Assembly: GCA_025360105.1 (NCBI GenBank) | Contig: JANYCT010000040.1 | Location: forward strand, 248,001 to 312,000 | Source of the DNA: Actinomycetes bacterium | GTDB lineage: Bacteria > Actinomycetota > Acidimicrobiia > Acidimicrobiales > Ilumatobacteraceae | Direction of reading: 5' to 3' | DNA length: 64,000 bases | Shown here: one piece after another, positions 1 to 64,000 of the stretch | Layout: every line of letters begins with the position of its first letter | Position numbering within the stretch: the first letter of the stretch is position 1 | Translations under genes and position numbers: made by a program | The notes under the pieces: generated by a model | Database searches by the model: none | Told to the model about the DNA's origin: nothing | What the model saw: only the letters and a program-made list of their open reading frames with translations

Positions 1-1071
1 CTCTGCTGCAGTGAGACTGCCGTGGCGACACTGCAGCTCGAACGGGCCCGAGTCTGCAGGGTCGAAGAATGTGATGTCGTCGCGCGCGACCAAGGCAACA
101 TCGCCCAGACGCGCGGCCACCGGGGCTGACACCGTCGGGCCAAACCAACCTTGGTCGATGATCTGCTCGCGACTGAGCACCCAGGCCCGAGCCGCATGAT
201 CCTGCTGCGCGGCCTCGAGCAGTTCGCGTTGCGCACCGACGCGAGCGTGCAGCCAACGGAAACGGCCCTCGCCGGACTGTGTTCGAACCAACGACAGCAA
301 CGCCGGCGACGGACGCACGACGTTCTTACCAACCATCACCTGTCCGTGGTCGGCCGTGATGACGAGCGCCGCGTCGGCAGGCATCGCAGCGAGTATCGCG
401 CCGATGAGCGCATCAACCGTTGCGAGTTCAGCGTCGTAGAAATCGCCGAATCCACGCTCGTGCGCGATCTTGTCAATACCGTCGTAATAGGCGTAAACGA
501 AACGCTCGCCCGCAGCCACTTGTCGTCCGACCTCAACAGCGATGCTCGACGCGGCGCGCCAACCCACCGGGCGCGATCCACGCAGATGCGCCTCGGTGAA
601 CGCCGAACCTTCGAGTTCGGCGCGACTGATGACCGGTGGTGCCTCGCCGAGAAAGGGGGCAAACGGCTGCACGTCGCGGGGTTGATGCGAACGGCGCACA
701 TCGCCGCGTTCGCCATGCCAGCGCAGCACATTGATCACATCGCCACCGACTTCCATGCGATAGCCGACCAGGCCATGCTCGCCCGGGGTCAGCCCCGTGG
801 CGATCGAGGTGAGCGCCGTTGCCGTGGTGCTGGGCGCCACCGTGGTGATGCGTGATGCTTGCATCGCGGCCATCACCGGGGTGAGATGACGTCGAGCCTG
901 CCACTGCTCCCATCCGAGGCCGTCGACGACAAGCACGACGACGCTGACCGCCGAGCCGATCTGCTCGGGCATCCAGCGCGGCAGCGGCACGCCACGGGGA
1001 GCCAAGAGCGCAGGAATGATGCCGCGAACATTGGCTCCGGAGTACTCGGGGAGAACAGGCTGCTCGTTCAC
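1..1071 (-). CDS. alkaline phosphatase / nucleotide pyrophosphatase family protein, 3' end beyond the window
   Basis: The reading frame starts at a GTG at 1071 and stays open to base 1, giving 357 codons with the C-terminus missing. The chosen GTG is the first start after an in-frame TGA 18 bases upstream. The metal-site pattern of the type I phosphodiesterase / alkaline phosphatase superfamily is visible: DGLGWEQW near residue 50 (first metal Asp), STTATALTSIATG with the nucleophile Thr, a central DKIAHERG (Asp and His), and VITADHGQV late in the protein. The family hydrolyses phosphodiesters or phosphomonoesters. No signal peptide is evident, so a cytoplasmic enzyme is likely, and the substrate cannot be told from sequence. 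The gene is divergent from the Rrf2 regulator, with a strong palindrome between them. Confidence 0.8.
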   Translation of the reverse strand, partial: MNEQPVLPEYSGANVRGIIPALLAPRGVPLPRWMPEQIGSAVSVVVLVVDGLGWEQWQARRHLTPVMAAMQASRITTVAPSTTATALTSIATGLTPGEHGLVGYRMEVGGDVINVLRWHGERGDVRRSHQPRDVQPFAPFLGEAPPVISRAELEGSAFTEAHLRGSRPVGWRAASSIAVEVGRQVAAGERFVYAYYDGIDKIAHERGFGDFYDAELATVDALIGAILAAMPADAALVITADHGQVMVGKNVVRPSPALLSLVRTQSGEGRFRWLHARVGAQRELLEAAQQDHAARAWVLSREQIIDQGWFGPTVSAPVAARLGDVALVARDDITFFDPADSGPFELQCRHGSLTAAE

Positions 1072-1090
1072 GACCGCCTCAGTCCATCAC

Positions 1091-1123
1091 CTTCGCGGCG
1101 CAATTACTACCTGCGCCGCGAAG
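1091..1123. promoter_or_regulatory. 12-bp perfect inverted repeat between divergent genes
   Basis: CTTCGCGGCGCA at 1091-1102 is exactly mirrored by TGCGCCGCGAAG at 1112-1123, with nine bases between. It lies in the 103-bp gap between the phosphatase-like gene and the Rrf2 regulator, about 70 bases before the likely Rrf2 transcript start. An operator for the adjacent regulator is plausible. A folded RNA element in one 5' leader is the alternative. Confidence 0.5.
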
Positions 1124-1174
1124 TGGTGCTGCAACGATCCGCTGTCAGGTCGACTTTGGGCCTACGATGGCGTC

Positions 1175-1630
1175 GTGCGCGTTTCCACAAAAGGTGACTA
1201 TGCCTGTCGGGCCCTGCTGTCGCTGGCGTTACATTCCGACGAGCCAGGGCCTACATCAGTCGCCGACATTGCCCGACGCACCGGCCTTCCCCAGCCATAC
1301 CTCGAACAGATCCTGCTGGCACTCAAAGGCGCCGGTCTCGTCCGGTCCAAGCGCGGCGTCGGCGGCGGATACGTGCTCGCCCGCCCCACATCCGAGATCC
1401 GGCTCTCCGAAATCATTTCTGCGGTAGACGGACCAATCTCGCTCGGTGACTTCGGTGAACCCCATCAAGACGGCGCCTGCGATCACGAAGGCCAGTGTGT
1501 ACTCCTTGCCATTTGGAAAGAGTCCGGCAATCTGATGCGTCGCCACATGGAGGGTTTCACCCTCGCCGAAGTGGCCCAGGCCGCCCAAGGTTCGACCCCC
1601 TGGCCCGACCTCCTCGCCACCCACCGCTAA
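1175..1630 (+). CDS. Rrf2 family transcriptional regulator
   Basis: A 151-aa protein with the Rrf2 winged helix: RVSTKGDYACRALLSLA at the N-terminus, then SVADIARRTGLPQPYLEQIL (helix-turn-helix) and a wing with RSKRGVGGGYVLARP. Rrf2 proteins include IscR, NsrR and CymR, which sense Fe-S clusters, NO or cysteine status. The loop that carries three cluster-binding cysteines in IscR has only two here (CDHEGQC near residues 108-114), so cluster binding is uncertain. The GTG start at 1175 is preferred over longer frames because the Rrf2 fold begins there and TACGAT (1163-1168) lies six bases upstream, the pattern of a leaderless promoter. It converges on the pseudouridine synthase gene with ten bases between stops. 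Confidence 0.88.
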   Translation: MRVSTKGDYACRALLSLALHSDEPGPTSVADIARRTGLPQPYLEQILLALKGAGLVRSKRGVGGGYVLARPTSEIRLSEIISAVDGPISLGDFGEPHQDGACDHEGQCVLLAIWKESGNLMRRHMEGFTLAEVAQAAQGSTPWPDLLATHR

Positions 1631-1640
1631 GCTGACCGAG

Positions 1641-2555
1641 TCAGGAGAGCGTTTCGAGCACGTCGCGCAGATCCTGTGGCAACGGCGATGTGAAGGTCAC
1701 CGTTTCCCCGGTACCGGGATGCACGAACGCGAGCTCGGCGGCATGCAGGAAGGGCCGCGGCGACGAAACCACCGACCGGATTCCACCGTAGGTGCCGTCG
1801 CCCACCACCGGGTGACCGGCCGCGGCAAGATGTACACGAATTTGATGCGTCCGCCCCGTCTCTAGCCGACACTCCACCTCGGACACCTCGGCCGGCGAAT
1901 GAAAGTTCGTGATCGTGTGATAGCGGGTCCTAGCGGGTTTTCCATCGATGACCACAGCCATCCGTAGCGGATCGCGATGGTCGCGCCCGATCGGCGCGTC
2001 GATCACACCATTGGGCGACTCGAGGTGGCCCCAGACCAGCGCAAGGTACGCCCGGGTGACGGTGCGTGCAGCAAGTGCCGCTACCAGCGAGTCGTAGGCC
2101 CGGGCACTTCGCGCCACGACCATCAGCCCGCTGGTGCCTACATCGAGGCGGTGCACGACGCCGGGTCGCATTGGGTCGCCCACGTCTGCGACATCGGGGT
2201 ACATCGCCAACACCGCGTTCACGAGCGTGCCATCGGGATGGCCGTGACCCGGGTGCACCACGAGTCCGGCTGGCTTGTCGACGACGATGACGTCGGCATC
2301 GGCGAAAGCAATAGGGACATCAATGGATGCATCCGCGACCGGTAGTTGCCGCTTGGGTAACTGCTCGGGATCGATCTCCACGATCTGCTCGAACGCTACC
2401 CTGATCTTTCCGCTCGTCGTCACCACACCGTCAAGGCAGGCACCGCCGTTGGCCACGAGCGACGCAGCGTCAGCGCGGCTGATGTCGGCGAGTAAGGCCA
2501 CGATGCGATCGAGTCGCTCGCCAGCAAGGGCTGCGGGAATCTCTTCGCGGATCAC
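1641..2555 (-). CDS. rluD: RluA-family 23S rRNA pseudouridine synthase (RluD type)
   Basis: A 304-aa enzyme that isomerises specific uridines in 23S rRNA. The N-terminal 60 residues form an S4 RNA-binding domain (ERLDRIVA onward). The catalytic domain carries the RluA motif HRLDVGTSGLM with the nucleophilic Asp at residue 138, preceded by VVDKPAGLVVHPG and followed by LETGRTHQIRVH. The GTG start at 2555 overlaps the lspA stop as GTGA. A longer in-frame extension reads through lspA and has no family similarity, so it was dropped. lspA followed by an rluD-like gene is a common bacterial pair. RluD is assigned from length and the S4 domain; the exact uridine target is not proven. Confidence 0.92.
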   Translation of the reverse strand: MIREEIPAALAGERLDRIVALLADISRADAASLVANGGACLDGVVTTSGKIRVAFEQIVEIDPEQLPKRQLPVADASIDVPIAFADADVIVVDKPAGLVVHPGHGHPDGTLVNAVLAMYPDVADVGDPMRPGVVHRLDVGTSGLMVVARSARAYDSLVAALAARTVTRAYLALVWGHLESPNGVIDAPIGRDHRDPLRMAVVIDGKPARTRYHTITNFHSPAEVSEVECRLETGRTHQIRVHLAAAGHPVVGDGTYGGIRSVVSSPRPFLHAAELAFVHPGTGETVTFTSPLPQDLRDVLETLS

Positions 2556-3133
2556 TTCGCGATGGCCTTCGAGTCGAGTATCGCGGTGAGGACCAAAAGT
2601 GCTCCACCGATGTTGATCGCCATGTCGGCGACGTTGAATATGGGAAACCACTGGAAGTCGATGAAGTCGATGACTCGTCCGTGCAGCCATCCGCGCTCAC
2701 GGAACAAGCGATCTGCGATGTTTCCCAACGCGCCGCCGACGACCAAGCCAACGGCCACCGCAGCGGTACGGCTACCGCTCTTGCGCAGTGAGATCAACAT
2801 CACAACGACGACCACAAGCGCAAGCGCTCCGATGATCGGGCCGATGCCCTGACCGCGCGAAAACGCCATCCCACTGTTGAACGACAGATTCCACTGCAAC
2901 GTCCAGATCACGTGCATCGGGTTGCCGTCCGCCAGCGCGTTCAACGCCCAGTGCTTGGTGACCTGGTCGATGGCCACAACCACGCTGGCAATGATGATGC
3001 TCAGGCGAAGCGACGAAACGACTGAACGAATCGGAACCGGAACCGGCTCGGCTGGGGCAGGCACTGCCTCGGTGAGATCGAATTCGGTCGGGTCGGTCTC
3101 GGCGAGACCATCGTCCCGTCCGGAATCGGTCAT
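2552..3133 (-). CDS. lspA: lipoprotein signal peptidase II
   Basis: A 193-aa inner-membrane aspartyl protease that removes the signal peptide of diacylglyceryl-modified prolipoproteins. Four hydrophobic segments are visible. The two catalytic aspartates fall in the family motifs GNIADR (Asp141) and FNVAD (Asp170), and DQVTK near residue 56 is the usual first-helix signature. About 40 residues rich in Asp, Glu and Pro precede the first helix, longer than in Escherichia coli. The ATG at 3133 overlaps the stop of the DksA-like gene as ATGA, which decides the start. It is translationally coupled to the genes on both sides. One client may be the GerMN lipoprotein at 40749. Confidence 0.95.
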   Translation of the reverse strand: MTDSGRDDGLAETDPTEFDLTEAVPAPAEPVPVPIRSVVSSLRLSIIIASVVVAIDQVTKHWALNALADGNPMHVIWTLQWNLSFNSGMAFSRGQGIGPIIGALALVVVVVMLISLRKSGSRTAAVAVGLVVGGALGNIADRLFRERGWLHGRVIDFIDFQWFPIFNVADMAINIGGALLVLTAILDSKAIAK

Positions 3134-4056
3134 CGCCGACCGATCCCGCCGACCTTCTCCTCGACGAGTTCGGTGGACCACGGAATTGCTTCGAGACGTT
3201 CCCGAGGGATGGGCTTCATCGAGATCGACGAAAAGCCATAGCTGCCGTTTGCAATGCGAGTCAGGGCGGCGTCGATCTCTGCGATGTCGTGGCGTGCCTG
3301 ATTCGACAGGGCGATGTCACGTTCACGTTCGACCACCATCGTGTCGCCCTCGCCGGATTCGTCGTCGAACTGCACATCGCCCATTTCATCGTCGATCAGC
3401 GAGAACGCTTCGTCCTCGAGTCGCACTGCCTGCCGGGTGAGCGATTCACGAGCTTCGAGCAGGGCCTTACGCTGCGATCCGAGGAACTTGACGTCGAAGT
3501 CCTTGGTGTATTTGATGCCATCTTTGGTTTCGCCCTTCACCGGAGGCAGGGTGGGCGCCGGAACGACCACCACGACCTTTTTAGCAGGGGCCTTCTTCAC
3601 GGGGGCTGGGGGAATGGGAGCAACGACGACCTTCGCCGGTGCTGCCTTGGGGGCAGCTTTCTTGACGGGCACAGGTACAGCCTTCTTGGGGGGGATTGGG
3701 GTGGCTGCGGTCGCAGCCTTTTTCGCGGGTGCAGCCTTGGTCGCGATCGGCACAGCCTTTTGGGCGGGCGCCGCTTTCTTTGCGGGTGCAGCCTTAGTCG
3801 CTACCGGCGCGGTCTTCTTGACCGGCGCGGCGTGCTTGGCTGGCGCGGTCTTCTTGACCGGCGCAGCATTCTTTGCAGGTACAGCCTTCGTCGCCACGGG
3901 CGCAGCCTTTTTTGCTGGCCCAGCCTTCGTCGCCACGGGCGCGGCTTTCTTTGCTGGCGCGGCTTTGGCGACAACCGGTGACGCCTTCTTGGCTGGCGCG
4001 GTCTTCTTCGCAACCGCTGCAGGCTTGTTGGTTGGGGCTACAACCTTCTTGGCCAT
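3130..4056 (-). CDS. DksA/TraR-like protein with Lys/Ala/Pro-rich N-terminal tail and no zinc cysteines
   Basis: A 308-aa protein in two parts. Residues 1 to about 165 are a low-complexity tail of Lys, Ala, Pro and Val repeats (units such as KKAAPVATKAAPA), like the DNA-binding tails of actinobacterial histone-like proteins. The last 140 residues match the DksA/TraR C-terminal plan: a long helical hairpin, then GSYGFSSISMKPIPRERLEA. In canonical proteins this reads YGxCxxCGxPIxxxRLxA with a second CxxC pair; all four cysteines are replaced here (Ser, Ser, Leu, Glu). The start at 4056 follows GGGAGG five bases upstream. DksA proteins bind RNA polymerase through its secondary channel; whether this one does is unknown. 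It lies between ileS and lspA. Confidence 0.8.
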   Translation of the reverse strand: MAKKVVAPTNKPAAVAKKTAPAKKASPVVAKAAPAKKAAPVATKAGPAKKAAPVATKAVPAKNAAPVKKTAPAKHAAPVKKTAPVATKAAPAKKAAPAQKAVPIATKAAPAKKAATAATPIPPKKAVPVPVKKAAPKAAPAKVVVAPIPPAPVKKAPAKKVVVVVPAPTLPPVKGETKDGIKYTKDFDVKFLGSQRKALLEARESLTRQAVRLEDEAFSLIDDEMGDVQFDDESGEGDTMVVERERDIALSNQARHDIAEIDAALTRIANGSYGFSSISMKPIPRERLEAIPWSTELVEEKVGGIGRR

Positions 4057-4224
4057 GAGGACCTCCCGATCGACCACAATTTCCGGAGCGTAGGCCGTCG
4101 GCAGCCCATCCCCAACGACCTTGGTCACTTTGCTGCAAAGAATGCCGCGAGAAACCGATGTGCTTGGGCAATATCGAGGGCCGTATTCACCGCAGGCGTG
4201 ACGGGAGAGTGCGCATCTGCACGT

Positions 4225-7200
4225 CTACGACTTGGCGACCCGTACAAGTACCGGCTCGCCATCAAGTTCAGCATCGAACTCGTTCATCTCGTCGTGGTCG
4301 CCCCATGCCAGCGACGTGGACAGCGTCTCACGCTGCACAAACGACACGTGATCGCTCAGTTGCTGACGAATCCGCTCGCTCGCCCATACCGTGAGAGCGA
4401 TGCGGTCGGCCACGTCGAGGCCGGCATCCCTGCGGGCCTGCTGGACGAGGCGCACCAGATCACGCGCAATGCCTTCGGCCACGAGCGCGGGGGTGAGTTC
4501 GATGTCGACGACTACTACTCCCCTGCCTCCCGGTAGCGCCGTGCTTGCTCCCCCAGCGGTCGCGACGAGCTTGAGCGAGTACTCGCCCTCCTGCAACGCG
4601 AAGCCACCGGCAACCACCGTGTCACCGTCGCGATGCCACTCACCGAGCTTGACTGCTTTGATGATCTGTTGGGTCTGTCCACCCAGCCGCGGTCCGAGCG
4701 CAGCGGGCACCACCTGCAACTCGCTGGTCGCCACAGCAGCTACGTTGCTGGTGAGCACCACCTGCTTCACATTGACCTCGTCGGCGATGAGATCGAGGTA
4801 GGGCACGAAGTCATCGCACGCGGGGTCAGCGATCGTGAGGGTTGCGAGGGGTTGACGAACCCGTCGCGAGTTCGCCTTGCGCACACTGAGTGTTGCCGAG
4901 CACACCTCACGAACGCGGTCCATTACATGGACGAGTGCCGGATCAGCCGGCAACGCAGCAGCTTCGGGCCAGTTCTCGAGGTGCACACTGCGGGCACCGG
5001 TGAGGCCCCGAAAAATGGCCTCACTGGTCAAGGGCAACAGCGGCGCCACCACCAGACACACGGTGCTGAGCACTGTGTGCAGCGTGTTCAGCGCCTCTTG
5101 GTCACCCTGCCAGAAACGTTCACGGCTACGCCGGATATACCAGTTCGTCAGCGCGTCGAGGAACGTACGCACTTCGCTACAGGCCAAGTACAGGTCGTAA
5201 GCATCCATATCAGACGTCACCCGCTCGACGAGTTCGCGAGTTTTGGCCAGGACATATCGGTCGAGCACGTTGGTCGAGTCGACGTCGAACGAACCCGCCT
5301 TGTGCTCGGCATTTGCGTACAGGGTGAGAAAGTACCAACTGTTCCACAACGGCAGGATCACTTGACGGACGGCTTCACGCATGCCGCTCTCGGTCACCGG
5401 CGCGTCGCCGCCGCGCAGGATCGCCGATGAAAGCAACGACCAACGCATCGCATCGGCTCCGTAGGTGTCGAAGACCTTCCACGGATCGGGATAGTTGCGC
5501 AGACTCTTCGACATCTTCTGGCCGTCGTCGCCGAGCAGAATGCCATGACTCACGCAGTTACGAAACGCCGGCCGATCGAACAGCGCCGTGGCAAGAACAT
5601 GCAATGTGTAGAACCAACCGCGAGTCTGATTGATGTATTCGACGATGAAGTCGCCCGGATAATGCGACTCGAACCACTCTCGATTTTCGAACGGGTAATG
5701 CACCTGGGCGAAGGGCATCGAACCACTCTCGAACCAGCAGTCGAGCACCTCGGGCACGCGACGCATCATCGACTGACCGGTGGGGTCATCGGGGTTGGGC
5801 CGAACGAGGTCATCGACCGCGGGCCGGTGCAGATCTGTGACCTCCACCCCGAAATCGCGTTGTAGCTCGGCAAGGCTGCCGTACACGTCGAGGCGCGGAT
5901 AGTTCGGATCGTCGCTCTTCCACACCGGGATGGGTGAACCCCAGAAGCGGTTGCGGCTGATACTCCAATCACGAGCGTTCGCCAACCACTTGCCGAACGA
6001 CCCATCTTTCACGTGACCCGGCACCCAATGGATCTGCTGGTTCAACTCCACCATCCGGTCGCGGATCTTGGTGACTTCGACGAACCACGATGAGATCGCC
6101 CGGTACACGAGCGGCTGCGCGCAGCGCCAGCAGTGCGGGTAGCTGTGGTCGTAGCTTTCATGGCGCATCACAACACCACGTTGTTTCAGCTCGCGGATCA
6201 CCAGCGGATTCGCGTCGAAAACGTGTTCGCCGACCCACGGCGTGACCTCGGCGGTATATCGACCGTGCTCGTCCATCGGGCACAGCGTTGGGATCCCAAC
6301 CGCGTTGCATGCGATCTGGTCGTCCTCGCCGAAACCCGGTGCCATGTGCACGATGCCTGTGCCGTCGTCGGTACTCACGAAGTCGGCGCCCAACACCTGA
6401 AACGCGTTGGGCGTATCTGCGAAGAAGTCGAACAGCGGCGTGTACATGCGTCCAACCAGATCGGCGCCGAGAACTGTGCCAACTCGAGTTGCATCGGCAA
6501 GTTCACGCTCGTATGCCTCGACTCGCGACGAAGCGAGCACATAACGCTTCCCGTCGGCATCCTGCATCACGGCGTATTCGATGTCGGGACCGACTGCGAG
6601 AGCGAGGTTGGCAGGAAGCGTCCACGGTGTGGTGGTCCAGGCGAGCAGGTACTCCCCCGAGTCGATCTCGAACGCAACGGTGAGTGCAGGGTCCTGACGA
6701 TCGCGATACACATCGTCCATACGTGTCTCGGTGTTGCTCAACGGCGTCTCACAACGCCAGCAATACGCAAGCACCTTGAAGCCTTCGTACACCAGGCCCT
6801 TGTCCCACAGCGTGCGGAAAGCCCACATCACGCTTTCCATGTAGGTCAGGTCGAGGGTCTTGTAGTCGTTGGCGAAATCGACCCATCGCGCCTGACGGCC
6901 AACGTAACGTTCCCACTCGCTCGTGTAGCGAAGCACGCTCGTGCGGCAGGCATCGTTGAACTTGTCGATGCCGAACTCGGTGATCTCGGGATGCCCGCTG
7001 ATGCCGAGTTCCTTCTCGGCCTCGACCTCGGCAGGAAGCCCGTGGCAATCCCATCCAAAGCGCCGTTCCACGCGTCGGCCGCGCATGGTCTGATATCGAG
7101 GCACGGCATCTTTCACATAGCCAGTCAGCAGGTGACCATAGTGCGGAAGGCCGTTGGCGAATGGAGGCCCGTCGTAAAAGATGTACTCGTTGTCGCTCAA

Positions 7201-7329
7201 GCCGGGATCACTGCCAGCGGGCCGCTGCTCGATACTCGCCGCGAAGGTCCGGTCAGCGTCCCAAAAGGCCTGAATACCCTGTTCGAGCACGGGCAGATTC
7301 GGTTGCGGTTCTACGGCGGGGTACGTCAC
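4225..7329 (-). CDS. ileS: isoleucyl-tRNA synthetase
   Basis: A 1034-aa class I synthetase that charges tRNA-Ile. The HIGH-type motif is HYGH at residues 63-66 inside [14 protein letters not shown], and the KMSKS loop is intact in [13 protein letters not shown]. Length, the [16 protein letters not shown] segment and the long C-terminal domain without a terminal zinc cluster fit the IleS2 (eukaryotic-like) type common in Actinobacteria, a type often naturally tolerant to mupirocin. The start is taken as the GTG at 7329, six bases after AGGAG. A TTG 60 bases further upstream lies inside the T-box and was rejected. Regulation is by the T-box at 7376-7545. Confidence 0.97.
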
Positions 7330-7375
7330 GGCTGCTCCTGTTGATGCACATTCGACCACAGTGATCGAGGTGTCC

Positions 7376-7545
7376 TCAGGGACGAGCAAATGCCCGCGGT
7401 GCCACCCTGCTTACCGTGGGCCGCAGCCACCGGTCACTCGCTTTCACCAGCAGTGACGGGCTGGTCCCGTTCGGTTCTACTGACACAACACGAACTGTGC
7501 ATTGCGCGTTCTTCCGAAGGCTCGGAGGTGATGGCCTCGTCACTG
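7376..7545 (-). promoter_or_regulatory. T-box riboswitch for ileS (translational type, ultrashort stem I)
   Basis: The 298-bp leader before ileS carries the parts of a T-box. GAGG (7538-7535) pairs with CCTC (7528-7525) around a loop holding the Ile specifier ATC at 7532-7530. A stem IIA/B pseudoknot follows: ACGGG (7470-7466) with CCCGT (7460-7456), and ACCAG (7465-7461) with CTGGT (7450-7446). The T-box bulge is AGGGTGGCACCGCGGGC from 7408; AGGG can pair with CCCT at 7381-7378. No terminator with a T-run follows, and the ribosome site AGGAG lies 40 bases further on, so control of translation initiation is inferred, as in actinobacterial ileS leaders. Uncharged tRNA-Ile would favour translation. 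Outer boundaries are approximate. Confidence 0.9.
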
Positions 7546-7627
7546 CCTTTGCGTGCAGGCTATCGGCCCGACGACGAGCCGACGCGGCATATGTGGCCGT
7601 GCCGGCTACACACGTGTCGGCGAGGCG

Positions 7628-8701
7628 TCAGGCCAGCTCGTCACCGAGGATGGTCAGATCGTTCGTCTGCGCGACACGGGTGGTCGGAAGTTCTTCTGTG
7701 ATGTCATCAACTTCTTCCAGACCGTCGAGCAGCGACGGCTCCGCACCCCCTTGTTCGGTGGGCCGACCGACCCAGATCGGGTCAAGTCCGGGCTCCGCGA
7801 TCGGGGTCAGCACCACGGGCTTGGGTGCCACCATCGGCACCAGCGTGTCGCCATGGCGCGGCATCACCATCGGAAGTGTCGCATCGTCGCCTGCACCCAA
7901 CTCGCCCCCGCTGGCCTCATCGTCGACTGGGTTCGCTCGGTGATCAGCAGCGGACGCGACGGGTGATTCGGATGCGCCGTCGAGACCTGCGTCGAGGCCC
8001 GACTCCGACGCTGCGCCGCCTGCATCAGCGCCAGTGTTGTCGCCGGGAGTTGACTCATCGTGAACCGCGGAGATAAGCGGGCGACGAACATCTCCCAGAC
8101 CACCGGGCACCTTGGCCACGATGTCGGTGAGGATGGCCGCAACCTCGCGCAAACGCTCGCGCTGGGTGACGATGTGTTGTTCGAGATGCTCGACGTCGCT
8201 GACCAAGAAATCGCGACGTGCGAGCAGGGCCTGGACCTCGCTCTCGACCTGCACCCGCTGACCCTCCGCGGCTCGGCGGGCCTCGACTTTGGATTCCTCG
8301 ATGAGCCGATTCACGATCTCTTGCGCGCCGTCAACGAGGGACTGCGCCTCGTGCTCGGCATCCGCGGCGATACGTGCAGCCTCAGCGTTGGCATCGTTCA
8401 CGGTGGCATCGGCGGTGCGCTGGGCGAGTAGCAGGGTGCGGCTGATGTTTTCTGCATCGGGCGACGCCACAGCAGGTGCGGGCTCCGCCGGGCGCTCGGG
8501 CTCGGTCGGAGCTTGTGCCGACAGTTCCTGCAAACGCGCGATTGCCGCGCGTGCTCGAGCCTCCATCGCCGATGCCTGATTTTGGGTGGCCTCGATGGAC
8601 GCAGCGAGGTCGGTCAGGTACGACTTCACCTGTTGGGGGTCGTAGCCCTTCTTGACGATCTTGAAGGTTGTGCTCGAAACAGACTGTGGGCTCAATTCCA
8701 T
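7628..8701 (-). CDS. divIVA: DivIVA-domain cell division / polar growth protein
   Basis: A 357-aa coiled-coil protein. The N-terminal membrane-binding DivIVA segment is residues 1-40 (TTFKIVKKGYDPQQVKSYL), followed by long Ala/Glu/Arg-rich heptads (about 45-75 and 110-215) and an acidic, disordered C-terminal third. DivIVA/Wag31 proteins gather at curved membranes and organise polar or septal wall growth in Actinobacteria. It follows sepF in the usual order, although the small membrane protein gene ylmG that often lies between them is absent. The ATG at 8701 is chosen because the conserved domain starts there; eleven upstream in-frame residues have no family match. Confidence 0.92.
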   Translation of the reverse strand: MELSPQSVSSTTFKIVKKGYDPQQVKSYLTDLAASIEATQNQASAMEARARAAIARLQELSAQAPTEPERPAEPAPAVASPDAENISRTLLLAQRTADATVNDANAEAARIAADAEHEAQSLVDGAQEIVNRLIEESKVEARRAAEGQRVQVESEVQALLARRDFLVSDVEHLEQHIVTQRERLREVAAILTDIVAKVPGGLGDVRRPLISAVHDESTPGDNTGADAGGAASESGLDAGLDGASESPVASAADHRANPVDDEASGGELGAGDDATLPMVMPRHGDTLVPMVAPKPVVLTPIAEPGLDPIWVGRPTEQGGAEPSLLDGLEEVDDITEELPTTRVAQTNDLTILGDELA

Positions 8702-8747
8702 GCGGCGATAATACGTCGCTCGCGGGCCCCGCACTGCACGCGTTGGT

Positions 8748-9284
8748 TTACTCGTCGTAGCCGGCGTTCACGCGAGCCAACGGCTTGAGTAGATACACCC
8801 CGCTGGCGACTTTTTCCATGCTTCCGTTAAGGCCGTAGCACAACCCGCTCGCAAAATCGATGAGGCGGCGTGAAACTTCGCGCTCGGTGCCCTCGAGATT
8901 CATGATGACGGGCAGGCCCTCCTTGAAACGATCAGCGATTTCCTGAGCTTGATCGAAGCGGCGCGGCTTCACGGTCGTGGGCTCTCCAGAGCCAGGTGGC
9001 ACCGTGCGTACGGTTGGAGTGGGAGGTCGCGGGTTGGTCGGCCGTGGCTGCACTGACGAGTCATCCATCGGCGCCTGTGGTCGACGCTGCGCGGCCGATT
9101 CGGATGTGTGCAGCGGAAAGCTCGGACGCGCGGGGGCCGCACGAACTACTTCCTCGTCGGCGTCGACATAGCCGCCCCGACCCGCTCGGGCCACGGGGGC
9201 GGACTCGGCCGGCGGGTCGTAGTCATCGTATGCATCATCGGGGCCAAGGCCGAGAAAGTCCATTGCCCTTTTCATGATTGACAT
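8748..9284 (-). CDS. sepF: SepF, FtsZ membrane anchor
   Basis: A 178-aa protein. The N-terminal amphipathic membrane helix is at residues 1-12 (KRAMDFLGLG), a Pro/Ser-rich linker spans about 20-95, and the C-terminal SepF domain starts near 97 (FDQAQEIADRFKEG, VIMNLEG, RRLIDFASGLCYGLNG). SepF polymerises and tethers FtsZ to the membrane, replacing FtsA, which is absent from this cluster as is normal in Actinobacteria. Of two in-frame ATGs, the first (9284) is chosen because AGGAGG lies ten bases upstream. It sits between yggS and divIVA. Confidence 0.95.
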   Translation of the reverse strand: MSIMKRAMDFLGLGPDDAYDDYDPPAESAPVARAGRGGYVDADEEVVRAAPARPSFPLHTSESAAQRRPQAPMDDSSVQPRPTNPRPPTPTVRTVPPGSGEPTTVKPRRFDQAQEIADRFKEGLPVIMNLEGTEREVSRRLIDFASGLCYGLNGSMEKVASGVYLLKPLARVNAGYDE

Positions 9285-9318
9285 CTGCCGTATTCCTCCT
9301 GCGCTGAGGCTATCCCAT

Positions 9319-10017
9319 TCACGGGCGCCGTTGGGTACGCTCGCCAAACAGAGCGCTACCGATTCGAATGTGTGTTGCGCCCTGCTCGAGGGCGACCTCG
9401 AGATCTCCACTCATTCCCATTGAGCAGAACGCAAGGCCGAGATCATCGGCGCGCAAGCGCAATTGACGGAATGCGTCGCGGGTAGCGGTGGCGTCGCCGT
9501 TGGTCGGGCCAACGGTCATCAGACCGACCACCTCGAGACCGAGCGCACCACAGTGCGCGACGAGCCGCGCCGTCTCGACTGGCGCGCACCCACCTTTGGA
9601 GGTCTCATCGGTGGTGTTGACCTGTACGAAGACCATGGCACCCGGGCAGCGTCGGGCAATCTCGTCGGCGAGGGCGTCCCGGTCGAGACTCTGCCAGACA
9701 TCGACGCAGTCGGCGATGGCTCTGACCTTGTTGCGTTGCAACTGTCCGATGAAATGCACCTGCGGCACCACCGGATCGCCCGACACCGTCCCTGCGGCGT
9801 TGATTGCGTGCAGCGCCGCCATCTTGTCGCGAAGTTCCTGGGCGTAGTTCTCGCCGATGGATCGACATCCCGCTGCGACGGCAGCCTGGACGGCGTCGAC
9901 GCCGAAGCCCTTGGTCACTGCGATCAACTCAACGTGTCGATCACCTGCGTGTTCGCGGATGCGCTGACGAATCGATTCGACGGCGTCGGCCACCAACTGC
10001 GGGTCTATGTGGTTCAC
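9319..10017 (-). CDS. yggS: YggS/PipY-type PLP-binding protein
   Basis: A 232-aa single-domain PLP-binding barrel protein (COG0325) involved in vitamin B6 and amino-acid homeostasis, without known catalysis. The PLP lysine is in ELIAVTKGFG (about residue 37). SIGENYAQELRDK, VHFIGQLQRNK, GLMTVGP and the terminal RIGSALFGER are the family signatures. The GTG at 10017 is chosen; a longer frame would start inside the 15-bp tandem repeat and add a meaningless FIVVS repeat. It lies between ftsZ and sepF as in many Gram-positive bacteria. The polyphenol-oxidase-like ylmD gene that often accompanies it is missing. Confidence 0.93.
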   Translation of the reverse strand: MNHIDPQLVADAVESIRQRIREHAGDRHVELIAVTKGFGVDAVQAAVAAGCRSIGENYAQELRDKMAALHAINAAGTVSGDPVVPQVHFIGQLQRNKVRAIADCVDVWQSLDRDALADEIARRCPGAMVFVQVNTTDETSKGGCAPVETARLVAHCGALGLEVVGLMTVGPTNGDATATRDAFRQLRLRADDLGLAFCSMGMSGDLEVALEQGATHIRIGSALFGERTQRRP

Positions 10018-10024
10018 CGCTGAT

Positions 10025-10080
10025 ACCACGATGAACGGCACCACGATGAACGACACCACGATGAACGACACCACGAAGTC
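10025..10080. repeat. 15-bp tandem repeat, about 3.7 copies, downstream of ftsZ
   Basis: Units of ACCACGATGAACGAC begin at 10025, 10040, 10055 and 10070. The first differs at one base and the fourth is partial. The array fills most of the space between the ftsZ stop (10115) and the yggS start (10017). No coding function is likely. Confidence 0.9.
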
Positions 10081-10114
10081 GCCGCGGGCGCGGATCGCGC
10101 GGCCACGCGCCTGA

Positions 10115-11209
10115 CTACTTCAGGAACGAAGGCACGTCGAAGTCGTCGTCATCGTCACCGAGTGGATCGGACGTGTCGGCAGCGAAGAGATCCTTGATGG
10201 TTGACACCGGCTTGGAGCTGTCCACCGACTTGAGGCTTCCCCGTCCAGAGGGCGGGGAGTCCCAACGATCGAACCCAGCAGCAATGACGGTGACTTTGAT
10301 CTCGTCGCCCATTTCGTCGTCGATGACCGTGCCGAAGATGATGTTGGCGTCTTGGTGAGCAACGCCATGAATGATCTCTGCGGCGGCATTCATCTCGAAC
10401 AGACCCATCGCCGATGGGCCGGTGATGTTGAGCAGGATGCCCCGAGCGCCATCGATCGCGGCCTCGAGCAGCGGACTGCTGATCGCAGCCTTCGCCGCAG
10501 TCACAGCCCGGTTCTCGCCGCTGGCCTGGCCAATACCCATCAACGCCGAGCCGGCGTTGGACAAAATCATGCGGACGTCGGCAAAGTCGGTGTTGATCAG
10601 GCCTGGAGTGGTGATCAGGTTGGTGATACCAGAGACGCCCTGCAACAGCACTTCGTCGGCCATCTTGAAAGCGTTCAGGACGCTCGTCTTTTCGTTCGCA
10701 ACAGTGAGGAGGCGATCGTTGGGGATGACGATGAGCGTGTCGACTTTTTCCTTCAGCTTCTGGACCCCGGCGTCGGCCTGCACCGAACGACGACGACCCT
10801 CGAAGGCGAACGGACGGGTAACCACCCCAATGGTGAGTGCACCCATGCGCTTGGCGATCTCGGCAATCACCGGCGCAGCACCAGTACCGGTGCCACCGCC
10901 TTCGCCCGCGGTGATGAACACCATGTCCGCGCCCTTGATCATTTCTTCGATCTCGTCGGCGTGCGACTCGCCGGCGGCGCGTCCGACCTCGGGATCACTG
11001 CCGGCTCCAAGCCCACGGGTGAGTTCGCGACCGATATCGAGTTTCACGTCTGCGTCGCTCATCAGCAGCGCTTGCGCGTCGGTGTTGACGGCAATGAACT
11101 CAACGCCTTTCAGTCCGGCGTCGATCATTCGGTTGACAGCATTCACGCCACCGCCACCGACACCGATGACCTTGATCATTGCAAGATAATTTTGCGGCGC
11201 GCCTGCCAT
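10115..11209 (-). CDS. ftsZ: cell division GTPase FtsZ
   Basis: A 364-aa tubulin-like GTPase that builds the Z-ring. The nucleotide-binding signature is [12 protein letters not shown] (about residues 101-112), with the N-terminal [17 protein letters not shown] and the T7-loop segment NTDFADVR. A variable linker follows residue 315, and the acidic tail ends in DVPSFLK, the conserved C-terminal peptide that binds SepF and other partners. The ATG at 11209 has GGAGG seven bases upstream. The 124-bp gap to ftsQ is the largest inside the block between rsmH and ftsZ, so a separate ftsZ promoter is plausible, though no clear hexamers were identified. Confidence 0.98.
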
Positions 11210-11333
11210 CAGGGAACCTCCGACATCTGTTCAAACATGTGGCATAACAGCACGGCGCTGCTATGGAATCTGACTTTCCCCATCCTGCCACGTTCGAGAG
11301 AGAAAAACGGGGAGGGTGCGCCGCTGCAACGTT

Positions 11334-12737
11334 TCAGCACTTCTGACTGATCTCGGCCGTGGAGACATTGATCAATGTGCATTGGTCCGCGCCGCTCTGC
11401 TGCAAGAACGCCTCGAGCCTGGTGAGCTTGTCGAGCAGGTTGGTGGGAGCGCCGAGGATCACAGTCGCTCCTGGCTTGCCTGGGGTACTGGCGCGAAAGT
11501 GCAGCGACAACTCCCCCGTGTCGCTGACCTCCACCGATTCCGTGTGCGTGCGTACCGTGGCGCTCAGGGCCTCGACGAGTTCGCCGGCGTGCGTGAAGGC
11601 ATCGCCCGATGAACTCCCGGCACCAACGGTTGGACCGTTACCCGTGATCAGCATGAACTCCAACGGCTGGCCGGCGATCACGTCGACCACGGTGCCGTCG
11701 GCAGCGAGAATGCGATACCGACCATCGCTGCCCCGATACGTGGCAATCGCAACCCGCTCGACCAGTTCGATGGTTGCACCGTGGGGGAACTGGGTGGCCA
11801 CGCGCGCCTGTTGGACCCATGGACTCTCCTGCAGTCGATGTTCGATCGAACGGTTGTCGACGAGGAGCACGGGTGTGCCAGCGAGATCGTTCACGACGGC
11901 CGACAGCATGATGGGATCGACGCGATGCGCACCACTCACCACGATCTGCTCTTTGCGCACTGCAAACAGCGACGAGCCGAGCAATGCAAGTGCACCTGCG
12001 ACGAGCATGACGACGACGCCGATGATCACGAACCACTTCAATCGGTTTCGGCCGACCGCGCGTTGGACGGCGATTCGTCTGGCACGCAGTCGTGGGTCCA
12101 TGGCTGCGGAGCCGGTGATCACGGGAATGCCGCCCGACATCCCCTCGATCTCGTCGTCGCCAATGACGATGGTGTGGCGCTCGCCGTGCATCGATGCCTC
12201 GGTCGCGCGGCCCGAGCTACCGCGGAGCCGCTCGCCCGCCTCTTCGTTGAGATACACCGCGTCGGGAAGGTCGTCGCCGCCGATCTTGATCGGCGGCCGC
12301 GGCAGTACCGGACCCGCATCGATATCGGCCACAGAGTCCGCCGGGGCGCCGGTGCTGTCATGTGGATCAGGAGTCGACACAACTGTGGGTACGGCAGCGG
12401 TGTCTGCGCCTGCAACCACGCGCTCCGCTGTCGACTCGACGGCCGGTACAGATGTACTGACCCGTCGCCACACGTCGAGATCCTCGGGCTCCGCGGGTGC
12501 GACCAATAACGCGGGCGGCGCGACCGCACCGGGGTCGCGCTCGGGCGCAGGCGCAGCGGGTGGAGTCGCGACTGACGCAACTGCACGCGGGGTCAACCCG
12601 AGCAGTTTGTCGATCGAGGGATCGTCGAGATCGATGACTTCATCGGGCACCGGGTCGTTCGCGAAGGCCGCGAGCAACTCTTCGAGCACCTTGTCGGGAA
12701 CGACATCGTCGCCGAGAGGGGTGGGATCCGTCACCAC
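11334..12737 (-). CDS. ftsQ: FtsQ-like cell division protein with long cytoplasmic extension
   Basis: A 467-aa bitopic membrane protein, clearly longer than the usual 250-320 residues of FtsQ/DivIB. Residues 1 to about 225 are Asp/Pro/Val-rich and probably disordered in the cytoplasm. One membrane helix follows (KWFVIIGVVVMLVAGALALL). Outside, a POTRA domain starts at EQIVVSGAHRV, followed by the beta domain (ESPWVQQARVATQFP, ATIELVERVAIA). FtsQ links FtsL/FtsB to the divisome and regulates FtsW/FtsI. It overlaps murB by seven bases; two consecutive GTG codons (12737, 12734) can both serve as start. Confidence 0.9.
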   Translation of the reverse strand: MVTDPTPLGDDVVPDKVLEELLAAFANDPVPDEVIDLDDPSIDKLLGLTPRAVASVATPPAAPAPERDPGAVAPPALLVAPAEPEDLDVWRRVSTSVPAVESTAERVVAGADTAAVPTVVSTPDPHDSTGAPADSVADIDAGPVLPRPPIKIGGDDLPDAVYLNEEAGERLRGSSGRATEASMHGERHTIVIGDDEIEGMSGGIPVITGSAAMDPRLRARRIAVQRAVGRNRLKWFVIIGVVVMLVAGALALLGSSLFAVRKEQIVVSGAHRVDPIMLSAVVNDLAGTPVLLVDNRSIEHRLQESPWVQQARVATQFPHGATIELVERVAIATYRGSDGRYRILAADGTVVDVIAGQPLEFMLITGNGPTVGAGSSSGDAFTHAGELVEALSATVRTHTESVEVSDTGELSLHFRASTPGKPGATVILGAPTNLLDKLTRLEAFLQQSGADQCTLINVSTAEISQKC

Positions 12738-13729
12738 TGAACCCCTGCGTTAACAGCGATGACGCTCACGGGTCGAGAGGCGCGAGCGTTCGCCGGGTCG
12801 AAACCCACCAGGCGTACCTCGCTGCGCAGCACATACCCGGTTTCGGCCGCGACCCGATCGCGCACGATCTCGATCAGGGCCCGAACGTCGTCGGCGCGAC
12901 CGCCCTCGGACGCCTGAATGAAGTTGGCGTGTTTGTCCGAGACCGACGCGGTGCGATGCGTGAAACCACGCAGACCGATCCGGTCGATGAGTTCGCCGGC
13001 AGAGAGCTCGCCCGGAATCGGATTGACGAAGACAGATCCGGCGTTCTGCCCGCCGGGTTGGTGCTCGCGGCGCCAGCGAACGATCTCGTCGAGATCGCGT
13101 TGCGACTGCGCGCGTTCGACGGCGACGAGTTGAAGTCGCGCGTCGATCACCACCTGGTGGTCGGCGAGATCACTTCCCCGAAATCGCAGGCCGAGACGTT
13201 CCGCTGCGATCCAGCCGTGGCGCTGTGTGCACAAATCGAACAGCTGCACTTCGAGCAGACTCGCTGCCATGTCGCCGCCATGCCCGCCCGCGTTCATACG
13301 CACTGCGCCACCAATGCTGCCGGGAACGCCGACGGCCCACTCAAACCCACCGAGGCCAGCGGCAACCAGGCGTCGCGCAAGTTGGGGCAGGGCGACCATT
13401 GCACCGGCCACCACCTGCGTACCCTCCACCCGGAACTCGGCGGACATCTCGCCAAGACTGACGGCAATGCCGGAAAAGCCATCGTCGGCAACGAGCAAGT
13501 TTGAACCGCGGCCCACCACGAGCACGGGCACATCGGTGACTGCAAGGACCTCGGCAATCACTTCCAGGTCGCGTATGTTTCGCGGTCGCACCATGATCGC
13601 GGCGGCGCCACCGACGCGGTAGGTGGTGAGCGCAGCAAGCGAGACATTGCGCTCAGCCAGCTCGCCGAGCATCGATGCCGCCTTCTCAATGGACGCGTCG
13701 AGCACGAGTCGACTCTCGGCGGTAGTCAC
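12731..13729 (-). CDS. murB: UDP-N-acetylenolpyruvoylglucosamine reductase
   Basis: A 332-aa FAD enzyme that reduces UDP-GlcNAc-enolpyruvate to UDP-MurNAc with NADPH. The FAD-binding motifs are GRGSNLLVADDG (about residues 75-86) and SIGGAVRMNAGGHGGDM. The proton-donating Ser is in GQNAGSVFVNP, and the late catalytic Glu is in FIQASEGGRADDV. The GTG at 13729 overlaps the murC stop as GTGA, which fixes the start and implies translational coupling. The gene order murC-murB-ftsQ-ftsZ is common in Actinobacteria. Confidence 0.96.
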   Translation of the reverse strand: MTTAESRLVLDASIEKAASMLGELAERNVSLAALTTYRVGGAAAIMVRPRNIRDLEVIAEVLAVTDVPVLVVGRGSNLLVADDGFSGIAVSLGEMSAEFRVEGTQVVAGAMVALPQLARRLVAAGLGGFEWAVGVPGSIGGAVRMNAGGHGGDMAASLLEVQLFDLCTQRHGWIAAERLGLRFRGSDLADHQVVIDARLQLVAVERAQSQRDLDEIVRWRREHQPGGQNAGSVFVNPIPGELSAGELIDRIGLRGFTHRTASVSDKHANFIQASEGGRADDVRALIEIVRDRVAAETGYVLRSEVRLVGFDPANARASRPVSVIAVNAGVQW

Positions 13730-15171
13730 GACGACGACGACTCCAACTCCAACCGCCTGCTGAGAATCTCGGCGGGAAGTGAAGCGATATCGCCACAGCC
13801 CATCGAGATCGAGACGTCACCGGCACGCAAGTTCCGAGCGAGATACTCGACAAGATCGTGACGGCGTGGCAGCCACACCACCGTGGTGCGCGGATGGGCG
13901 TCGAGCACGGCGTTCACCACCAGCTTGCCGGTGACACCAGGAATGGGCTGCGTTCCGGACGCGAAGATGTCGGTGATCACCACGAGGTCGGCGTCGACGA
14001 AGGCATCGCGGTATGCCGGCCAGAGCTCGGCCATCCGATTGAATCGATTTGGCTGAAACACGGCGACGACGCGTTGCCAGTCGTCGCCGCTGGCACGCGC
14101 CGCCGCGAGAACAGCCGAGATCTCTGTGGGCAGGTGCGCATAGTCATCAACAACGGTGACCCCGCGATGTTGGCCGTGGATGTCGAATCGGCGCGCGACG
14201 CCGCCAAATCGACTCAGTGCGCGGGTCGCTATCTCGAACGATACGCCGACGCTCATCGCCATCGCAACGACCCCGGTCGCATTCTGCACGTTGTGTCGAC
14301 CACGGAGGGGCAGGTGTACCTCTCCCAGCGGTTGACCGAGGTATTCCACGGTGAATCGGAATGATCCACTGTCGGCGCGCAGCTCGACAGCGCGGTAGTG
14401 CGCTGACTCGTCGAAACCGTACGTAACCGCGCCGTGCTTGGTGGCGAGCCTCGAACAAACCGGATCGTCGGCACACACCACTTTCGGGCCGGGGACGTTG
14501 GCGAGATACCGGTCGAATCCGTCGATGATGCCCTCGAAGGAGCCGTAGAAGTCGAGATGATCTACTTCGACGTTCGTGAGCACGGTTCCGAACAGGGGCA
14601 GCTCGAGGTGCGTGCCGTCGCTTTCATCGGCTTCGACGACGAACCACTCTCCACCGGTCCATTGCGCCCCTGTTCCGGTGTCGGTGACATCACCACCGAT
14701 GACGAAACTCGGTTTCAGCCCAGCCTCAGCGAGGACAAGCATGAGCATGCTCGTGGTCGTCGTCTTGCCGTGGGTGCCGGCCACGCCCAACGATCTCGCT
14801 TGCGCGCAGATACCCGCCAGCATCCCGGCTCGGCGCAGAACAACAGCGCCGCGAAGGCGCGCCTCGTCGAGTTCAACGTTCCGGTCAGGCACGGCTGTGG
14901 ATGCCGTGACCGCATCGACGCCATGGACATGTGCGCGCTGGTGCCCGACGTGCACGACCACCCCAGCCGCACGGAGCCGATCGAGCACCGGCTTTTCGCG
15001 AATATCACTCCCTGAGACAGCGTGGCCCATCTCGGCGAGTGCGATCGCGATCGCACTCATGCCCGGGCCGCCAACGCCGACCACATGCAGCCGCTTGGGT
15101 TCGCGCAGGTCGATGGGGGCCAGCGGAGGTTGGGCCTTGCCAGTCAGAACTGACGAGGTGGGCGCGCTCAT
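13726..15171 (-). CDS. murC: UDP-N-acetylmuramate--L-alanine ligase
   Basis: A 481-aa Mur ligase that adds L-Ala to UDP-MurNAc with ATP. The N-terminal Rossmann domain starts at RLHVVGVGGPGMSAIA, the P-loop is GVAGTHGKTTTTSML (around residue 130), and the C-terminal domain includes VVDDYAHLPTEISAVL, where many homologues have a second His (HHPTE) in place of Leu. The ATG at 15171 overlaps the murG stop (ATGA). It acts in the cytoplasm on the product of MurB. Confidence 0.96.
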   Translation of the reverse strand: MSAPTSSVLTGKAQPPLAPIDLREPKRLHVVGVGGPGMSAIAIALAEMGHAVSGSDIREKPVLDRLRAAGVVVHVGHQRAHVHGVDAVTASTAVPDRNVELDEARLRGAVVLRRAGMLAGICAQARSLGVAGTHGKTTTTSMLMLVLAEAGLKPSFVIGGDVTDTGTGAQWTGGEWFVVEADESDGTHLELPLFGTVLTNVEVDHLDFYGSFEGIIDGFDRYLANVPGPKVVCADDPVCSRLATKHGAVTYGFDESAHYRAVELRADSGSFRFTVEYLGQPLGEVHLPLRGRHNVQNATGVVAMAMSVGVSFEIATRALSRFGGVARRFDIHGQHRGVTVVDDYAHLPTEISAVLAAARASGDDWQRVVAVFQPNRFNRMAELWPAYRDAFVDADLVVITDIFASGTQPIPGVTGKLVVNAVLDAHPRTTVVWLPRRHDLVEYLARNLRAGDVSISMGCGDIASLPAEILSRRLELESSSS

Positions 15172-16280
15172 CGGCCTGCCGCCACGGTCTCGATCAGCGT
15201 CACGAGCCGACCACTACGGTGTGCGGCGCCCGCGGTGTAGGCAGCTTCACCGAGTGCAAGCAGTGCCGCTGGATCATCGATGAAACCCACGACGAGGTCG
15301 GCAAGAACCTGGGGGGAGAGTTCGCTCTCGGGCACGACGACGGCCGCGCCGACCGAGCCGAGAATGCGCGCATTGTCACTCTGGTGGTCGTCGGCCGACC
15401 CCGCCCACGGCACGATCACCGCTGGCATACCCGCCGTGGCGAGTTCCGCGATGGTGCTCGCGCCACCCCGGGTGATCATCACGTCGGCGGCCGCGAACAC
15501 CTGCACCATCTGGTTCTCATAGCCAATCACGGTGTACATGATGCCCTGATTCCCGGTCCGCGCGGCGCCAGCCCCGCGGAGAAACCGTTCCCCGACCACG
15601 TGGCGCACGGCGATATCGCCTCGCTGAGCCAGCGTCTCGACCATGCCGGCCACGGCGTCGTTGAGCACCTTCGAGCCGAGCGAACCGCCAAAGACGGCCA
15701 CGACGAAACGATCCTCGGGAAGCCCCAATGACGATCGAGCCTCGGCGCGCTGACCTGCCCGGTCGAGCATCACGAGGTCGCGCCGAACCGGGGCGCCGGT
15801 GAAGTGCGCGCGACGAAGTGCTGACCCTTCGAACGCAACAGCACATGCGGTGGCGAAGCGTGCGCTCACCCGACTGGCCAGACCTGGGATTCGGTCGTAG
15901 CTCACCACCACGATGGGGATACCGCGAAGTCGCGCCGCAAAGGTTGCAGGGAAACTGGCGTAGCCGCCCACGGACACAACCACTGCGGGTCGCAACTGGC
16001 GCAGCAGCGAGCGCGCCGCGACGATGGCGCGAAGCATCTTGAGCGGGAAGGCGAGATTGAGGGGCGTCAGGCGACGTTGCAGCCCGACGACATCGAGAAA
16101 GTGATGCGGGTACAGCGTGGGCTCAAGCAGTTGCGTCTCGATGCCCCGCTTGGCACCGATATAGACGATCTCGTCGGGTCGATGGCCCCGAGCAACAAGC
16201 CCGTCGGCAATCGCCAACGCGGGCAACACATGGCCCGATGTACCGCCACCGGTGATCACAGCAAACGCGGTGTGCTGCAT
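15168..16280 (-). CDS. murG: undecaprenyl-PP-MurNAc-pentapeptide GlcNAc transferase
   Basis: A 370-aa GT28 enzyme at the inner membrane face that converts lipid I to lipid II. The N-terminal glycine loop is ITGGGTSGHVLPAL (GGGTGGH in most homologues, so Ser replaces one Gly). The donor-site region includes FGGSLGSKVLNDAV and TRGGASTIAELATAGMPAV with the usual VIVPWAGSADDHQ. The ATG at 16280, eight bases after the ftsW stop, is preferred because the fold starts at once. An ATG ten codons upstream (16310) overlapping ftsW is possible, and neither has a clear ribosome site. Confidence 0.95.
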   Translation of the reverse strand: MQHTAFAVITGGGTSGHVLPALAIADGLVARGHRPDEIVYIGAKRGIETQLLEPTLYPHHFLDVVGLQRRLTPLNLAFPLKMLRAIVAARSLLRQLRPAVVVSVGGYASFPATFAARLRGIPIVVVSYDRIPGLASRVSARFATACAVAFEGSALRRAHFTGAPVRRDLVMLDRAGQRAEARSSLGLPEDRFVVAVFGGSLGSKVLNDAVAGMVETLAQRGDIAVRHVVGERFLRGAGAARTGNQGIMYTVIGYENQMVQVFAAADVMITRGGASTIAELATAGMPAVIVPWAGSADDHQSDNARILGSVGAAVVVPESELSPQVLADLVVGFIDDPAALLALGEAAYTAGAAHRSGRLVTLIETVAAGR

Positions 16281-16287
16281 TAGTGCG

Positions 16288-17484
16288 CTACTTGACGTGG
16301 CGGGCGACATTGAGCAGCAAACCTGCTGCAGTCATGCACACAAACAGCGAGCTACCACCTGAGGACACAAAGGGAAGGGTCAGACCGGTGACCGGCATGG
16401 ACCCACTGACTCCCCCGACGTTGATCACGGCCTGTACGGCAAGCCACGCCACGATGCCCCCTGCGAGCAGCTGGCCGAACCGATCGCGCGCCGCGAGCGC
16501 GACCTGTACACCGAAGTAGGTGAGCAACAGATAGGCGCCAATGACGGCCACGACGCCGACCAAACCGAGTTCCTCGCCGATGACTGCGAAAATGAAGTCG
16601 CTGTGTGCGAGGGGCAGGTATCCCCACTTCGACGGTCCGCTACCGACGCCGGTGCCACCGACGCCTCCCGTGGCCATGCCGATCATCGCCTGGTAGACCT
16701 GATAGCTCAGATAGTCCTTGTTTCCGGTGACATCGAGAAACGCCGTGAAACGGTTGTAGCGACGCTGGCTCGTGAAGACAAACCCCAGCGTTGCGAGCGC
16801 ACCGCCAATGGTCATCAAGATCATCGGCACCATCGGAGTGCCAGCGATGAAAGCGACGGCGAACACGATTGCCGAGAGCACGATGGCGGATCCGAGGTCA
16901 CCCTGGGCGACGCACAACGCTGCGCCCACACCCGCCACCGCCAATACGGGCCACATCGTGCGTCGCAGGTTCGACATCTCCTTTTCACGGCGTGCAAGAA
17001 GATCGGCGCAGTACAGCAGCATGGCGAGTTTGAGGAACTCCGACGGCTGAAACCCGACGGAACCGATGAAGACCCAGGCCTTGGCTTGGTTCACGGACAC
17101 GCCAAGTCCGGGCACGAATGGCAGCAGCATCAGCGTGCACGCAAGCGCCAGAATGTAGGGAATGAAGCGGCGCCAACGGTGATACGGCACGCGCGCTGTG
17201 GTGATCATCGCTGCGCCGCCGAGCACGGCCCAGAGCAGTTGACGATTGAAGATGCGCCACGGCGAATTGCCGCGGTGGAGCGACGTGATGGCCGATGCCG
17301 AGAACACCATCACCAGTCCGAGCATGATGAGCACGGTCACGACCAGCGCAATCACGTAGAAGGCCGTCGGAGGCGGTCCGAGAGGACGGGTGTCGGCACG
17401 ACGAGTCGGGTGATGCCGTTGCGACGACATACGGTCGAGGGCCTCCCTGCGACGATCGCCGATCAACGTGGTGGCCGTGGTCAT
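16288..17484 (-). CDS. ftsW: FtsW/RodA-type peptidoglycan glycosyltransferase
   Basis: A 398-aa SEDS-family membrane protein with about ten hydrophobic helices, beginning at YVIALVVTVLIMLGL near residue 40. SEDS signatures are seen: FQPSEFLKLAMLLY, AQGDLGSAIV (with the catalytic-type Asp in a large loop), and FVSSGGSSLFVC near the C-terminus. With FtsI it polymerises lipid II at the septum. The ATG at 17484 overlaps the murD stop as ATGA; the 45 in-frame residues upstream lie within murD and were discarded. Position between murD and murG supports FtsW over RodA. Confidence 0.95.
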   Translation of the reverse strand: MTTATTLIGDRRREALDRMSSQRHHPTRRADTRPLGPPPTAFYVIALVVTVLIMLGLVMVFSASAITSLHRGNSPWRIFNRQLLWAVLGGAAMITTARVPYHRWRRFIPYILALACTLMLLPFVPGLGVSVNQAKAWVFIGSVGFQPSEFLKLAMLLYCADLLARREKEMSNLRRTMWPVLAVAGVGAALCVAQGDLGSAIVLSAIVFAVAFIAGTPMVPMILMTIGGALATLGFVFTSQRRYNRFTAFLDVTGNKDYLSYQVYQAMIGMATGGVGGTGVGSGPSKWGYLPLAHSDFIFAVIGEELGLVGVVAVIGAYLLLTYFGVQVALAARDRFGQLLAGGIVAWLAVQAVINVGGVSGSMPVTGLTLPFVSSGGSSLFVCMTAAGLLLNVARHVK

Positions 17485-18884
17485 GTCGTGGCTCCCTGAG
17501 TATCGCTGGCCGAGTATTTGGCAGAGTCGTTGGCCGAGAGTTGGGCGTGCACGCAGGCGCGGAAGTCGTCGCCGCGGGCCGGATAGCCGCCTTCGGGATA
17601 CCAGTCGAAGCTCGCACACGCTGGGGACAACACGACAGCGTCGCCCGGCCGCGCCATCGCCGATGCGGCGTCGACTGCGGCCATCATCGTCTCGGCGCGT
17701 CGCACCGCGCAGACACCATCGAATGCAGCCGCGATCACGTCGGCAGCCTCGCCGATCGCAACGACGCCCCGCATCCGCCCCGGCTCGGTGGCCAGCAGCG
17801 ACAAGTCGAGTCCCTTGTTTCGACCACCCGCAATCAGCACGAGCGAATCGAAGGCCCGAATGGCGGTGAGGGCAGCATGCGGCGTGGTGGCCTTCGAGTC
17901 GTTGTACCAGCGAACCCCGTGTGCTTCGCCGACTGGCTCGATGCGGTGCGCAGGCCCGACGAAGGTACGAACCGCGCTGGAGATCGCGCCGACACCGGCC
18001 AGACCGCTCTGCTGTACGAGCGCGGCAGCGGCGAGCGCATTGGTGATGTCGTGCGGCAGTGATCGACGCATTTCGGAAACGCCACAGAGCGGGCCATCAG
18101 GTCCCATGAGCGTTCCACCAACACCGGGCAACGAGGCGCAGCGATAATCCCCTTCGCGTAAACCAAACGTGATTGTGCGGCCGGGGGCACGGGCGAGTTG
18201 ACGCATCACCGTGGGGTCATCGACGAATCCGATGGCCACGTCATCGGCACGTTGATTCGTCCAAATGCGGCCCTTGGCGTCCTCGTAGCTGGCCATGTCG
18301 CGGTGCCAGTTGAGATGGTCGGGAGCAAGGTTCAGCCATGCCGCAGCCTCGGCCCGAAAGCACGTGGTCCAACGCAGCCGAAAGCTCGAACATTCAACGA
18401 CGAAGGCGTCGAGAGCGTCATCGTCGATTGCCTCGACGAGCGGCACATCGGTGTTGCCCGCAGCGAGCGCGCGTAACCCGGCGGCGTGCAGCATCTGCGC
18501 GGCCAACAACGTGGTGGTCGTCTTGCCGTCGGTGCCCGTGATCGCAAGCATCGGTCGTGGGCCACCGACTCGCTGCTGCTCCCACTCGTAGGCCACATCG
18601 ATCTCCGAGCGCAGCGGCCGTCCCTGCATCAACGCGGCTGTGACAACGGCGTGGGTTTCGGGCACACCCGGCGCCGGCGCCACGAAGTCACAGTCAGCGA
18701 CGAGGCGAGCGATCGTTGCCTCGTCGGGCGAGCCGACGAGATCGACCCCGAACTCACCCAACAACTCGGCCGTGTTGGGGGTGGCCGAGTCGTCAGCGGC
18801 GATCACGTGGTATCCACGATGGACAAGTCCGCGAACCAGGGCGGTGCCGGCGATTGCCACGCCGTACACGAGAACACGAGGCAT
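17481..18884 (-). CDS. murD: UDP-N-acetylmuramoylalanine--D-glutamate ligase
   Basis: A 467-aa Mur ligase adding D-Glu to UDP-MurNAc-L-Ala. The P-loop is AITGTDGKTTTTLLA (about residues 110-124; Asp in place of the more usual Asn). ECSSFRLR is the central-domain substrate region, and the C-terminal domain has WYNDSKATTPHAAL and VLSPACASFDWY, both diagnostic of MurD. The ATG at 18884 shares one base with the mraY stop (TGATG). It lies in the mraY-murD-ftsW-murG order typical of dcw clusters. Confidence 0.96.
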   Translation of the reverse strand: MPRVLVYGVAIAGTALVRGLVHRGYHVIAADDSATPNTAELLGEFGVDLVGSPDEATIARLVADCDFVAPAPGVPETHAVVTAALMQGRPLRSEIDVAYEWEQQRVGGPRPMLAITGTDGKTTTTLLAAQMLHAAGLRALAAGNTDVPLVEAIDDDALDAFVVECSSFRLRWTTCFRAEAAAWLNLAPDHLNWHRDMASYEDAKGRIWTNQRADDVAIGFVDDPTVMRQLARAPGRTITFGLREGDYRCASLPGVGGTLMGPDGPLCGVSEMRRSLPHDITNALAAAALVQQSGLAGVGAISSAVRTFVGPAHRIEPVGEAHGVRWYNDSKATTPHAALTAIRAFDSLVLIAGGRNKGLDLSLLATEPGRMRGVVAIGEAADVIAAAFDGVCAVRRAETMMAAVDAASAMARPGDAVVLSPACASFDWYPEGGYPARGDDFRACVHAQLSANDSAKYSASDTQGATT

Positions 18885-19930
18885 CAGCCCTTGACCTGCT
18901 TGGTGAAATCGGCAATGAACAGCGCGAGTGCGCTGGCGACGGAAATACCTGCGATCAACCAAAAGCGAATGATCACCGTGGTCTCGGGCCAACCAACGAG
19001 TTCGAAGTGATGATGTATCGGCGACATCCGAAAGAGGCGCTTCTTGCGGCCGCTGGCCTTGAACACGATCATCTGCACCGCGACCGAACCGGCCTCCATC
19101 ACATTGATGCCGCAGATCAGCAACAGCAGCAGGTGCGTGTTCAGCGTGAGCGCCAGCAACGACAGCGCGGTGCCTAGCGCCAATGCTCCGACATCACCCA
19201 TAAAGATGCGCGCTGGTGCGGCGTTGTACCACAGGAAACCGGCACAGGCACCCGCGAAGGCCGCCGCCATCACGGCGAGGTCGAGTGGGTTCACGACCTC
19301 GGAGTAGATCGTGCGATACCGCAGTGCCACGTAGCCGATGATGGTGAACGCCAAGAAACCAATCATCGCGGAGCCGGCCGCGAGTCCATCGAGGCCGTCG
19401 GTGACATTGACGGCATTGCTCGTTGCCCAGACCATCGTTCCGGCCCATAGCACCCAGACGTACCAAGGAAGATGCCAGTCAGGAAGATCGGCGCGGGTAA
19501 ACGACAACGTCGTGCTGATACTCGTCGCCGACACCAACCACCAGGCCAACAAGATGCTCAGGCCGAGCGTGATGTAGCTCTTCTTCTTCCAGAAGATGCC
19601 CCGGTTATGGGCCTTCTTCACTTTGATGTAGTCGTCGAGGAAACCAATTCCGGCCATCACCAGAATGCCCACCCACGCAATCAACGCCTGGTTGGAGAAG
19701 GCGAGGTCGCGAACATGAGCCACCATCCACCCGACAAAGGCCGCCACCACCATGGCAAGGCCACCCATCGTGGGCGTGCCCGCTTTGAACATGTGGTGTT
19801 CGGGCCCATGATCCTCTTTGCCCAGGATCGGCTGGCCCTTACCACGGGAGCGAAAGAACGTAATGAGAAATCGTGTACCGATGAGGGACACGACCATCGC
19901 GGTAGCGCCGGCAAACATTATGGCGATCAC
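18884..19930 (-). CDS. mraY: phospho-N-acetylmuramoyl-pentapeptide-transferase
   Basis: A 348-aa polytopic membrane enzyme that forms lipid I from UDP-MurNAc-pentapeptide and undecaprenyl phosphate. About ten membrane helices are visible. Conserved motifs include EDHGPEHHMFKAGTPTMGG near residues 38-56, GFLDDYIKVKK with the catalytic Asp pair, NAVNVTDGLDGLAAG, and HHHFELVGW near the C-terminus. The GTG start at 19930 overlaps the murE stop as GTGA. Since MraY needs the pentapeptide made by MurF, the absence of murF directly upstream is notable. Confidence 0.97.
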   Translation of the reverse strand: MIAIMFAGATAMVVSLIGTRFLITFFRSRGKGQPILGKEDHGPEHHMFKAGTPTMGGLAMVVAAFVGWMVAHVRDLAFSNQALIAWVGILVMAGIGFLDDYIKVKKAHNRGIFWKKKSYITLGLSILLAWWLVSATSISTTLSFTRADLPDWHLPWYVWVLWAGTMVWATSNAVNVTDGLDGLAAGSAMIGFLAFTIIGYVALRYRTIYSEVVNPLDLAVMAAAFAGACAGFLWYNAAPARIFMGDVGALALGTALSLLALTLNTHLLLLLICGINVMEAGSVAVQMIVFKASGRKKRLFRMSPIHHHFELVGWPETTVIIRFWLIAGISVASALALFIADFTKQVKG

Positions 19931-21378
19931 AACATGCGCTCCAGCAGTGCTCGTGCCACGGCCCGATCATCGAAGGGCGAAACCGTAGATCGAATTGTTT
20001 GAGTGGTTTCGTGACCCTTTCCAGCAATGACCACGACATCGCCCGGGCCGGCGGCCTGGAACGCAACCGTGATGGCTTCGAGACGATCTGGTTCCACCAC
20101 AGTCTTCTTAAGGTAGTCGGCGGGCACCCCTTCAATCACGTCATTGATGATGGCCAGCGGCGCCTCTGAGCGGGGATTGTCCGACGTCACGATGACGTGG
20201 TCGGCAAGCGTTGCGGCTGCATGTCCCATGAGCGGTCGCTTGTCATGGTCACGGTCGCCGCCACACCCGAAGACTGCGATCACCCGATTCGCTCCCGCGA
20301 CAGCGCGCGCCGCAGACAGCGCCGCAGTCATGGCGTCGGGAGTATGCGCGTAGTCGACGATCACCACAAAGTCTTGACCGACGTCAATGGGTTCGAACCT
20401 GCCGGGTACCGCCGTCGTGGTGGCCAGAGCCGCAGCGATGCGCGTTGGCGAGTGGCCGAGCACCTCGAGCGACGTCGCTGCGGCAAGGCTGTTGATCACG
20501 TTGAACCGTCCGCCTATTCCAATATGCATACGCTCGCCGCGCCAGGTGTAGGCATGATCGAACGCGCTGACGACAACATCGGCCGCGTCGTCCGCGGAGA
20601 ACGTCGACACCGGGATATTCGCCGAATCGACCAACAGGCGACCATGAACGTCGTCGATGTTGATGACCCCGTGATCCGTCAGGTCAGGTTCGAACAGACG
20701 CGCCTTGGCTGCGAAATAGCGCTCCTGTGTGCCGTGCAGGTCGAGATGGTCGCGGCCGAGGTTCGTGAACACGCCGACACGAAATCGGGTGCCGAGCACG
20801 CGATCGAGCGCCAGCGCATGTGAGGACACCTCCATCGCCACGGAGGTACAACCCTGATCGACGAACTCGGCGAGGCGTTGTTGCAGATCGGGGGCCTCGG
20901 GCGTCGTGTGCGCGCCGGACAACGTACCGATCACGCCGGTCGGAGACCCGAGCGCGTCGAGCGCGCAGGCGACGATATGGGCCGTGGTGGTCTTGCCGTT
21001 GGTGCCCGTGATGCCCACGACGGTCAATTCGCTGCTGGGGTCACCGAAGAACGCGCTCGACAGATATGCCATCGACGTGCGGGTGTCGCGCACCACGAGT
21101 TGCGTGACGTTACCGATCGATGTGTGTAGTTCGTGGTCGACCACGAGCACTACGGCCCCCGCTGCGACGGCTGCCTGCGCAAAGGCATGACCGTCGTTGT
21201 CGGCTCCGCGTAAGCAGAAGAACATCGAGCCCGGCGACACACGACGGGAGTCGAAAGCAAGGCTGGTGATCCGTGCTTGCTGTGCACCGCTGCCAACGAG
21301 CGCGACGTCACCCATATTGGTCGTGCGAGCCAACAGGTCCGTGAGAGAGATCGGCTGCTGGTCAGGGCGCGCACTCAT
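19927..21378 (-). CDS. murE: UDP-MurNAc-tripeptide synthetase, meso-diaminopimelate type
   Basis: A 483-aa Mur ligase adding the third stem residue. The P-loop is GITGTNGKTTTAHIV, and the carbamylated-Lys region lies in SSHALALDRVLG. TSDNPRSEAPLAII carries DNPR, the signature of enzymes that use meso-diaminopimelate instead of lysine. A glycine-rich end, VVIAGKGHETTQ, is present. The ATG at 21378 follows the ftsI stop by ten bases; earlier in-frame codons lie inside ftsI. The stop overlaps mraY directly, leaving no room for murF. Confidence 0.96.
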   Translation of the reverse strand: MSARPDQQPISLTDLLARTTNMGDVALVGSGAQQARITSLAFDSRRVSPGSMFFCLRGADNDGHAFAQAAVAAGAVVLVVDHELHTSIGNVTQLVVRDTRTSMAYLSSAFFGDPSSELTVVGITGTNGKTTTAHIVACALDALGSPTGVIGTLSGAHTTPEAPDLQQRLAEFVDQGCTSVAMEVSSHALALDRVLGTRFRVGVFTNLGRDHLDLHGTQERYFAAKARLFEPDLTDHGVINIDDVHGRLLVDSANIPVSTFSADDAADVVVSAFDHAYTWRGERMHIGIGGRFNVINSLAAATSLEVLGHSPTRIAAALATTTAVPGRFEPIDVGQDFVVIVDYAHTPDAMTAALSAARAVAGANRVIAVFGCGGDRDHDKRPLMGHAAATLADHVIVTSDNPRSEAPLAIINDVIEGVPADYLKKTVVEPDRLEAITVAFQAAGPGDVVVIAGKGHETTQTIRSTVSPFDDRAVARALLERML

Positions 21379-21388
21379 GCTCTCGACG

Positions 21389-23467
21389 TCATTTCTTCGG
21401 GCATCCACCGTTGGTGGTGGGTGGCTGAATGCCGAGCTGATGCATGATCGTGGGCACAACTGCCTGAAACACCGGAGCAGCAGCGGTACCACCGAAGCGG
21501 TCGATGTTGCCCGCTGGGGGTTCGTCGATGGAGATGAGCGTCGTCACTCGCGGTGCTTCTGCCGGGAAGAACCCGACGAACGACGAGTAGTAGGCCTTGT
21601 CCTTGGCCACGGTTGCGTACTGACCTCCGATGGCCTTGATCCCTGTGCCCGTCTTGCCGGCGACCGTGATGCCATCGACTTGGGCACGAGTAGCGGTGCC
21701 GTTACACACGACGTCGCGCATGATCAGATTCATCTCCTGCGCCGTCTGCGGCGTCACCACGACACGCGTCGCCGACGGAGCGGCAGGCTGCATCTTGCCG
21801 GCCTTGTCGATGGTGGCCTGCACGAGACGTGGCGAGACGTAGACACCGTTGTTGGCAATGGTGTTCACTGCGCCAATGAGCTGAATCGCAGTAGCGGCCA
21901 CTCCGTATCCATATGCCGGTGTCACCTTCTCGGTGCCCTGCCACTGCTGCCACGGCTTGAGAATGCCCTTTGACTCTCCCGGGAAATTCAAGTCCGAGCG
22001 TTGGCCGAGCCCGAACGCGGTCATGTAGTCGTACTGTCTTTCTGGGCCGATCTTTTCGGAAACACCGATCGTTCCGATGTTCGACGAGTGCACCAGGATT
22101 TCGTGCACCGTCATGGGTTGGGTTGCATGCACTTCTGCGTCGCTGATCGTGAACTCCCACGGCGTCCCGCTGTTGTACACGATCTTGCCAGCGACTCGTA
22201 GCGTGGTGTCTGGGGTGACCACACCTTCGTTGAGACCTGCAGCGATCGTGACCACCTTGGCGACCGACCCCGGTTCATAGGAATCGACAGCACCGACGTT
22301 CGCCGTCGTCACGTGATACACACCCTGGTCATCGCGGCGCACGCTCGCCATGGCCAAGATGTTGCCGGTGGTGGTCTCTTCCACCACCGCGGTGCCGCCA
22401 CGGGCTCCGAGTTCGCTCGCCCGGGCGAGCAAGGCCTGCTCGAGCGTGAACTGGATCGATCGATCGATGGTCGACACGATGTCTCGACCCGGCACCGCCG
22501 GCAGCGTGACAGTGCCGGATCCCGGAATCGATCGGCCGGCGCGATCATGCTGTCGTACCAGTTCGCCGTCTGCACCAGTAAGAACCGCGTCGTATTGCTG
22601 CTCCAAACCGGCCGTACCTTTGCCATCGGTGTCGGTTCGGCCGATGACGCCACGGGCCAGATCGCCGCCGGGAATGACCCGCGTGCTTTCGGGGTACGAA
22701 TCGACTCCGGCGAGCTTGAGTGCCATCACCGACGACGCTGTCTTGTCATCGATCTGGCGGGCGACGTAGACGAAGCCTTTGTCCTTGTTGCTGATTGCAT
22801 CAGCAAGCGCCTGCTGTCTCTCCGGGGTCAGCTGCAACATCGTGGCCAACGCAGCTGCAGTGGTCGCCGGGTCACCGACCAGCTTCGGATTGACGAAGAT
22901 CGTCGTCGCAGGAACCGACAGGGCCAGTTCGTCTCCGTTGCGATCGAAGATCACACCACGGCTCGCGCGCAGCACGGTCTCCTGCGTTCGCTGGTGCGCA
23001 CCGGCGAGCGTGTACGAGCTGGCGTCAGCCGTCTGCAAGATGGTCACACGAGTCAACACGGCTCCGAAGACGAGTACCGTCAGCACGAAGAGCGCGATCA
23101 GTCGGCGGTGTGGCTGACCGGCGCGGAAGACACCAGGTACGTACGCACGCGATCGAACTGCTTTGCGCTCGACGGGGCGCTGAACCATATGTTTGGCTCG
23201 CCGAGTCGCCGCCCGCGTACGGCGACTCTTCGAAGGTGCCGGGGTTGGAGCAGCCGCGCGATGTGCCCTGGTTTGGCTGGCCCGGGTTTGGCTGGCCCTG
23301 GTTTGACTGGTTACGGCAGCGGGACGCTGCGCGTGGCGCAATTGCGAGGCCACCACACCCGGTGCCCGCACCGAGGGCTTGGGGCTGCCCGGTGCTTGAC
23401 GGTGATCGACGCGGCCGTGAGTGCGCGCGCCGCGCGAGGCCACTGCCGGTCGACGATGCTCGGTCAT
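21389..23467 (-). CDS. ftsI: penicillin-binding protein, FtsI/PBP3 class B transpeptidase
   Basis: A 692-aa protein. About 120 N-terminal residues are basic and disordered and include three SQTRA repeats at residues 53-67. One membrane helix follows (LIALFVLTVLVFGAVLTRV), then a PBP dimer domain and the transpeptidase domain with SVAK (active-site Ser, in YEPGSVAKV), SSN (HSSNIG) and KTG (VAGKTGTG). It crosslinks septal peptidoglycan with FtsW. The ATG at 23467 overlaps the upstream stop as ATGA. The N-terminal cytoplasmic part is much longer than the short tail of the Escherichia coli protein. Confidence 0.96.
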   Translation of the reverse strand: MTEHRRPAVASRGARTHGRVDHRQAPGSPKPSVRAPGVVASQLRHAQRPAAVTSQTRASQTRASQTRAHRAAAPTPAPSKSRRTRAATRRAKHMVQRPVERKAVRSRAYVPGVFRAGQPHRRLIALFVLTVLVFGAVLTRVTILQTADASSYTLAGAHQRTQETVLRASRGVIFDRNGDELALSVPATTIFVNPKLVGDPATTAAALATMLQLTPERQQALADAISNKDKGFVYVARQIDDKTASSVMALKLAGVDSYPESTRVIPGGDLARGVIGRTDTDGKGTAGLEQQYDAVLTGADGELVRQHDRAGRSIPGSGTVTLPAVPGRDIVSTIDRSIQFTLEQALLARASELGARGGTAVVEETTTGNILAMASVRRDDQGVYHVTTANVGAVDSYEPGSVAKVVTIAAGLNEGVVTPDTTLRVAGKIVYNSGTPWEFTISDAEVHATQPMTVHEILVHSSNIGTIGVSEKIGPERQYDYMTAFGLGQRSDLNFPGESKGILKPWQQWQGTEKVTPAYGYGVAATAIQLIGAVNTIANNGVYVSPRLVQATIDKAGKMQPAAPSATRVVVTPQTAQEMNLIMRDVVCNGTATRAQVDGITVAGKTGTGIKAIGGQYATVAKDKAYYSSFVGFFPAEAPRVTTLISIDEPPAGNIDRFGGTAAAPVFQAVVPTIMHQLGIQPPTTNGGCPKK
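23265..23309. repeat. 15-bp tandem repeat x3 inside ftsI
   Basis: Three near-identical 15-bp units (GCCCTGGTTTGGCTG type) start at 23265, 23280 and 23295. On the coding strand they give three copies of the pentapeptide SQTRA in the disordered N-terminal region of FtsI, so the reading frame is kept. Confidence 0.9.
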
Positions 23468-24012
23468 GGTGCGTCTCCGGCCACGGCCTTCACCACACCG
23501 AACTGATCGAACGAGGAGATCGTGTTCTCGGCTACATTTCGGGTCAGCCAGCCTGCCGTTGCCGTCATCCGCGCCACTGTCTGCGCAGAGATCGTCATGA
23601 AGGCACTGTTAGTCGCTGGCACCATGCCGAGCCTCGTGGCCTCGACCGACAAACGGTTGGGTGAACGCAATTCGGCTCGGGCGCGGCGCAACACGTCATA
23701 GCGAGCGCGTGCATCTTTCACGGCGTGCTCGGTGGTGTCGAGCGCCAGTTGGTTCTGCGCAATACGCGTCTGGAAGGCCACGGCGCCGAGGAGCAGGCCG
23801 AAGAGGATGACACTGCTCGTTGCCACAATGCTGGCTGCGCGCCGGCGACGTGGCACGACCTGCAGAACGGGGCGTGGCGTGGCGCGATCCGCTGCTCCTC
23901 GAAGGGCCGGATCAGTGACGCGACTCATCGGCCGCCGGTCGGCCTGGCCGGGCGTGGAACGCCGGGGGGCGAGTCGTTCAGGCTGATCGTGAAGCGGCGC
24001 GACTGCAGCCAT
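23464..24012 (-). CDS. FtsL-like septum protein
   Basis: A 182-aa bitopic protein. A basic cytoplasmic tail (1-60) is followed by one membrane helix (AASIVATSSVILFGLLLGAV), then a helical Leu/Ala/Arg-rich stretch consistent with a coiled coil (TRIAQNQLALDTTEHAVKDA) and NRLSVEATRLGMVP, a pattern typical of FtsL/FtsB-type proteins. Position between rsmH and ftsI is where ftsL lies in dcw clusters. FtsL pairs with FtsB and FtsQ to regulate FtsWI. Sequence similarity in this family is weak, so the name rests on topology and context. The ATG is two bases after the rsmH stop. Confidence 0.75.
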   Translation of the reverse strand: MAAVAPLHDQPERLAPRRSTPGQADRRPMSRVTDPALRGAADRATPRPVLQVVPRRRRAASIVATSSVILFGLLLGAVAFQTRIAQNQLALDTTEHAVKDARARYDVLRRARAELRSPNRLSVEATRLGMVPATNSAFMTISAQTVARMTATAGWLTRNVAENTISSFDQFGVVKAVAGDAP

Positions 24013-24014
24013 GT

Positions 24015-25067
24015 TCAGCCTTGCCCAGCGGTCTTGTCGACTGCGATCTTCTCGACTGCGATCTTCTCGACGACGCGAAGTCGTGCGGACGCAGCACGGC
24101 GATTTTCGGCGACCTCAACATCAGATGGCGTCCGCGGCATGCGTCGCACTAGGCGCACCGTGCGCACCGCGCCGCATACGCAGGGAAACCCGGCCGGGCA
24201 GGTGCAGTCACCTGTCTCTGCTGAACGAAAACGATCTTTAACGATGCGATCCTCGCCGGAGTGATACGAGAGCACCGCGATACGTCCGCCGACCGCAGTG
24301 GCCCCGATCGCAGCATCGATGGCTCCGGGAAGGATCTCGAGTTCGTGGTTCACGGCGATGCGAATGGCCTGAAACGACCGCTTTGCGGGATGCCCCCCTT
24401 TGCGACGCGCGGCTGCAGGAATAGCCGACACGACGATCTCGGCGAGTTCGGCGGTCGACTCGATTGGTCGGTGGGCGATGATGGCGCGAGCGATTCGGGG
24501 GGCGAATCGCTCGTCGCCAAACTCAGACAGGACTCGGGCGAGTTCCTGCTCGGAAAAACCGTTGATCACATCGGCGGCGCTCCAGGGTTCCGTGGAATCC
24601 ATGCGCATGTCGAGCGGCGCGTCGTGGCGGTATGAGAATCCACGCGCAGCGTGGTCCAGCTGCGGCGAGGAAACACCGAGATCGAAAAGTGCTCCACTGA
24701 GCGTTGCTACATGTGTGTTGGTCATGGCAGTGACAAGGTGATCGAAGCGACAGTGCACGGTCTGGAGTCGGTCCCCGAATCGCGCCAGCCGCTGTGTTGC
24801 TGCGGCGAGTGCGCTCAGGTCTCGATCGATGCCGAGGATGCTCAGGTGCGGATACGTCTCGAGGATCAACTCGGCGTGGCCTCCCCCGCCGAGCGTGGCG
24901 TCGAGCACCACACCTGCGGGAACTGACGCGAACACTGCGACGATGTGGTGGGCCATCACCGGCAGGTGATGAAACCCCGTGACCCGTGCGTTCGTCGGAT
25001 CGTCACTCGTTGCGTTGGTTGTATCCACGGAGTTCCTCTGGTTGTACTCGTACGTCGCCCCGCTCAA
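24015..25067 (-). CDS. rsmH: 16S rRNA (cytosine-1402-N4) methyltransferase
   Basis: A 350-aa SAM-dependent methyltransferase (formerly MraW). Family motifs are HHLPVMAHHIV, the SAM loop VVLDATLGGGGHAELIL, GALFDLGVSSPQLD, RGFSYRHDAPLDMRMD and VLSYHSGEDRIVK. A cysteine-rich insert (DCTCPAGFPCVCG) near the C-terminus is common in actinobacterial RsmH. The C-terminus carries a short EKIAV repeat caused by a 15-bp DNA duplication. The TTG start at 25067 has GAGGGA a few bases upstream; a start nearer to residue 30 cannot be excluded. It follows mraZ. Confidence 0.95.
   Translation of the reverse strand: MSGATYEYNQRNSVDTTNATSDDPTNARVTGFHHLPVMAHHIVAVFASVPAGVVLDATLGGGGHAELILETYPHLSILGIDRDLSALAAATQRLARFGDRLQTVHCRFDHLVTAMTNTHVATLSGALFDLGVSSPQLDHAARGFSYRHDAPLDMRMDSTEPWSAADVINGFSEQELARVLSEFGDERFAPRIARAIIAHRPIESTAELAEIVVSAIPAAARRKGGHPAKRSFQAIRIAVNHELEILPGAIDAAIGATAVGGRIAVLSYHSGEDRIVKDRFRSAETGDCTCPAGFPCVCGAVRTVRLVRRMPRTPSDVEVAENRRAASARLRVVEKIAVEKIAVDKTAGQG
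24033..24071. repeat. 15-bp tandem repeat at the 3' end of rsmH
   Basis: Units of CTTCTCGACTGCGAT begin at 24033, 24048 and 24063 (the first with one mismatch, the third partial). They encode the repeated EKIAV near the RsmH C-terminus, just before the stop. Confidence 0.85.
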
Positions 25068-25168
25068 CGGCAGTCCCTCGGTGAACGATTGTCGCCGGGA
25101 TTTCTCCCCGGACGGAACGAGATGTAAGCGGGCGGAGTAGGTGCTGCATCTTGTTCACCGGGAGACTG

Positions 25169-25189
25169 CCGGTGAGCGGAACTCACCGG
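25169..25189. other. short perfect hairpin between mraZ and rsmH
   Basis: CCGGTGAG (25169-25176) and CTCACCGG (25182-25189) form an 8-bp stem around a five-base loop. It lies inside the operon, 100 bases before rsmH and without a T-run, so an mRNA processing or stability element is more likely than a terminator. Confidence 0.5.
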
Positions 25190-25236
25190 ACCTGATTGTT
25201 GTGCTGTCTGTGTGCTTCGGGCCTCGGCCCCCTTTC

Positions 25237-25284
25237 TGTCGGATGTTCGTGTCGGATGTTCGTGTCGGGAGTTCCTGTCGGGCG
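25237..25284. repeat. 13-bp tandem repeat, about 3.5 copies, downstream of mraZ
   Basis: TGTCGGATGTTCG occurs exactly at 25237 and 25250, then degenerates (25263, 25276). The array ends five bases from the mraZ stop codon. The remaining 220-bp mraZ-rsmH gap holds only this and the hairpin at 25169. Confidence 0.85.
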
Positions 25285-25288
25285 CCTC

Positions 25289-25711
25289 TCACGAGGCCGA
25301 TTCGGAGAACTCCTGCTCGCCGGCGGCCATGCTGCGTTCGTAGCGCTCGACCGAGCAGATCTCGATGCGATCGAGTCGACCCATCACGATGACGGGACCC
25401 TTGACCTCGATGTGGGCGTGCCCGCGCAGGCGGTCGTCGAGATAGATGCGGCCCTGTGCGTCGGGCTCGATCGCCGTGGCGCGCGCCGAGAAAGTACGCA
25501 GCCGATCCATGCTGATGTCGCCTCTGGCTTGGAGTGCCTGCATGCGGTCTGCCTCCTCGTCGAACTTCTCGGTCGTGAAGACCTCGATGCTGTTGTCGGT
25601 TCCCAGCGTCAGATAGCAGCTCGTGCCCAAACGCGCTCGATACGTCGCGGGAAGTGCCAATCGTCCCTTGACGTCGAGTTGTCGTTCGAAAACGCCGAGG
25701 AACTTCTGCAT
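25289..25711 (-). CDS. mraZ: transcriptional regulator MraZ
   Basis: A 140-aa protein with two AbrB-like MraZ domains. MQKFLGVFERQLDVKGRLAL and PATYRAR form the first DNA-binding half (KGRL motif), and EPDAQGRIYLDDRLR the second. MraZ oligomerises into a ring and represses its own dcw operon by binding TGGGR direct repeats. Four such repeats lie in its promoter here. It is the first gene of the division block. Confidence 0.97.
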   Translation of the reverse strand: MQKFLGVFERQLDVKGRLALPATYRARLGTSCYLTLGTDNSIEVFTTEKFDEEADRMQALQARGDISMDRLRTFSARATAIEPDAQGRIYLDDRLRGHAHIEVKGPVIVMGRLDRIEICSVERYERSMAAGEQEFSESAS

Positions 25712-25765
25712 TGCGACGCGATGACCCGTGATTTCTTCCCGATCGGTGCCTCACGTGGTTCGGGA

Positions 25766-25808
25766 TCCCACGTCTCCCCACTATGCCCCACCAGCTCCCA
25801 CAAGTCAA
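25766..25808 (-). promoter_or_regulatory. mraZ/dcw promoter with four MraZ boxes
   Basis: A sigma70-type promoter reads TTGACT (25808-25803), 17-bp spacer, CATAGT (25785-25780). On the same strand TGGGA, TGGGG, TGGGG and TGGGA occur at 25800-25796, 25790-25786, 25780-25776 and 25770-25766, each separated by exactly five bases. The 10-bp period is that of MraZ operators. A fifth TGGGG at 25821-25817 is out of the array. Bound MraZ would cover the spacer, the -10 and the start site, giving autorepression. Confidence 0.92.
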
Positions 25809-25865
25809 TTGTTTCTCCCCACTGGAGGTCACTTTTTCCGGGCTTTCTCCAGCAAAGGGTGATTG

Positions 25866-25908
25866 TGCGCGCGAATCGGCAGGAAACTGCACGGAGAATT
25901 CGCGCGCA
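25866..25908. terminator. 11-bp inverted repeat after the lipoate-ligase gene
   Basis: TGCGCGCGAAT (25866-25876) is mirrored exactly at 25898-25908 around a 21-base loop. It lies 49 bases past the stop of the ligase gene and before the mraZ promoter, so it may end ligase transcription. There is no T-run, so an intrinsic terminator is uncertain. Confidence 0.4.
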
Positions 25909-25956
25909 GCGCGCGATGAGGCAGTGGGGAATCGAAATGGCCCGCGCAGCGGCGAG

Positions 25957-26649
25957 TCAGTCTGCGTGAGCCAGAAGCACGTCGAGGAGCGACGCGCGAA
26001 TGTCGTCCCACGGCACCGCCACCGTCGCGACCAGACCGGTGAGGTCGGCCAGACTCGGCCCAGGCGCAGCGAACAGAGGCACATGCGCCTCCGGGCGCCA
26101 GTGGCGATACAACGCACACTGGAAGCGGGCGCCGGCTCGGGTGCGGCGTTGGCTGATACCCACGACTTTGTGATCGCCGAGCATCACCTCTCCCCCGCCC
26201 GTACCGGCAAAACACACGTGCGCCGACCACTCCGTGCGCCGCATCGGACCGCGATGCACACTCAGGCCCGATACCCCGAGCCCGGTCAGCGCCTGCACCC
26301 ATGCCTCGCCCAACCACCACGCGGACAAACTCACGTCGCTCGTCCATAGGGCGTGGCCACGCGGAAGCAGCACGTCGGCCCAGAGCACATCTGCGGGCTG
26401 CAGGAGCACGGCACCGCCGCCGCTACGACGACGCACCAGTTCGATACCGCGAACCCGACACGCCTCGGCATCGATATGGGCGCTCGGCTGCGCCGAACCG
26501 AGCACGAGTGCGGACCGCTCCACCTCGAACCACTGCAGCGAGGGTTCCACGACATCGGGCATGTCGCGGCCGTGGAAATCGGCTGCCGAACCCCGATCGT
26601 TGGTCACCTGCCACATCTGCCCAGCATGCCCGCTCGGGCTCGGCTTCAT
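25957..26649 (-). CDS. lipoate--protein ligase-like protein (BPL/LplA/LipB fold)
   Basis: A 230-aa protein with the lipoate/biotin ligase fold. LVRRRSGGGAVLLQPADVLW matches the RRxSGGGxV lipoyl-AMP loop, and GDHKVVGISQRRTR carries the conserved Lys. The C-terminal accessory domain of long LplA is absent, so it resembles short LplA/LipM-type transferases. It would attach lipoyl or octanoyl groups to dehydrogenase E2 or GcvH. The ATG at 26649 overlaps the HNH gene stop as ATGA, pairing the two genes. Substrate and catalytic completeness are inferred. Confidence 0.75.
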   Translation of the reverse strand: MKPSPSGHAGQMWQVTNDRGSAADFHGRDMPDVVEPSLQWFEVERSALVLGSAQPSAHIDAEACRVRGIELVRRRSGGGAVLLQPADVLWADVLLPRGHALWTSDVSLSAWWLGEAWVQALTGLGVSGLSVHRGPMRRTEWSAHVCFAGTGGGEVMLGDHKVVGISQRRTRAGARFQCALYRHWRPEAHVPLFAAPGPSLADLTGLVATVAVPWDDIRASLLDVLLAHAD

Positions 26650-27143
26650 GACGCGATGGCGAGATACGGCTTCCAGGCTTCGGGTACCCGGCCAACGCTG
26701 ACAACGACCCACGCCTGCTCACGTGGGGCCAGCGGCATGCGCGCCAAACGCATATCGGCTTCATCCGGAGTGCGATCACGCTTGTGCAAATTGCAGGGCC
26801 GACACGCCGCAGCAACGTTTTCCCATTCGTTGCGCCCACCACGAGAGCGGGGCATCACGTGGTCGATGGAGTCCGCGTGGGCACCGCAGTACTGGCAGAG
26901 ATGATTGTCGCGGATGAACACGGCGCGGCGCGACAATGCCGTGCGTCGATGGTAGGGAACCTTCACGACGTAGCGCAGTCGAATGACCAACGGGTTGCGC
27001 AGCGACAGGCTTGCGGAGCGGATCTCGGTGCCGTCGTCGGCGACCAGATCGGCCTTGTCGGCCAGGATCAAGCAGGCAGCCCGACGGGCTGGCACCACGC
27101 TCAGCGGCTCGTAGGTTGCATTCAAAACGAGGGCGCTGCGCAT
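26646..27143 (-). CDS. HNH endonuclease family protein
   Basis: A 165-aa protein. The HNH core is residues 82-120: CQYCGAHADSIDHVMPRSRG, then ENVAAACRPCNLHK, giving two CxxC zinc pairs and the catalytic His. The N-terminal region (SALVLNATYEPLSVVPARRA) is typical of a widespread actinobacterial and cyanobacterial HNH group of unknown role, often not linked to mobile elements. The ATG at 27143 has TAGGGT six bases upstream, suggesting a leaderless mRNA. It is cotranscribed with the ligase gene. Confidence 0.85.
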   Translation of the reverse strand: MRSALVLNATYEPLSVVPARRAACLILADKADLVADDGTEIRSASLSLRNPLVIRLRYVVKVPYHRRTALSRRAVFIRDNHLCQYCGAHADSIDHVMPRSRGGRNEWENVAAACRPCNLHKRDRTPDEADMRLARMPLAPREQAWVVVSVGRVPEAWKPYLAIAS

Positions 27144-27210
27144 GGACCGACCCTAGCGACCGGGTCCGGCAGCGAACACGGGGAATATCACAGGGGTCAC
27201 GTGGCGGCCT

Positions 27211-27270
27211 CGACAACCAGACACACGACAACCAGACACACGGCGATCGGGCGCACAGCGATCGGGCATC
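27211..27270. repeat. 15-bp tandem repeats (two pairs)
   Basis: CGACAACCAGACACA occurs twice exactly (27211, 27226), followed by two related 15-bp units containing GCGATCGGGC (27241, 27256). The four units end on the stop codon of the small gene at 27269-27523. The rest of the gap to the HNH gene holds nothing else obvious beyond the HNH promoter. Confidence 0.9.
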
Positions 27271-27523
27271 AGCGGTTCTCGCTGTTCCACTGTCGGCACC
27301 ACGCCAGATAGTTCACCACATCGGCTGCCTCGGGACGATGATCTGCGTCGCCATATTGCGTGATCAGCCGAAACCGCAGATAGTCGCCGCCGGGCACCGG
27401 CAGCAAGGGTGCGCGCCGATACCAACCGGGCGCAGCCATACGCGACATCTGGCGCACTGCAGTGACCCACAGGCGAGGCCGACAGACAACTGCGAACACC
27501 ACACGCAACCATGCCACCCTCAA
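27269..27523 (-). CDS. small conserved actinobacterial protein of unknown function
   Basis: An 84-aa protein with a hydrophobic N-terminus (about 1-20), then GWYRRAPLLPVPGGDYLRFR and a C-terminal ADVVNYLAWCR. This WYRRxP..PxPDxxYLRFR..T.YG pattern is one I recognise from short actinobacterial hypothetical proteins, but no function is known. The start is TTG at 27523 or GTG at 27517, within 20 bases of the acyl-CoA dehydrogenase stop, so it is probably cotranscribed with that gene. Confidence 0.65.
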   Translation of the reverse strand: MRVAWLRVVFAVVCRPRLWVTAVRQMSRMAAPGWYRRAPLLPVPGGDYLRFRLITQYGDADHRPEAADVVNYLAWCRQWNSENR

Positions 27524-27532
27524 GCGCCCCGC

Positions 27533-28747
27533 CTACTTCGGTTCTTTGGGCAGGCCGAGCACCATCTCGCCGATGATGTTGCGCTGGATCTGACTCGAAC
27601 CAGCGTAGATGGAACCGGCCCGGGCATTCAGGAACACACCCTCCCACGATCCCGTTGAGTTCGGCGCCCCGGCATCGTCGGTCTGGAATGCGCTCGAGGG
27701 CGTGCGACCGGTGGGCACGAGACCGTCGAGGCCCATGATGTCCATCGCCAACTCGCTGACGATCTTGTGATACTCGCTCCAATACAGCTTGAAGATGGCA
27801 CCATCGGGGCCGGGGTGATGGCCCTGCATGAACTTGGTGAGGGTGCGCATCCCGAGGTAGCGCATCATCTGCACCTTGGTGTAACACCACGCGAGCCGCT
27901 GACGAATGATGGGGTCGTTGGCCACGCCACGATCCTTGGCCATGATCAACAGCCGGTCGAGTTCGGCCTGGAACCGGATCGGCAACGTGGCGGCGGCCTC
28001 GCCGCGTTCGTAGCCGAGAAGCGTCATCGCCACGGCCCACCCGTTGTTGACGCCGCCGACGACATTGTCCTTCGGGCACGTGGCGTCGGTGTAGAAGACC
28101 TCGTTGAACTCGCTCTCTCCAGAGATCATGCGAATCGGACGTACCTCTACGCCGGGTTGACGCATATCGACGAGCAGGAACGAGATGCCCTTGTGTCGGG
28201 GCAGATCGGGATCGGTGCGAGCCAGGGTAAAGATGTGGTCGGCAAGATGACCCGCTGACGTCCAGATCTTCTGGCCGTTGAGGATCCACTGATCGCCGTC
28301 GAGTTCACCGCGCAGGCCGATGTTCGACAGGTCCGAACCCGCATTGGGTTCGCTGTAGCCCTGACACCACACGTCGGCGTTGGAGAGGATCCGCGGCAGG
28401 TAGTACGCCTTTTGCTCGTCAGTACCCCACTGCAACAGCGTGTTGCCGAGCATTTGGATGCCGAATACATCGTTGGGGCCACCCGTTGGCACGCCCGCGC
28501 GAGCGAACTCCTCGGCGGTGATCACCTGTTCGAGCGCAGACAGCCCGGCACCCCCGTATTCCACAGGCCAGCCCGGCGCGAGAAACCGGCCCTCATGAAG
28601 CGTCACCCGCCACTGCATGACGAATTCGTGCAACTCGTCGCCTTCGAGTTGGCCGATACCCATCCAGTTGGTGGGAAGTTTCTCGGCGAGGAAGGCCTGC
28701 ACCTTTTCTCGATACGACTCGGCCTCTGGCGTGTACGTGGGCTGCAT
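27533..28747 (-). CDS. acyl-CoA dehydrogenase
   Basis: A 404-aa FAD enzyme. The family signatures are WCQGYSEPNAGSDLSNIGLR (FAD and substrate contact) and, near the C-terminus, IYAGSSQIQRNIIGEMVLG. It introduces the alpha-beta double bond in an acyl-CoA; chain length or a branched, aromatic or steroid substrate cannot be decided from sequence. Mycobacterial FadE proteins of this form often work as heteromers; no second subunit is adjacent. TAACCT lies six bases before the ATG, suggesting its own leaderless promoter in the 20-bp gap after the ROK gene. Confidence 0.92.
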   Translation of the reverse strand: MQPTYTPEAESYREKVQAFLAEKLPTNWMGIGQLEGDELHEFVMQWRVTLHEGRFLAPGWPVEYGGAGLSALEQVITAEEFARAGVPTGGPNDVFGIQMLGNTLLQWGTDEQKAYYLPRILSNADVWCQGYSEPNAGSDLSNIGLRGELDGDQWILNGQKIWTSAGHLADHIFTLARTDPDLPRHKGISFLLVDMRQPGVEVRPIRMISGESEFNEVFYTDATCPKDNVVGGVNNGWAVAMTLLGYERGEAAATLPIRFQAELDRLLIMAKDRGVANDPIIRQRLAWCYTKVQMMRYLGMRTLTKFMQGHHPGPDGAIFKLYWSEYHKIVSELAMDIMGLDGLVPTGRTPSSAFQTDDAGAPNSTGSWEGVFLNARAGSIYAGSSQIQRNIIGEMVLGLPKEPK

Positions 28748-28767
28748 GGCGAAAGGTTACCGCGCGG

Positions 28768-29628
28768 TCATGTCAGTCCGAGCAGGCCACGGCGAGCAAG
28801 TGCCGCTGCACCGACGAGCGGCGCAAGTTCGCCGAGCGCCGCACGTCGAACCTCGAGGCCTTCGGTGAAGGAGAGTTTGGCGCGTAGGCCGATCTCTTGT
28901 TGGGCGGCGGCGAAAAACGGTTCGCCGAAGCCGAGCGCCACTGACCCGCCGATCACGGCAACATTGAAGTCGACGACTGCAGCCAACGAAGCGAGCGCGC
29001 GACCCACCAACAGCCCGGTGCGCTCGATGATCGCTTGCGGCGCGCGTTGCGGCGGACGACCGGTCTCGGCTTCGATCGCGGGTCCGCAGGCATACGCCTC
29101 GAGGCATCCAACGCCACCACACGCGCATGGCCGACCTTCGGGCTCGACGATCATGTGACCGATGTGGCCGGCGTTCCCAAGGCGGCCACCGAGGAGTCTG
29201 CCATTGCTGAGAATGCCACCGCCGACGCCAGTGCCGACGACGACACCGACCATGTTCATCTCGCCGCGGCCGGCACCACACCAGGCCTCGCCCAACGTGA
29301 GCGCCTTCGCGTCGTTGTCGACGAAGCTGACCAGACCTGTGGCCTCGGTGAGCGCGCTCTGCAGTTCGAAGTTGAGTAGCGACGGAATATGCAGCGGCGA
29401 CACGGTGCCGGCGACAGGATCCATCGGGCCGCCACAGCCCGCACCGACAGCTTGCAAGGGCGCAGGTGCGGCCGCGATCACACGCTTGATGAGCCGCTCG
29501 AGCGCAGCCCAGACATCGCGAGGTGGCGTCGCCACGCGATCGCGCACCAAGACACGACCGTCGTCGCCCACCACACCTGCGGCGAGCTTGGTTCCCCCGA
29601 TGTCGACCGCGAGATACAGAGCATCCAC
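28768..29628 (-). CDS. ROK family sugar kinase (glucokinase-like)
   Basis: A 286-aa ROK protein. The ATP-binding N-terminus is LAVDIGGTKLAAG, the catalytic Asp lies in SFVDNDAKALTLGE, and the zinc-binding ROK signature is GHIGHMIVEPEGRPCACGGV followed by GCLEAYACG. No N-terminal helix-turn-helix is present, so it is a kinase rather than a repressor. Glucose is the likely substrate. A second ROK kinase is at 47251. The gene is divergent from moxR. Confidence 0.88.
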   Translation of the reverse strand: MDALYLAVDIGGTKLAAGVVGDDGRVLVRDRVATPPRDVWAALERLIKRVIAAAPAPLQAVGAGCGGPMDPVAGTVSPLHIPSLLNFELQSALTEATGLVSFVDNDAKALTLGEAWCGAGRGEMNMVGVVVGTGVGGGILSNGRLLGGRLGNAGHIGHMIVEPEGRPCACGGVGCLEAYACGPAIEAETGRPPQRAPQAIIERTGLLVGRALASLAAVVDFNVAVIGGSVALGFGEPFFAAAQQEIGLRAKLSFTEGLEVRRAALGELAPLVGAAALARRGLLGLT

Positions 29629-29652
29629 GGCGTCACGGTAGCGCCACTGCCA

Positions 29653-29680
29653 TTGATTCTTCGGCCACGGCGTCTACCCT
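29653..29680 (+). promoter_or_regulatory. predicted promoter of the moxR operon
   Basis: TTGATT (29653-29658), a 16-bp spacer and TACCCT (29675-29680) lie seven bases before the GTG of the MoxR gene. This spacing puts the transcript start at or next to the start codon, as in leaderless actinobacterial mRNAs. Confidence 0.5.
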
Positions 29681-29687
29681 TACACGG

Positions 29688-30653
29688 GTGACGGCTGCCC
29701 CCACCACCCCTGTGCCGACCTTCGCGTCGTTGTTCGAGGCAATCACCGACAATGTCGCACGTGTCGTGCACGGCAAACGGGCTGAGATCGAGCTGGCCGT
29801 GGTGTGCTTGCTCGCCGAGGGTCATCTGCTGATCGAGGACGTACCCGGGGTCGGCAAGACGAGCCTCGCCAAGGCGTTGGCCACCTCGCTCGAATGCACG
29901 TGGAAGCGCGTGCAGTTCACCCCCGATCTACTGCCCACTGATCTCATCGGCGTCAGCATCTGGCAGCGATCGAATGAGACGTTCGATTTCCGACCTGGAC
30001 CCTTGTTTGCGAACATCGTGCTCGCCGACGAGATCAATCGCGCCTCACCCAAGACGCAGTCCGCGTTACTCGAGGCAATGGAGGAACGTCAGATCTCCGT
30101 CGAGGGTCGCAGCCATCCGCTGAGCCCGCCATTTATGGTCATCGCCACGCAGAACCCCGTCGAGCAGGAGGGCACCTACCGCCTGCCCGAGAGTCAGCTC
30201 GACCGTTTTCTGCTTCGGCTTTCGCTCGGCTACCCGGGTCGCGACGCCGAACTGGCGATCCTCGATGCACATGGGGCCAATGAGGCCATGGCCAATCTGC
30301 GCCCGGTAGTCACGGTGGCCGAAGTACTCGCGATGATCGATGCGGTACGCGGCGTTCATCTGGCCAGCGCACTCAAGGGGTATCTCGTCGATCTTGCTGA
30401 GGCGAGCCGCACGCATCCGGGTATCACGCTGGGCATGTCACCTCGCGCCACGCTGCAGTTGGCTCGCGCCACCCGTGCTCAGGCAGCCGCTCGCGGGCGC
30501 AGCTACGCCACACCAGACGACGTGAAGGCCGTCGCTCACGCCGTTCTGTGCCATCGTCTGGTGGTACGTGCCGAGGCCGCCGCGCGGGGACTCACGCCCG
30601 AGCGTGCTGTCTCTGAAGTGCTCGCCAGCGTGCCCGTCAACGCTGGGACCTGA
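29688..30653 (+). CDS. MoxR-type AAA+ ATPase
   Basis: A 321-aa AAA+ ATPase. Walker A is EDVPGVGKTSLAKAL (about residues 50-65), Walker B ADEINRASPKTQSALLEAME, sensor ATQNPVEQEGTYRLPESQLD, and the C-terminal lid contains MSPRATLQLARA. MoxR ATPases act as chaperones that mature or control metal-dependent or wall-linked partners. With the next two genes it forms the common MoxR-DUF58-transglutaminase operon. The GTG at 29688 is the first start in the frame near the promoter. Confidence 0.93.
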   Translation: MTAAPTTPVPTFASLFEAITDNVARVVHGKRAEIELAVVCLLAEGHLLIEDVPGVGKTSLAKALATSLECTWKRVQFTPDLLPTDLIGVSIWQRSNETFDFRPGPLFANIVLADEINRASPKTQSALLEAMEERQISVEGRSHPLSPPFMVIATQNPVEQEGTYRLPESQLDRFLLRLSLGYPGRDAELAILDAHGANEAMANLRPVVTVAEVLAMIDAVRGVHLASALKGYLVDLAEASRTHPGITLGMSPRATLQLARATRAQAAARGRSYATPDDVKAVAHAVLCHRLVVRAEAAARGLTPERAVSEVLASVPVNAGT

Positions 30654-30690
30654 CCGTGACCCGCAGCGGGTTCGGGCTACCGAGCAGATC

Positions 30691-31863
30691 ATGCTGACCC
30701 GCCACGGAGTGGGCGCTGTCCTACTCGCGGTCACGGCTGCGGTGGTCGGGCGTCTCTTCGGGGTGCTCGAATTGTTTGTCTTCGGAAGTGGACTCCTCGC
30801 CCTCGTAGTGACCGCGGTGTTGTGGGTCCATGCGCGACGCGTCGCGCTCACTGTGGATCGCCGGGTCGTGCCCGATTCGTTACACGTCGGCGACGCTGGT
30901 CGCGTCGAGTTACGCATTGCGAACACCTCGCACTGGGGTACCCCGCCGCTGATGCTGTGGGAACCCGTCTCCGGTTTGGGCGGAGCCACACTTCGGCTCG
31001 CACCGCTGCACCGGCGCGAACGAACAGCGGCGAACTACCGCCTTCCCGTTACCCGACGCGGCACGGTGGTGTTCGGCCCGCTCACCGTCGAGCGACGCGA
31101 TCCGTTCGGCTTGTGCACGCAGCGACGAGTTGTCGCCGGCACACACGAGATCGTCGTCTTACCGGCACATCTGCAACTCAACATGCCATCGGGTTTAGGC
31201 GGTTCTGGCCCCCTCGGAGATCATCTCCGAGTTCGAGCGCTCGGTCGCACCGGCAATGAGTTCCACTCACTGCGTGAGTATGTCGAGGGCGATGATCTGC
31301 GACAAATTTCGTGGCGCGCCTCGGCACGCAGCGAGACATTGAAGGTTCGCCAAGTTGAACCCGAGGGACTGCGGCGATGCACGATCGCGCTCGACACCAG
31401 CAGTAGCGAGTACTCGCCCGAAGGGTTCGAGCGGGCGGTATCCGCCGCAGCGAGCGCGGTGTATGCAGCAACGGTTGCGGGCCTCCACCTGCGCACGCTG
31501 ATTGGCTCAGAGACCGATCTTCGCAACACCACGTCGTCCGCGGCGATGCTCGCCCTCGCCAATTGCGCGACCTCGCACGATCCGCCGACGATGTCATTCA
31601 ACGCCCCCACCGGCGACGGGCTCGGTCTGACCATCCTCGTGACCGGTGGCCCTCAGTCTGGGGCAGTCGCCGCGGCGCGGCGCAGCTTGGCACCGACTGA
31701 TGTGCTCGTCGTGGTGGCGTGCTCATCACTGACAAATGGCGCAAGCGGTTTCGTTGTCGATGCCACAGGCGCGAACACCCTTGCCGCGTCGTGGGTCGCG
31801 CTCACCGGCCAGGGACCCCATCGTGCCCCAACGGGCACGCGTCTCGAGACGGCGAGCATATGA
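30691..31863 (+). CDS. DUF58 domain protein
   Basis: A 390-aa protein. Two membrane helices lie at residues 5-50 (VGAVLLAVTAAVVG, LFVFGSGLLALVVTAVLW), then a beta-rich domain and the DUF58 core, EFHSLREYVEGDDLRQISWR (conserved in the family) followed by a vWA-like fold beginning CTIALDTSSS. DUF58 proteins are standard partners of MoxR ATPases. Their molecular role is unknown, possibly adaptor or sensor. The ATG at 30691 begins 37 bases after the moxR stop; the gene overlaps the next by ATGA. Confidence 0.88.
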   Translation: MLTRHGVGAVLLAVTAAVVGRLFGVLELFVFGSGLLALVVTAVLWVHARRVALTVDRRVVPDSLHVGDAGRVELRIANTSHWGTPPLMLWEPVSGLGGATLRLAPLHRRERTAANYRLPVTRRGTVVFGPLTVERRDPFGLCTQRRVVAGTHEIVVLPAHLQLNMPSGLGGSGPLGDHLRVRALGRTGNEFHSLREYVEGDDLRQISWRASARSETLKVRQVEPEGLRRCTIALDTSSSEYSPEGFERAVSAAASAVYAATVAGLHLRTLIGSETDLRNTTSSAAMLALANCATSHDPPTMSFNAPTGDGLGLTILVTGGPQSGAVAAARRSLAPTDVLVVVACSSLTNGASGFVVDATGANTLAASWVALTGQGPHRAPTGTRLETASI

Positions 31864-34160
31864 GCAGCGTTACTGCAACGTTGTCGGCCTCGGAATCGTC
31901 GGGCGATCACACCCCAACGGCCCGCGATGCCGATACAGCGTCCGACGCAGCGCGATCAATTCCCGCGACGCTGCTGCTCACACTGCTGAGCGCGATCACC
32001 GTCATCAGCTTCTGTCGTCTCTTTTCGGGCTGGGATTTCCTGGCACCAATGCTGACAATCGTCGTCGGTGTGCATGTCGTGGCGTGGCTGATGCGAGCAC
32101 TCAATGCCCCCGGGTATCTCGCAATACCGGCGTGCCTGATCGTGTTGATTGTGCTCATTGCATGGAAGTACTACCCGGCTACGTTGAACGGTCCTTTTCC
32201 GAGCTCGGCAACGTGGAGTCAACTCGTGTCCGATCTTCGCCTGGCACGAGGGCAATTCCCGAGCGCCGTCGCCCCCGTTGCCGCCGTCGGCGGGTTCGCC
32301 GTGGTTGCCTGCGCCGCCGCTGCCTTTGCTGCGCTGCTGTCGGATGCATTCGCCTTTCGCGCGTACGGCCGAGCCGAGGCCGTGGTCCCCACCGCGGTGC
32401 TCTTCCTCTTCGCCGCTGCACTCGGCGCTGACCGCAACCGCGTCGTCGTGACGGCGGCCTGGCTGGGCTGCGCGTTCGCGGCGATTGCCGTGCTTCGGAT
32501 CACCCACGCCGAGGCCGAGCAGACCTGGATCGGTTCGGGTCGCCGGGTGCTCGTGAGCGTGATTCCCGTGGCTGCGCTGCTTGCCGGGTGCGCCGCGGCG
32601 ACCGGAGCATGGCTCGGCCCGCGCCTGCCCGGCGCTGGGGAAAAAGGGCTCGTCAACACTCGCCCGCACAACGATGTCACCCAGGTCCTGAGCCCACTCG
32701 TCGATATTCGCAGCAGGCTGGTCAACCTGTCCGACACCGAGTTGTTCACCGTCGCCGCGTCGGAGCCTGCCTATTGGAGGGCCACAGGGCTGTCACTGTT
32801 CGATGGGAACACGTGGAAGCTCCCCGACGGCGATCTTGCCGCGGTGTCAGGCAGTTTCGCTGGTTCGCCGTCGAACTCGCACGAAGTGACCCAACAGATC
32901 CATATTTCCGGACTCGCGGGCAGTCTCCTGCCGGCCGCGTACAGCCCGGTGCGAATCGAGGACGGCAGCGTGTATTGGGTGAGCGCCAGCGGCACGCTCG
33001 TGGTGCCCAACGACGGTCTGCAGCGAGCGATCAACTACACCGTGGTGTCGTCCGTGCTTGACATCAATGTCGACCAGCTCAGCACGGCCACTTCCCTGAA
33101 CGCCCCTGGCGGCTCGATGACCGATCTGCCGATGAACTTTCCGGCCTCGGTCGCCCAGGCCGCCATCGACGTCACGGCAGGCGCGCCGACCACCTACGCA
33201 AAGGCCCTCGCGCTACAGGACTGGTTCCGCACGCAATTCACCTATGACCTCACCGTGCAGCGCGGCCACAGCGACGATGCGCTCGTGAATTTCCTGAACA
33301 CCCGACGCGGCTATTGCGAACAGTTCGCGGGGGCGTTCGCCTCGATGGCGCGCTCGCTCGGGATTCCCTCGCGGGTGGCTGTTGGGTTCACGCCAGGCGA
33401 TCTTGGAGCCGACGGTCGCTATCGCGTGTACGGCCGAAACGCGCACGCATGGCCCGAGGTGTGGTTCGACGGCGTCGGCTGGGTGGCGTTCGAGCCCACA
33501 CCCGGGCGCGGTCAGCCCGGCTCGCAGCAGTACACGGGTGTACCGCCGCAGCAGGCGAGCAGTACGTCGCCAGGCGGCGTCACGCCGGTCACTGTTCCGA
33601 CGGCGACACCCACCACCACGCTGGATGGCACCGCCACCACGACGACACCGACGAGCACACAAACCGCGCCGTCAACCACGGTGGCACCTCGCCCGACCGA
33701 AAGCAACAGCCGCTCAGGCGGAGGCGTATCGTTGTGGGTGCTCATCGGCGCAATCGCCGCGGCGGCCGCATTGATCTGGGCCCTGGCCCTGCCTGCCATC
33801 ATCAAACGGCTTCGTCGGGGGGGAGCTGATCGCACACCGGTCGAAGAGATCGAACACAGCTGGCGACGCGCAACGCAGGCACTCGCACTCGTCGGTCTTG
33901 CCCGTCTTGCTGACGAAACACCCCTCGAGTACGCGCACCGTGCCGGCGCAGCAGCGGGTATCGATCCACGGTGCCTGCGCGAGATCGCAGAGCACGCAAC
34001 CGCAGCGACCTACGGCAGGCTCGGCGACGACACCACGGCCGCGCGATGTCGCACGTTGTCCGCCGAGATCGTGCAATCTGTGAAGGAACTGCTCGGTGGG
34101 CGTGACCGTGTGCTGTCGTGGTTCGATCCAAAACGAGCGAGCGTGCTCGTCACGCCGTGA
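31860..34160 (+). CDS. transglutaminase-like membrane protein (TgpA / DUF3488 type)
   Basis: A 766-aa membrane protein. About six or seven helices occupy residues 30-255. An extracytoplasmic transglutaminase-like domain follows, with catalytic Cys in RRGYCEQFAGAFASMARSLG, His in RNAHAWPEVWFDG and Asp/Glu context in WVAFEPTPG. A Thr/Pro/Ser linker leads to a last helix (VLIGAIAAAAALIWALALP) and a C-terminal DUF4129-like cytoplasmic tail. The domain order matches TgpA-type proteins encoded with MoxR and DUF58. Substrates may be cell-envelope proteins or peptides. Coupled to the DUF58 gene by a 4-base overlap. Confidence 0.9.
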   Translation: MSSVTATLSASESSGDHTPTARDADTASDAARSIPATLLLTLLSAITVISFCRLFSGWDFLAPMLTIVVGVHVVAWLMRALNAPGYLAIPACLIVLIVLIAWKYYPATLNGPFPSSATWSQLVSDLRLARGQFPSAVAPVAAVGGFAVVACAAAAFAALLSDAFAFRAYGRAEAVVPTAVLFLFAAALGADRNRVVVTAAWLGCAFAAIAVLRITHAEAEQTWIGSGRRVLVSVIPVAALLAGCAAATGAWLGPRLPGAGEKGLVNTRPHNDVTQVLSPLVDIRSRLVNLSDTELFTVAASEPAYWRATGLSLFDGNTWKLPDGDLAAVSGSFAGSPSNSHEVTQQIHISGLAGSLLPAAYSPVRIEDGSVYWVSASGTLVVPNDGLQRAINYTVVSSVLDINVDQLSTATSLNAPGGSMTDLPMNFPASVAQAAIDVTAGAPTTYAKALALQDWFRTQFTYDLTVQRGHSDDALVNFLNTRRGYCEQFAGAFASMARSLGIPSRVAVGFTPGDLGADGRYRVYGRNAHAWPEVWFDGVGWVAFEPTPGRGQPGSQQYTGVPPQQASSTSPGGVTPVTVPTATPTTTLDGTATTTTPTSTQTAPSTTVAPRPTESNSRSGGGVSLWVLIGAIAAAAALIWALALPAIIKRLRRGGADRTPVEEIEHSWRRATQALALVGLARLADETPLEYAHRAGAAAGIDPRCLREIAEHATAATYGRLGDDTTAARCRTLSAEIVQSVKELLGGRDRVLSWFDPKRASVLVTP

Positions 34161-34202
34161 CGACGGCTGTACACCTGACGACGGCTGTACACCTGACGAC
34201 GG
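34158..34202. repeat. 18-bp tandem repeat, 2.5 copies, at a convergent gene junction
   Basis: TGACGACGGCTGTACACC begins at 34158 and 34176, with a partial third copy from 34194. The first unit starts exactly on the TGA stop of the transglutaminase gene, and the array ends three bases before the stop of the DUF3040 gene. Confidence 0.92.
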
Positions 34203-34205
34203 GGC

Positions 34206-34547
34206 TCAGTGGGTTTTGGGGCCGCCCATGGGCCGACCCGAACGCCGACGGAGTTCGTCGGGAATTCGGCTCAGCTGATCGCGTCCGCGGGCGGTGATCT
34301 CACGCTCGAGAATCACCCCGGCCACCACCATCGCGATGAACGCAACGAACGACAGCCACGCGCTGACCTGGAGCGCAGCGATGGCCACAGCAAGTGCGAT
34401 CAACAGACCTACAGCTGACCAGATCAGATGGCGCTGCGACCCGCCCGAATGGCTGTGTTGATTGACCTTGAGCGCGAAGGCGGGATCGGCCTGTAGCTGT
34501 TCCTCGATTTGGCGAAGGATGCGCTGTTCTTCTTCGGAGAGCGGCAT
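34206..34547 (-). CDS. DUF3040 family membrane protein
   Basis: A 113-aa protein starting MPLSEEEQRILRQIEEQL, the DUF3040 signature, followed by a short polar segment and two membrane helices (LIWSAVGLLIALAVAIAALQ and SFVAFIAMVVAGVILE) and a basic tail. The family is almost confined to Actinobacteria and uncharacterised. AAGGAG lies seven bases before the ATG at 34547, a clear ribosome site, unlike many neighbours. A longer upstream frame has no similarity and was dropped. Confidence 0.88.
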   Translation of the reverse strand: MPLSEEEQRILRQIEEQLQADPAFALKVNQHSHSGGSQRHLIWSAVGLLIALAVAIAALQVSAWLSFVAFIAMVVAGVILEREITARGRDQLSRIPDELRRRSGRPMGGPKTH

Positions 34548-34675
34548 CGTGAGTCTCCTTGCCGAGCCAATCCGCGGATGCGGGTCGCCAGTATTCTCAC
34601 ACGTTCTGAGCCGTCTGACAACGCGTAGAAGCGTCTGGGCGCAGACCCCGGTCATTTCTGCCGAGCCGGGCCGGC

Positions 34676-36013
34676 TCACCCGCGTTTTGGCTGCTCCCGA
34701 TCATGATCGGGCCCCCACTGTTGGGCCCCACGTCGTACCAGGCGCAGACCGGTCGCGCTCATGGTGCTCGCCGGTCCGATTGCGGTGTCGCCGAAGCGCT
34801 GTCGAATCGCGTCGATCGCGACCGTTGCCTCCGTCCAATCGGTGCTCGCCGGATGCGACGTCTCGTTGTCGGGCGTCTCGTTGTCGGGCGTCTGGGCGAG
34901 CGTCTGGGCGAGCAGGTCATCGAAGCGGAGTTGCTCGACGGGTTCGCCGAAATTCGAAGCATGCACGCCGATGAGGCGCACCCCCGGCGTCGGATCCACA
35001 TTCGCCAACAATGGATCGACTGCTGAGATGATGGCCGCCGCCGTAGCCACCGGCGACGCCAAGGTCGTGGAGCGCGTGATGGTGGTGAATCCGGCAAAGC
35101 GAACCTTGAGCGTCAGCGTGCGCGCCCCCACGCCGGCACCGCGCAGGCGCGATGCGACCCCGTCGCTCAGTCGCACGAGTTCGGTGCGCAGTTCGCCCGA
35201 CTCGTGCAGATCGCGTGCGAAGGTCTCCTCGTGGCCAATCGACTTCATCGCCCGATCGGTCTCGACCGCACGTTCATCGTGTGCGCATGACAACGCAAAC
35301 AGATGCCGACCGCTTGCTCGGCCAAGCGCCGACACCAGCGACACCTCGCCCAGCGCGTTGAGGTCGCCGACCGTCTTCACGCCGAGCCGTTGGAGACGCT
35401 CGAGCGTTGCGGGTCCGACACCCCAGAGCGCCTGCACGGGAAGCGGGTGCAGGAACTCGATCTCCCGGCCGGGCACGACCTCGAACACACCGAACCCGGG
35501 TAACACCCGCTCAGGCGTGACCCGGGGTTTGGCCGCGACGGACGCAAGCTTGGCCAGGAACTTGTTCGGCGCGACTCCGACCGAACACGACAGTCCGAGA
35601 ACCGATGCGACTCGCTCGCGGATGTGGCGTCCGATGGTGGCACCGTCGCCGAGTAATCGCCGCGCTCCCGTCACATCAAGAAAGGCCTCGTCGAGCGACA
35701 GCGGCTCGATGAACGGTGTGGTCTCCCGAAAGATCTCGTGCACCTGCCTACTGACGCGCACATACAGGTCGTGATTACCGGGGAGAAAGACAGCGGTTGG
35801 ACACAAACGTCGGGCCGTCGAGCCCGGCATCGCCGAGTACACCCCGAATCGACGCGCTTCGTACGACGCCGCCGCCACGACCCCACGAGGTCCGGTGCCG
35901 CCCACCACCACGGGACGTCCGACGAGTTCGGGGCGGCTGAGCAGCTCGACCGAGACGTAGAACGCGTCCATGTCCACGTGGAGGATCGTGCGCCGTGGCG
36001 CATGGTTGGTCAT
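34676..36013 (-). CDS. dinB: DNA polymerase IV (Y family)
   Basis: A 445-aa translesion polymerase. The palm carries the metal ligands in ILHVDMDAFYVSVELL and PLSLDEAFLDVTGARR. CSVGVAPNKFLAKLAS and the helix-hairpin-helix segment WGVGPATLERLQRLGV are typical, and the little-finger domain ends near residue 365. An added C-terminal stretch contains short repeats (LAQT, PDNET) from DNA duplication and no clear beta-clamp motif. No LexA box was seen before its operon. The ATG overlaps the Nudix gene stop (ATGA), so lesion bypass and nucleotide hydrolysis are cotranscribed. Confidence 0.95.
   Translation of the reverse strand: MTNHAPRRTILHVDMDAFYVSVELLSRPELVGRPVVVGGTGPRGVVAAASYEARRFGVYSAMPGSTARRLCPTAVFLPGNHDLYVRVSRQVHEIFRETTPFIEPLSLDEAFLDVTGARRLLGDGATIGRHIRERVASVLGLSCSVGVAPNKFLAKLASVAAKPRVTPERVLPGFGVFEVVPGREIEFLHPLPVQALWGVGPATLERLQRLGVKTVGDLNALGEVSLVSALGRASGRHLFALSCAHDERAVETDRAMKSIGHEETFARDLHESGELRTELVRLSDGVASRLRGAGVGARTLTLKVRFAGFTTITRSTTLASPVATAAAIISAVDPLLANVDPTPGVRLIGVHASNFGEPVEQLRFDDLLAQTLAQTPDNETPDNETSHPASTDWTEATVAIDAIRQRFGDTAIGPASTMSATGLRLVRRGAQQWGPDHDREQPKRG
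34861..34914. repeat. tandem repeats inside dinB (15 bp x2 and 12 bp x2)
   Basis: TCTCGTTGTCGGGCG occurs at 34861 and 34876, followed by TCTGGGCGAGCG at 34891 and 34903 (one mismatch). They encode repeated PDNET and LAQT in the linker after the little-finger domain and keep the frame. Confidence 0.9.
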
Positions 36014-36501
36014 TGCCCCACGTGCTCCACTCGCGCGGTGGACCGATCAGATCCGGTAACCAGGAATGCAAACGGCTCGATGGGGCACATCCCGCGATCG
36101 ATCCAAGCAACGACGGGCATGCGGACCCACAGCGGCGAATCGGCCAGAAACGTCGCGACATCGGCCAGATCGACGAACAGCGCCTGTTCGACGATGCCGT
36201 CGGGATCGTCGAGCGCAATCTCACCGTGGGCACTGGTGGCGAACCACGATTCGACCGACATCTGCCAGCCCATGTCGGGAGCGTCGACCGTGACCGTGTA
36301 GTGACAGCCGGTCCAATCGGGCACGTGCAGACCGGTCTCCTCGCGCACCTCACGTGCGATCCCACTGAGCACCGATTCGCCATCGTCGATCACGCCACCC
36401 GGCGGCGTCCATTCCAGCGCGCCATGTCGCCGACGATTCGCTGCGAGCAGGAGTTGATTGTCGATGACGATGAGACCACCGCCCACCTGAAAAGAACGCA
36501 C
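36010..36501 (-). CDS. Nudix hydrolase
   Basis: A 163-aa protein with a complete Nudix box: GGVIDDGESVLSGIAREV followed by REETGL, including the metal-binding REExEE-type glutamates. It hydrolyses a nucleoside diphosphate linked to another moiety; pairing with DNA polymerase IV suggests, but does not prove, removal of damaged nucleotides. It begins at GTG 36501. Residues FQVGGGLIVIDNQLLL open the fold directly, supporting this start. Confidence 0.88.
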   Translation of the reverse strand: MRSFQVGGGLIVIDNQLLLAANRRRHGALEWTPPGGVIDDGESVLSGIAREVREETGLHVPDWTGCHYTVTVDAPDMGWQMSVESWFATSAHGEIALDDPDGIVEQALFVDLADVATFLADSPLWVRMPVVAWIDRGMCPIEPFAFLVTGSDRSTARVEHVGQ

Positions 36502-36594
36502 GGTTCGAGTCTCGCATGCGGGCAGCCCGATCTTATTGCGCGATCACGTCACAGAATGACGCGCTCGTCCTCGATGGTTACCCAGACCGCTGTT

Positions 36595-36616
36595 CGGCGC
36601 CCCGTTTCGGGCGCCG
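36595..36616 (-). terminator. hairpin terminator candidate after the glycosyltransferase gene
   Basis: CGGCGCCC (36595-36602) and GGGCGCCG (36609-36616) form an 8-bp GC stem with a six-base loop, four bases past the stop of the transferase gene. No T-run follows, as is common for actinobacterial hairpin terminators. The rest of the 119-bp gap to the Nudix gene holds nothing recognised. Confidence 0.55.
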
Positions 36617-36620
36617 CGTT

Positions 36621-37361
36621 TCAGCCGCCTTGGATTCGTCGCTGGCGTCGGCCACGGCGGTCGTCAACCCACAACTTGAGCACGAGCACGAGCGCTTCCC
36701 TCACGATGTTCTTCGACATCTTCGACTGACCGAGCGTGCGATCGCGGAACGTGATCGGGATCTCAACGATCTTGCCACCGGCCCGAACGAGCCGATGCGT
36801 CATTTCGATCTGGAACCCGTAGCCATCGGCACCCACCGTCTCGAAATGCATCTTGTCGTCGAGTGACGACGAGCGGTAGGCGCGGTACCCGGCTGTTGCG
36901 TCGTTGATCGCCAAGCCGAGCACACCTGACGCATACCGATTGCCCCAGCGCGAGAGCATGCGTCGCTGACGCGGCCAGTTCTCGGTGATTCCGCCGGGAA
37001 CATAGCGACTGCCGACAGCCAAATCGACGCCGTGCTCGACCGCGGAAATGAGCGCCGGTATCTCGACAGGATCATGCGAGAAATCGGCATCCATCTGCAA
37101 ACAGATCTCGGCTCCGGCGTCGATCGCGGCGCGCATACCAGCCCGATATGCGGCTCCGAGCCCGTTCTTGCCAGGCCGGCGTAACACGCTGAGGTCGCCG
37201 AGCGAATCAGCAAGACGAGCCGCGATATCTGCCGTGCCGTCGGGGCTGTTGTCATCGACCACCAGGATTCCGACCCACGGTGCGTGCTCACGAATCGATC
37301 GACACAGCGCCTCGATGTTGTCGGCCTCGTTGTAGGTGGGCACGATGGCAACGGAACGCAC
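36621..37361 (-). CDS. GT2 glycosyltransferase, dolichol-phosphate mannose synthase-like
   Basis: A 246-aa GT-A fold transferase. The N-terminus SVAIVPTYNEADNIEAL, VVDDNSPDGTADIA, MDADFSHDPVEIP (metal-binding DxD-like DAD) and FRDRTLGQSKMS are the signature of polyprenol-phosphate mannose synthases. In Actinobacteria such enzymes (Ppm1/DpgS type) make polyprenyl-phosphate-mannose for lipoglycans and protein mannosylation. There is no membrane domain. The GTG at 37361 is preferred because the fold begins there and TAGGCT lies seven bases upstream. It may supply mannose to the pathway that includes the PimB-like enzyme at 49115. Confidence 0.88.
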   Translation of the reverse strand: MRSVAIVPTYNEADNIEALCRSIREHAPWVGILVVDDNSPDGTADIAARLADSLGDLSVLRRPGKNGLGAAYRAGMRAAIDAGAEICLQMDADFSHDPVEIPALISAVEHGVDLAVGSRYVPGGITENWPRQRRMLSRWGNRYASGVLGLAINDATAGYRAYRSSSLDDKMHFETVGADGYGFQIEMTHRLVRAGGKIVEIPITFRDRTLGQSKMSKNIVREALVLVLKLWVDDRRGRRQRRIQGG

Positions 37362-37417
37362 GGCGGTCAGCCTAGAGCGACGGAGGTTCGGCACAGCAAC
37401 CGCCCTACGATGTCGAC

Positions 37418-37705
37418 GTGTCTGATCGCTCGGATCCACGTCCGCTCTCTGCGCTTCCTTCTCCGGCTGCGCGTGCCGCTGCTTTCGTTGCCATTCTTCT
37501 CGGCGGTCTTGCCGGCGCCCTCATTGGTTACAGCTTGGTTCGCGTGCAGTGCAGTGGCCAGTGTGCCGTGGGCCGCGGTCTCGGTGTGTTCGTCGGCGCA
37601 GCCGTGGCAGGTATCGGCATGAGTGTCGTGGCCGTTCTGGTGCTTCGCGCACTGGGTGAGTGGCGCGATCTTGAAGATCGCCGCAGCAAATCGGGCCAGA
37701 GTTGA
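37418..37705 (+). CDS. small two-helix membrane protein, unknown function
   Basis: A 95-aa protein with two predicted helices (AAAFVAILLGGLAGALIGYS and LGVFVGAAVAGIGMSVVAVL), joined by a loop with two cysteines (VQCSGQCAVG). No family recognised. The GTG at 37418 has TACGAT six bases upstream (37406-37411), the same arrangement as the Rrf2 gene, which supports both the gene and the start. The 3' end overlaps the monophosphatase gene start by TTGA. Confidence 0.7.
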   Translation: MSDRSDPRPLSALPSPAARAAAFVAILLGGLAGALIGYSLVRVQCSGQCAVGRGLGVFVGAAVAGIGMSVVAVLVLRALGEWRDLEDRRSKSGQS

Positions 37706-38535
37706 AAGCTGTGCCGGCAGCGGCAGCGTCAGCGTCGCCGCAGGCGAGTCTTCGCATGCTCGCGTGCGACCTTGCGGTACAGGCTGGGGAGCTCATCCGC
37801 GTCGGTCGGCGCAGCGGGGTCGGCAACGTGGACACCAAATCCTCGACCACCGACATGGTCACCGCGTTCGACCGCGCGTCGGAGGCGCTCATCGTGAACG
37901 CACTGCGACTGCATCGACCAGACGATGCCATCATCGGCGAAGAGGGCACAGCTGACAGCGGCACAAGTGGCGTGCGTTGGCTCATCGACCCCATCGATGG
38001 CACGACGAACTTCTTCTACAACCTGCCTGGTTACGCGGTATCGATCGCCGCGGCAGACGACCAAGGCACGCTCGCCGGCGCCGTGTACGTGCCCGCCACC
38101 AACGAATTGTTCAGCGCTGCTCGGGGCGAGGGCGCCTCGCTCAACGACGCCCCGATCCGGTGCTCGACAACCACCGCGTTGTCGAACGCGCTGCTCGCCA
38201 CAGGATTCAGCTACTCGCCCGATGTGCGCCGCCAACAGATGCGCCGACTGCAACACATCATCGGCGAGGTTCGCGACATTCGCCGCTGTGGTGCAGCCGC
38301 GGTCGATCTGTGTAACGCGGCAGCCGGGCGGGTCGATGCCTATTTCGAGGAGCATCTCGGCGCGTGGGATCTCGCAGCCGGCGAGCTGATTGCCCGCGAG
38401 GCCGGATGTGTGAGCGGCGATCTGCACGGGGCTCCCGTTCGACCCGGCCAAGTGCTTGTGACCAACGCGTCGTTGTTCGAGCCGATGCGAGCGCTGATCA
38501 ACCGCGCCGACGCCCTCTGCGCCCAAGCGACCTGA
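37702..38535 (+). CDS. inositol monophosphatase family protein
   Basis: A 277-aa Mg-dependent phosphatase. Metal-binding motifs: IIGEEG (Glu), WLIDPIDGTTNFFY (Asp-Pro-Ile-Asp-Gly-Thr) and GAWDLAAGELIAREAG (second signature). Substrates in this family include inositol-1-phosphate, histidinol phosphate, PAP and fructose-1,6-bisphosphate. A role in inositol supply for phosphatidylinositol mannosides fits the organism but is inference. The start is TTG 37702 (overlapping the previous stop) or GTG 37711. Confidence 0.88.
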   Translation: MKAVPAAAASASPQASLRMLACDLAVQAGELIRVGRRSGVGNVDTKSSTTDMVTAFDRASEALIVNALRLHRPDDAIIGEEGTADSGTSGVRWLIDPIDGTTNFFYNLPGYAVSIAAADDQGTLAGAVYVPATNELFSAARGEGASLNDAPIRCSTTTALSNALLATGFSYSPDVRRQQMRRLQHIIGEVRDIRRCGAAAVDLCNAAAGRVDAYFEEHLGAWDLAAGELIAREAGCVSGDLHGAPVRPGQVLVTNASLFEPMRALINRADALCAQAT

Positions 38536-38599
38536 ACGAATACGCCGATTTTCGTCGCTATTGCACCGAGATGGTCCGTGGATACGGCATCATGGCAGC

Positions 38600-39280
38600 G
38601 TGGGAACACGAATCCTGACCGTTGAAGATGACGAACGCATCCGTACCGCCGTGAAACTCGCGCTCGAAGACGAGGGCTGGACGGTCGACGAGGCCGGCAG
38701 CGGCGAGGAAGCCATCGATTTGTTCCACCGCGCCTCACCCGATGTGGTCCTGATCGACATCATGCTTCCGGGTATCGACGGGTTCGAACTCTGTCGTCAT
38801 CTGCGCAAGACCAGCGATGTCCCCATCGTCATGGTCACTGCTCGCGCCGATACCCACGACGTGGTGGCCGGCCTCGAAGCCGGCGCCGACGATTACCTCA
38901 CCAAACCGTTCGCACCCAAGGAACTATCGGCGCGCATTCGGGCACTGCTCCGTCGCATCCGACCAATGAGCCCCGGCCACACCAAGCTCGTTTTTGGTGA
39001 TCTCGAGATCATCCCCGACGAGGGCAAGGTCACGCGCGCCGGGGTCGAACTGCACCTCACCAAGACGGAATTCCGGCTGCTCGTCGAACTCGGGCAGAGT
39101 CCGGGTCGCGTCTTCAGCCGCGAGTCCTTACTCGACAAGGTCTGGGGCTACGACTACTTCGGCGACGGTCGACTCGTCGACGTGCACATCAGGCGTCTGC
39201 GCACCAAGGTCGAATCCGACGCCGCCAACCCCCGTCACGTGGTGACGGTTCGAGGGTTGGGTTACCGACTGCAGTCGTGA
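38600..39280 (+). CDS. OmpR-family response regulator, MtrA-like
   Basis: A 226-aa regulator. The receiver domain (1-115) has the acidic pocket TVEDDER, the phosphoacceptor Asp in VVLIDIMLPGIDGFEL and Lys in YLTKPFAPKEL. The C-terminal winged helix contains LTKTEFRLLVEL and VHIRRLRTKVE. Its position with a sensor kinase and a GerMN lipoprotein matches the mtrA-mtrB-lpqB module, which in Actinobacteria links cell-wall state to division and replication. The GTG at 38600 begins the receiver fold; upstream in-frame residues do not match. Confidence 0.9.
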   Translation: MGTRILTVEDDERIRTAVKLALEDEGWTVDEAGSGEEAIDLFHRASPDVVLIDIMLPGIDGFELCRHLRKTSDVPIVMVTARADTHDVVAGLEAGADDYLTKPFAPKELSARIRALLRRIRPMSPGHTKLVFGDLEIIPDEGKVTRAGVELHLTKTEFRLLVELGQSPGRVFSRESLLDKVWGYDYFGDGRLVDVHIRRLRTKVESDAANPRHVVTVRGLGYRLQS

Positions 39281-40752
39281 CCGAGGCCGTCGAAGCCCCA
39301 CCTGCGGATTCGTTCCGGGCACGGGTGGGCCGCAATGTGGCGCGGTTCCGGCCGCAGCGAGTAGGGCTGCGCACCCGCATCTTGTTGATCTTCACGATGG
39401 GCTTTCTCATCCTGTCGGTCTTTTTGGCCACGATCACCTACGGCTTCACACGGAGCACCCTTGTGAACCAGCGCGACCGGGCCATCGTCGAGCAGGCGTA
39501 CCGCGATGCAGGGGTAGCGCTCAACGACTTGCGTCTGTCTCCGCCATCGGCCCAGCCGGTCATCGACAATCTGTCGCGACTCGGTATCGGGTACCCGTTA
39601 CTGAACTACCGCGACGTGTGGACCGCCGGATCAGCGCGATTCGGTCCCGAGGCCATACCCGGCGTGCTGAAGGACCGCGTCCTCATCGACGGCGTGCCGT
39701 CGCGCATGATCATCACCGTCAGCGGTGAGCGGTTGCTCGTGGTCGGTATTCCGTTGCCCGAGGTGGGCGCGGCCTATTTCGAGTTCGCAAGCATGTCCGA
39801 TGTCAGCTCAACGCTGCGCAGCGTCGGCCTCTCGCTGATGTTCGCCGGCTTCATCACGACGCTGTTCGGTGTCGTGCTCGGTGCCGTCGCATCTCGTCGC
39901 GCGGTCAAGCCGCTCGGCGATGCCGCGCAGGCGGCCAAGGCAATCGCCGGCGGCAGGCTCGACACTCGCCTCGAAACCACTGATGACCCCGATTTGAAAC
40001 TGCTCGCCAACTCGTTCAACGACATGGCCTCGGCCCTGCAGCAACGCGTGGAACGCGATGCGCGGTTCGCCAGCGACGTCAGCCATGAGCTGCGATCGCC
40101 GTTGATGACGCTCGCAGCGTCGGTCGAGGTGATGCAGGCCCGACGTGACGAGATGCCCGAACGTGCCCAGGCCGCCCTCGATCTGCTCGTTGGCGACGTC
40201 ACCCGCTTTCAGGGTCTCGTCGAGGACTTACTCGAGATCTCTCGCTTCGATGCCGGCGCCATTCGCCTGCACCGCGAAGACCTCCTCGTGGCCGAGTTTG
40301 TTCGTCAGGCGATCGGCGTGAGCAGCATGCCCCAGACGCCACTCACGGTCACCGAACGCGCCGAGCGACTCGTGATGCACGTCGACCGGCGACGCCTCGC
40401 TCGCGTCATTGCCAACCTCATCGACAACGCACGCCTGCACGGCGGCGGCGAACCGGAAGCAATCGTGTGCGAGGCCGACAACGAGGGCGAGCCCATCGGG
40501 CACGTGTGGATCTCGGTACAAGACCACGGAACCGGCGTGCCGCTCGACGAGCGTCACCTCATCTTTGAACGCTTTGCGCGCGGCGCAGTGGCCGGGAGGC
40601 GCAGCTCGAGCGACGGTGCCGGACTCGGTCTGGCACTCGTCGACGAGCATGTGCGCCTGCACGGTGGCAATGTGTGGGTCGAAGATCGTCTCGATGGCGA
40701 ACCGGGTGCCCGTTTTGTCATCGAGCTCCCTGCCGAGGAGGTGGGCATATGA
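39277..40752 (+). CDS. sensor histidine kinase, MtrB-like
   Basis: A 491-aa membrane kinase. Helix one is ILLIFTMGFLILSVFLATI (about 35-53). An extracytoplasmic domain of about 120 residues follows, then helix two (LMFAGFITTLFGVVLGAV), HAMP (RAVKPLGDAAQAAKAI), a dimerisation box with the phosphorylated His in SDVSHELRSPLMTL, and the ATPase boxes NLIDNARLHG, DHGTGVPLDE and GAGLGLALV. GTG 39277 overlaps the response regulator stop (GTGA). It ends overlapping the lipoprotein gene. Confidence 0.92.
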   Translation: MTEAVEAPPADSFRARVGRNVARFRPQRVGLRTRILLIFTMGFLILSVFLATITYGFTRSTLVNQRDRAIVEQAYRDAGVALNDLRLSPPSAQPVIDNLSRLGIGYPLLNYRDVWTAGSARFGPEAIPGVLKDRVLIDGVPSRMIITVSGERLLVVGIPLPEVGAAYFEFASMSDVSSTLRSVGLSLMFAGFITTLFGVVLGAVASRRAVKPLGDAAQAAKAIAGGRLDTRLETTDDPDLKLLANSFNDMASALQQRVERDARFASDVSHELRSPLMTLAASVEVMQARRDEMPERAQAALDLLVGDVTRFQGLVEDLLEISRFDAGAIRLHREDLLVAEFVRQAIGVSSMPQTPLTVTERAERLVMHVDRRRLARVIANLIDNARLHGGGEPEAIVCEADNEGEPIGHVWISVQDHGTGVPLDERHLIFERFARGAVAGRRSSSDGAGLGLALVDEHVRLHGGNVWVEDRLDGEPGARFVIELPAEEVGI

Positions 40753-41375
40753 ACCTGAACCAACGCCCCGCCTTCTTCGTGTTGTTGCTCACAGCGATAT
40801 TCGCATTGTCGGCATGCGGCATTTCCAATGACTCGCTCCCACGCGATATTCCCGAGGCCGATCGCTCACCGTTCATCGGCGCTGCGGCACCGGCCACGGG
40901 CGCGTCGGCGGGCACCGATCGGATCTATCTGATCGCGCCGGAACTTCCCAACCAGCCGATGCGGCTACGCGCGGCGCCGCGCGACGTCGGGGCGTCCGCC
41001 GGCCTTCGCCTCGCATCGCTGTTCGGGCCCCTCAGCACCGCCGAGACAGCGGCGAGACTCCACACGGCAATCCCCGAAACGCTCGCACTTCGCGCCGCCA
41101 CGCTGCAGACCAACGGCACACTCATCGTCGACGTCAACGATCCAATTCTCTCGCTCACCAGCACTGCGCTCATCGACGCTGTGGCCCAGATTGTGTTCAC
41201 AGCGTCGGAGGTTCGCAACGTGCAGCGCGTCGAGCTACTCGTCGACGCTAAACCACATCAATGGCCCGGAGGCGATGGCGCGTTACGTACGACGCCACTG
41301 ACCGTGTTCGACTTCCCGGGTTTCATCGAAACGACACAACCCGACTTCCCCGCCGTTCCCTCGCCGGCCGCGTAG
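40749..41375 (+). CDS. GerMN-domain lipoprotein, short LpqB-like
   Basis: A 208-aa secreted lipoprotein. The signal peptide ends in a lipobox LSAC with Cys23. After a Pro/Ala linker, residues 55-185 resemble a GerMN domain (RIYLIAPELPN, LIVDVNDP, TALIDAVAQIVFTASE, VQRVELLVDAKPHQ). LpqB of mycobacteria has GerMN plus a beta-propeller and is about 580 aa; the propeller is missing here. LpqB modulates MtrB, so a sensor accessory role is inferred from position. Coupled to the kinase gene by ATGA. Confidence 0.8.
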   Translation: MNLNQRPAFFVLLLTAIFALSACGISNDSLPRDIPEADRSPFIGAAAPATGASAGTDRIYLIAPELPNQPMRLRAAPRDVGASAGLRLASLFGPLSTAETAARLHTAIPETLALRAATLQTNGTLIVDVNDPILSLTSTALIDAVAQIVFTASEVRNVQRVELLVDAKPHQWPGGDGALRTTPLTVFDFPGFIETTQPDFPAVPSPAA

Positions 41376-41393
41376 GTCACCGCCGCACGTGCC

Positions 41394-41453
41394 GCCAACA
41401 CCCATCCAGCCAACACCCATCCAGCCAACACCCAGCCAGCCAACACCCAGCCA
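41394..41453. repeat. 15-bp tandem repeat x4 at a convergent gene junction
   Basis: Four adjacent units of GCCAACACCCATCCA begin at 41394, 41409, 41424 and 41439; the last two have G in place of T at one position. They occupy almost the whole space between the lipoprotein stop (41375) and the PFK stop (41458). Confidence 0.95.
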
Positions 41454-41457
41454 GTAA

Positions 41458-42492
41458 TCAGCCGAAAAACACCGAAGCGACATTGCGATAGAGGCTGAGG
41501 TCTACCGCACGGGTTTTGTCTGCCGTCTCAGCCATGGGCATGAGCATGACGTCATCGCCGCGTAGCACCGCCATCTGGCCCCAGGCGGAGGCGTGCACGG
41601 CGTCGATGGCGGCAAGGCCATATCGGGTGGCCAGCACCCGATCGAACGCCGATGGCGTGCCCCCACGTTGGATATGGCCGAGGAGGACGACCCGCGTCTC
41701 AAAGCCGGTGCGACCCTCGATCTCTGGAGCAAGCCGATCGGCCACGCCGCGACGGCGCACATGGCCGAACAGGTCGTATACCTTTTCCTGACTGGGCATC
41801 GTGCCCTCGACGGGCTCAGCGCCCTCGGCGACAACCACAATCGACGCATAACGACCGCGTTGGTGGCGCGCCCTGAGGATCGTGCACACCTCATCGATGT
41901 CGAATGGTTGCTCGGGAATCAAAATGACGGTGGCGCCTCCGGCGATCCCTGCATGCGTGGCGAGCCACCCGGAGTCGCGGCCCATGACTTCGACCACCAT
42001 CACCCGATCATGACTCTCAGCGGTGGTGTGCAACCGGTCGATTGCATCGGTCGCAGTTTGCACAGCAGTATTGAAACCGAACGTGGTGTCGGTACCGACG
42101 ACATCGTTATCGATGGTCTTGGGTACGCCGACAATAGGCAACCCCAGGTCGCGGAACAGGTTGTGCGCGACCGTGAGTGATCCGTTGCCGCCGACCACGA
42201 TGAGCGCATCGAGACCCACGTCGTGGAACGTGGCGACTACCGATTCCAGCCCGTCCGGGCGGTCGTAGGGGCTCCCCCGGCGGGTGCCGAGAAGAGTGCC
42301 ACCCTTGGGCAACATGCCGCGCATCGACCGTACGTCGAGCGGCATGATCCGGCGATCCATCACGCCGTCCCACGCATCGAGAAAGCCGATGAGTTCGTCG
42401 CCGTACTCCATCTCGCCTTTGCGGACGACAGCGCGAATGACAGCGTTCAGCCCGGGACAGTCGCCACCACCGGTGAGAAGACCAACTCGCAT
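41458..42492 (-). CDS. pfkA: 6-phosphofructokinase
   Basis: A 344-aa glycolytic kinase. The N-terminus MRVGLLTGGGDCPGLNAVIR, VVGGNGSL (phosphate-donor loop), VPKTIDNDVVGTD, VEVMGRDSGWLA and LLGHIQRGGTPSAFDRV are all family motifs. PKTIDND plus a Gly at the position that is Asp in PPi-dependent enzymes fits the mixed-type (group III) actinobacterial kinase, predicted ATP-dependent. Asn replaces the usual Asp or Glu in GG(D/E)G, a Mg-proximal residue. The ATG at 42492 has TATCGT eight bases upstream. Confidence 0.95.
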   Translation of the reverse strand: MRVGLLTGGGDCPGLNAVIRAVVRKGEMEYGDELIGFLDAWDGVMDRRIMPLDVRSMRGMLPKGGTLLGTRRGSPYDRPDGLESVVATFHDVGLDALIVVGGNGSLTVAHNLFRDLGLPIVGVPKTIDNDVVGTDTTFGFNTAVQTATDAIDRLHTTAESHDRVMVVEVMGRDSGWLATHAGIAGGATVILIPEQPFDIDEVCTILRARHQRGRYASIVVVAEGAEPVEGTMPSQEKVYDLFGHVRRRGVADRLAPEIEGRTGFETRVVLLGHIQRGGTPSAFDRVLATRYGLAAIDAVHASAWGQMAVLRGDDVMLMPMAETADKTRAVDLSLYRNVASVFFG

Positions 42493-42551
42493 GACTGCAG
42501 ACGATAGGCGAGAACGTGCGTGGCCGCGCAGTGACATGGTAGGAACTGTGC

Positions 42552-42929
42552 ATGGCGTGGGACTCCTCCAGACCGGTGCCCTGGCGCCGGTTGATTCGTG
42601 AATGGTTGATCTATGTTGCGATTGCCAGTGTTGCCATGCTGGTCATCCTTCGCGATCGGCTGAGCATCTCGATCTTTTTCGGTCTGTTCGTCAGCGGCCC
42701 GATGTATCTGCTGTTCGGTGCGGTGCTCGCCAAGTTCGGCTACGCGCGCAAGAGCTACAAGGACCTGCGCGCCGAGCGCGAGCGCACTGCGGCGGCAAAG
42801 GCAGCGAGCAGTTCATCCGCAAGGTCGGGCGCTGGTTCGGCTACTGCACGGACGCGACCCGCACCGACCAAGCGCACCTCCACCGGCCCGTCCCAGCAGC
42901 GCAAGGGCACCAAGCCCAAGCGTCGTTGA
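42552..42929 (+). CDS. DUF4229-like small membrane protein, unknown function
   Basis: A 125-aa protein with two helices (EWLIYVAIASVAMLVIL and IFFGLFVSGPMYLLFGAVLA), a basic segment (RKSYKDLRAERERTAAAK) and a Ser/Thr/Lys/Arg-rich tail. The helix pair followed by a basic coiled stretch resembles short actinobacterial DUF4229 proteins, but that assignment is tentative. It lies 31 bases before glpK on the same strand and has TAGGAA six bases before its ATG. Confidence 0.6.
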   Translation: MAWDSSRPVPWRRLIREWLIYVAIASVAMLVILRDRLSISIFFGLFVSGPMYLLFGAVLAKFGYARKSYKDLRAERERTAAAKAASSSSARSGAGSATARTRPAPTKRTSTGPSQQRKGTKPKRR

Positions 42930-42960
42930 CGATCGATGCATCCCGCTACGTTGAGCAACG

Positions 42961-44436
42961 ATGACCACTGACAACACCTGCGTGCTCGCTCTCGATGCCG
43001 GCACCACCGGAGTCCGCACCAGAGCCGTGTTCGCCGATGGTCGCGCACCCATTGCGTCATACCAAGAGTTTCCCCAGTACTTTCCCGAACCCGGTTGGGT
43101 CGAGCACGACGCGCTCGAGATCTGGCACGCGGCGCAGCAGACGCTACGCGATGTCGTGGCCCAACTCCCCCAGCTGCCAGCTGCGATCGGTATCACCAAC
43201 CAGCGCGAGACCGCAGTCGCGTGGAGCCGCAGCACCGGACTGCCACTGCATCGGGCCATCGTCTGGCAAGACCGTCGCACTGCGCCGCGCTGCGATCAGC
43301 TCACCGAGCAGGGCGCGCTGGCATTGGTGCGCGAGAGAACTGGGCTGGTGCTCGACCCGTACTTCAGCGGCACGAAGTTCGAGTGGTTGCTCCACGAGGG
43401 TGGTGTGCCTAACGACGACGATCTCGCCCTCGGCACCATCGACTCGTGGCTGCTGTGGAACCTCACTGGAGGCGCGGTGCACGCCACCGACCCGTCGAAC
43501 GCGAGCCGCACGATGCTGTTCGATATTCGCGAGCTTGCCTGGGATCGCGACCTCTGCGATCTGTTGCACGTGCCGATGTCAGCATTGCCGCAAGTGATGC
43601 CGTCGAGCGGGCGATTCGGTCTCACCAGCGAACACGTCGGACTACCGGCGGGAATTCCGGTCTCCGGGATCGCCGGCGATCAACAGAGCGCGCTGTTCGG
43701 GCAGGCATGCTTTACGCCCGGAATGGCCAAGAACACCTACGGCACAGGCAGTTTCGTGCTGCTCAACGTCGGCGCCACCTGCCCCGAGCCCACGGAGGGA
43801 ATGCTGACTACGGTCGCGTGGACGCTGGCCGATGGCACCACGGCGTACGCGCTCGAGGGAGCCATCTTCGTCACCGGCGCCGCCGTGCAGTGGCTGCGCG
43901 ACGGCCTGCAGATCATCTCTACGAGCGCCGAGATCGGACCGCTCGCCGAGAGCGTCGACGACACCGGCGGCGTGTACGTGGTGCCTGCTTTCACCGGTCT
44001 CGGTAGCCCATGGTGGGATCCCTACGCACGGGGCACCATCGTGGGCATTACACGCGGCACGGGGCGAGCCCATATCGCCCGGGCCGTGGTGGAGTCCATT
44101 GCCTATCTGGTGCGCGACGCGGTCAACGCAATGACCGCCGCGTCGGCAACACCGTTGCACGACCTCCGTGTCGATGGTGGTGCCTCAGTGATGGACATGT
44201 TGTTGCAGATGCAAGCAGATCAACTAGGTGTCACGGTTCGACGCCCGGTCGATCAGGAAACCACCGCATTGGGAGCCGCATTCCTGGCCGGGCTCGCCGA
44301 GGGTGTGTGGCCGTCGCTGCAGGCAATCACTGACCAATGGCAGCTCGATGCCGAGTTTGCGCCGGCCGCTGATCGCACGTTTGCCGATGCGTTGCACGAG
44401 CAGTGGTTGCGCGCCGTCGAACGCAGCCGTGGCTGA
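42961..44436 (+). CDS. glpK: glycerol kinase
   Basis: A 491-aa FGGY-family kinase that makes sn-glycerol-3-phosphate. LALDAGTTGVRTRAVFADG is the N-terminal ATP domain start, ITNQRETAVAW and IVWQDRRTAPRC carry glycerol-binding residues, GIAGDQQSALFGQACF the conserved Asp, and KNTYGTGSFVLLNVG the second ATP motif. FTGLGSPWWDPYARG is typical of GlpK rather than xylulokinase. TACGTT lies eight bases before the ATG. Its product feeds GlpD at 60303. Glycolytic neighbours are pfkA and ppa. Confidence 0.95.
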   Translation: MTTDNTCVLALDAGTTGVRTRAVFADGRAPIASYQEFPQYFPEPGWVEHDALEIWHAAQQTLRDVVAQLPQLPAAIGITNQRETAVAWSRSTGLPLHRAIVWQDRRTAPRCDQLTEQGALALVRERTGLVLDPYFSGTKFEWLLHEGGVPNDDDLALGTIDSWLLWNLTGGAVHATDPSNASRTMLFDIRELAWDRDLCDLLHVPMSALPQVMPSSGRFGLTSEHVGLPAGIPVSGIAGDQQSALFGQACFTPGMAKNTYGTGSFVLLNVGATCPEPTEGMLTTVAWTLADGTTAYALEGAIFVTGAAVQWLRDGLQIISTSAEIGPLAESVDDTGGVYVVPAFTGLGSPWWDPYARGTIVGITRGTGRAHIARAVVESIAYLVRDAVNAMTAASATPLHDLRVDGGASVMDMLLQMQADQLGVTVRRPVDQETTALGAAFLAGLAEGVWPSLQAITDQWQLDAEFAPAADRTFADALHEQWLRAVERSRG

Positions 44437-44449
44437 TGCAGAGGTCCAG

Positions 44450-45100
44450 TCAGCCGACGAGCAGAGCGTCGGCAACGCGACCGAGCAGCGCCACCTGGTG
44501 ACGTTCGCGTGCGTGAAAGGGCCGATCACTTCGACCCGCCGCAACCGAGACACCCACGCCATCGAGGTGCACCCATACGACATCGCTGGGCGACGACTCA
44601 CCGTGCGCGCCAGCAGGCAGATGCCGACTGCCGGCGAGGAAGGCCCCAAGCCACGCCGTGTCGGGCGGCGATCCCCGTTCGACGAGGGTCGTGAGACCAC
44701 GACCCGCTTCGACACCGTTCGGGCCCATTGCTACGGCCCATGATCCATCGACGAGCTGGCGCAGTTGATCACAAAACTCATCGAGGCGTTTGTCGGCGTC
44801 CGTCTCGACCAGAACGGCAGCGGCTTCGAGGGCGGCCATTGCGGCGTCGGGTCGGCCGGCATCGATCGGGCGCACGTCCTCGACCGCCACGCCATCCACT
44901 TGGCTGATCTCGGCCACGAGCACCTGCAGCGTCACGTCGTCAGGCGCGCTCACGACCAACTCGTCGATCGCGCTACCTCCGCCACGTTCAAGGATCTCGA
45001 TGCCCACCACGTCGCCGCGCACTCCCCCGATACGGCTCGCAACCTGGCCGAGCGCGCCGGGGCGATCGGGCAGCCAGATACGCACGACGAAAGAATTCAC
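44450..45100 (-). CDS. ACT-domain protein, unknown function
   Basis: A 216-aa protein. Residues 1-75 form an ACT domain: FVVRIWLPDRPGALGQVASR and the second half DVTLQVLVAEISQVDGV. The C-terminal 120 residues are not recognised; they may form a GAF-like or regulatory fold (WAVAMGPNGVEAGR). ACT domains bind amino acids, so allosteric or sensor use is likely, but no catalytic domain is attached. Convergent with glpK, 13 bases apart. Start GTG 45100. Confidence 0.7.
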   Translation of the reverse strand: MNSFVVRIWLPDRPGALGQVASRIGGVRGDVVGIEILERGGGSAIDELVVSAPDDVTLQVLVAEISQVDGVAVEDVRPIDAGRPDAAMAALEAAAVLVETDADKRLDEFCDQLRQLVDGSWAVAMGPNGVEAGRGLTTLVERGSPPDTAWLGAFLAGSRHLPAGAHGESSPSDVVWVHLDGVGVSVAAGRSDRPFHARERHQVALLGRVADALLVG

Positions 45101-45172
45101 GAGATCACCGTAACGAGCGACCGTGTGCGTGATGTGGCGACCGTGTAACGGCTGCGTGAACGCACTGTCGGG

Positions 45173-46378
45173 TCAGCCCAGCTTGGGCAGGCCCTTCTTC
45201 AGGTTGCGAATGCCCTGGTGGATACGCTGTTCGTTCTCGATGAGGGCAAAACGGGCGAAGCCCTCACCGCCGGGGCCGAAGCCGAGCCCGGGTGACAGTG
45301 CAACGTCGCACTCACGTACCACGAGCGAGCAGAACTCCACGGAGGTGAGATCGCTGTACGGCTCGGGAATGGGCGCCCATACGAACATCGAGCCCTTCGG
45401 CTTGGGCATGTCCCAGCCGATGCGGGCGAGCCCGTCGATGAGTGCGTCACGGCGGCCCTGATAGATCTCGCACACCTCTTTGGGATAATCAGAGGCCTCG
45501 TTCATCGTGACCGTCGCCGCGATCTGCACCGGTTGGAACATGCCGTAGTCGAGGTAGCTTTTTAGCTTCACCAACGCTTGCACGACTTCTTTGTTGCCGA
45601 CCAGAAAGGCGCAACGCCATCCGGCCATCGAGAAGCTCTTGGTCATACTGTAAAGCTCGACGGCGCATTCCTTTGCGCCCTCGGCCTGCAGGATCGATGG
45701 TGGTTGATAGCCATCGAAGCCAACGTCGGCATAGGCGAAATCGTGCACCACGATCATCTCGCGCTCGCGACAGAAGTCGACCACTTTCTGCATGAAGTCG
45801 AGATCGACCACGGCACCGGTGGGATTGTGCGGGAACGAGATCACCAGCACCCGAGGCTTGGGCCAACCCACGTCGTACGCCGTCGTGAGGTTGTCGAAGA
45901 AGTCACCGGTGAAGTCGCCCTGCACCCGTTGGTCGGCCAGATGGCGCATGGGCACCTGGCGCAGGTCGGCGCCAGCAAAAAGCGGCCCATAGATGTGGAT
46001 TGGATAGCTCGGGCTCGGCACGATGGCCGCGTCGCCACGATCGAGCAGCACCCACATCAGGTGGCTGAAACCCTCCTTGGAGCCAATCGTGTTCGTGATC
46101 TCGAACTCGGGGTCGAGCACAACGCCCCACTTGCGTTCGTACAACGCCGCAACGGCCTCGCGCAACTTGGGCAGACCGCGGCTGACCGAATAGCGGTGAT
46201 TCTTCGGGTTCTGTGCAGCCTCGATGAGTTTGTCGACCGCAATCTGCGGCGAGGGGATGTCGGGGTTGCCGAACCCGAGGTCGATCACGTCGGCGCCTGC
46301 TCGCCGTGCCTCGATCTTCAAGTTGTTGATGATCGTGAAGACATACGGGGGCAGGTTGGTGATGCGTCGAAATTCCAT
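45173..46378 (-). CDS. class I aminotransferase, AlaC / LL-DAP-aminotransferase-like
   Basis: A 401-aa PLP enzyme. DVIDLGFGNPDIPSP binds the substrate carboxylate region, FPHNPTGAVVDLDFMQ is the conserved NPTG, and the PLP lysine lies in YSMTKSFSMAGWRCAF. These motifs are closest to the alanine transaminase AlaC/YfdZ and LL-diaminopimelate aminotransferase group. Since MurE uses meso-diaminopimelate, a role in lysine/DAP synthesis is possible but glutamate-pyruvate transamination is equally likely. The adjoining ACT protein could be a regulator. Confidence 0.88.
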   Translation of the reverse strand: MEFRRITNLPPYVFTIINNLKIEARRAGADVIDLGFGNPDIPSPQIAVDKLIEAAQNPKNHRYSVSRGLPKLREAVAALYERKWGVVLDPEFEITNTIGSKEGFSHLMWVLLDRGDAAIVPSPSYPIHIYGPLFAGADLRQVPMRHLADQRVQGDFTGDFFDNLTTAYDVGWPKPRVLVISFPHNPTGAVVDLDFMQKVVDFCREREMIVVHDFAYADVGFDGYQPPSILQAEGAKECAVELYSMTKSFSMAGWRCAFLVGNKEVVQALVKLKSYLDYGMFQPVQIAATVTMNEASDYPKEVCEIYQGRRDALIDGLARIGWDMPKPKGSMFVWAPIPEPYSDLTSVEFCSLVVRECDVALSPGLGFGPGGEGFARFALIENEQRIHQGIRNLKKGLPKLG

Positions 46379-46478
46379 ACAGCCCCGACGCTAGTTGCTG
46401 CAGGCCGCCGCACCGCAGCCGATTTCCTGAACGCGCCGATGGCCCTGTGGTTTCGTTGCGGTATGCCACGATGTCGGG

Positions 46479-46988
46479 ATGGCAAAGGAACCCAGCGACG
46501 GATGTATTCACGTCGTCATCGAGATTCCCCGCGGTAGTCGCAACAAATACGAGATCGACCATGACACCGGCAAGGTCTTCCTCGACCGGCGACTCTTCAC
46601 GGCGACCACGTATCCAGCCGACTACGGCTTCATCCCTGACACTCTCGGCGGCGACGGCGATCCGCTCGACGCGCTCGTGCTGCTCGAGGATCCGGTATAT
46701 CCGGGCGTCTGGGTCGAGGCCCGCCCTGTGGGCGTGCTCTACATGCACGACGAAGCGGGCGAGGACGCGAAGATCCTGTGCGTGCCACCGCGCGAGCCTC
46801 GCTGGGCCGACGTGCACGATCTGGAGGACCTCACTCCCCAACTCGTTGCCGAGATCCAGCATTTCTTCGAGGTGTACAAAGCGCTCGAGCCAGGCAAGAC
46901 CTCATCAACAGCGGGGCTTGCCGGCCGCGACGCGGCGTGGGCCGAGATCCACAAAGCCCGCGCCAACTATCCCGGCCACCCCAACTGA
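46479..46988 (+). CDS. ppa: inorganic pyrophosphatase (family I)
   Basis: A 169-aa soluble Mg-dependent enzyme that hydrolyses PPi. Motifs: IEIPRGSRNKYEID, YPADYGFIPDTLGGDGDPLD with the Asp triad (DGDPLDALV) and the later AKILCVPP. Length matches bacterial hexameric enzymes. Divergent from the aminotransferase gene with a 100-bp gap in which no clear regulatory site was recognised. Confidence 0.97.
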   Translation: MAKEPSDGCIHVVIEIPRGSRNKYEIDHDTGKVFLDRRLFTATTYPADYGFIPDTLGGDGDPLDALVLLEDPVYPGVWVEARPVGVLYMHDEAGEDAKILCVPPREPRWADVHDLEDLTPQLVAEIQHFFEVYKALEPGKTSSTAGLAGRDAAWAEIHKARANYPGHPN

Positions 46989-46994
46989 CGCCCC

Positions 46995-47216
46995 CACCCA
47001 AACGCACCGGAAATTCGTTCTTCGGGCGCGCCCCGCGTCAACATCTGGCGCGCGGCGCGCCCATACGCACCAGACCACGCCGCACGCCGCACGCCGCACG
47101 CCGCACCCAAACGCACCGGAAATTCGTTCTTTGGGCGCGCCCCGCGTCAACATCTGGCGCGCGGCGCGCCCATACGCACCAGACCACCCCGCACGCCGCA
47201 CGCACCACGCCGCACG
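46995..47216. repeat. 84-bp near-identical direct repeat with palindromic arms and a 7-bp satellite
   Basis: Bases 46995-47078 and 47104-47187 are the same over 84 bp except for one C/T change. Each copy contains GGGCGCGCC and its mirror GGCGCGCCC (47023-47031 and 47054-47062 in copy one), able to form a stem. After each copy an ACGCCGC-type 7-bp satellite runs for about 25 bases. The element fills nearly all of the 262-bp gap between the stops of ppa and the second ROK gene. No gene was seen in it; an open frame across it is shadow coding. Dispersed repeat or bidirectional terminator are the options. Confidence 0.9.
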
Positions 47217-47250
47217 CCGCACGCCGTTCCTCGGGCACGGCGCTGCTGAT

Positions 47251-48135
47251 TCAGCGCAGGGTGCTGGGGAGCAACGCGGCACCGATAGCACCGGCGCGCT
47301 CGCCAAGATCTGCGAACCGCAGCGCGGGGTGCCGACGATGATCGGGCGAGTACAGCAGCGAGGTGAACGCTCGCTGGATGCTCGGCAGGAACAGATCGTC
47401 GTCTGCGGCCAGGCCACCCCCGAGCACGATGCACGAGGGATCGAGCACGTTGGTGAGATTCACGAGCCCGAGCGCAACCCAACGCGCGAAGTCGTCGATC
47501 ACCGCGACCATCTCGGGATCTCCGGCGCGCGCTGCGCGCACGACGTCTTCTCCGCGCCGGCCGCCGGCGAGCATTTGCAAGCCACGACCCGACGCATATC
47601 GCTCCCAGCATCCACGCCGACCGCACGGGCATGACGGACCGTCTGGCTGCACCACCATGTGGCCGACTTCGCCCGCAAACCCGTTCGCGCCGCGCTGCAA
47701 CCGGCCGCCGGAGATGATGCCGCCTCCGATGCCGGTGCCGAGCGTCACCACGACAACATCGTCGAATCCGCGCGCAGCGCCGAGTTGCCATTCCGCGAGT
47801 GCGGCACAGGTGGCATCGTTGTCGACCCCAACATCGCGACCGAGCGCTTCGGAAAGGCGCGAACCAACCTCGAGGTCGAACGCGCCGGCCAAATTGGGTG
47901 AGGCGCGAATAACGCCGCGGCGTGTCACGAGTCCTGGTACGCCGACGCCCAAGGTGTCGTAGCCCAACCCATCGAACGCGGCGAGTTCGTCAGCGAACTC
48001 GATCAATCCTTCGATCAGTTCGTCATTGCCCTGCGGGGTGGGCCGGCGCAACTCGACGACCACCTCGGACGAGTCGTCGAGCACCACGCCGAGAAATTTC
48101 GTCCCACCGACGTCGATGCCGGCCGAACGAGTCAC
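47251..48135 (-). CDS. ROK family sugar kinase (glucokinase-like), second copy
   Basis: A 294-aa ROK kinase. AGIDVGGTKFLGVVL at the N-terminus, VDNDATCAALAEW with the catalytic Asp, GTGIGGGIISGGRL, and the zinc signature GHMVVQPDGPSCPCGRRGCW. It differs clearly from the copy at 28768, so the two are not a recent duplication. It is the last gene of a six-gene run with the PimB-like transferase and queG. Glucose or another hexose is the likely substrate. Start GTG 48135. Confidence 0.88.
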   Translation of the reverse strand: MTRSAGIDVGGTKFLGVVLDDSSEVVVELRRPTPQGNDELIEGLIEFADELAAFDGLGYDTLGVGVPGLVTRRGVIRASPNLAGAFDLEVGSRLSEALGRDVGVDNDATCAALAEWQLGAARGFDDVVVVTLGTGIGGGIISGGRLQRGANGFAGEVGHMVVQPDGPSCPCGRRGCWERYASGRGLQMLAGGRRGEDVVRAARAGDPEMVAVIDDFARWVALGLVNLTNVLDPSCIVLGGGLAADDDLFLPSIQRAFTSLLYSPDHRRHPALRFADLGERAGAIGAALLPSTLR

Positions 48136-48148
48136 AACTGCAGCGTTG

Positions 48149-48592
48149 TCACAGTTCGGCGCGGACCTTGAGTTCGCGTACGGTGTTGAGTATGCGTTGT
48201 TCTGCGCGACGCTTCACGAACCCGGGAAGTGGTACGACGAGTTCGATGGCGAGGTCATAGCGAATCTCGGTGCCGGCCTCGGCGGTGTCGGCCAGAGTGT
48301 AGGCGCCGTCGATTGCGCGCATGATGTCACCGCGCAGCATGTGCCAGCCGAGCACACGGGGTGCCTCGGCATAGTCGTAGCTGAGTGTGTAGTGCGTGCT
48401 GCGACCCAACGCGGAGGTGCGGAATTCGACCTCGATGGCGCGCCCGAGTTCGTCACGGGTGCGGATCGTGGCTTCTTTCACGTCCTTGGCCCATTCGGGA
48501 TAACGCTCGAAGTCGGTGGCGATCTCCCACACGCGTGCCATCGGCGCGGATGTGGTGATGGTCTGGAAAGCGGTCTCAGCCATGGCCTGCAT
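48149..48592 (-). CDS. SRPBCC / polyketide-cyclase-like ligand-binding protein
   Basis: A 147-aa START/Bet v1-fold protein: TITTSAPMARVWEIATDFER, YPEWAKDVKEATI and late FVKRRAEQRILNTVRELK. The family binds hydrophobic ligands or lipids; no catalytic residues can be named. In mycobacteria a similar protein lies near pimB, so an envelope-lipid role is possible. The start is ATG 48592 or 48583; both overlap the upstream membrane-protein gene. Confidence 0.8.
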   Translation of the reverse strand: MQAMAETAFQTITTSAPMARVWEIATDFERYPEWAKDVKEATIRTRDELGRAIEVEFRTSALGRSTHYTLSYDYAEAPRVLGWHMLRGDIMRAIDGAYTLADTAEAGTEIRYDLAIELVVPLPGFVKRRAEQRILNTVRELKVRAEL

Positions 48593-49118
48593 TCTGCTCT
48601 ATCTCGTCGGTCGTTGGGGGGACACTCGCCGAGATCGGCGGCGTTTGTCGTTGACGGGGCGAAAACGTGCCGTGCTGTGCACACCACAGACCGTTGAGGC
48701 CGAGCCCGAACATGGGCACCAGAATGCCAAAGGCGAGCGTGGATCCGGGCCTGCCGTCGGTGTTGGTGCGTGCAATGGCCGTGGCCAAGCAGGTGACCGT
48801 CTGCACAAGGAGCGCACCGTTCATCACCCGCTTCACCCGTGACGGGGTGGACGAGCCGGACAGGAAGTACAGCTGCGTCACAGCGATGTCGTCGTCGCGG
48901 CTGCGTTGCACAGCGGTCCAGTAGCTCGACAGAAAGGCAAACACACCGATGGCGAACAGCACGAGCGCAACGACGACGCCCACCAGACGCACCGGCTTGG
49001 TGAAGAACACCGCCGCTGCGACGGATGACACCACGAACAACGCTGTGCCGACGATATTGACGCGCAGGATCAAGCTGGATGAGCCCGGTGCTTCGGTGGC
49101 CTGCATGGAACCCATCAT
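48576..49118 (-). CDS. four-helix membrane protein, unknown function
   Basis: A 180-aa protein with four hydrophobic segments (ILRVNIVGTALFVVSSVAAA; LVGVVVALVLFAIGVFAFL; ALLVQTVTCLATAIA; LAFGILVPMFGLGLNGLWCA) and a short polar loop with RSRDDDIAVTQLYFLSGSS in the middle. I recognise the pattern from actinobacterial hypothetical proteins but know no function. The ATG overlaps the PimB-like gene stop (ATGA), so it is translated with that transferase. Confidence 0.75.
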   Translation of the reverse strand: MMGSMQATEAPGSSSLILRVNIVGTALFVVSSVAAAVFFTKPVRLVGVVVALVLFAIGVFAFLSSYWTAVQRSRDDDIAVTQLYFLSGSSTPSRVKRVMNGALLVQTVTCLATAIARTNTDGRPGSTLAFGILVPMFGLGLNGLWCAQHGTFSPRQRQTPPISASVPPTTDEIEQNAGHG

Positions 49119-50236
49119 GCCAGCGCGCCCAACGATTTACCTAGCCGCTTGGCAAGCACGTCGTAGGAGAACTCGGCGACTGCACGCTCGCGCGCCGCCG
49201 CGCCCATTTCGGCGCGCCCGGCAGCATCAACGAGTAGGGATTCAAAGGCCCTGGCGACCTCGCGGTGGTCGTCGGGATGACGCACGACGATGCCGGTGAC
49301 TCCGTCGGCGACGGCTTCGGCGGCTCCACCTGAGTCACCGGCGACTTGAGCCACACCGCACGCCGCGGCCTCGACGAACACGATGCCGAATCCCTCCTGC
49401 TCGAGGCCGCCCCACCGATTGCGACACAGCATCGCGTAGACATCGCCGCATCCGTAGAGCCGCGGGAGGTCGTCGTTGCTGACGCGTCCAAGGAAACGCA
49501 CCGGCGCGTCGAGTTCGCGTGCCAGACCTTCGAGGCGGGCAAGGTCGCGGCCGCCCCCAGCAATGGCCAGCACCAGATCGGGGCGCGATGTCTTCAACAT
49601 CGCCGCGGCGCGAATGGCCGTGTCGAATCCCTTGCGGGGCACGAGGCGGCTGATACTCACGATCAACTCAGCGGTCTGCGGCAGCCCGAAGTGATTGCGG
49701 GCGTCGTCGCGTTCGGCCGCCGTAAGCGGATGGAATCGCTCAGTATCAACACCCGGAGGCACCACGGTGATAGGCAAGGCGACACCCGCGGCGTGCTCGG
49801 CCTCGCGGGCCGGGTATCCCCCTGCAGCAACGATGTGGCGGGCGTGACGCAAAACGTGCGCGAGGGTCTGCTTGCTGCCGGGGAGTCGCCCGGGCACGGT
49901 GACCTCGGCCCCGTGCAGCACCACGTCGTAGGGCAGATCGAGCGACGGGCCCACCAGCCCCAAAGGAAGCGCCGGGTCGAGCACCACAAGATCAGCTCCG
50001 AAGTCGCGGGCCATGTCGTTGATGCGCCGGACCATCAGCGGGTGAGGCAGCAGCACGGGTTCGCGAACGCGCTCGATGCGAAACGCTTGCTCGGAATCGA
50101 ACACCTCACTACCGGGGTACGGGCTGGTGAGTACTGCGAACGTCTCGGGTGGAAGCCGACGCCACCACTCCCACAGCAGCGATTGAATACCACCGATCTT
50201 GGGCGGGAAGTCGTTCGTGACGAGCAGATGCTTCAT
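49115..50236 (-). CDS. pimB: GT4 mannosyltransferase, PimB-like
   Basis: A 373-aa GT-B glycosyltransferase. The acceptor half opens LLVTNDFPPKIGGIQSLLWE, the donor half has SISRLVPRKGFDTAIRA, LAIAGGGRDLARLE and the GDP-sugar motif EGFGIVFVEAAACG. In mycobacteria the protein with this N-terminal signature (PimB, Rv2188c) adds the second mannose to phosphatidylinositol mannoside. Genes near that locus, as I recall them, include an SRPBCC protein, an exonuclease/GIY-YIG protein and trpD, all present here within 8 kb. The exact acceptor is inferred. ATG overlaps the queG stop. Confidence 0.85.
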   Translation of the reverse strand: MKHLLVTNDFPPKIGGIQSLLWEWWRRLPPETFAVLTSPYPGSEVFDSEQAFRIERVREPVLLPHPLMVRRINDMARDFGADLVVLDPALPLGLVGPSLDLPYDVVLHGAEVTVPGRLPGSKQTLAHVLRHARHIVAAGGYPAREAEHAAGVALPITVVPPGVDTERFHPLTAAERDDARNHFGLPQTAELIVSISRLVPRKGFDTAIRAAAMLKTSRPDLVLAIAGGGRDLARLEGLARELDAPVRFLGRVSNDDLPRLYGCGDVYAMLCRNRWGGLEQEGFGIVFVEAAACGVAQVAGDSGGAAEAVADGVTGIVVRHPDDHREVARAFESLLVDAAGRAEMGAAARERAVAEFSYDVLAKRLGKSLGALA

Positions 50237-51360
50237 ACGCGAGCCGCGACGAGTTCGTCGGTGACAACGGGATCGGGGTCAAAGGCGGCAAGCATGTGGT
50301 GGCATCCGAGTTCGGCAGCGGCCCACACCGCGTGGGCACGAAGGATGGGCTCGGAGTCAACAAGGTAGCGGTAGAGCACGGCCTGAACGCGCCCGTCGTC
50401 GCCTGCTCGGCTGTTGCCAAGCGCGATCAGCGCGTTGCGACGCAGCCACATCGGATCGCGATCCGCAAGGTACCAGCGGCCGAATGACTGCATCAGCGAT
50501 TCATCGCTCGCCTGAAGCAGTTCGACGAGTGACACCCAAGCCTGAACGTGATTCGATTGGTTGGACGCGGCCCGGCGCTCGAAACGCACCGTGGGGGGGC
50601 ACACCAGCTGACACTCATCGCAGCCGTAGATGCGATCGCCGAGCGCGGCACGGAACTGTCGCGGAAAGACACCGGGGCGCTGCAGCAACCACGCAAGGCA
50701 GCGGCCGGCGTCGACCACACCCGGAGCCACGATGGCCGCGGTGGGGCACCCGTCGATACAACGCGTACACGCACCGCAACCGTCGGCAACGGGTTCGGCG
50801 GCAACGGGCAACGGGGCAGTCGTGATGACAGATCCGAGCACGAAAAAGCTCCCCGACCCGGGCAACAAGATGTTTGCGTTCTTTCCGAACCAACCGAGGC
50901 CACCGAGCCACGCGGCTTCACGGTCGACCAACGAATTGTCGTCTGCGAATGCAACGGCTTTGTATCCATCGCTTCGCAACTGGCGGGTGATGGCGGCGAG
51001 ACCAATGCGTAGCGGTTCGTAATGATCGACCCACGCGTACCGCGCCACCGAGGCGAACGGACCAGGTTCGCCCGTCGGCTGCGGTGGTTCCTGCAACACA
51101 TAACTCCGCGCCGCGACCACCATTGCCTGCGCACCGGCCACCGCCAACGATGGATCCGTCGAACGTGTGGGATTGCGGTAGGTGAACTGCATGGAATCTG
51201 CCAAGCCGTCGCGTTTGCGCTGGATCAACGCCTCGCGGGCACGCAACATCACCGAGGACGGCGCTATGCCCACGTGATCAAGCCCGAACTTCAGGCCCAG
51301 TGCGCGCAGCGACGCCACATAGGCGTGGTCGATCGGTTCAGGAACCCGTTGCGGCGCCAC
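50233..51360 (-). CDS. queG: epoxyqueuosine reductase
   Basis: A 375-aa cobalamin and Fe-S enzyme that reduces epoxyqueuosine to queuosine in tRNA. Two 4Fe-4S motifs are present: CGACTRCIDGCPTAAI and CDECQLVCPP, preceded by GWFGKNANILLPGSGSFF, the QueG cobalamin-binding region. C-terminal HEAT-like residues are present. The GTG start at 51360 fits the family length; earlier codons run out of frame with the neighbouring small gene. No other queuosine genes are in the window, so salvage or a distant tgt/queA is needed. Confidence 0.92.
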   Translation of the reverse strand: MAPQRVPEPIDHAYVASLRALGLKFGLDHVGIAPSSVMLRAREALIQRKRDGLADSMQFTYRNPTRSTDPSLAVAGAQAMVVAARSYVLQEPPQPTGEPGPFASVARYAWVDHYEPLRIGLAAITRQLRSDGYKAVAFADDNSLVDREAAWLGGLGWFGKNANILLPGSGSFFVLGSVITTAPLPVAAEPVADGCGACTRCIDGCPTAAIVAPGVVDAGRCLAWLLQRPGVFPRQFRAALGDRIYGCDECQLVCPPTVRFERRAASNQSNHVQAWVSLVELLQASDESLMQSFGRWYLADRDPMWLRRNALIALGNSRAGDDGRVQAVLYRYLVDSEPILRAHAVWAAAELGCHHMLAAFDPDPVVTDELVAARV

Positions 51361-51589
51361 GATGGCGAAGCGTAGGCACCAAACCAGCTTCTGCAAACAA
51401 ACGCACGGCGCGCTGCTCGGCCATGTCGAACACGATCGCTGTGTGCTCGCCACTGACACCCGCCGGCGCACCAGCCGAAGGATGGCGCTCGCGGCCCGCC
51501 GATTCGCACACAAACGTGACCACGCAGTCGGCACACGCGGAGGTCTGGCGCATGATGCAGTCGCCACAGTTGATGATGAGGTTGTTCAT
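51338..51589 (-). CDS. small CxxC-containing protein upstream of queG
   Basis: An 83-aa protein with two cysteine pairs near the N-terminus (NCGDCIMRQTSACADCVVTF) and a following EHTAIVFDMAEQRAVRLFAE segment. The pattern could bind zinc or an Fe-S cluster. I recognise similar short proteins from actinobacterial genomes without a known role. It overlaps the queG start by 23 bases in another frame and is likely the first gene of the six-gene run ending at the ROK kinase. Confidence 0.65.
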   Translation of the reverse strand: MNNLIINCGDCIMRQTSACADCVVTFVCESAGRERHPSAGAPAGVSGEHTAIVFDMAEQRAVRLFAEAGLVPTLRHRGAATGS

Positions 51590-51677
51590 TGCTCGCTCCA
51601 GATGTTGTTGGGGTCTCCACCCATCGACACCATGACAGAGGGGTGTTGCAGCCCCGAATCGGCCGTGGACGAACGGC

Positions 51678-51731
51678 GCGCTCCAGGTGAACGTTGCGCT
51701 CGAGGTGAACGGCGTGCTCGAGGTGAACTAC
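51678..51731. repeat. 18-bp tandem repeat x3 at the 3' end of the NYN gene
   Basis: Units of GCGCTCGAGGTGAACGGC type begin at 51678, 51696 and 51714, with a few mismatches. The third covers the stop codon of the NYN-domain gene (51728-51730). The remaining gap to the small CxxC gene (51590-51677) shows nothing recognisable. Confidence 0.88.
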
Positions 51732-53209
51732 TTGGCCACGATGCGCCCCGCCGCTGCGAGTAGCGCGTCCGACGACAACACATTCACACCCAACGGTCGG
51801 ACATCGGCTGCGATCGCCTGGTCATTGGTGACGACGACCAGCGGAGTTGATGGCGGCAGCGCCGCAACCTCGGCGCGGATCACGTCATCGGCAATCACCC
51901 CGGCGGGCGAGTACCGCACCCGGATGAGCCGACGCCGCGACGAAGCCCCCACGACATCGGCGCCATCGAAGATCACCCGGATGTCGGAGCCAAATCGACG
52001 GGCAAGTTCTTCGAGGGCATCGATGCAGCACTCGCGCTGTTCGATCAGCACAAGGTGCGGCCATGCGAGCTTGGCGACGTTGTAGCCATCGACCAAGGTC
52101 ACCACGTGTGGCGTGCGCAGCAGGTGTACGGCCGCCGCCACCGAATCGCCATACATTCCTCCCGGAATCGCGATGGGTTTGCGACGCGCGGCTCGGCGTT
52201 GACCCGATTTCACGGGGGGCTGAGCAGTAGTAGTCAGCTCCGTGGTCGGTGCAACGGCGAGCGCGCCCGCGGCCGACGCCAAAGCCTCAGCGAGATCGCG
52301 TGTTGCCGCAGCCGCCTGACGCAGTGCATGTGCCGCTTCGGCATGACCCGGCGCCGGTGCTGTCGCGACAACCTCGGTGCGCTCCGGGTGCTGTTGCTCG
52401 GCCGCGGCACGCTGCGCGAGCATCTGGTCGCGCAGCACCTCGAGCGAACGAACCAGATCCGATGCGACGGCCGCATCTGCCGACGCCCGATCTGCGCGGT
52501 CGGTCTCGGATGCAAGTGCGGCCCGCAGTTTGGCAACCTCACGTTGTAACTGCTCGAGCTCGCGACGTACAGCGCCCGCCTCGGCGGTGGCTACGGCTGC
52601 TGAGGTCGCAGCCTTCTCCCGACGGGCTTGCTCGCGTGCGATGTCGTCGCGCTGGGACAGCAGCTGGGCCTGCGCCCTCGCTGACGCCTGCTCGGCTGCC
52701 TCACGACGACGCTCGGACCTGCGCAGTGCCAGCTCGGCCGACTCGGCTTCCGCCTCGGCTCGAGCCGCGGCCTGCAGCTCGAGGACCCGCACCTGCCACC
52801 CGTCGTGACGTTGCAGCCAGACGATGCCGAGCTCGTCGACAAGGTCGAGATTCGCCACAAGAGCAAGCCGATCGCGGAACTTCTCATCGGCCACTACTGC
52901 GCGTCGAACCATCGGCAACGACGTCTTGTCCAGCTTCTGCAACCGCAAGAACGATTTCAGTGCTGCCGGAAACGGCAACGGTGGCCGCAGCTTCTTGCCT
53001 TCGACCGCAAGCAGCACAGCGAACTCGAGCGTATTGCGAAGCGACGTATCGGCCAGCTCTGCCACATCCGCGTCCCGGGAAACGAGGATCTCGCCGCGGT
53101 CGCCCACGTCGCCCACGTCGCCCACGTCGCCGCGGTCACCAACATCGCCCACATCGGAATCGACGCCGGAGACGCCGGAATCGTCGGAATCGCTGCGCTC
53201 GGCTGCCAT
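51728..53209 (-). CDS. NYN-domain (YacP-like) RNA-binding protein with coiled coil
   Basis: A 493-aa protein. The first 40 residues are acidic with GDVGDRGD-type repeats. Residues 50-120 form a helical segment, and 130-255 are Ala/Glu/Arg coiled coil. The C-terminal 170 residues are a NYN/PIN-like nuclease domain: HVVTLVDGYNVAKLAWP with the catalytic-type Asp, RVIFDGADVVG, GVIADDVIRAEVA and VVVTNDQAIAADV. YacP relatives are ribonucleases. The ATG at 53209 is chosen; a longer frame would cover the divergent exonuclease gene in antisense and is not credible. Confidence 0.85.
   Translation of the reverse strand: MAAERSDSDDSGVSGVDSDVGDVGDRGDVGDVGDVGDRGEILVSRDADVAELADTSLRNTLEFAVLLAVEGKKLRPPLPFPAALKSFLRLQKLDKTSLPMVRRAVVADEKFRDRLALVANLDLVDELGIVWLQRHDGWQVRVLELQAAARAEAEAESAELALRRSERRREAAEQASARAQAQLLSQRDDIAREQARREKAATSAAVATAEAGAVRRELEQLQREVAKLRAALASETDRADRASADAAVASDLVRSLEVLRDQMLAQRAAAEQQHPERTEVVATAPAPGHAEAAHALRQAAAATRDLAEALASAAGALAVAPTTELTTTAQPPVKSGQRRAARRKPIAIPGGMYGDSVAAAVHLLRTPHVVTLVDGYNVAKLAWPHLVLIEQRECCIDALEELARRFGSDIRVIFDGADVVGASSRRRLIRVRYSPAGVIADDVIRAEVAALPPSTPLVVVTNDQAIAADVRPLGVNVLSSDALLAAAGRIVAK
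53092..53154. repeat. 9-bp tandem repeat inside the NYN gene
   Basis: Seven 9-bp units of CGCCCACGT type run from 53092 to 53154, three of them identical (53101-53127). They encode the repeated acidic GDV tripeptides at the protein N-terminus and keep the frame. Confidence 0.9.
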
Positions 53210-53247
53210 GCGGCCATCGTACCGCTCGCCATCCGCACGCTCGTTGC

Positions 53248-53268
53248 TTGACAACGAACGCACGTTCG
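53248..53268 (+). promoter_or_regulatory. LexA (SOS) box in a promoter
   Basis: CGAACGCACGTTCG at 53255-53268 fits the Gram-positive/actinobacterial LexA consensus CGAACRNRYGTTCG at every position. It directly follows a consensus -35 TTGACA (53248-53253), so bound LexA would block polymerase. It lies 17 bases before the start codon of the exonuclease/GIY-YIG gene. Confidence 0.9.
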
Positions 53269-53284
53269 TGATGGTGTAGGAACC

Positions 53285-54928
53285 ATGCAACGTACGTTCG
53301 ATGACCTTGGCTCGCCCCTCTGCGACGTCACCTTCTGTGTGATCGACCTCGAAACGACCGGCGGCAATCGCAACACCGATGTCATCACCGAGGTCGGCGC
53401 GATCAAGGTGCGCGGCGGTGCATGCCTGGGCACGTTCCAGACGCTGGTCAATCCGGGTCGGGCGATTCCCCCCACGATCACCATGCTCACGGGTATTTCC
53501 GATGCGATGGTGTTGCCCGCCCCCCGCATCGAGGGGGTGCTCGTGTCGCTGCTCGAGTTCTGTGGTGACGCTGTGATCGTGGGCCACAACGTTCGGTTCG
53601 ATGTGGGTTTCCTCAACGCCGCGCTCGCCCGCGCCGACCGACCAACACTCAAGAACGCAACCGTCGATACAGTGGCACTCGCGCGGCGCCTGGTGCGCGA
53701 CGAGGTGCCCGATTGCCGCCTCGGAACGCTGGCCAGCCGGTTCCGACTCGATCATCAACCCAGCCACCGCGCCCTCGACGACGCCCTCGCCACCGCAGAC
53801 TTGTTGCACCTGCTCATCGAGCGCGCTGCGGCGTTCGGCGTCATGGGACTCGACGATCTGCACCTGCTGCCCAAGATCGGCGGCCACCCGCAGGTGGCCA
53901 AGCTGAAGCTCACCAACCACCTGCCGCGCACGCCGGGCGTCTATCTGTTTCACGATGCACGCGACGAGGTGCTCTACGTCGGCAAAGCCACCAACCTTCG
54001 CCAGCGCGTACGCAGCTACTTCGGGAGCGAGGATCGTCGCAAGATCGGCCCGATGCTGCGCGAGGCCCACCGCGTGTCGCATATCGAGACGCCCGATCCA
54101 CTCACCGCTGGTGTGCTCGAGCTGCGCTACCTGCATCAGCTCACGCCCCGCTACAACAAACAAGGCACCACGTGGGATCGCTATTGCTACGTCCGGCTGT
54201 CCACCGACGAAGCCTGGCCACGGCTCGCCATCGTCAAAGACCCATCACCACATGGACTGCACATCGGACCACTCCCGTCGCGCACCATGGCCACACTGGT
54301 GGTCGAAGCCATCCAGACCGTGGTGCCGCTGCGGCGCTGCACCGCCCGACTCGGCCGCAAGCACATGCCGTCACCCGATGCGTCACCGTGCACCGCGTCA
54401 CAACTGGGCGTGGCCGAGTGTCCGTGTGCGGGCGTGGCCGATGCCAGTCGCTACGCGTCAGCGGTCGACATGGTGTTGCGCGGACTCGGCCACGAACCCG
54501 ATGTGCTCCTCGATCCGCTCAGAGAGCGCATGGTCACCTTAGCCTGCGCTCAGCGCTACGAGGAAGCTGCGTCCGTTCGCGATCGCGCCCAAGCGCTCGC
54601 CGGTGCCATCCGCCGACAGCGCATGATCGACGACCTCCGCGGCGCACAACGGCTCGATCTGCAGGTCGGCGAAGTGGTGTTCCACGTTGATCATGGTCGC
54701 CTCCTCGACGCCCACATTCGTGGCACGCTCACCGCAGCGCTGCCACTGCCGCCGCCCGCCGTGGCACCCCTCGATCGCCCACTGCCGCGCCAAGCCGCCG
54801 ACGAAACGCTCTGCATTGCGCGATTCATCGAGGCCAACAGCCACCGCATCACGCTGTTGCACTGCGACGGCCCCTATAGCCAGCCGCTTGCGCCCTTGCC
54901 CTCGTTTGAACAACGCAAGGCGGCGTAA
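53285..54928 (+). CDS. DEDDh exonuclease fused to a UvrC/Cho-like GIY-YIG nuclease
   Basis: A 547-aa two-domain DNA repair protein. Residues 1-180 are a DnaQ-type 3'-5' exonuclease with FCVIDLETTGG (first Asp, Glu), VGHNVRFDVGF and HRALDDALATADLL (His, Asp). Residues 215-300 are GIY-YIG: HLPRTPGVYLFHDARDEVLY, VGKATNLRQRVRSYF. A C-terminal region has an UVR-like helix pair (CAQRYEEAASVRDRAQAL) but not the UvrC RNase H domain. Homologues such as mycobacterial Rv2191 have the same layout. The LexA box makes DNA-damage induction very likely. Convergent with thrB, 4 bases apart. Confidence 0.93.
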   Translation: MQRTFDDLGSPLCDVTFCVIDLETTGGNRNTDVITEVGAIKVRGGACLGTFQTLVNPGRAIPPTITMLTGISDAMVLPAPRIEGVLVSLLEFCGDAVIVGHNVRFDVGFLNAALARADRPTLKNATVDTVALARRLVRDEVPDCRLGTLASRFRLDHQPSHRALDDALATADLLHLLIERAAAFGVMGLDDLHLLPKIGGHPQVAKLKLTNHLPRTPGVYLFHDARDEVLYVGKATNLRQRVRSYFGSEDRRKIGPMLREAHRVSHIETPDPLTAGVLELRYLHQLTPRYNKQGTTWDRYCYVRLSTDEAWPRLAIVKDPSPHGLHIGPLPSRTMATLVVEAIQTVVPLRRCTARLGRKHMPSPDASPCTASQLGVAECPCAGVADASRYASAVDMVLRGLGHEPDVLLDPLRERMVTLACAQRYEEAASVRDRAQALAGAIRRQRMIDDLRGAQRLDLQVGEVVFHVDHGRLLDAHIRGTLTAALPLPPPAVAPLDRPLPRQAADETLCIARFIEANSHRITLLHCDGPYSQPLAPLPSFEQRKAA

Positions 54929-54932
54929 CGCT

Positions 54933-55772
54933 TCAGGCCTCGATCGTTGCGCCGTCGTGATCGATGCGCAGCACCTTGGTATGCCCATCGCTCGGCATCG
55001 ATGCCGCCAGATCTTCAGCCATATCGAGCGGACACAATGCCGCCACCGTTGGACCCGAACCCGATAACCAGGCGCACCATGCGCCACCTGCAAGGGCGGC
55101 TTCGTACGCGGCATGCGACTGTGGTGCTGCGGCGAACCGAACCTGCTGATGCAGCCGGTCCTGCGCTGCGTGTCGCAACGCAGGAACGTCACCCGATGCG
55201 AACGCCGCCACGAGAAACGCAGCGTGGCCGATGTTGAACACGGCATCGGCCAGCGTCACGTGTGCGTCAAGCTGTGAACGGCTGTGATCGGTGCGCGTGC
55301 TGAACGAGGGCACCCACACCACGACTACCGGATCAAACCCCATCGGCACCCGGATCGAACGGTCACCCGTGGTGGCCACCACGCCGCCGAGCACTGCCGC
55401 GGCAGCGTTGTCGGCATGCCCTTCGAGATTCGTTGCACAACGCAACACCTCATCGGAGAAGCCGGCCACCGCTGCACTGTCGACACCGTCGCGCTGTGCG
55501 CACGCGAGCATCAGTCCGCCCACGCGCACGGCCGCGCTGTACCCCAGACCCCGGCCCATCGGAATCGGTGATCTAACCCACAGTTGGCCATCGCCGCGCC
55601 GCGACCGGAACGCAACTGCGGCGAGGTGATGTTCGTCAGCAACGTGCGCGCCATCGGGCACGGCCTCGCCATCGACGAGCAGCCCCACCTCTGCCGACAG
55701 CGACAGCGCCATACCCAGCACATCGAATCCCGGTCCGAGGTTTGCGGAGGTGGCCGGCACTCTCGCAATCAT
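54933..55772 (-). CDS. thrB: homoserine kinase
   Basis: A 279-aa GHMP kinase of the threonine pathway. VPATSANLGPGFDVLGMAL is the N-terminal signature, PIPMGRGLGYSAAVR is the phosphate-binding loop (GLGSSAA in most ThrB, so Tyr replaces Ser), NLEGHADNAAAAVLGG follows, and WLSGSGPTVAALC is the C-terminal motif. Length is near 280-300. The ATG overlaps the trpD stop (ATGA), an unusual pairing; thrB normally follows thrC or hom. Confidence 0.9.
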   Translation of the reverse strand: MIARVPATSANLGPGFDVLGMALSLSAEVGLLVDGEAVPDGAHVADEHHLAAVAFRSRRGDGQLWVRSPIPMGRGLGYSAAVRVGGLMLACAQRDGVDSAAVAGFSDEVLRCATNLEGHADNAAAAVLGGVVATTGDRSIRVPMGFDPVVVVWVPSFSTRTDHSRSQLDAHVTLADAVFNIGHAAFLVAAFASGDVPALRHAAQDRLHQQVRFAAAPQSHAAYEAALAGGAWCAWLSGSGPTVAALCPLDMAEDLAASMPSDGHTKVLRIDHDGATIEA

Positions 55773-56830
55773 CGCGTGTCGGCCGCTGCGGCAGCCTGGG
55801 ACACGTCGACGAAGGCGCTCAATGTCGCCGCAGCCTTGCCGCTGTCGATTGAATCCATGGCGGTCACGAGACCCTGCTCTAGATCAGCGGCAACGCCGGC
55901 CACCACCAAACCCGCAGCTGCATTGAGCACGACGATGTCGCGATGTGGGCCGCGCGTGCCATCGAGCACACGGCGAACGGCCATGGCGTTGAACGCAGGA
56001 TCACCACCAACAAGTTCCTCGGAGATCGCCGGTGGCAAACCGAGCGCGACGGGATCCACCGTGAAGGTGGTGACTTCGTCGCCGTCGAGCGAGAGCACCG
56101 TTGACGTGCCAGTCGTGGTGAGTTCGTCGAGACCGTTGCCGTGCACCACCCATGCCTTGAGCGCGCCATGAATGCGCAGCGACGCGAGCATCCGCTCAGC
56201 GAACGCTGGATTCGCGACGCCGATGAGGTTGCGGCGCACCCGGCCGGGATTCGCCATCGGTCCCAACAGGTTGAACACGGTCGGGACGCCGATCTCGCGA
56301 CGCGAGGGCGCAGCGAATCGGAAGGCCGGATGGAACGTGGCGGCCATGCAGAAGCCGATGCCAGCCTGCTCGACGCACCGCTGCACTCCCTGCGGAGAGA
56401 GTTCGATTGCGACGCCCAACGCCTCGAGCACATCGGCGGTGCCACATTGCGACGACGATGCTCGAGCGCCGTGCTTGCAGATGGGAACACCCGCTCCGGC
56501 GACCACGATGGCGGCCATTGTTGACACGTTGATCGAGTGGCTCCGATCACCACCGGTGCCGACGATGTCGACAGCGCGGTCGCGCACATCGTCGGCGAGC
56601 GGTACGAGCGTGGCCGCGCCGAGCACGGCGTCGAGCAGGCCCGACAACTCCTCGGCCGTCTCGCCTTTGGCGCGCAACGCCACCACGAACGCGATCAGCT
56701 GCGCAGCCGTAGCATCTCCAGCCAGGATGGTGGACATTGCCTCGCGGGCATCGGCAGCCACCAGATCTTTGCGTTCGAGCAGCTGCGTCAGCAGCACGGG
56801 CCAACCACCGATATCTTCGAAATGCGACAC
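55769..56830 (-). CDS. trpD: anthranilate phosphoribosyltransferase
   Basis: A 353-aa enzyme of tryptophan synthesis joining anthranilate and PRPP. VDIVGTGGDRSHSINVST is the PRPP loop, CKHGARASSSQCGTADVLEA the second conserved motif, and TVFNLLGPMANPGR the anthranilate channel. In nearly all TrpD the second motif reads KHGNR; Asn, which contacts anthranilate, is Ala here. PRPP residues are kept. It follows whiB by 17 bases and overlaps thrB. Confidence 0.93.
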   Translation of the reverse strand: MSHFEDIGGWPVLLTQLLERKDLVAADAREAMSTILAGDATAAQLIAFVVALRAKGETAEELSGLLDAVLGAATLVPLADDVRDRAVDIVGTGGDRSHSINVSTMAAIVVAGAGVPICKHGARASSSQCGTADVLEALGVAIELSPQGVQRCVEQAGIGFCMAATFHPAFRFAAPSRREIGVPTVFNLLGPMANPGRVRRNLIGVANPAFAERMLASLRIHGALKAWVVHGNGLDELTTTGTSTVLSLDGDEVTTFTVDPVALGLPPAISEELVGGDPAFNAMAVRRVLDGTRGPHRDIVVLNAAAGLVVAGVAADLEQGLVTAMDSIDSGKAAATLSAFVDVSQAAAAADTR

Positions 56831-56847
56831 GGCGGACAGACTAGGCG

Positions 56848-57087
56848 TCAGGCGGTGCGGCGACGCTGACGAATGATGCGCCGTCGCTCGCGCTCGGTTG
56901 CGCCTCCCCAGACGCCCTGTTTCTCGCGCGACGCCAATGCATGTTCAAGACAGGCGATACGTACATCGCATTGCTCGCACACCGCTTTGGCAGTTGCTGC
57001 TTCTTCTTCGTCATCCGGATAGAACATGCCCGGATCGAGCCCCCGGCAGGCCCCAAGTTCCCGCCACACAATTACTTTGGCCGACAC
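56848..57087 (-). CDS. WhiB-family Fe-S transcription factor
   Basis: A 79-aa protein with the four cluster cysteines at 14, 37, 40 and 46 (C-x22-C-x2-C-x5-C), the GVWGG turn at 58-62, and a basic C-terminus (RERRRIIRQRRR) that binds DNA. WhiB proteins bind a 4Fe-4S cluster and the primary sigma factor. The paralogue (WhiB1, 2 or other) cannot be set from sequence alone. Start GTG 57087 or GTG 57069. It leads the genes trpD and thrB on the same strand. Confidence 0.93.
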   Translation of the reverse strand: MSAKVIVWRELGACRGLDPGMFYPDDEEEAATAKAVCEQCDVRIACLEHALASREKQGVWGGATERERRRIIRQRRRTA

Positions 57088-57152
57088 AATCGCCCCAGTC
57101 CTTCACAGTAAGTTCGTGTGCTTGTGAATACGGTCCCGATGACCCGGGCACT

Positions 57153-57182
57153 GTGTTGTCGTAGACCCCACGACGACAACAC
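57153..57182. terminator. 10-bp inverted repeat between DUF3501 and whiB
   Basis: GTGTTGTCGT (57153-57162) and ACGACAACAC (57173-57182) form a perfect stem with a ten-base loop. It lies 69 bases past the stop of the DUF3501 gene and 66 before the whiB start, so it could end the upstream operon or act as an operator for whiB. The rest of the 163-bp gap shows no other signal. Confidence 0.45.
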
Positions 57183-57250
57183 GCATAACTTATTCGGCCC
57201 AGCCGGTTTCTGCCAGAGGCAATTTCAAGATTTTTGATGCACGGTGGCTG

Positions 57251-57895
57251 CTACGGACGCAGATCGCGCAGTAATTCGGCCACCGTGGCCGCAGTGAGCT
57301 CGCTTGCTTCGAGATATCTCGGGTGGTCGATCACTAGACGTGCTGTTCCATCGGCGATTCCCTGCGACAAAACCTGAACCTGGCCCGGCTCGAACGCGAA
57401 CTGCAGATAATGAACCGCGCTGGTGATGTTGGCACGGGTGAGCTGGCTCGCATGCTGGGCCTCGGGGTACGAGCGCACTTCGCTCCCGTCTGGCAGCCGA
57501 ATCACCACATGGCGCTCGATGCCGACCAGGCGCGGCAGCCACTCGCGCATCGCGTCGTCGGAGGTGAGCTCGATGAAGAGCGTCGCGCACAGCTGACCAG
57601 CTTCGGGTACGAGCGGGTTGTAGGTGTCGATCTCGTTCTGGATGTCGTCGTCGGTCATCAACTTCTCGACGCGGGCCATCTCCTGGATCTGATAGCGGAT
57701 CGTCTCGCGCGATTCGAACGACACCGTGATGACGGTTCCGACCGCGATACGACGGATGCGACGCAGATCGAGGACCCGATCACGAAACTCAGCCCGCTCA
57801 CGCTCGTACGCGCGCACATCGGCGATATCGCTGAGCGTGAGCTTGCGGCTCGCGCCGTGAGCGGCGAGGTTGTTTGCGGTTGGAGACGCAGTCAT
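57251..57895 (-). CDS. DUF3501 family protein
   Basis: A 214-aa soluble protein. The N-terminal half matches DUF3501: KLTLSDIADVRAYERERAEF, RRIRRIAVGTVITVSFESRE and RYQIQEMARVEKLM, then TYNPLVPEAGQLCATLFIE. No catalytic residues are obvious. The family is uncharacterised and, as far as I know, often neighbours rubrerythrin and HdrD/GlpC-like Fe-S proteins, as here. ATG 57895 overlaps the Fe-S protein stop as ATGA. Last gene of the operon. Confidence 0.85.
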   Translation of the reverse strand: MTASPTANNLAAHGASRKLTLSDIADVRAYERERAEFRDRVLDLRRIRRIAVGTVITVSFESRETIRYQIQEMARVEKLMTDDDIQNEIDTYNPLVPEAGQLCATLFIELTSDDAMREWLPRLVGIERHVVIRLPDGSEVRSYPEAQHASQLTRANITSAVHYLQFAFEPGQVQVLSQGIADGTARLVIDHPRYLEASELTAATVAELLRDLRP

Positions 57896-59205
57896 CTCGG
57901 GGCCTCTTCGACAGCAATGCCATAGGCGCGCGCCATCACCTGGATCGGGTGCAGTGGCACGCTGCCTGTCTGTTCAGTGATGGCGGTGTTCGCCAGATGA
58001 CAGTCACCGGCAACGACCTCGCTGTTTGCCCGCGTGATCTCGTCGCCGAGCTTCTTTGCAATCGGCACCGAGATGGAAGCGTTCTCGGCGCGCAGGCCCC
58101 ACATGCCATCGATGCCGCTGCATTGCTGAACCAACTTGATCTTGGCACCGGTGAGCTTCATCAGATCGCGGCTTTTCAGACCGATGTTCTGCGCACGCAG
58201 ATGACACGGCGTGTGATAGGTGATGGTCTCGGGAACGTGACCCTCGAACTCGGTGACGAGCATCGTTCCCTCACCCCGGTGCACCTTCATCAGGAACTCG
58301 GCAGCGTCATAGGTGTTGGCAGCAACGAGTGCGGCATCGGCCCCCCCAACATAATCGAGATAGTCCTTCTTCAACACATAGCCACAGGTGGGTTGGGGCA
58401 CCACGATGTCGTTGCCCTTGCGAACCTCGGCGGCAAGGATCTTCACGTTCTTGGCGGCAGCCTTGGCGAACTCGGCCATGTTGCCACTGTGCAACCACGG
58501 CGCACCGCAACAACCTGCGTCGGCGAGCGACACCTCGATGCCATTTCGTTCGTACACCTTCACGAGATCGTGGCCGATGCCGGGCTCCTGATACTCCACG
58601 AGGCAGGTGGGGAACAGCGCCACGCGACCCTGACGCTTCCCGATACGAATTTTGGGACGATGGTTGAACCACGTGGAGAAGCGCTGCTTCGCGAACGGAG
58701 GCAGCAGGCGCACGGCGGAAACGCCGGCTGTCTTTTCGATGACTTTGCGTACGAGGCTGTTCGGCTTGGCGCCCATTGCTTTGTTCATCAATGGTGCGGC
58801 GGCGCTGCCCACCGTGCCGAGTAGATCGGTGCGACCCATCATCTGCGTGGTGGCCCGGTCGCGCAGTGGCGTGTGACCGTTCTCGTGCAGCATCGCGTCG
58901 GCGCGCAGCATCAGCCGCGGGAAATCAAGCTCCCACTCGTGCTGACCCGGCACGTACGGGCAGTTCACATAACACAACTTGCATTGGAAACATTCGTCGA
59001 TGACCTGATCCTGTTGGGCCGGCGTGAGCCGACCCGCGTCCTGATCGTCATGTCGGTCGATCATCTCGAACAACGTGGGAAACGACGTGCAGAACTTGAA
59101 GCACAGGCGGCAGCCGTGGCACAGGTCGTAGACCCGCGTCAGTTCGTCGCGAACATCGGCCTCGTCGAGGTACTTGGGATGGAATGGGTCATAGGTGATG
59201 GTCAT
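57892..59205 (-). CDS. GlpC/HdrD-like Fe-S oxidoreductase subunit
   Basis: A 437-aa protein. Two ferredoxin-type 4Fe-4S motifs lie at residues 29-39 ([11 protein letters not shown]) and 72-83 ([12 protein letters not shown]). Two CCG-type half domains follow: [28 protein letters not shown] and SGIDGMWG, the pattern of heterodisulfide-reductase D and glycerol-3-phosphate dehydrogenase subunit C. No flavin or membrane segment is seen. It could take electrons to rubrerythrin or act on disulfides; neither is shown. Coupled to DUF3501 and 67 bases after rubrerythrin. Confidence 0.88.
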
Positions 59206-59272
59206 CGAATTGCCTCGAATCGCTGCGCAGGCACGATACGCCCGCGCAGCGATTCAGTCGGAGGGGCTGGAC

Positions 59273-59689
59273 TCAGGACAGGCTGTCGAGGCCTTGCTGG
59301 AAACGACCAGCATGGCTCTTTTCCGCGCGGGCCAGCGTCTCGAACCAATCGGCGATCTCGCCGAATCCCTCGTCGCGGGCGGTCTTGGCAAACCCGGGAT
59401 ACATCTGCGTGTACTCATAAGTCTCGCCGGCGATGCTCGCCTTGAAGTTGTCCTCGGTCTCACCAATGGGCTCACCCGTCGCGGGGTCGCCGACCTGGGC
59501 GAGGTACTCGAGGTGGCCATGCGCATGACCGGTCTCGCCCTCGGCCACCGAACGGAACAGCATCGCTGCGTCGGGGTATCCCTCGATGTCTGCCTTCTGA
59601 GCGAACCACAGGTAACGGCGGTTTGCCTGGCTCTCACCGGCAAAGGCCTCCTTGAGGTTCTCGTGTGTCTTTGTACCTTCCAGGCTCAT
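59273..59689 (-). CDS. rubrerythrin-like diiron protein (no rubredoxin domain)
   Basis: A 138-aa ferritin-like four-helix protein. Diiron ligands are suggested in [52 protein letters not shown] and [11 protein letters not shown]. The C-terminal rubredoxin domain of classical rubrerythrin is absent, so an external electron donor is needed, possibly the next gene's Fe-S protein. Rubrerythrins reduce hydrogen peroxide. The ATG overlaps the Fur-family gene stop (ATGA) and has AAGGAG upstream. Confidence 0.92.
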
Positions 59690-60171
59690 GACTGGCTCCT
59701 TGTTGCTGTCTCAATGGTTGATGAAGAGGTCGAAATTCGGCTGCGGTCAGCGGCTGGCGCATTGCGGCAGGCACCGCATTCGCCGCGAAACACGATGTCG
59801 GTGGAGGCCACGACGAAGTCGTGCTGATCGTCCACCCTCAATCGATCTGCACCCTCGGCGTAAATGTCGGCGACATCGCCGCACGTCGTGCACAACAGAT
59901 GGTGATGTGCGTCCACGTTCGGGTCGAACCGTGTCGCCCCGGATCCGAAATCAAATGACTGTAGCTCGCCCATCGCGGCGAGGTCGGTAAGGGTTTGATA
60001 CACGGTGCGCAACGAGATGCCCGGCATCTGCGAACTCGCCAGCTCGAACAGCGCGTCGGCCGTGGGGTGCGTGGAGGTGTCGTGCAACAGACGGAACAGC
60101 AGCTGGCGTTGTGGGGTGACCTTGAGGCCCATCGACCGGAACTCGGCGTTGAGTTCGGTGGGGCTACGCAC
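59686..60171 (-). CDS. Fur/PerR-family metalloregulator
   Basis: A 161-aa regulator. LKVTPQRQLLFRLLHD and ISLRTVYQTLTDLAAMGELQ form the winged helix; DAHHHLLCTTCGDVADI and CGACR carry the metal-binding His and two CxxC structural zinc pairs. Leading an operon with rubrerythrin, a PerR-like peroxide sensor is the best guess, though Fur or Zur specificity is not excluded. The last 20 residues are Ser/Thr-rich. GTG 60171; TACAGT lies seven bases upstream and is overlapped by a palindrome, suggesting autoregulation. Confidence 0.88.
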   Translation of the reverse strand: MRSPTELNAEFRSMGLKVTPQRQLLFRLLHDTSTHPTADALFELASSQMPGISLRTVYQTLTDLAAMGELQSFDFGSGATRFDPNVDAHHHLLCTTCGDVADIYAEGADRLRVDDQHDFVVASTDIVFRGECGACRNAPAADRSRISTSSSTIETATRSQS

Positions 60172-60178
60172 CTGAGTG

Positions 60179-60220
60179 ACTGTATTCGCATCTGATGCAG
60201 ATCTACAAGTTGTGCGAATA
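60179..60220 (-). promoter_or_regulatory. promoter and palindromic operator of the Fur-rubrerythrin operon
   Basis: TACAGT (60184-60179) is a -10 candidate seven bases before the GTG, with TTGTAG (60208-60203) as -35 at 18-bp spacing. TATTCGCA (60183-60190) is mirrored by TGCGAATA (60213-60220), bracketing the promoter core. Such an arrangement is typical of autorepression, here probably by the encoded Fur-family protein. Confidence 0.55.
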
Positions 60221-60302
60221 GCTCGGCAGCGCCATATTCGACATCGTCAATCCGGTCGTCGCACCCCACCCGGCGAGGGGTGACCACCTAGGATCGCAGC
60301 CG

Positions 60303-62018
60303 ATGAATCCTGTTCCGATCGACAACGCGTTCGATCGATCCGCGATGCTGGATCGACTCGCTGCGGAGACCTTTGACATCGTGGTCGTCGGCGGCGGCAT
60401 CACCGGCGTGGGCGTTGCGCTCGACGCGGCGAGCCGCGGACTGCGCACGGCGTTGGTCGAGCGCGACGACTTTGCCTCGGGCACGTCGTCGAAGAGTTCG
60501 AAGCTGGTGCACGGTGGTCTGCGCTACCTCCAACAGGGCGAGGTGCGCCTGGTGTACGAAGCACTGCACGAACGCCAACGCCTCCGCAAGAACGCGCCAC
60601 ATCTCGTGCGGGTGATGCCCTTCATGATCCCCATCCTTACCAAGGACGGGCTCATCCCACCGAAGATCGCGCGGGTGCTCGGCACCTCGATGTGGATGTA
60701 CGACCTCACCGGCGGATGGCGAATCGGTAAGTTGCACAAGCGACTCAAAAAGCAGGCGGCCGTCAAGCACCTGCCCACCATGCCGGAGGCACGTTTGGCT
60801 TCGGCGTATCTGTACTACGACGCAAGCGCCGACGATGCCCGGCTATGCCTGACGGTGGCACGAACCGCCGCGGCCCATGGAGCCGCCGTCGCAAACGCAT
60901 GCGCCGTCGTAGGCATCAGCACCGATGCCGACACCGGTCGCGCGAACGGAGTGGTGGTCAACGCCGATGGTCGCGAGATTCGCGTACGCGCCTCGGTGGT
61001 GGTGAATGCAGCTGGTGTCTGGGCCGACGATGTACGCGCCCTTGCCGAGAACGCCCACCCAGACTCCATCCGGCCCGCCAAAGGTGTGCACATCACGGTT
61101 CCGTGGCACAAGGTGCGCAACGACATCGCCGTCGTGATCCCCGTGCCCAAGGACAAGCGCAGCCTGTTCGTGGTGCCCTGGGGCCCCAAGCCCGACGGCA
61201 CGTTCCAACACGCGTACGTAGGCACCACCGACACTGATTTCAATGGCGATGTCGATGACCCGCAATGCACCAAGGACGACATTGCCTACGTGCTTCGTGC
61301 GCTCAATGCTGCGGTGACCACGGGCATCACCGAATCCGATGTCACCGGTGTGTGGGCCGGCTTGCGCCCGCTCGTGAAGGCGGCCACATCTGGGCGCACC
61401 GCCGACCTGTCGCGCCGGCACAGCATCACCACCAACGATGCCTGCGTCATCAGCGTCACCGGCGGCAAGCTCACCACGTATCGCGAGATGGCCGAGCACA
61501 GCGTCGATGCCGCGCTCGAGCAACTCGGCCGGCGTGCACGATGCCGTACAAAATCGCTCAAGCTGCTCGGCGCGGCCGGCTTTCGCGAGCTCGACGCCGA
61601 CTCCCCCGACGCCCACCTCGCTTCACGATTCGGTGGCGAGATGACTGCGCTCAAAACGCTGATCGCCGGCGACACATCGCTGGGCGAGCCACTCGTCGAG
61701 GGACTCCCCTATGTGCGCGCCGAGGCGGTCTACGCCGTGCGATACGAGATGGCACTCACGCTCGACGACGTGCTGACCCGCCGCACCCGGGCGCGGCTCT
61801 TCGACCGCAATGCCACCGTCGCTGCCGCCGTCTCTGTGGCTGCACTCATCGCACCCGAACTCGGCTGGGACTCGTCCGAACAACAACGCCAGATCGACGC
61901 GTTCGTCGCGAGTTGCGCGCACGAAGCCGCCGCTGCACACCTCGGCGAAGCCGAACTCAACGCGACATCCGCCGCAACGGTCACGCACACGCCGGTATCA
62001 ACAGAGGCCCGTTCATGA
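60303..62018 (+). CDS. glpD: aerobic glycerol-3-phosphate dehydrogenase
   Basis: A 571-aa FAD enzyme oxidising glycerol-3-phosphate to DHAP and passing electrons to quinone. The FAD dinucleotide fold is IVVVGGGITGVGVALDAASR, followed by ERDDFASGTSSKSSKLVHGG and RYLQQGEVRLVYEAL; GGKLTTYREMAE is the late signature. The C-terminal cap domain is present. TAGGAT lies eight bases before the ATG. It works with glycerol kinase (42961). Confidence 0.96.
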   Translation: MNPVPIDNAFDRSAMLDRLAAETFDIVVVGGGITGVGVALDAASRGLRTALVERDDFASGTSSKSSKLVHGGLRYLQQGEVRLVYEALHERQRLRKNAPHLVRVMPFMIPILTKDGLIPPKIARVLGTSMWMYDLTGGWRIGKLHKRLKKQAAVKHLPTMPEARLASAYLYYDASADDARLCLTVARTAAAHGAAVANACAVVGISTDADTGRANGVVVNADGREIRVRASVVVNAAGVWADDVRALAENAHPDSIRPAKGVHITVPWHKVRNDIAVVIPVPKDKRSLFVVPWGPKPDGTFQHAYVGTTDTDFNGDVDDPQCTKDDIAYVLRALNAAVTTGITESDVTGVWAGLRPLVKAATSGRTADLSRRHSITTNDACVISVTGGKLTTYREMAEHSVDAALEQLGRRARCRTKSLKLLGAAGFRELDADSPDAHLASRFGGEMTALKTLIAGDTSLGEPLVEGLPYVRAEAVYAVRYEMALTLDDVLTRRTRARLFDRNATVAAAVSVAALIAPELGWDSSEQQRQIDAFVASCAHEAAAAHLGEAELNATSAATVTHTPVSTEARS

Positions 62019-63502
62019 CTCACGCCACCCCACCCATCGAGCTCACCGGAACAGCCGAACACTTCGCCGGTCATTCCGTCGCTCTGGGCAATGACTTCAT
62101 CGAGGCGCTGCACGCCGTATGTCCTACCGACGTGAGCATCGAGACCACTGCCGACGTCAGCCGAGATTGGTGGCCGATGTCGATGCACTGGGCACTCGCC
62201 GGCGAGGTGCCGCGCCGCGCCGGTGCCGTGGTGCGCCCTGCCAGCACCGCGCAGGTCAGCGATGTAGCGCGGCTCTGCAACACCGCCAAGGTTCCGCTCA
62301 CTGTCGCCGGCGGACGGTCCGGGGTCTGCGGCGCCAGCGTTCCCGTCTTCGGAGGCGTACTGCTCGACATAACCGCCATGCAGGGCATCGTGTCAGTCGA
62401 CGATGTTTCCGGCGTGGTGCACGTACTGCCGGGCACGTTCGGTCCCGATCTCGAAAACGAACTCCGCTCCCACCACGCACTCACCGTCGGTCACTTCCCC
62501 CAGAGCTTCGACATCGCCACGGTCGGCGGCTGGGTGGCATGTCGCGGTGCCGGCCAGTACAGCACCCGCTACGGCACGATCGAAGACATGGTCGCAGGGC
62601 TCGAGGTCGTTCTCGCCGACGGGCGAGTGATCACCACCGGCGGCAGCCCCGCGGCAGCGATGGGCCCCGATCTCACCCAGCTGTTCCTCGGGTCAGAGGG
62701 CACGATGGGAATCATCACCCAGGTGTCGTTGCGTGCCCATCCGGTGCCACCCGAGGGGCGTCGCACGGCGTATGCGTTCGCCACATTCGAAGACGGACTC
62801 GAGGCATGCCGCCAGATCATCCGGCGTGGCGCCACGCCTGCCGTACTTCGTTTGTACGACGCGGCCGAGTCAGCACGCGGGCAGGGTGGCGACGGCACAC
62901 AGAACATGTTGCTCGTGCTCGACGAAGGCGACCCCGCGATCATCGACGCGGTCATGACCGTCGTCGACGACGTGGCTTGTGCCTTCGCGGCCTCGAATCT
63001 CGGCTCGTCACTCGTCGACGGGTGGATGCATCACCGCAACGACACCAGCGCTCTCCAAGCCCTCACGCGCAAGGGTTTCGTGGTCGACACGCTCGAGATC
63101 GCTGCACCGTGGTCGAAGCTCGGCGACATTTTCAACGCAGTGCGCGCGGCGATGCTGGCGGTGCCACACGCCCGGGCCGCCACCTGCCACCTGAGCCACA
63201 GTTACCTCGATGGCGCCTGCCTGTACTTCACCTTTGCGGCAACGCCACCGCCGCACGAGGTGGAGGCCACCTATGTGGCGCTGTGGGACGCCGGCCAGCG
63301 CGCCGTCCTTGCGCACGGCGGCAATCTGTCGCATCACCACGGCATCGGCATCAACCGTGGTCGCTTCATGGCCGAGGCATTGGGACCCGCGCACGACGTG
63401 CTCGTCGCGCTCAAACACACGCTCGACCCCAACGGCATCCTCAACCCCACCAAGTTGGCATTGCCATCGCCGTTCGGCCCTTCACCGTGGCCGACGGCAT
63501 GA
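62015..63502 (+). CDS. FAD-linked oxidase, alkyl-DHAP synthase-like
   Basis: A 495-aa flavoprotein with a PCMH-type FAD domain (VVRPASTAQVSDVARLCN, PLTVAGGRSGVCG) and PQSFDIATVGGWVACRGAG followed by STRYGTIEDMV, a motif shared with alkylglycerone-phosphate synthase. The C-terminal GNLSHHHGIGINR resembles the His-rich active-site loop of that enzyme. It uses DHAP esters to build ether lipids in eukaryotes; in bacteria many relatives oxidise 2-hydroxy acids. Downstream of glpD (a DHAP source) an ether-lipid or DHAP-linked role is plausible. ATGA overlaps on both sides. Confidence 0.8.
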   Translation: MTHATPPIELTGTAEHFAGHSVALGNDFIEALHAVCPTDVSIETTADVSRDWWPMSMHWALAGEVPRRAGAVVRPASTAQVSDVARLCNTAKVPLTVAGGRSGVCGASVPVFGGVLLDITAMQGIVSVDDVSGVVHVLPGTFGPDLENELRSHHALTVGHFPQSFDIATVGGWVACRGAGQYSTRYGTIEDMVAGLEVVLADGRVITTGGSPAAAMGPDLTQLFLGSEGTMGIITQVSLRAHPVPPEGRRTAYAFATFEDGLEACRQIIRRGATPAVLRLYDAAESARGQGGDGTQNMLLVLDEGDPAIIDAVMTVVDDVACAFAASNLGSSLVDGWMHHRNDTSALQALTRKGFVVDTLEIAAPWSKLGDIFNAVRAAMLAVPHARAATCHLSHSYLDGACLYFTFAATPPPHEVEATYVALWDAGQRAVLAHGGNLSHHHGIGINRGRFMAEALGPAHDVLVALKHTLDPNGILNPTKLALPSPFGPSPWPTA

Positions 63503-63900
63503 GCAGCCGCTGGGACCTCGTCGCGCTGCGTGAAGGCGCCGGAGTTGCGTTGGTCTTCGCCATCCCGTTCTCGGTCGCCTCGCGGCTGGTGCACGACAGC
63601 AATCCGAGAAGCAGCTTTGTGGTTCCACTCGTGCTCGCAGCCATCGTCGGGTTCGTACTCGGCGCCGGCGTTGCCGCATGGCGCCAACGCTCGAACACAC
63701 CGCTCTCGCACGGCATCGCTGCGGCCGCCGGCACCTTCATCCTGGTGCAGGCGCTGCTCGTCGTCATCAACCTCATACGCGGCGCCGACATCCGTTGGTT
63801 CGCCATCTTCTTCAACCTCACGGTCACGGTCGCTGCAGGGTGCATAGGCGGGTTGTTGGGCATGGTCCTGCAGCGCCGCGGATTGGAGCCACGGCGATGA
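63499..63900 (+). CDS. small four-helix membrane protein, unknown function
   Basis: A 133-aa protein with four hydrophobic helices (GAGVALVFAIPFSVASRLV; FVVPLVLAAIVGFVLGAGVA; GTFILVQALLVVINLI; FFNLTVTVAAGCIGGLLGMV). No family recognised. It overlaps the flavoprotein and kinase genes by four bases each, so it is made together with them and may anchor or help them at the membrane. Confidence 0.75.
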   Translation: MSSRWDLVALREGAGVALVFAIPFSVASRLVHDSNPRSSFVVPLVLAAIVGFVLGAGVAAWRQRSNTPLSHGIAAAAGTFILVQALLVVINLIRGADIRWFAIFFNLTVTVAAGCIGGLLGMVLQRRGLEPRR

Positions 63901-64000
63901 GTCTGCTCGTCATCGATGTCGGTACCAGCGGGCTCCGCGCAGCCGTGGTGACACCTCTGGCACAGGTGCAGCACGTGACCTACCGGGCGTTCGCGCCATC
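63897..64000 (+). CDS. FGGY-family carbohydrate kinase, 5' part only
   Basis: The first 34 codons of a gene running off the window. LLVIDVGTSGLRAAVV is the N-terminal ATP-binding signature of FGGY kinases (glycerol, xylulose, gluconate or related). Placed after glpD and the flavoprotein, a triose or glycerol-type substrate is likely, but the family member cannot be named. Confidence 0.75.
   Translation, partial: MSLLVIDVGTSGLRAAVVTPLAQVQHVTYRAFAP

Follow-up and report, generated by a model that had tools for sequence, protein, structure and literature searches.

A PerR-like regulator with its own predicted operator leads an aerobic-type rubrerythrin operon in which DUF3501 appears to be the near-constant partner

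The aerobic-type rubrerythrin system joins three co-located families, a rubredoxin-less rubrerythrin, the Fe-S protein RFO and DUF3501, and was published in 2016 with the Fe-S partner already named (PMC5114695). Its rubrerythrin tree takes in Actinobacteria such as Acidithrix and Ferrimicrobium. All three families were reported in 185 organisms, against 25 with rubrerythrin and DUF3501 alone, and RFO absence was named for Thermoproteales and some Deltaproteobacteria (PMC5114695). The main text of that paper contains no whole-word Fur, PerR or regulator, and in the portions of the literature searched the trio was not found with a neighbouring gene for Fur or PerR. A PerR-like gene ahead of rubrerythrin, with a predicted 19-bp palindromic site, is described in excerpts of a 2004 study of Desulfovibrio and Geobacter perR-rbr operons (PMC545781). 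Those operons carry rubredoxin or rubredoxin-oxygen oxidoreductase genes (rdl, roo), whereas RFO and DUF3501 were not found in the same excerpts.

The locus described here lies in a window of 64,000 nucleotides, the whole stretch of DNA that was analysed, where four minus-strand genes span 57251–60171 in the order fur, rbr, RFO and DUF3501. The fur/rbr and RFO/DUF3501 junctions are ATGA overlaps, and a 67-bp gap separates rbr from RFO. The initial annotation had read these co-directional genes as a tight unit with 4-base ATGA overlaps at two of three junctions, a description that the coordinates, gene order and Pfam families uphold. The arrangement is recurrent in Acidimicrobiia and is thus more than chance. 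The accompanying label of an uncharacterised operon had to be given up, the trio having been published and DUF3501 treated in several papers (including PMC5114695), while the reading as peroxide or redox defence gained support. With DUF3501 and a COG0247-type RFO co-located beside a rubredoxin-less rubrerythrin, the operon is by its predicted proteins the known aerobic-type system in outline. It differs in being led by a PerR-like gene with its own predicted operator, and in that RFO comes and goes repeatedly within the window's order. The glpD gene lies divergent from the operon and whiB downstream of it; neither was found at the Geothrix or Burkholderia loci by tblastn, and a functional link of either to the operon was therefore dropped.

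The first gene encodes a PerR-like Fur-family regulator of 161 residues with a GTG start (59686–60171, minus strand; PF01475 FUR, 7e-23), whose best PDB match is the "Peroxide operon regulator" 2fe3 (1.2e-17). Its H35, D83, H89, H91 and D102 are invariant in 27/27 aligned sequences and align with His37, Asp85, His91, His93 and Asp104 of B. subtilis PerR, which we take to be that protein's metal ligands. The cysteines C94, C97, C132 and C135 are also invariant (27/27). PerR-type proteins carry Asp where Glu is expected of Fur. Because the protein scores 101.7 bits against the NCBIfam PerR model, below the 180-bit cut-off, it is named PerR-like rather than PerR. As judged from its residues, it is a PerR-like regulator with an invariant PerR-type Asp, new for the aerobic-type rubrerythrin system, and the ligand set and predicted operator support the metal- or peroxide-type regulation proposed initially. 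The window genome has four Fur-family genes, and another of them lies directly upstream of katG, an arrangement also represented by the mycobacterial furA-katG pair. Similarly, in genome G069 the orthologous fur stands upstream of katG with the same operator; the KatG encoded there shares 67% identity with that of the window genome. In contrast, the window regulator leads rubrerythrin and is a paralogue separate from the katG-linked Fur, with which it shares 29% identity.

The palindrome noted over the promoter of the first gene is real, occupying 60179–60220 with 8-bp outer arms TATTCGCA/TGCGAATA. The most fitting description is a pair of 19-bp inverted repeats that overlap, offset from each other by 17 bp (ATYYGCA-N5-TGCRRAT). 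Predicted operator site 1, ATTCGCACAACTTGTAGAT (60201–60219, minus strand; −48 from the fur start), has one mismatch to ATYYGCANNNNNTGCRRAT, and predicted site 2, ATCTGCATCAGATGCGAAT (60184–60202, minus strand; −31), has none and is the sole zero-mismatch site in the 3.89-Mb genome. As expected of PerR, a palindromic operator is thereby predicted at the regulator's own promoter. The repeats abut a −10-like element, TACAGT (60179–60184, minus strand), at −13 from the GTG. Among the regions upstream of 46 fur genes, a set that includes L078, a duplicate of L013, 31 have a TANNNT element at −13 and 6 have one at −12. Since the −10-like TACAGT lies only 13 nt ahead of the GTG, a leaderless fur mRNA is suggested; a sigma-70 scan gave no hits. 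In Geobacter, too, the predicted site overlaps a candidate −10 element according to excerpts of PMC545781, and by eye the order-wide ATCAACAATCGTTGTTGAT looks similar to the site AtCAGTAATtGTTACTGgT given there for D. vulgaris.

Conservation supports the predicted operator within the regulator family. A site with at most two mismatches is present in 30/30 upstream regions, the same regions from which the pattern was derived and which leave out L032 and L034 as too distant, vs 0.5% of Markov shuffles. Among held-out fur loci of the same family, counted without L078 because it duplicates L013, 5/5 keep a site within one mismatch at −46 to −48, against a background of 1 in 593,239 positions; outside the family, 0/8 fur loci have one within two mismatches. 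Across the order, an inverted repeat with at least 6 of 7 pairs is found at −56 to −28 in 24/70 loci vs 4.8% of shuffles preserving base composition only, and in 5/70, 6/70 and 8/70 in three control intervals; the remaining 46/70 loci have no such strong repeat at −56 to −28. The window genome holds at least 115 places with up to two mismatches to the site, compared with 42 for the reversed pattern, and with the perfect site unique a proven wide regulon was rejected. Among the matches listed, nine one-mismatch sites do not belong to the fur promoter; a crude ORF filter places four of them within predicted ORFs and five elsewhere, and one one-mismatch site precedes a predicted ORF by about 37 bp. 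The regulon may therefore be wider than the operon.

The rbr product is an aerobic-type rubrerythrin of 138 residues (59273–59689, minus strand; PF02915 Rubrerythrin, 4e-28). As previously annotated, it lacks a rubredoxin domain: the chain has one domain, contains no cysteine and carries EXXH motifs at 52–55 and 123–126. E19, E52, H55, E92, E123 and H126 are invariant in an 86-row alignment. Its nearest PDB chains are 9onm and 4di0, the latter a B. pseudomallei protein (PMC5114695), with sulerythrin 1j30 lower down. The related, rubredoxin-less ferriperoxin of Hydrogenobacter acts as a peroxidase in vitro with NADPH and FNR, and its loss stops aerobic growth (PMC3317640). In Sulfolobus, a cluster with rubrerythrin and a COG0247 gene is up-regulated by H2O2, although two of three rubrerythrin protein spots went down while mRNA went up (PMC2739297).

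The last gene encodes a DUF3501 protein of 214 residues (57251–57895, minus strand; PF12007, 4.4e-55). Its solved homologue is 3fjv (E 2.5e-27), and the predicted model (pLDDT 93) matches it with Z 25.3. A clear fold relative beyond 3fjv was rejected: for the remaining VIA rows Z does not exceed 7.1, a range called common, and no function was therefore read from them. A phage search returned no DUF3501 match and a plasmid search returned matches in 4 Burkholderia replicons only, two of which, on inspection, had no annotated features at the matches.

A neighbourhood survey indicates which partner stays with rubrerythrin. DUF3501 occurs in 16/396 sampled Actinomycetota genomes and in 16/16 adjoins rubrerythrin or lies one gene off with RFO between, so the contrary case entertained initially, that the two are rarely neighbours, failed. 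Within the order, 94/248 genomes have a Fur match; the locus tally drew on 80 of these, leaving out 11 others plus G512, G434 and G417. It comprises 65 complete Fur-rubrerythrin loci, 5 cut by a contig end, 3 in which fur stands beside katG (one divergent), 6 with Fur and neither rubrerythrin nor KatG, and 1 cut at a contig edge. In the 65 complete loci, a tally conditional on a Fur match, DUF3501 is present in 65 and RFO in 43. The 22 RFO-less genomes, several of them incomplete MAGs (completeness 79–97%), gave no RFO match above 73.6 bits, 11 having no match and 11 weak matches only. RFO presence changed at least 4 times counting starred branches, or 11 times by parsimony on a "quick" tree; these counts do not separate gain from loss and take in both members of the pairs L130 (G487)/L033 (G396) and L178/L032, each apparently one genome with identical rows. 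As DUF3501 is found in 65/65 loci while RFO is missing from 22/65, DUF3501, not RFO, is on these gene contents the near-constant partner of rubrerythrin. It is not strictly required, since G145 has rubrerythrin and RFO without DUF3501 or Fur.

Gene order, conservation, the predicted operator, the PerR-type ligands, the repeated absence of RFO and the near-constancy of DUF3501 together make it probable that a PerR-type repressor controls, and is autoregulated with, an aerobic-type rubrerythrin module for peroxide defence. We infer the metal, peroxide sensing, repression, the electron route and the role of DUF3501 as follows. At rest, two dimers of the metal-loaded regulator would occupy the overlapping 19-bp operators, blocking the fur promoter; peroxide would oxidise the regulator, and the operon would be transcribed. 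The di-iron rubrerythrin would then turn H2O2 or organic peroxides into water or alcohol by reduction. Its near-constant partner DUF3501 would probably serve as a docking or maturation subunit. RFO would be an optional relay that holds two [4Fe-4S] clusters and a CCG centre in an architecture resembling EtfD's soluble portion and draws electrons from a pool linked to quinol or a flavoprotein. Where RFO is absent, general reductants such as ferredoxin/FNR may feed rubrerythrin. A more tentative extension, plausible although we would not lean on it, is that DUF3501 stands in for the lost rubredoxin domain, binding the one-domain rubrerythrin and making general reductants usable (or loading or protecting the di-iron site), with RFO as a plug-in donor.

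That the regulator instead senses iron (Fur), manganese or zinc (Zur), with the operon serving iron handling, is unlikely: membership of the Fur superfamily, the ferritin-like nature of rubrerythrins and the four Fur-family genes in the genome would fit, but D102 in place of Fur's expected Glu (27/27), PerR as the closest solved relative and the katG linkage argue against such a sensor. It is likewise improbable that the Fe-S protein is a dedicated and necessary donor that DUF3501 merely assists. The electron-relay architecture of RFO, its ATGA overlap with DUF3501, the RFO-DUF3501 fusions in Nitrosomonas (PMC5114695) and the presence of RFO with rubrerythrin in 13/16 DUF3501-bearing Actinomycetota genomes speak for it. 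However, rubrerythrin and DUF3501 stay together in G374, G284 and G396, where RFO was not found, and in G382, which has 29–33% hits only; the 22 RFO-less loci belong to genomes with no close homologue found, and ferriperoxin works with FNR in vitro (PMC3317640). The Fe-S protein as the obvious donor of a self-contained system, as first proposed, was thus not sustained.

RFO itself is a GlpC/HdrB/EtfD-like Fe-S protein of 437 residues (57892–59205, minus strand; Pfam CCG, 1e-19). Like EtfD, HdrB and GlpC, it has two N-terminal [4Fe-4S] motifs (eight Cys) followed by CCG halves. Of the two 4Fe-4S and two CCG half domains annotated initially, the [4Fe-4S] pair and the first half (C201/C232/C233/C274) stand, whereas the second (C334/C362/C402) is degenerate and Pfam detects one CCG domain (195–279). 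This second half lacks the CC and CxxC of GlpC, reading CxLA in 33/33 sequences where E. coli GlpC has CxxC, and RFO stays under the cut-offs that NCBIfam sets for GlpC, at 234.8 against 278 bits and 164.9 against 279.9. It also differs from these relatives in having no membrane domain. The predicted model (pLDDT 92) matches EtfD 9ojn along nearly the whole chain (VIA Z 22.5, residues 5–431). Its resemblance to HdrB 5odc_B (Z 20.4) would suit a disulfide reductase acting on a low-molecular-weight disulfide rather than a relay to rubrerythrin, a role we regard as very doubtful. In HdrB, catalysis involves one bridging cysteine per half, Cys81 and Cys234 (PMC13083937). The Cys81 counterpart is kept in RFO (C274, 33/33), but Cys234 is replaced by Ala405 in 33/33, the second Cys of the second CC by Ser in 28/33, and residue 271, the counterpart of Cys78, is never Cys. 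Owing to these replacements a two-cluster HdrB mechanism looks unlikely, while other thiol chemistry may occur.

The trio of aerobic-type rubrerythrin, RFO and DUF3501 is widely distributed, and according to excerpts of PMC7050145 it is predicted to be mitochondrial in several protists and has been proposed for the LECA mitochondrion. The present survey offers natural comparisons, namely sister loci with and without RFO and one without DUF3501. Together with the mapped predicted operator, these allow direct tests of how electrons reach rubrerythrin and of what DUF3501 does.

The operon is real and conserved. It consists of four minus-strand genes: a fur-like gene (60171-59686), a rubrerythrin (rbr, 59689-59273), the GlpC/HdrB/EtfD-like Fe-S protein RFO (59205-57892) and DUF3501 (57895-57251). 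The coordinates confirm the two ATGA overlaps of the initial annotation, at the fur/rbr and RFO/DUF3501 junctions, and 67 bp separate rbr from the RFO gene. A divergent glpD-like gene (60303-62018) lies upstream of fur, whiB (57087-56848) and then trpD (56830-55769) lie downstream of DUF3501, and glpD / fur-rbr-RFO-DUF3501-whiB-trpD recurs as a block in Acidimicrobiia. A same-strand Fur homologue stands just 5' of rubrerythrin in 31 of 40 DUF3501-bearing loci, the nine without Fur being L006, L023, L024, L029 (contig edge), L028 and four Geothrix loci. The WhiB-family gene, an Fe-S regulator, is placed between DUF3501 and trpD in many Acidimicrobiia loci. Within 60303-63502 the glpD-like gene is followed by one that resembles an FAD-linked oxidase by eye, and an ORF at 53285-54928, its translation judged by eye, resembles a 3'-5' exonuclease with a UvrC-like GIY-YIG part behind it. 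Three Acidimicrobiia-type loci (L007, L010, L011) come from MAG records titled Bifidobacterium breve, titles that look wrong.

Across genomes, RFO appears optional and DUF3501 nearly constant beside rubrerythrin. In a neighbourhood survey set as a test beforehand, DUF3501 occurred in 16 of 396 Actinomycetota genomes and rubrerythrin was nearby in all 16, with DUF3501 adjoining it or coming after it with RFO between. RFO was present in 13 of the 16, and a same-strand leading Fur homologue also in 13 (window counted), Fur being divergent at one locus (L087) and missing at two (L084, L086). Close rubrerythrins (at least 74% identity) were found in 17 genomes of the same draw of 396; the seventeenth, a 1.7-Mb genome (G145; L101, 6484-8207), carries rubrerythrin and RFO with neither DUF3501 nor Fur there, the reverse of the usual pattern in that RFO is kept and DUF3501 absent.

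A regulator search matched 94 of 248 genomes of the order. Eighty Fur loci were fetched, 65 of them Fur-rubrerythrin loci with enough contig; in this tally, conditional on a Fur match, DUF3501 was present at 65/65 and RFO at 43/65. Whole-genome searches for RFO in the 22 RFO-less genomes returned nothing in 11, and in the remaining 11 the best score was 73.6 bits (25-31% identity); two positive controls scored 611 and 655 bits. RFO had no match in G374, G284 and G396, the last apparently the same genome as G487, already in the 22-genome search, and G382 gave only 29-33% matches. On a tree built from Fur, rubrerythrin and DUF3501 (86 rows, 60 with RFO), which does not distinguish loss from gain, RFO presence needs 11 changes, at least four of them forced by starred branches, and two supported sister pairs differ in RFO (L105/L111, L106/L113). 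The Fe-S protein had been proposed as the electron donor of rubrerythrin; its absence at 22 of 65 loci, together with the 22-genome search, makes an obligatory role unlikely. With DUF3501 at every one of these loci, its partner would be something besides RFO, most simply rubrerythrin itself.

The RFO model (pLDDT 92) aligns with LutA (9a6l; Z 24.3, rmsd 2.0, 222 residues), M. smegmatis EtfD (Z 22.5, rmsd 3.5, 354 residues) and HdrB (5odc_B; Z 20.4, rmsd 2.6, 233 residues). In the text available from PMC13083937, EtfD connects ETF to menaquinone, and Cys81 and Cys234 are the bridging catalytic cysteines of HdrB. Invariant in 33/33 RFO sequences are eight N-terminal cysteines (two [4Fe-4S]), four cysteines in CCG half 1 (C201/C232/C233/C274) and three in half 2 (C334/C362/C402). 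The two CCG halves originally described thus stand for half 1, but half 2 is incomplete: residue 363, aligned with the final Cys of CC pair 2, is Ser in 28/33, and CxLA replaces the terminal CxxC of E. coli GlpC. By profile alignment, the counterpart of HdrB Cys81 is kept (C274), that of Cys78 is residue 271 (Gln, Asn or Ile) and that of Cys234 is Ala405 in 33/33. This residue pattern predicts that one HdrB-type centre out of two is crippled, so an electron relay fits better than HdrB two-cluster disulfide chemistry; RFO may alternatively perform other thiol chemistry. The DUF3501 model has 3fjv, a solved homologue, as its sole clear match in the fold search (Z 25.3, rmsd 1.7, 191 residues). 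Neither Cys nor His appears among its residues invariant in 40/40 (Y30, R34, R48, F60, T65, Q69, E72, M73, E77, Y92, T105, V161, D211), giving no sign that DUF3501 itself carries an Fe-S or His-rich metal site.

Among solved structures, the regulator is closest to PerR (2fe3, E 1.2e-17), a peroxide operon regulator. Homologues from these loci keep, in 27/27, the residues at the PerR metal-ligand positions, including an Asp at the D104 position, and four cysteines. Its score against the NCBIfam PerR model, 101.7 bits, falls below the 180-bit curated cut-off, and we therefore term it PerR-like. Three further Fur-family genes occur in the window genome, one of them directly 5' of katG (G000:C28:29210-31865; L060, L104) and 29% identical to the operon regulator; no PF00199 catalase was found there. 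G069 belongs to the same family, and its syntenic locus L102 (G069:C12:18000-30000, 3231-7721) reads fur-katG-rubrerythrin-like-RFO-like-whiB-trpD, with identities of 55% for fur, 67% for katG (to the window genome's KatG), 56% for the rubrerythrin-like gene and 31% for the degenerate RFO-like gene; a search of that genome found no DUF3501. katG also lies beside fur in 3 of 80 further Fur loci (two same strand, one divergent, at 43% Fur identity). These neighbourhoods link the regulator to peroxide.

The palindrome noted over the fur promoter (60179-60220) breaks down into a pair of 19-bp inverted repeats that overlap (ATYYGCA-N5-TGCRRAT), located at -48 and -31 relative to the start of fur. 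The best putative operator in 30 upstream regions had 0 mismatches in 4, 1 in 20 and 2 in 6, a count that is circular because the pattern was derived from those sequences; 0.5% of order-1 Markov shuffles reached 2 mismatches and none fewer. The pattern was also checked on five same-family fur loci held out from its derivation: L081, L085, L088, L089 and L102, the one with fur-katG. All five carried the site at -46 to -48 with no more than 1 mismatch, against a background of 1 in 593,239 positions. Out-of-family fur loci gave 0/8 within 2 mismatches (L076, L077, L079, L080, L082, L083, L087, L090). Where fur is missing, L084 keeps a 2-mismatch palindrome 116 bp 5' of rubrerythrin, and L028, L086 and L101 show no match within 3 mismatches. 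Order-wide and independently of sequence, an inverted repeat with at least 6 of 7 pairs occurs at -56 to -28 in 24/70 loci; the corresponding figure is 4.8% for shuffles, and three equally wide intervals elsewhere gave 5, 6 and 8 of 70. Several order loci have ATCAACAAT-N-RTTGTTGAT at this repeat; judged by eye, this is similar to the PerR site predicted for D. vulgaris perR-rbr-rdl in the portion of PMC545781 available. A TANNNT hexamer at -13 (31/46 fur upstream regions) or -12 (6/46) indicates that the fur mRNA is probably leaderless, placing the predicted operators over the core promoter, as would be expected of a repressor. Relative to the divergent glpD-like gene, these operators stand about 84-119 bp upstream of its start, and an effect on that gene as well is conceivable. 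A zero-mismatch site occurs once in the window genome; the regulator may have a wider regulon.

The operon had been called uncharacterised, which does not hold: the available text of Cardenas et al. 2016 (PMC5114695) describes the rubrerythrin-RFO-DUF3501 cluster, names RFO, counts 185 genomes with all three genes and 25 with rubrerythrin-DUF3501 alone, and leaves open the electron route to rubrerythrin in RFO-less genomes. Further sources, as excerpted, predict the trio to be mitochondrial in Andalucia (PMC7050145) and place oxyR next to it in Sideroxydans (PMC7852563). Ferriperoxin of Hydrogenobacter, a rubredoxin-less rubrerythrin-like protein, has FNR-dependent peroxidase activity and its disruptant shows no aerobic growth, according to the accessible part of PMC3317640, which supports a function of the trio in peroxide defence. 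In the Sulfolobus solfataricus microarray, as excerpted from PMC2739297, H2O2 raised a cluster holding the rubrerythrin SSO2642 and the COG0247 gene SSO2643, with SSO2643 up 5.2-fold and SSO2644, by its position probably DUF3501, up 6.7-fold; one of three rubrerythrin protein spots rose and two fell. The trio is thus already known, and what the present locus and its relatives add is a PerR-like leader with its operator, a form of the locus that includes katG, and the finding that RFO is repeatedly missing.
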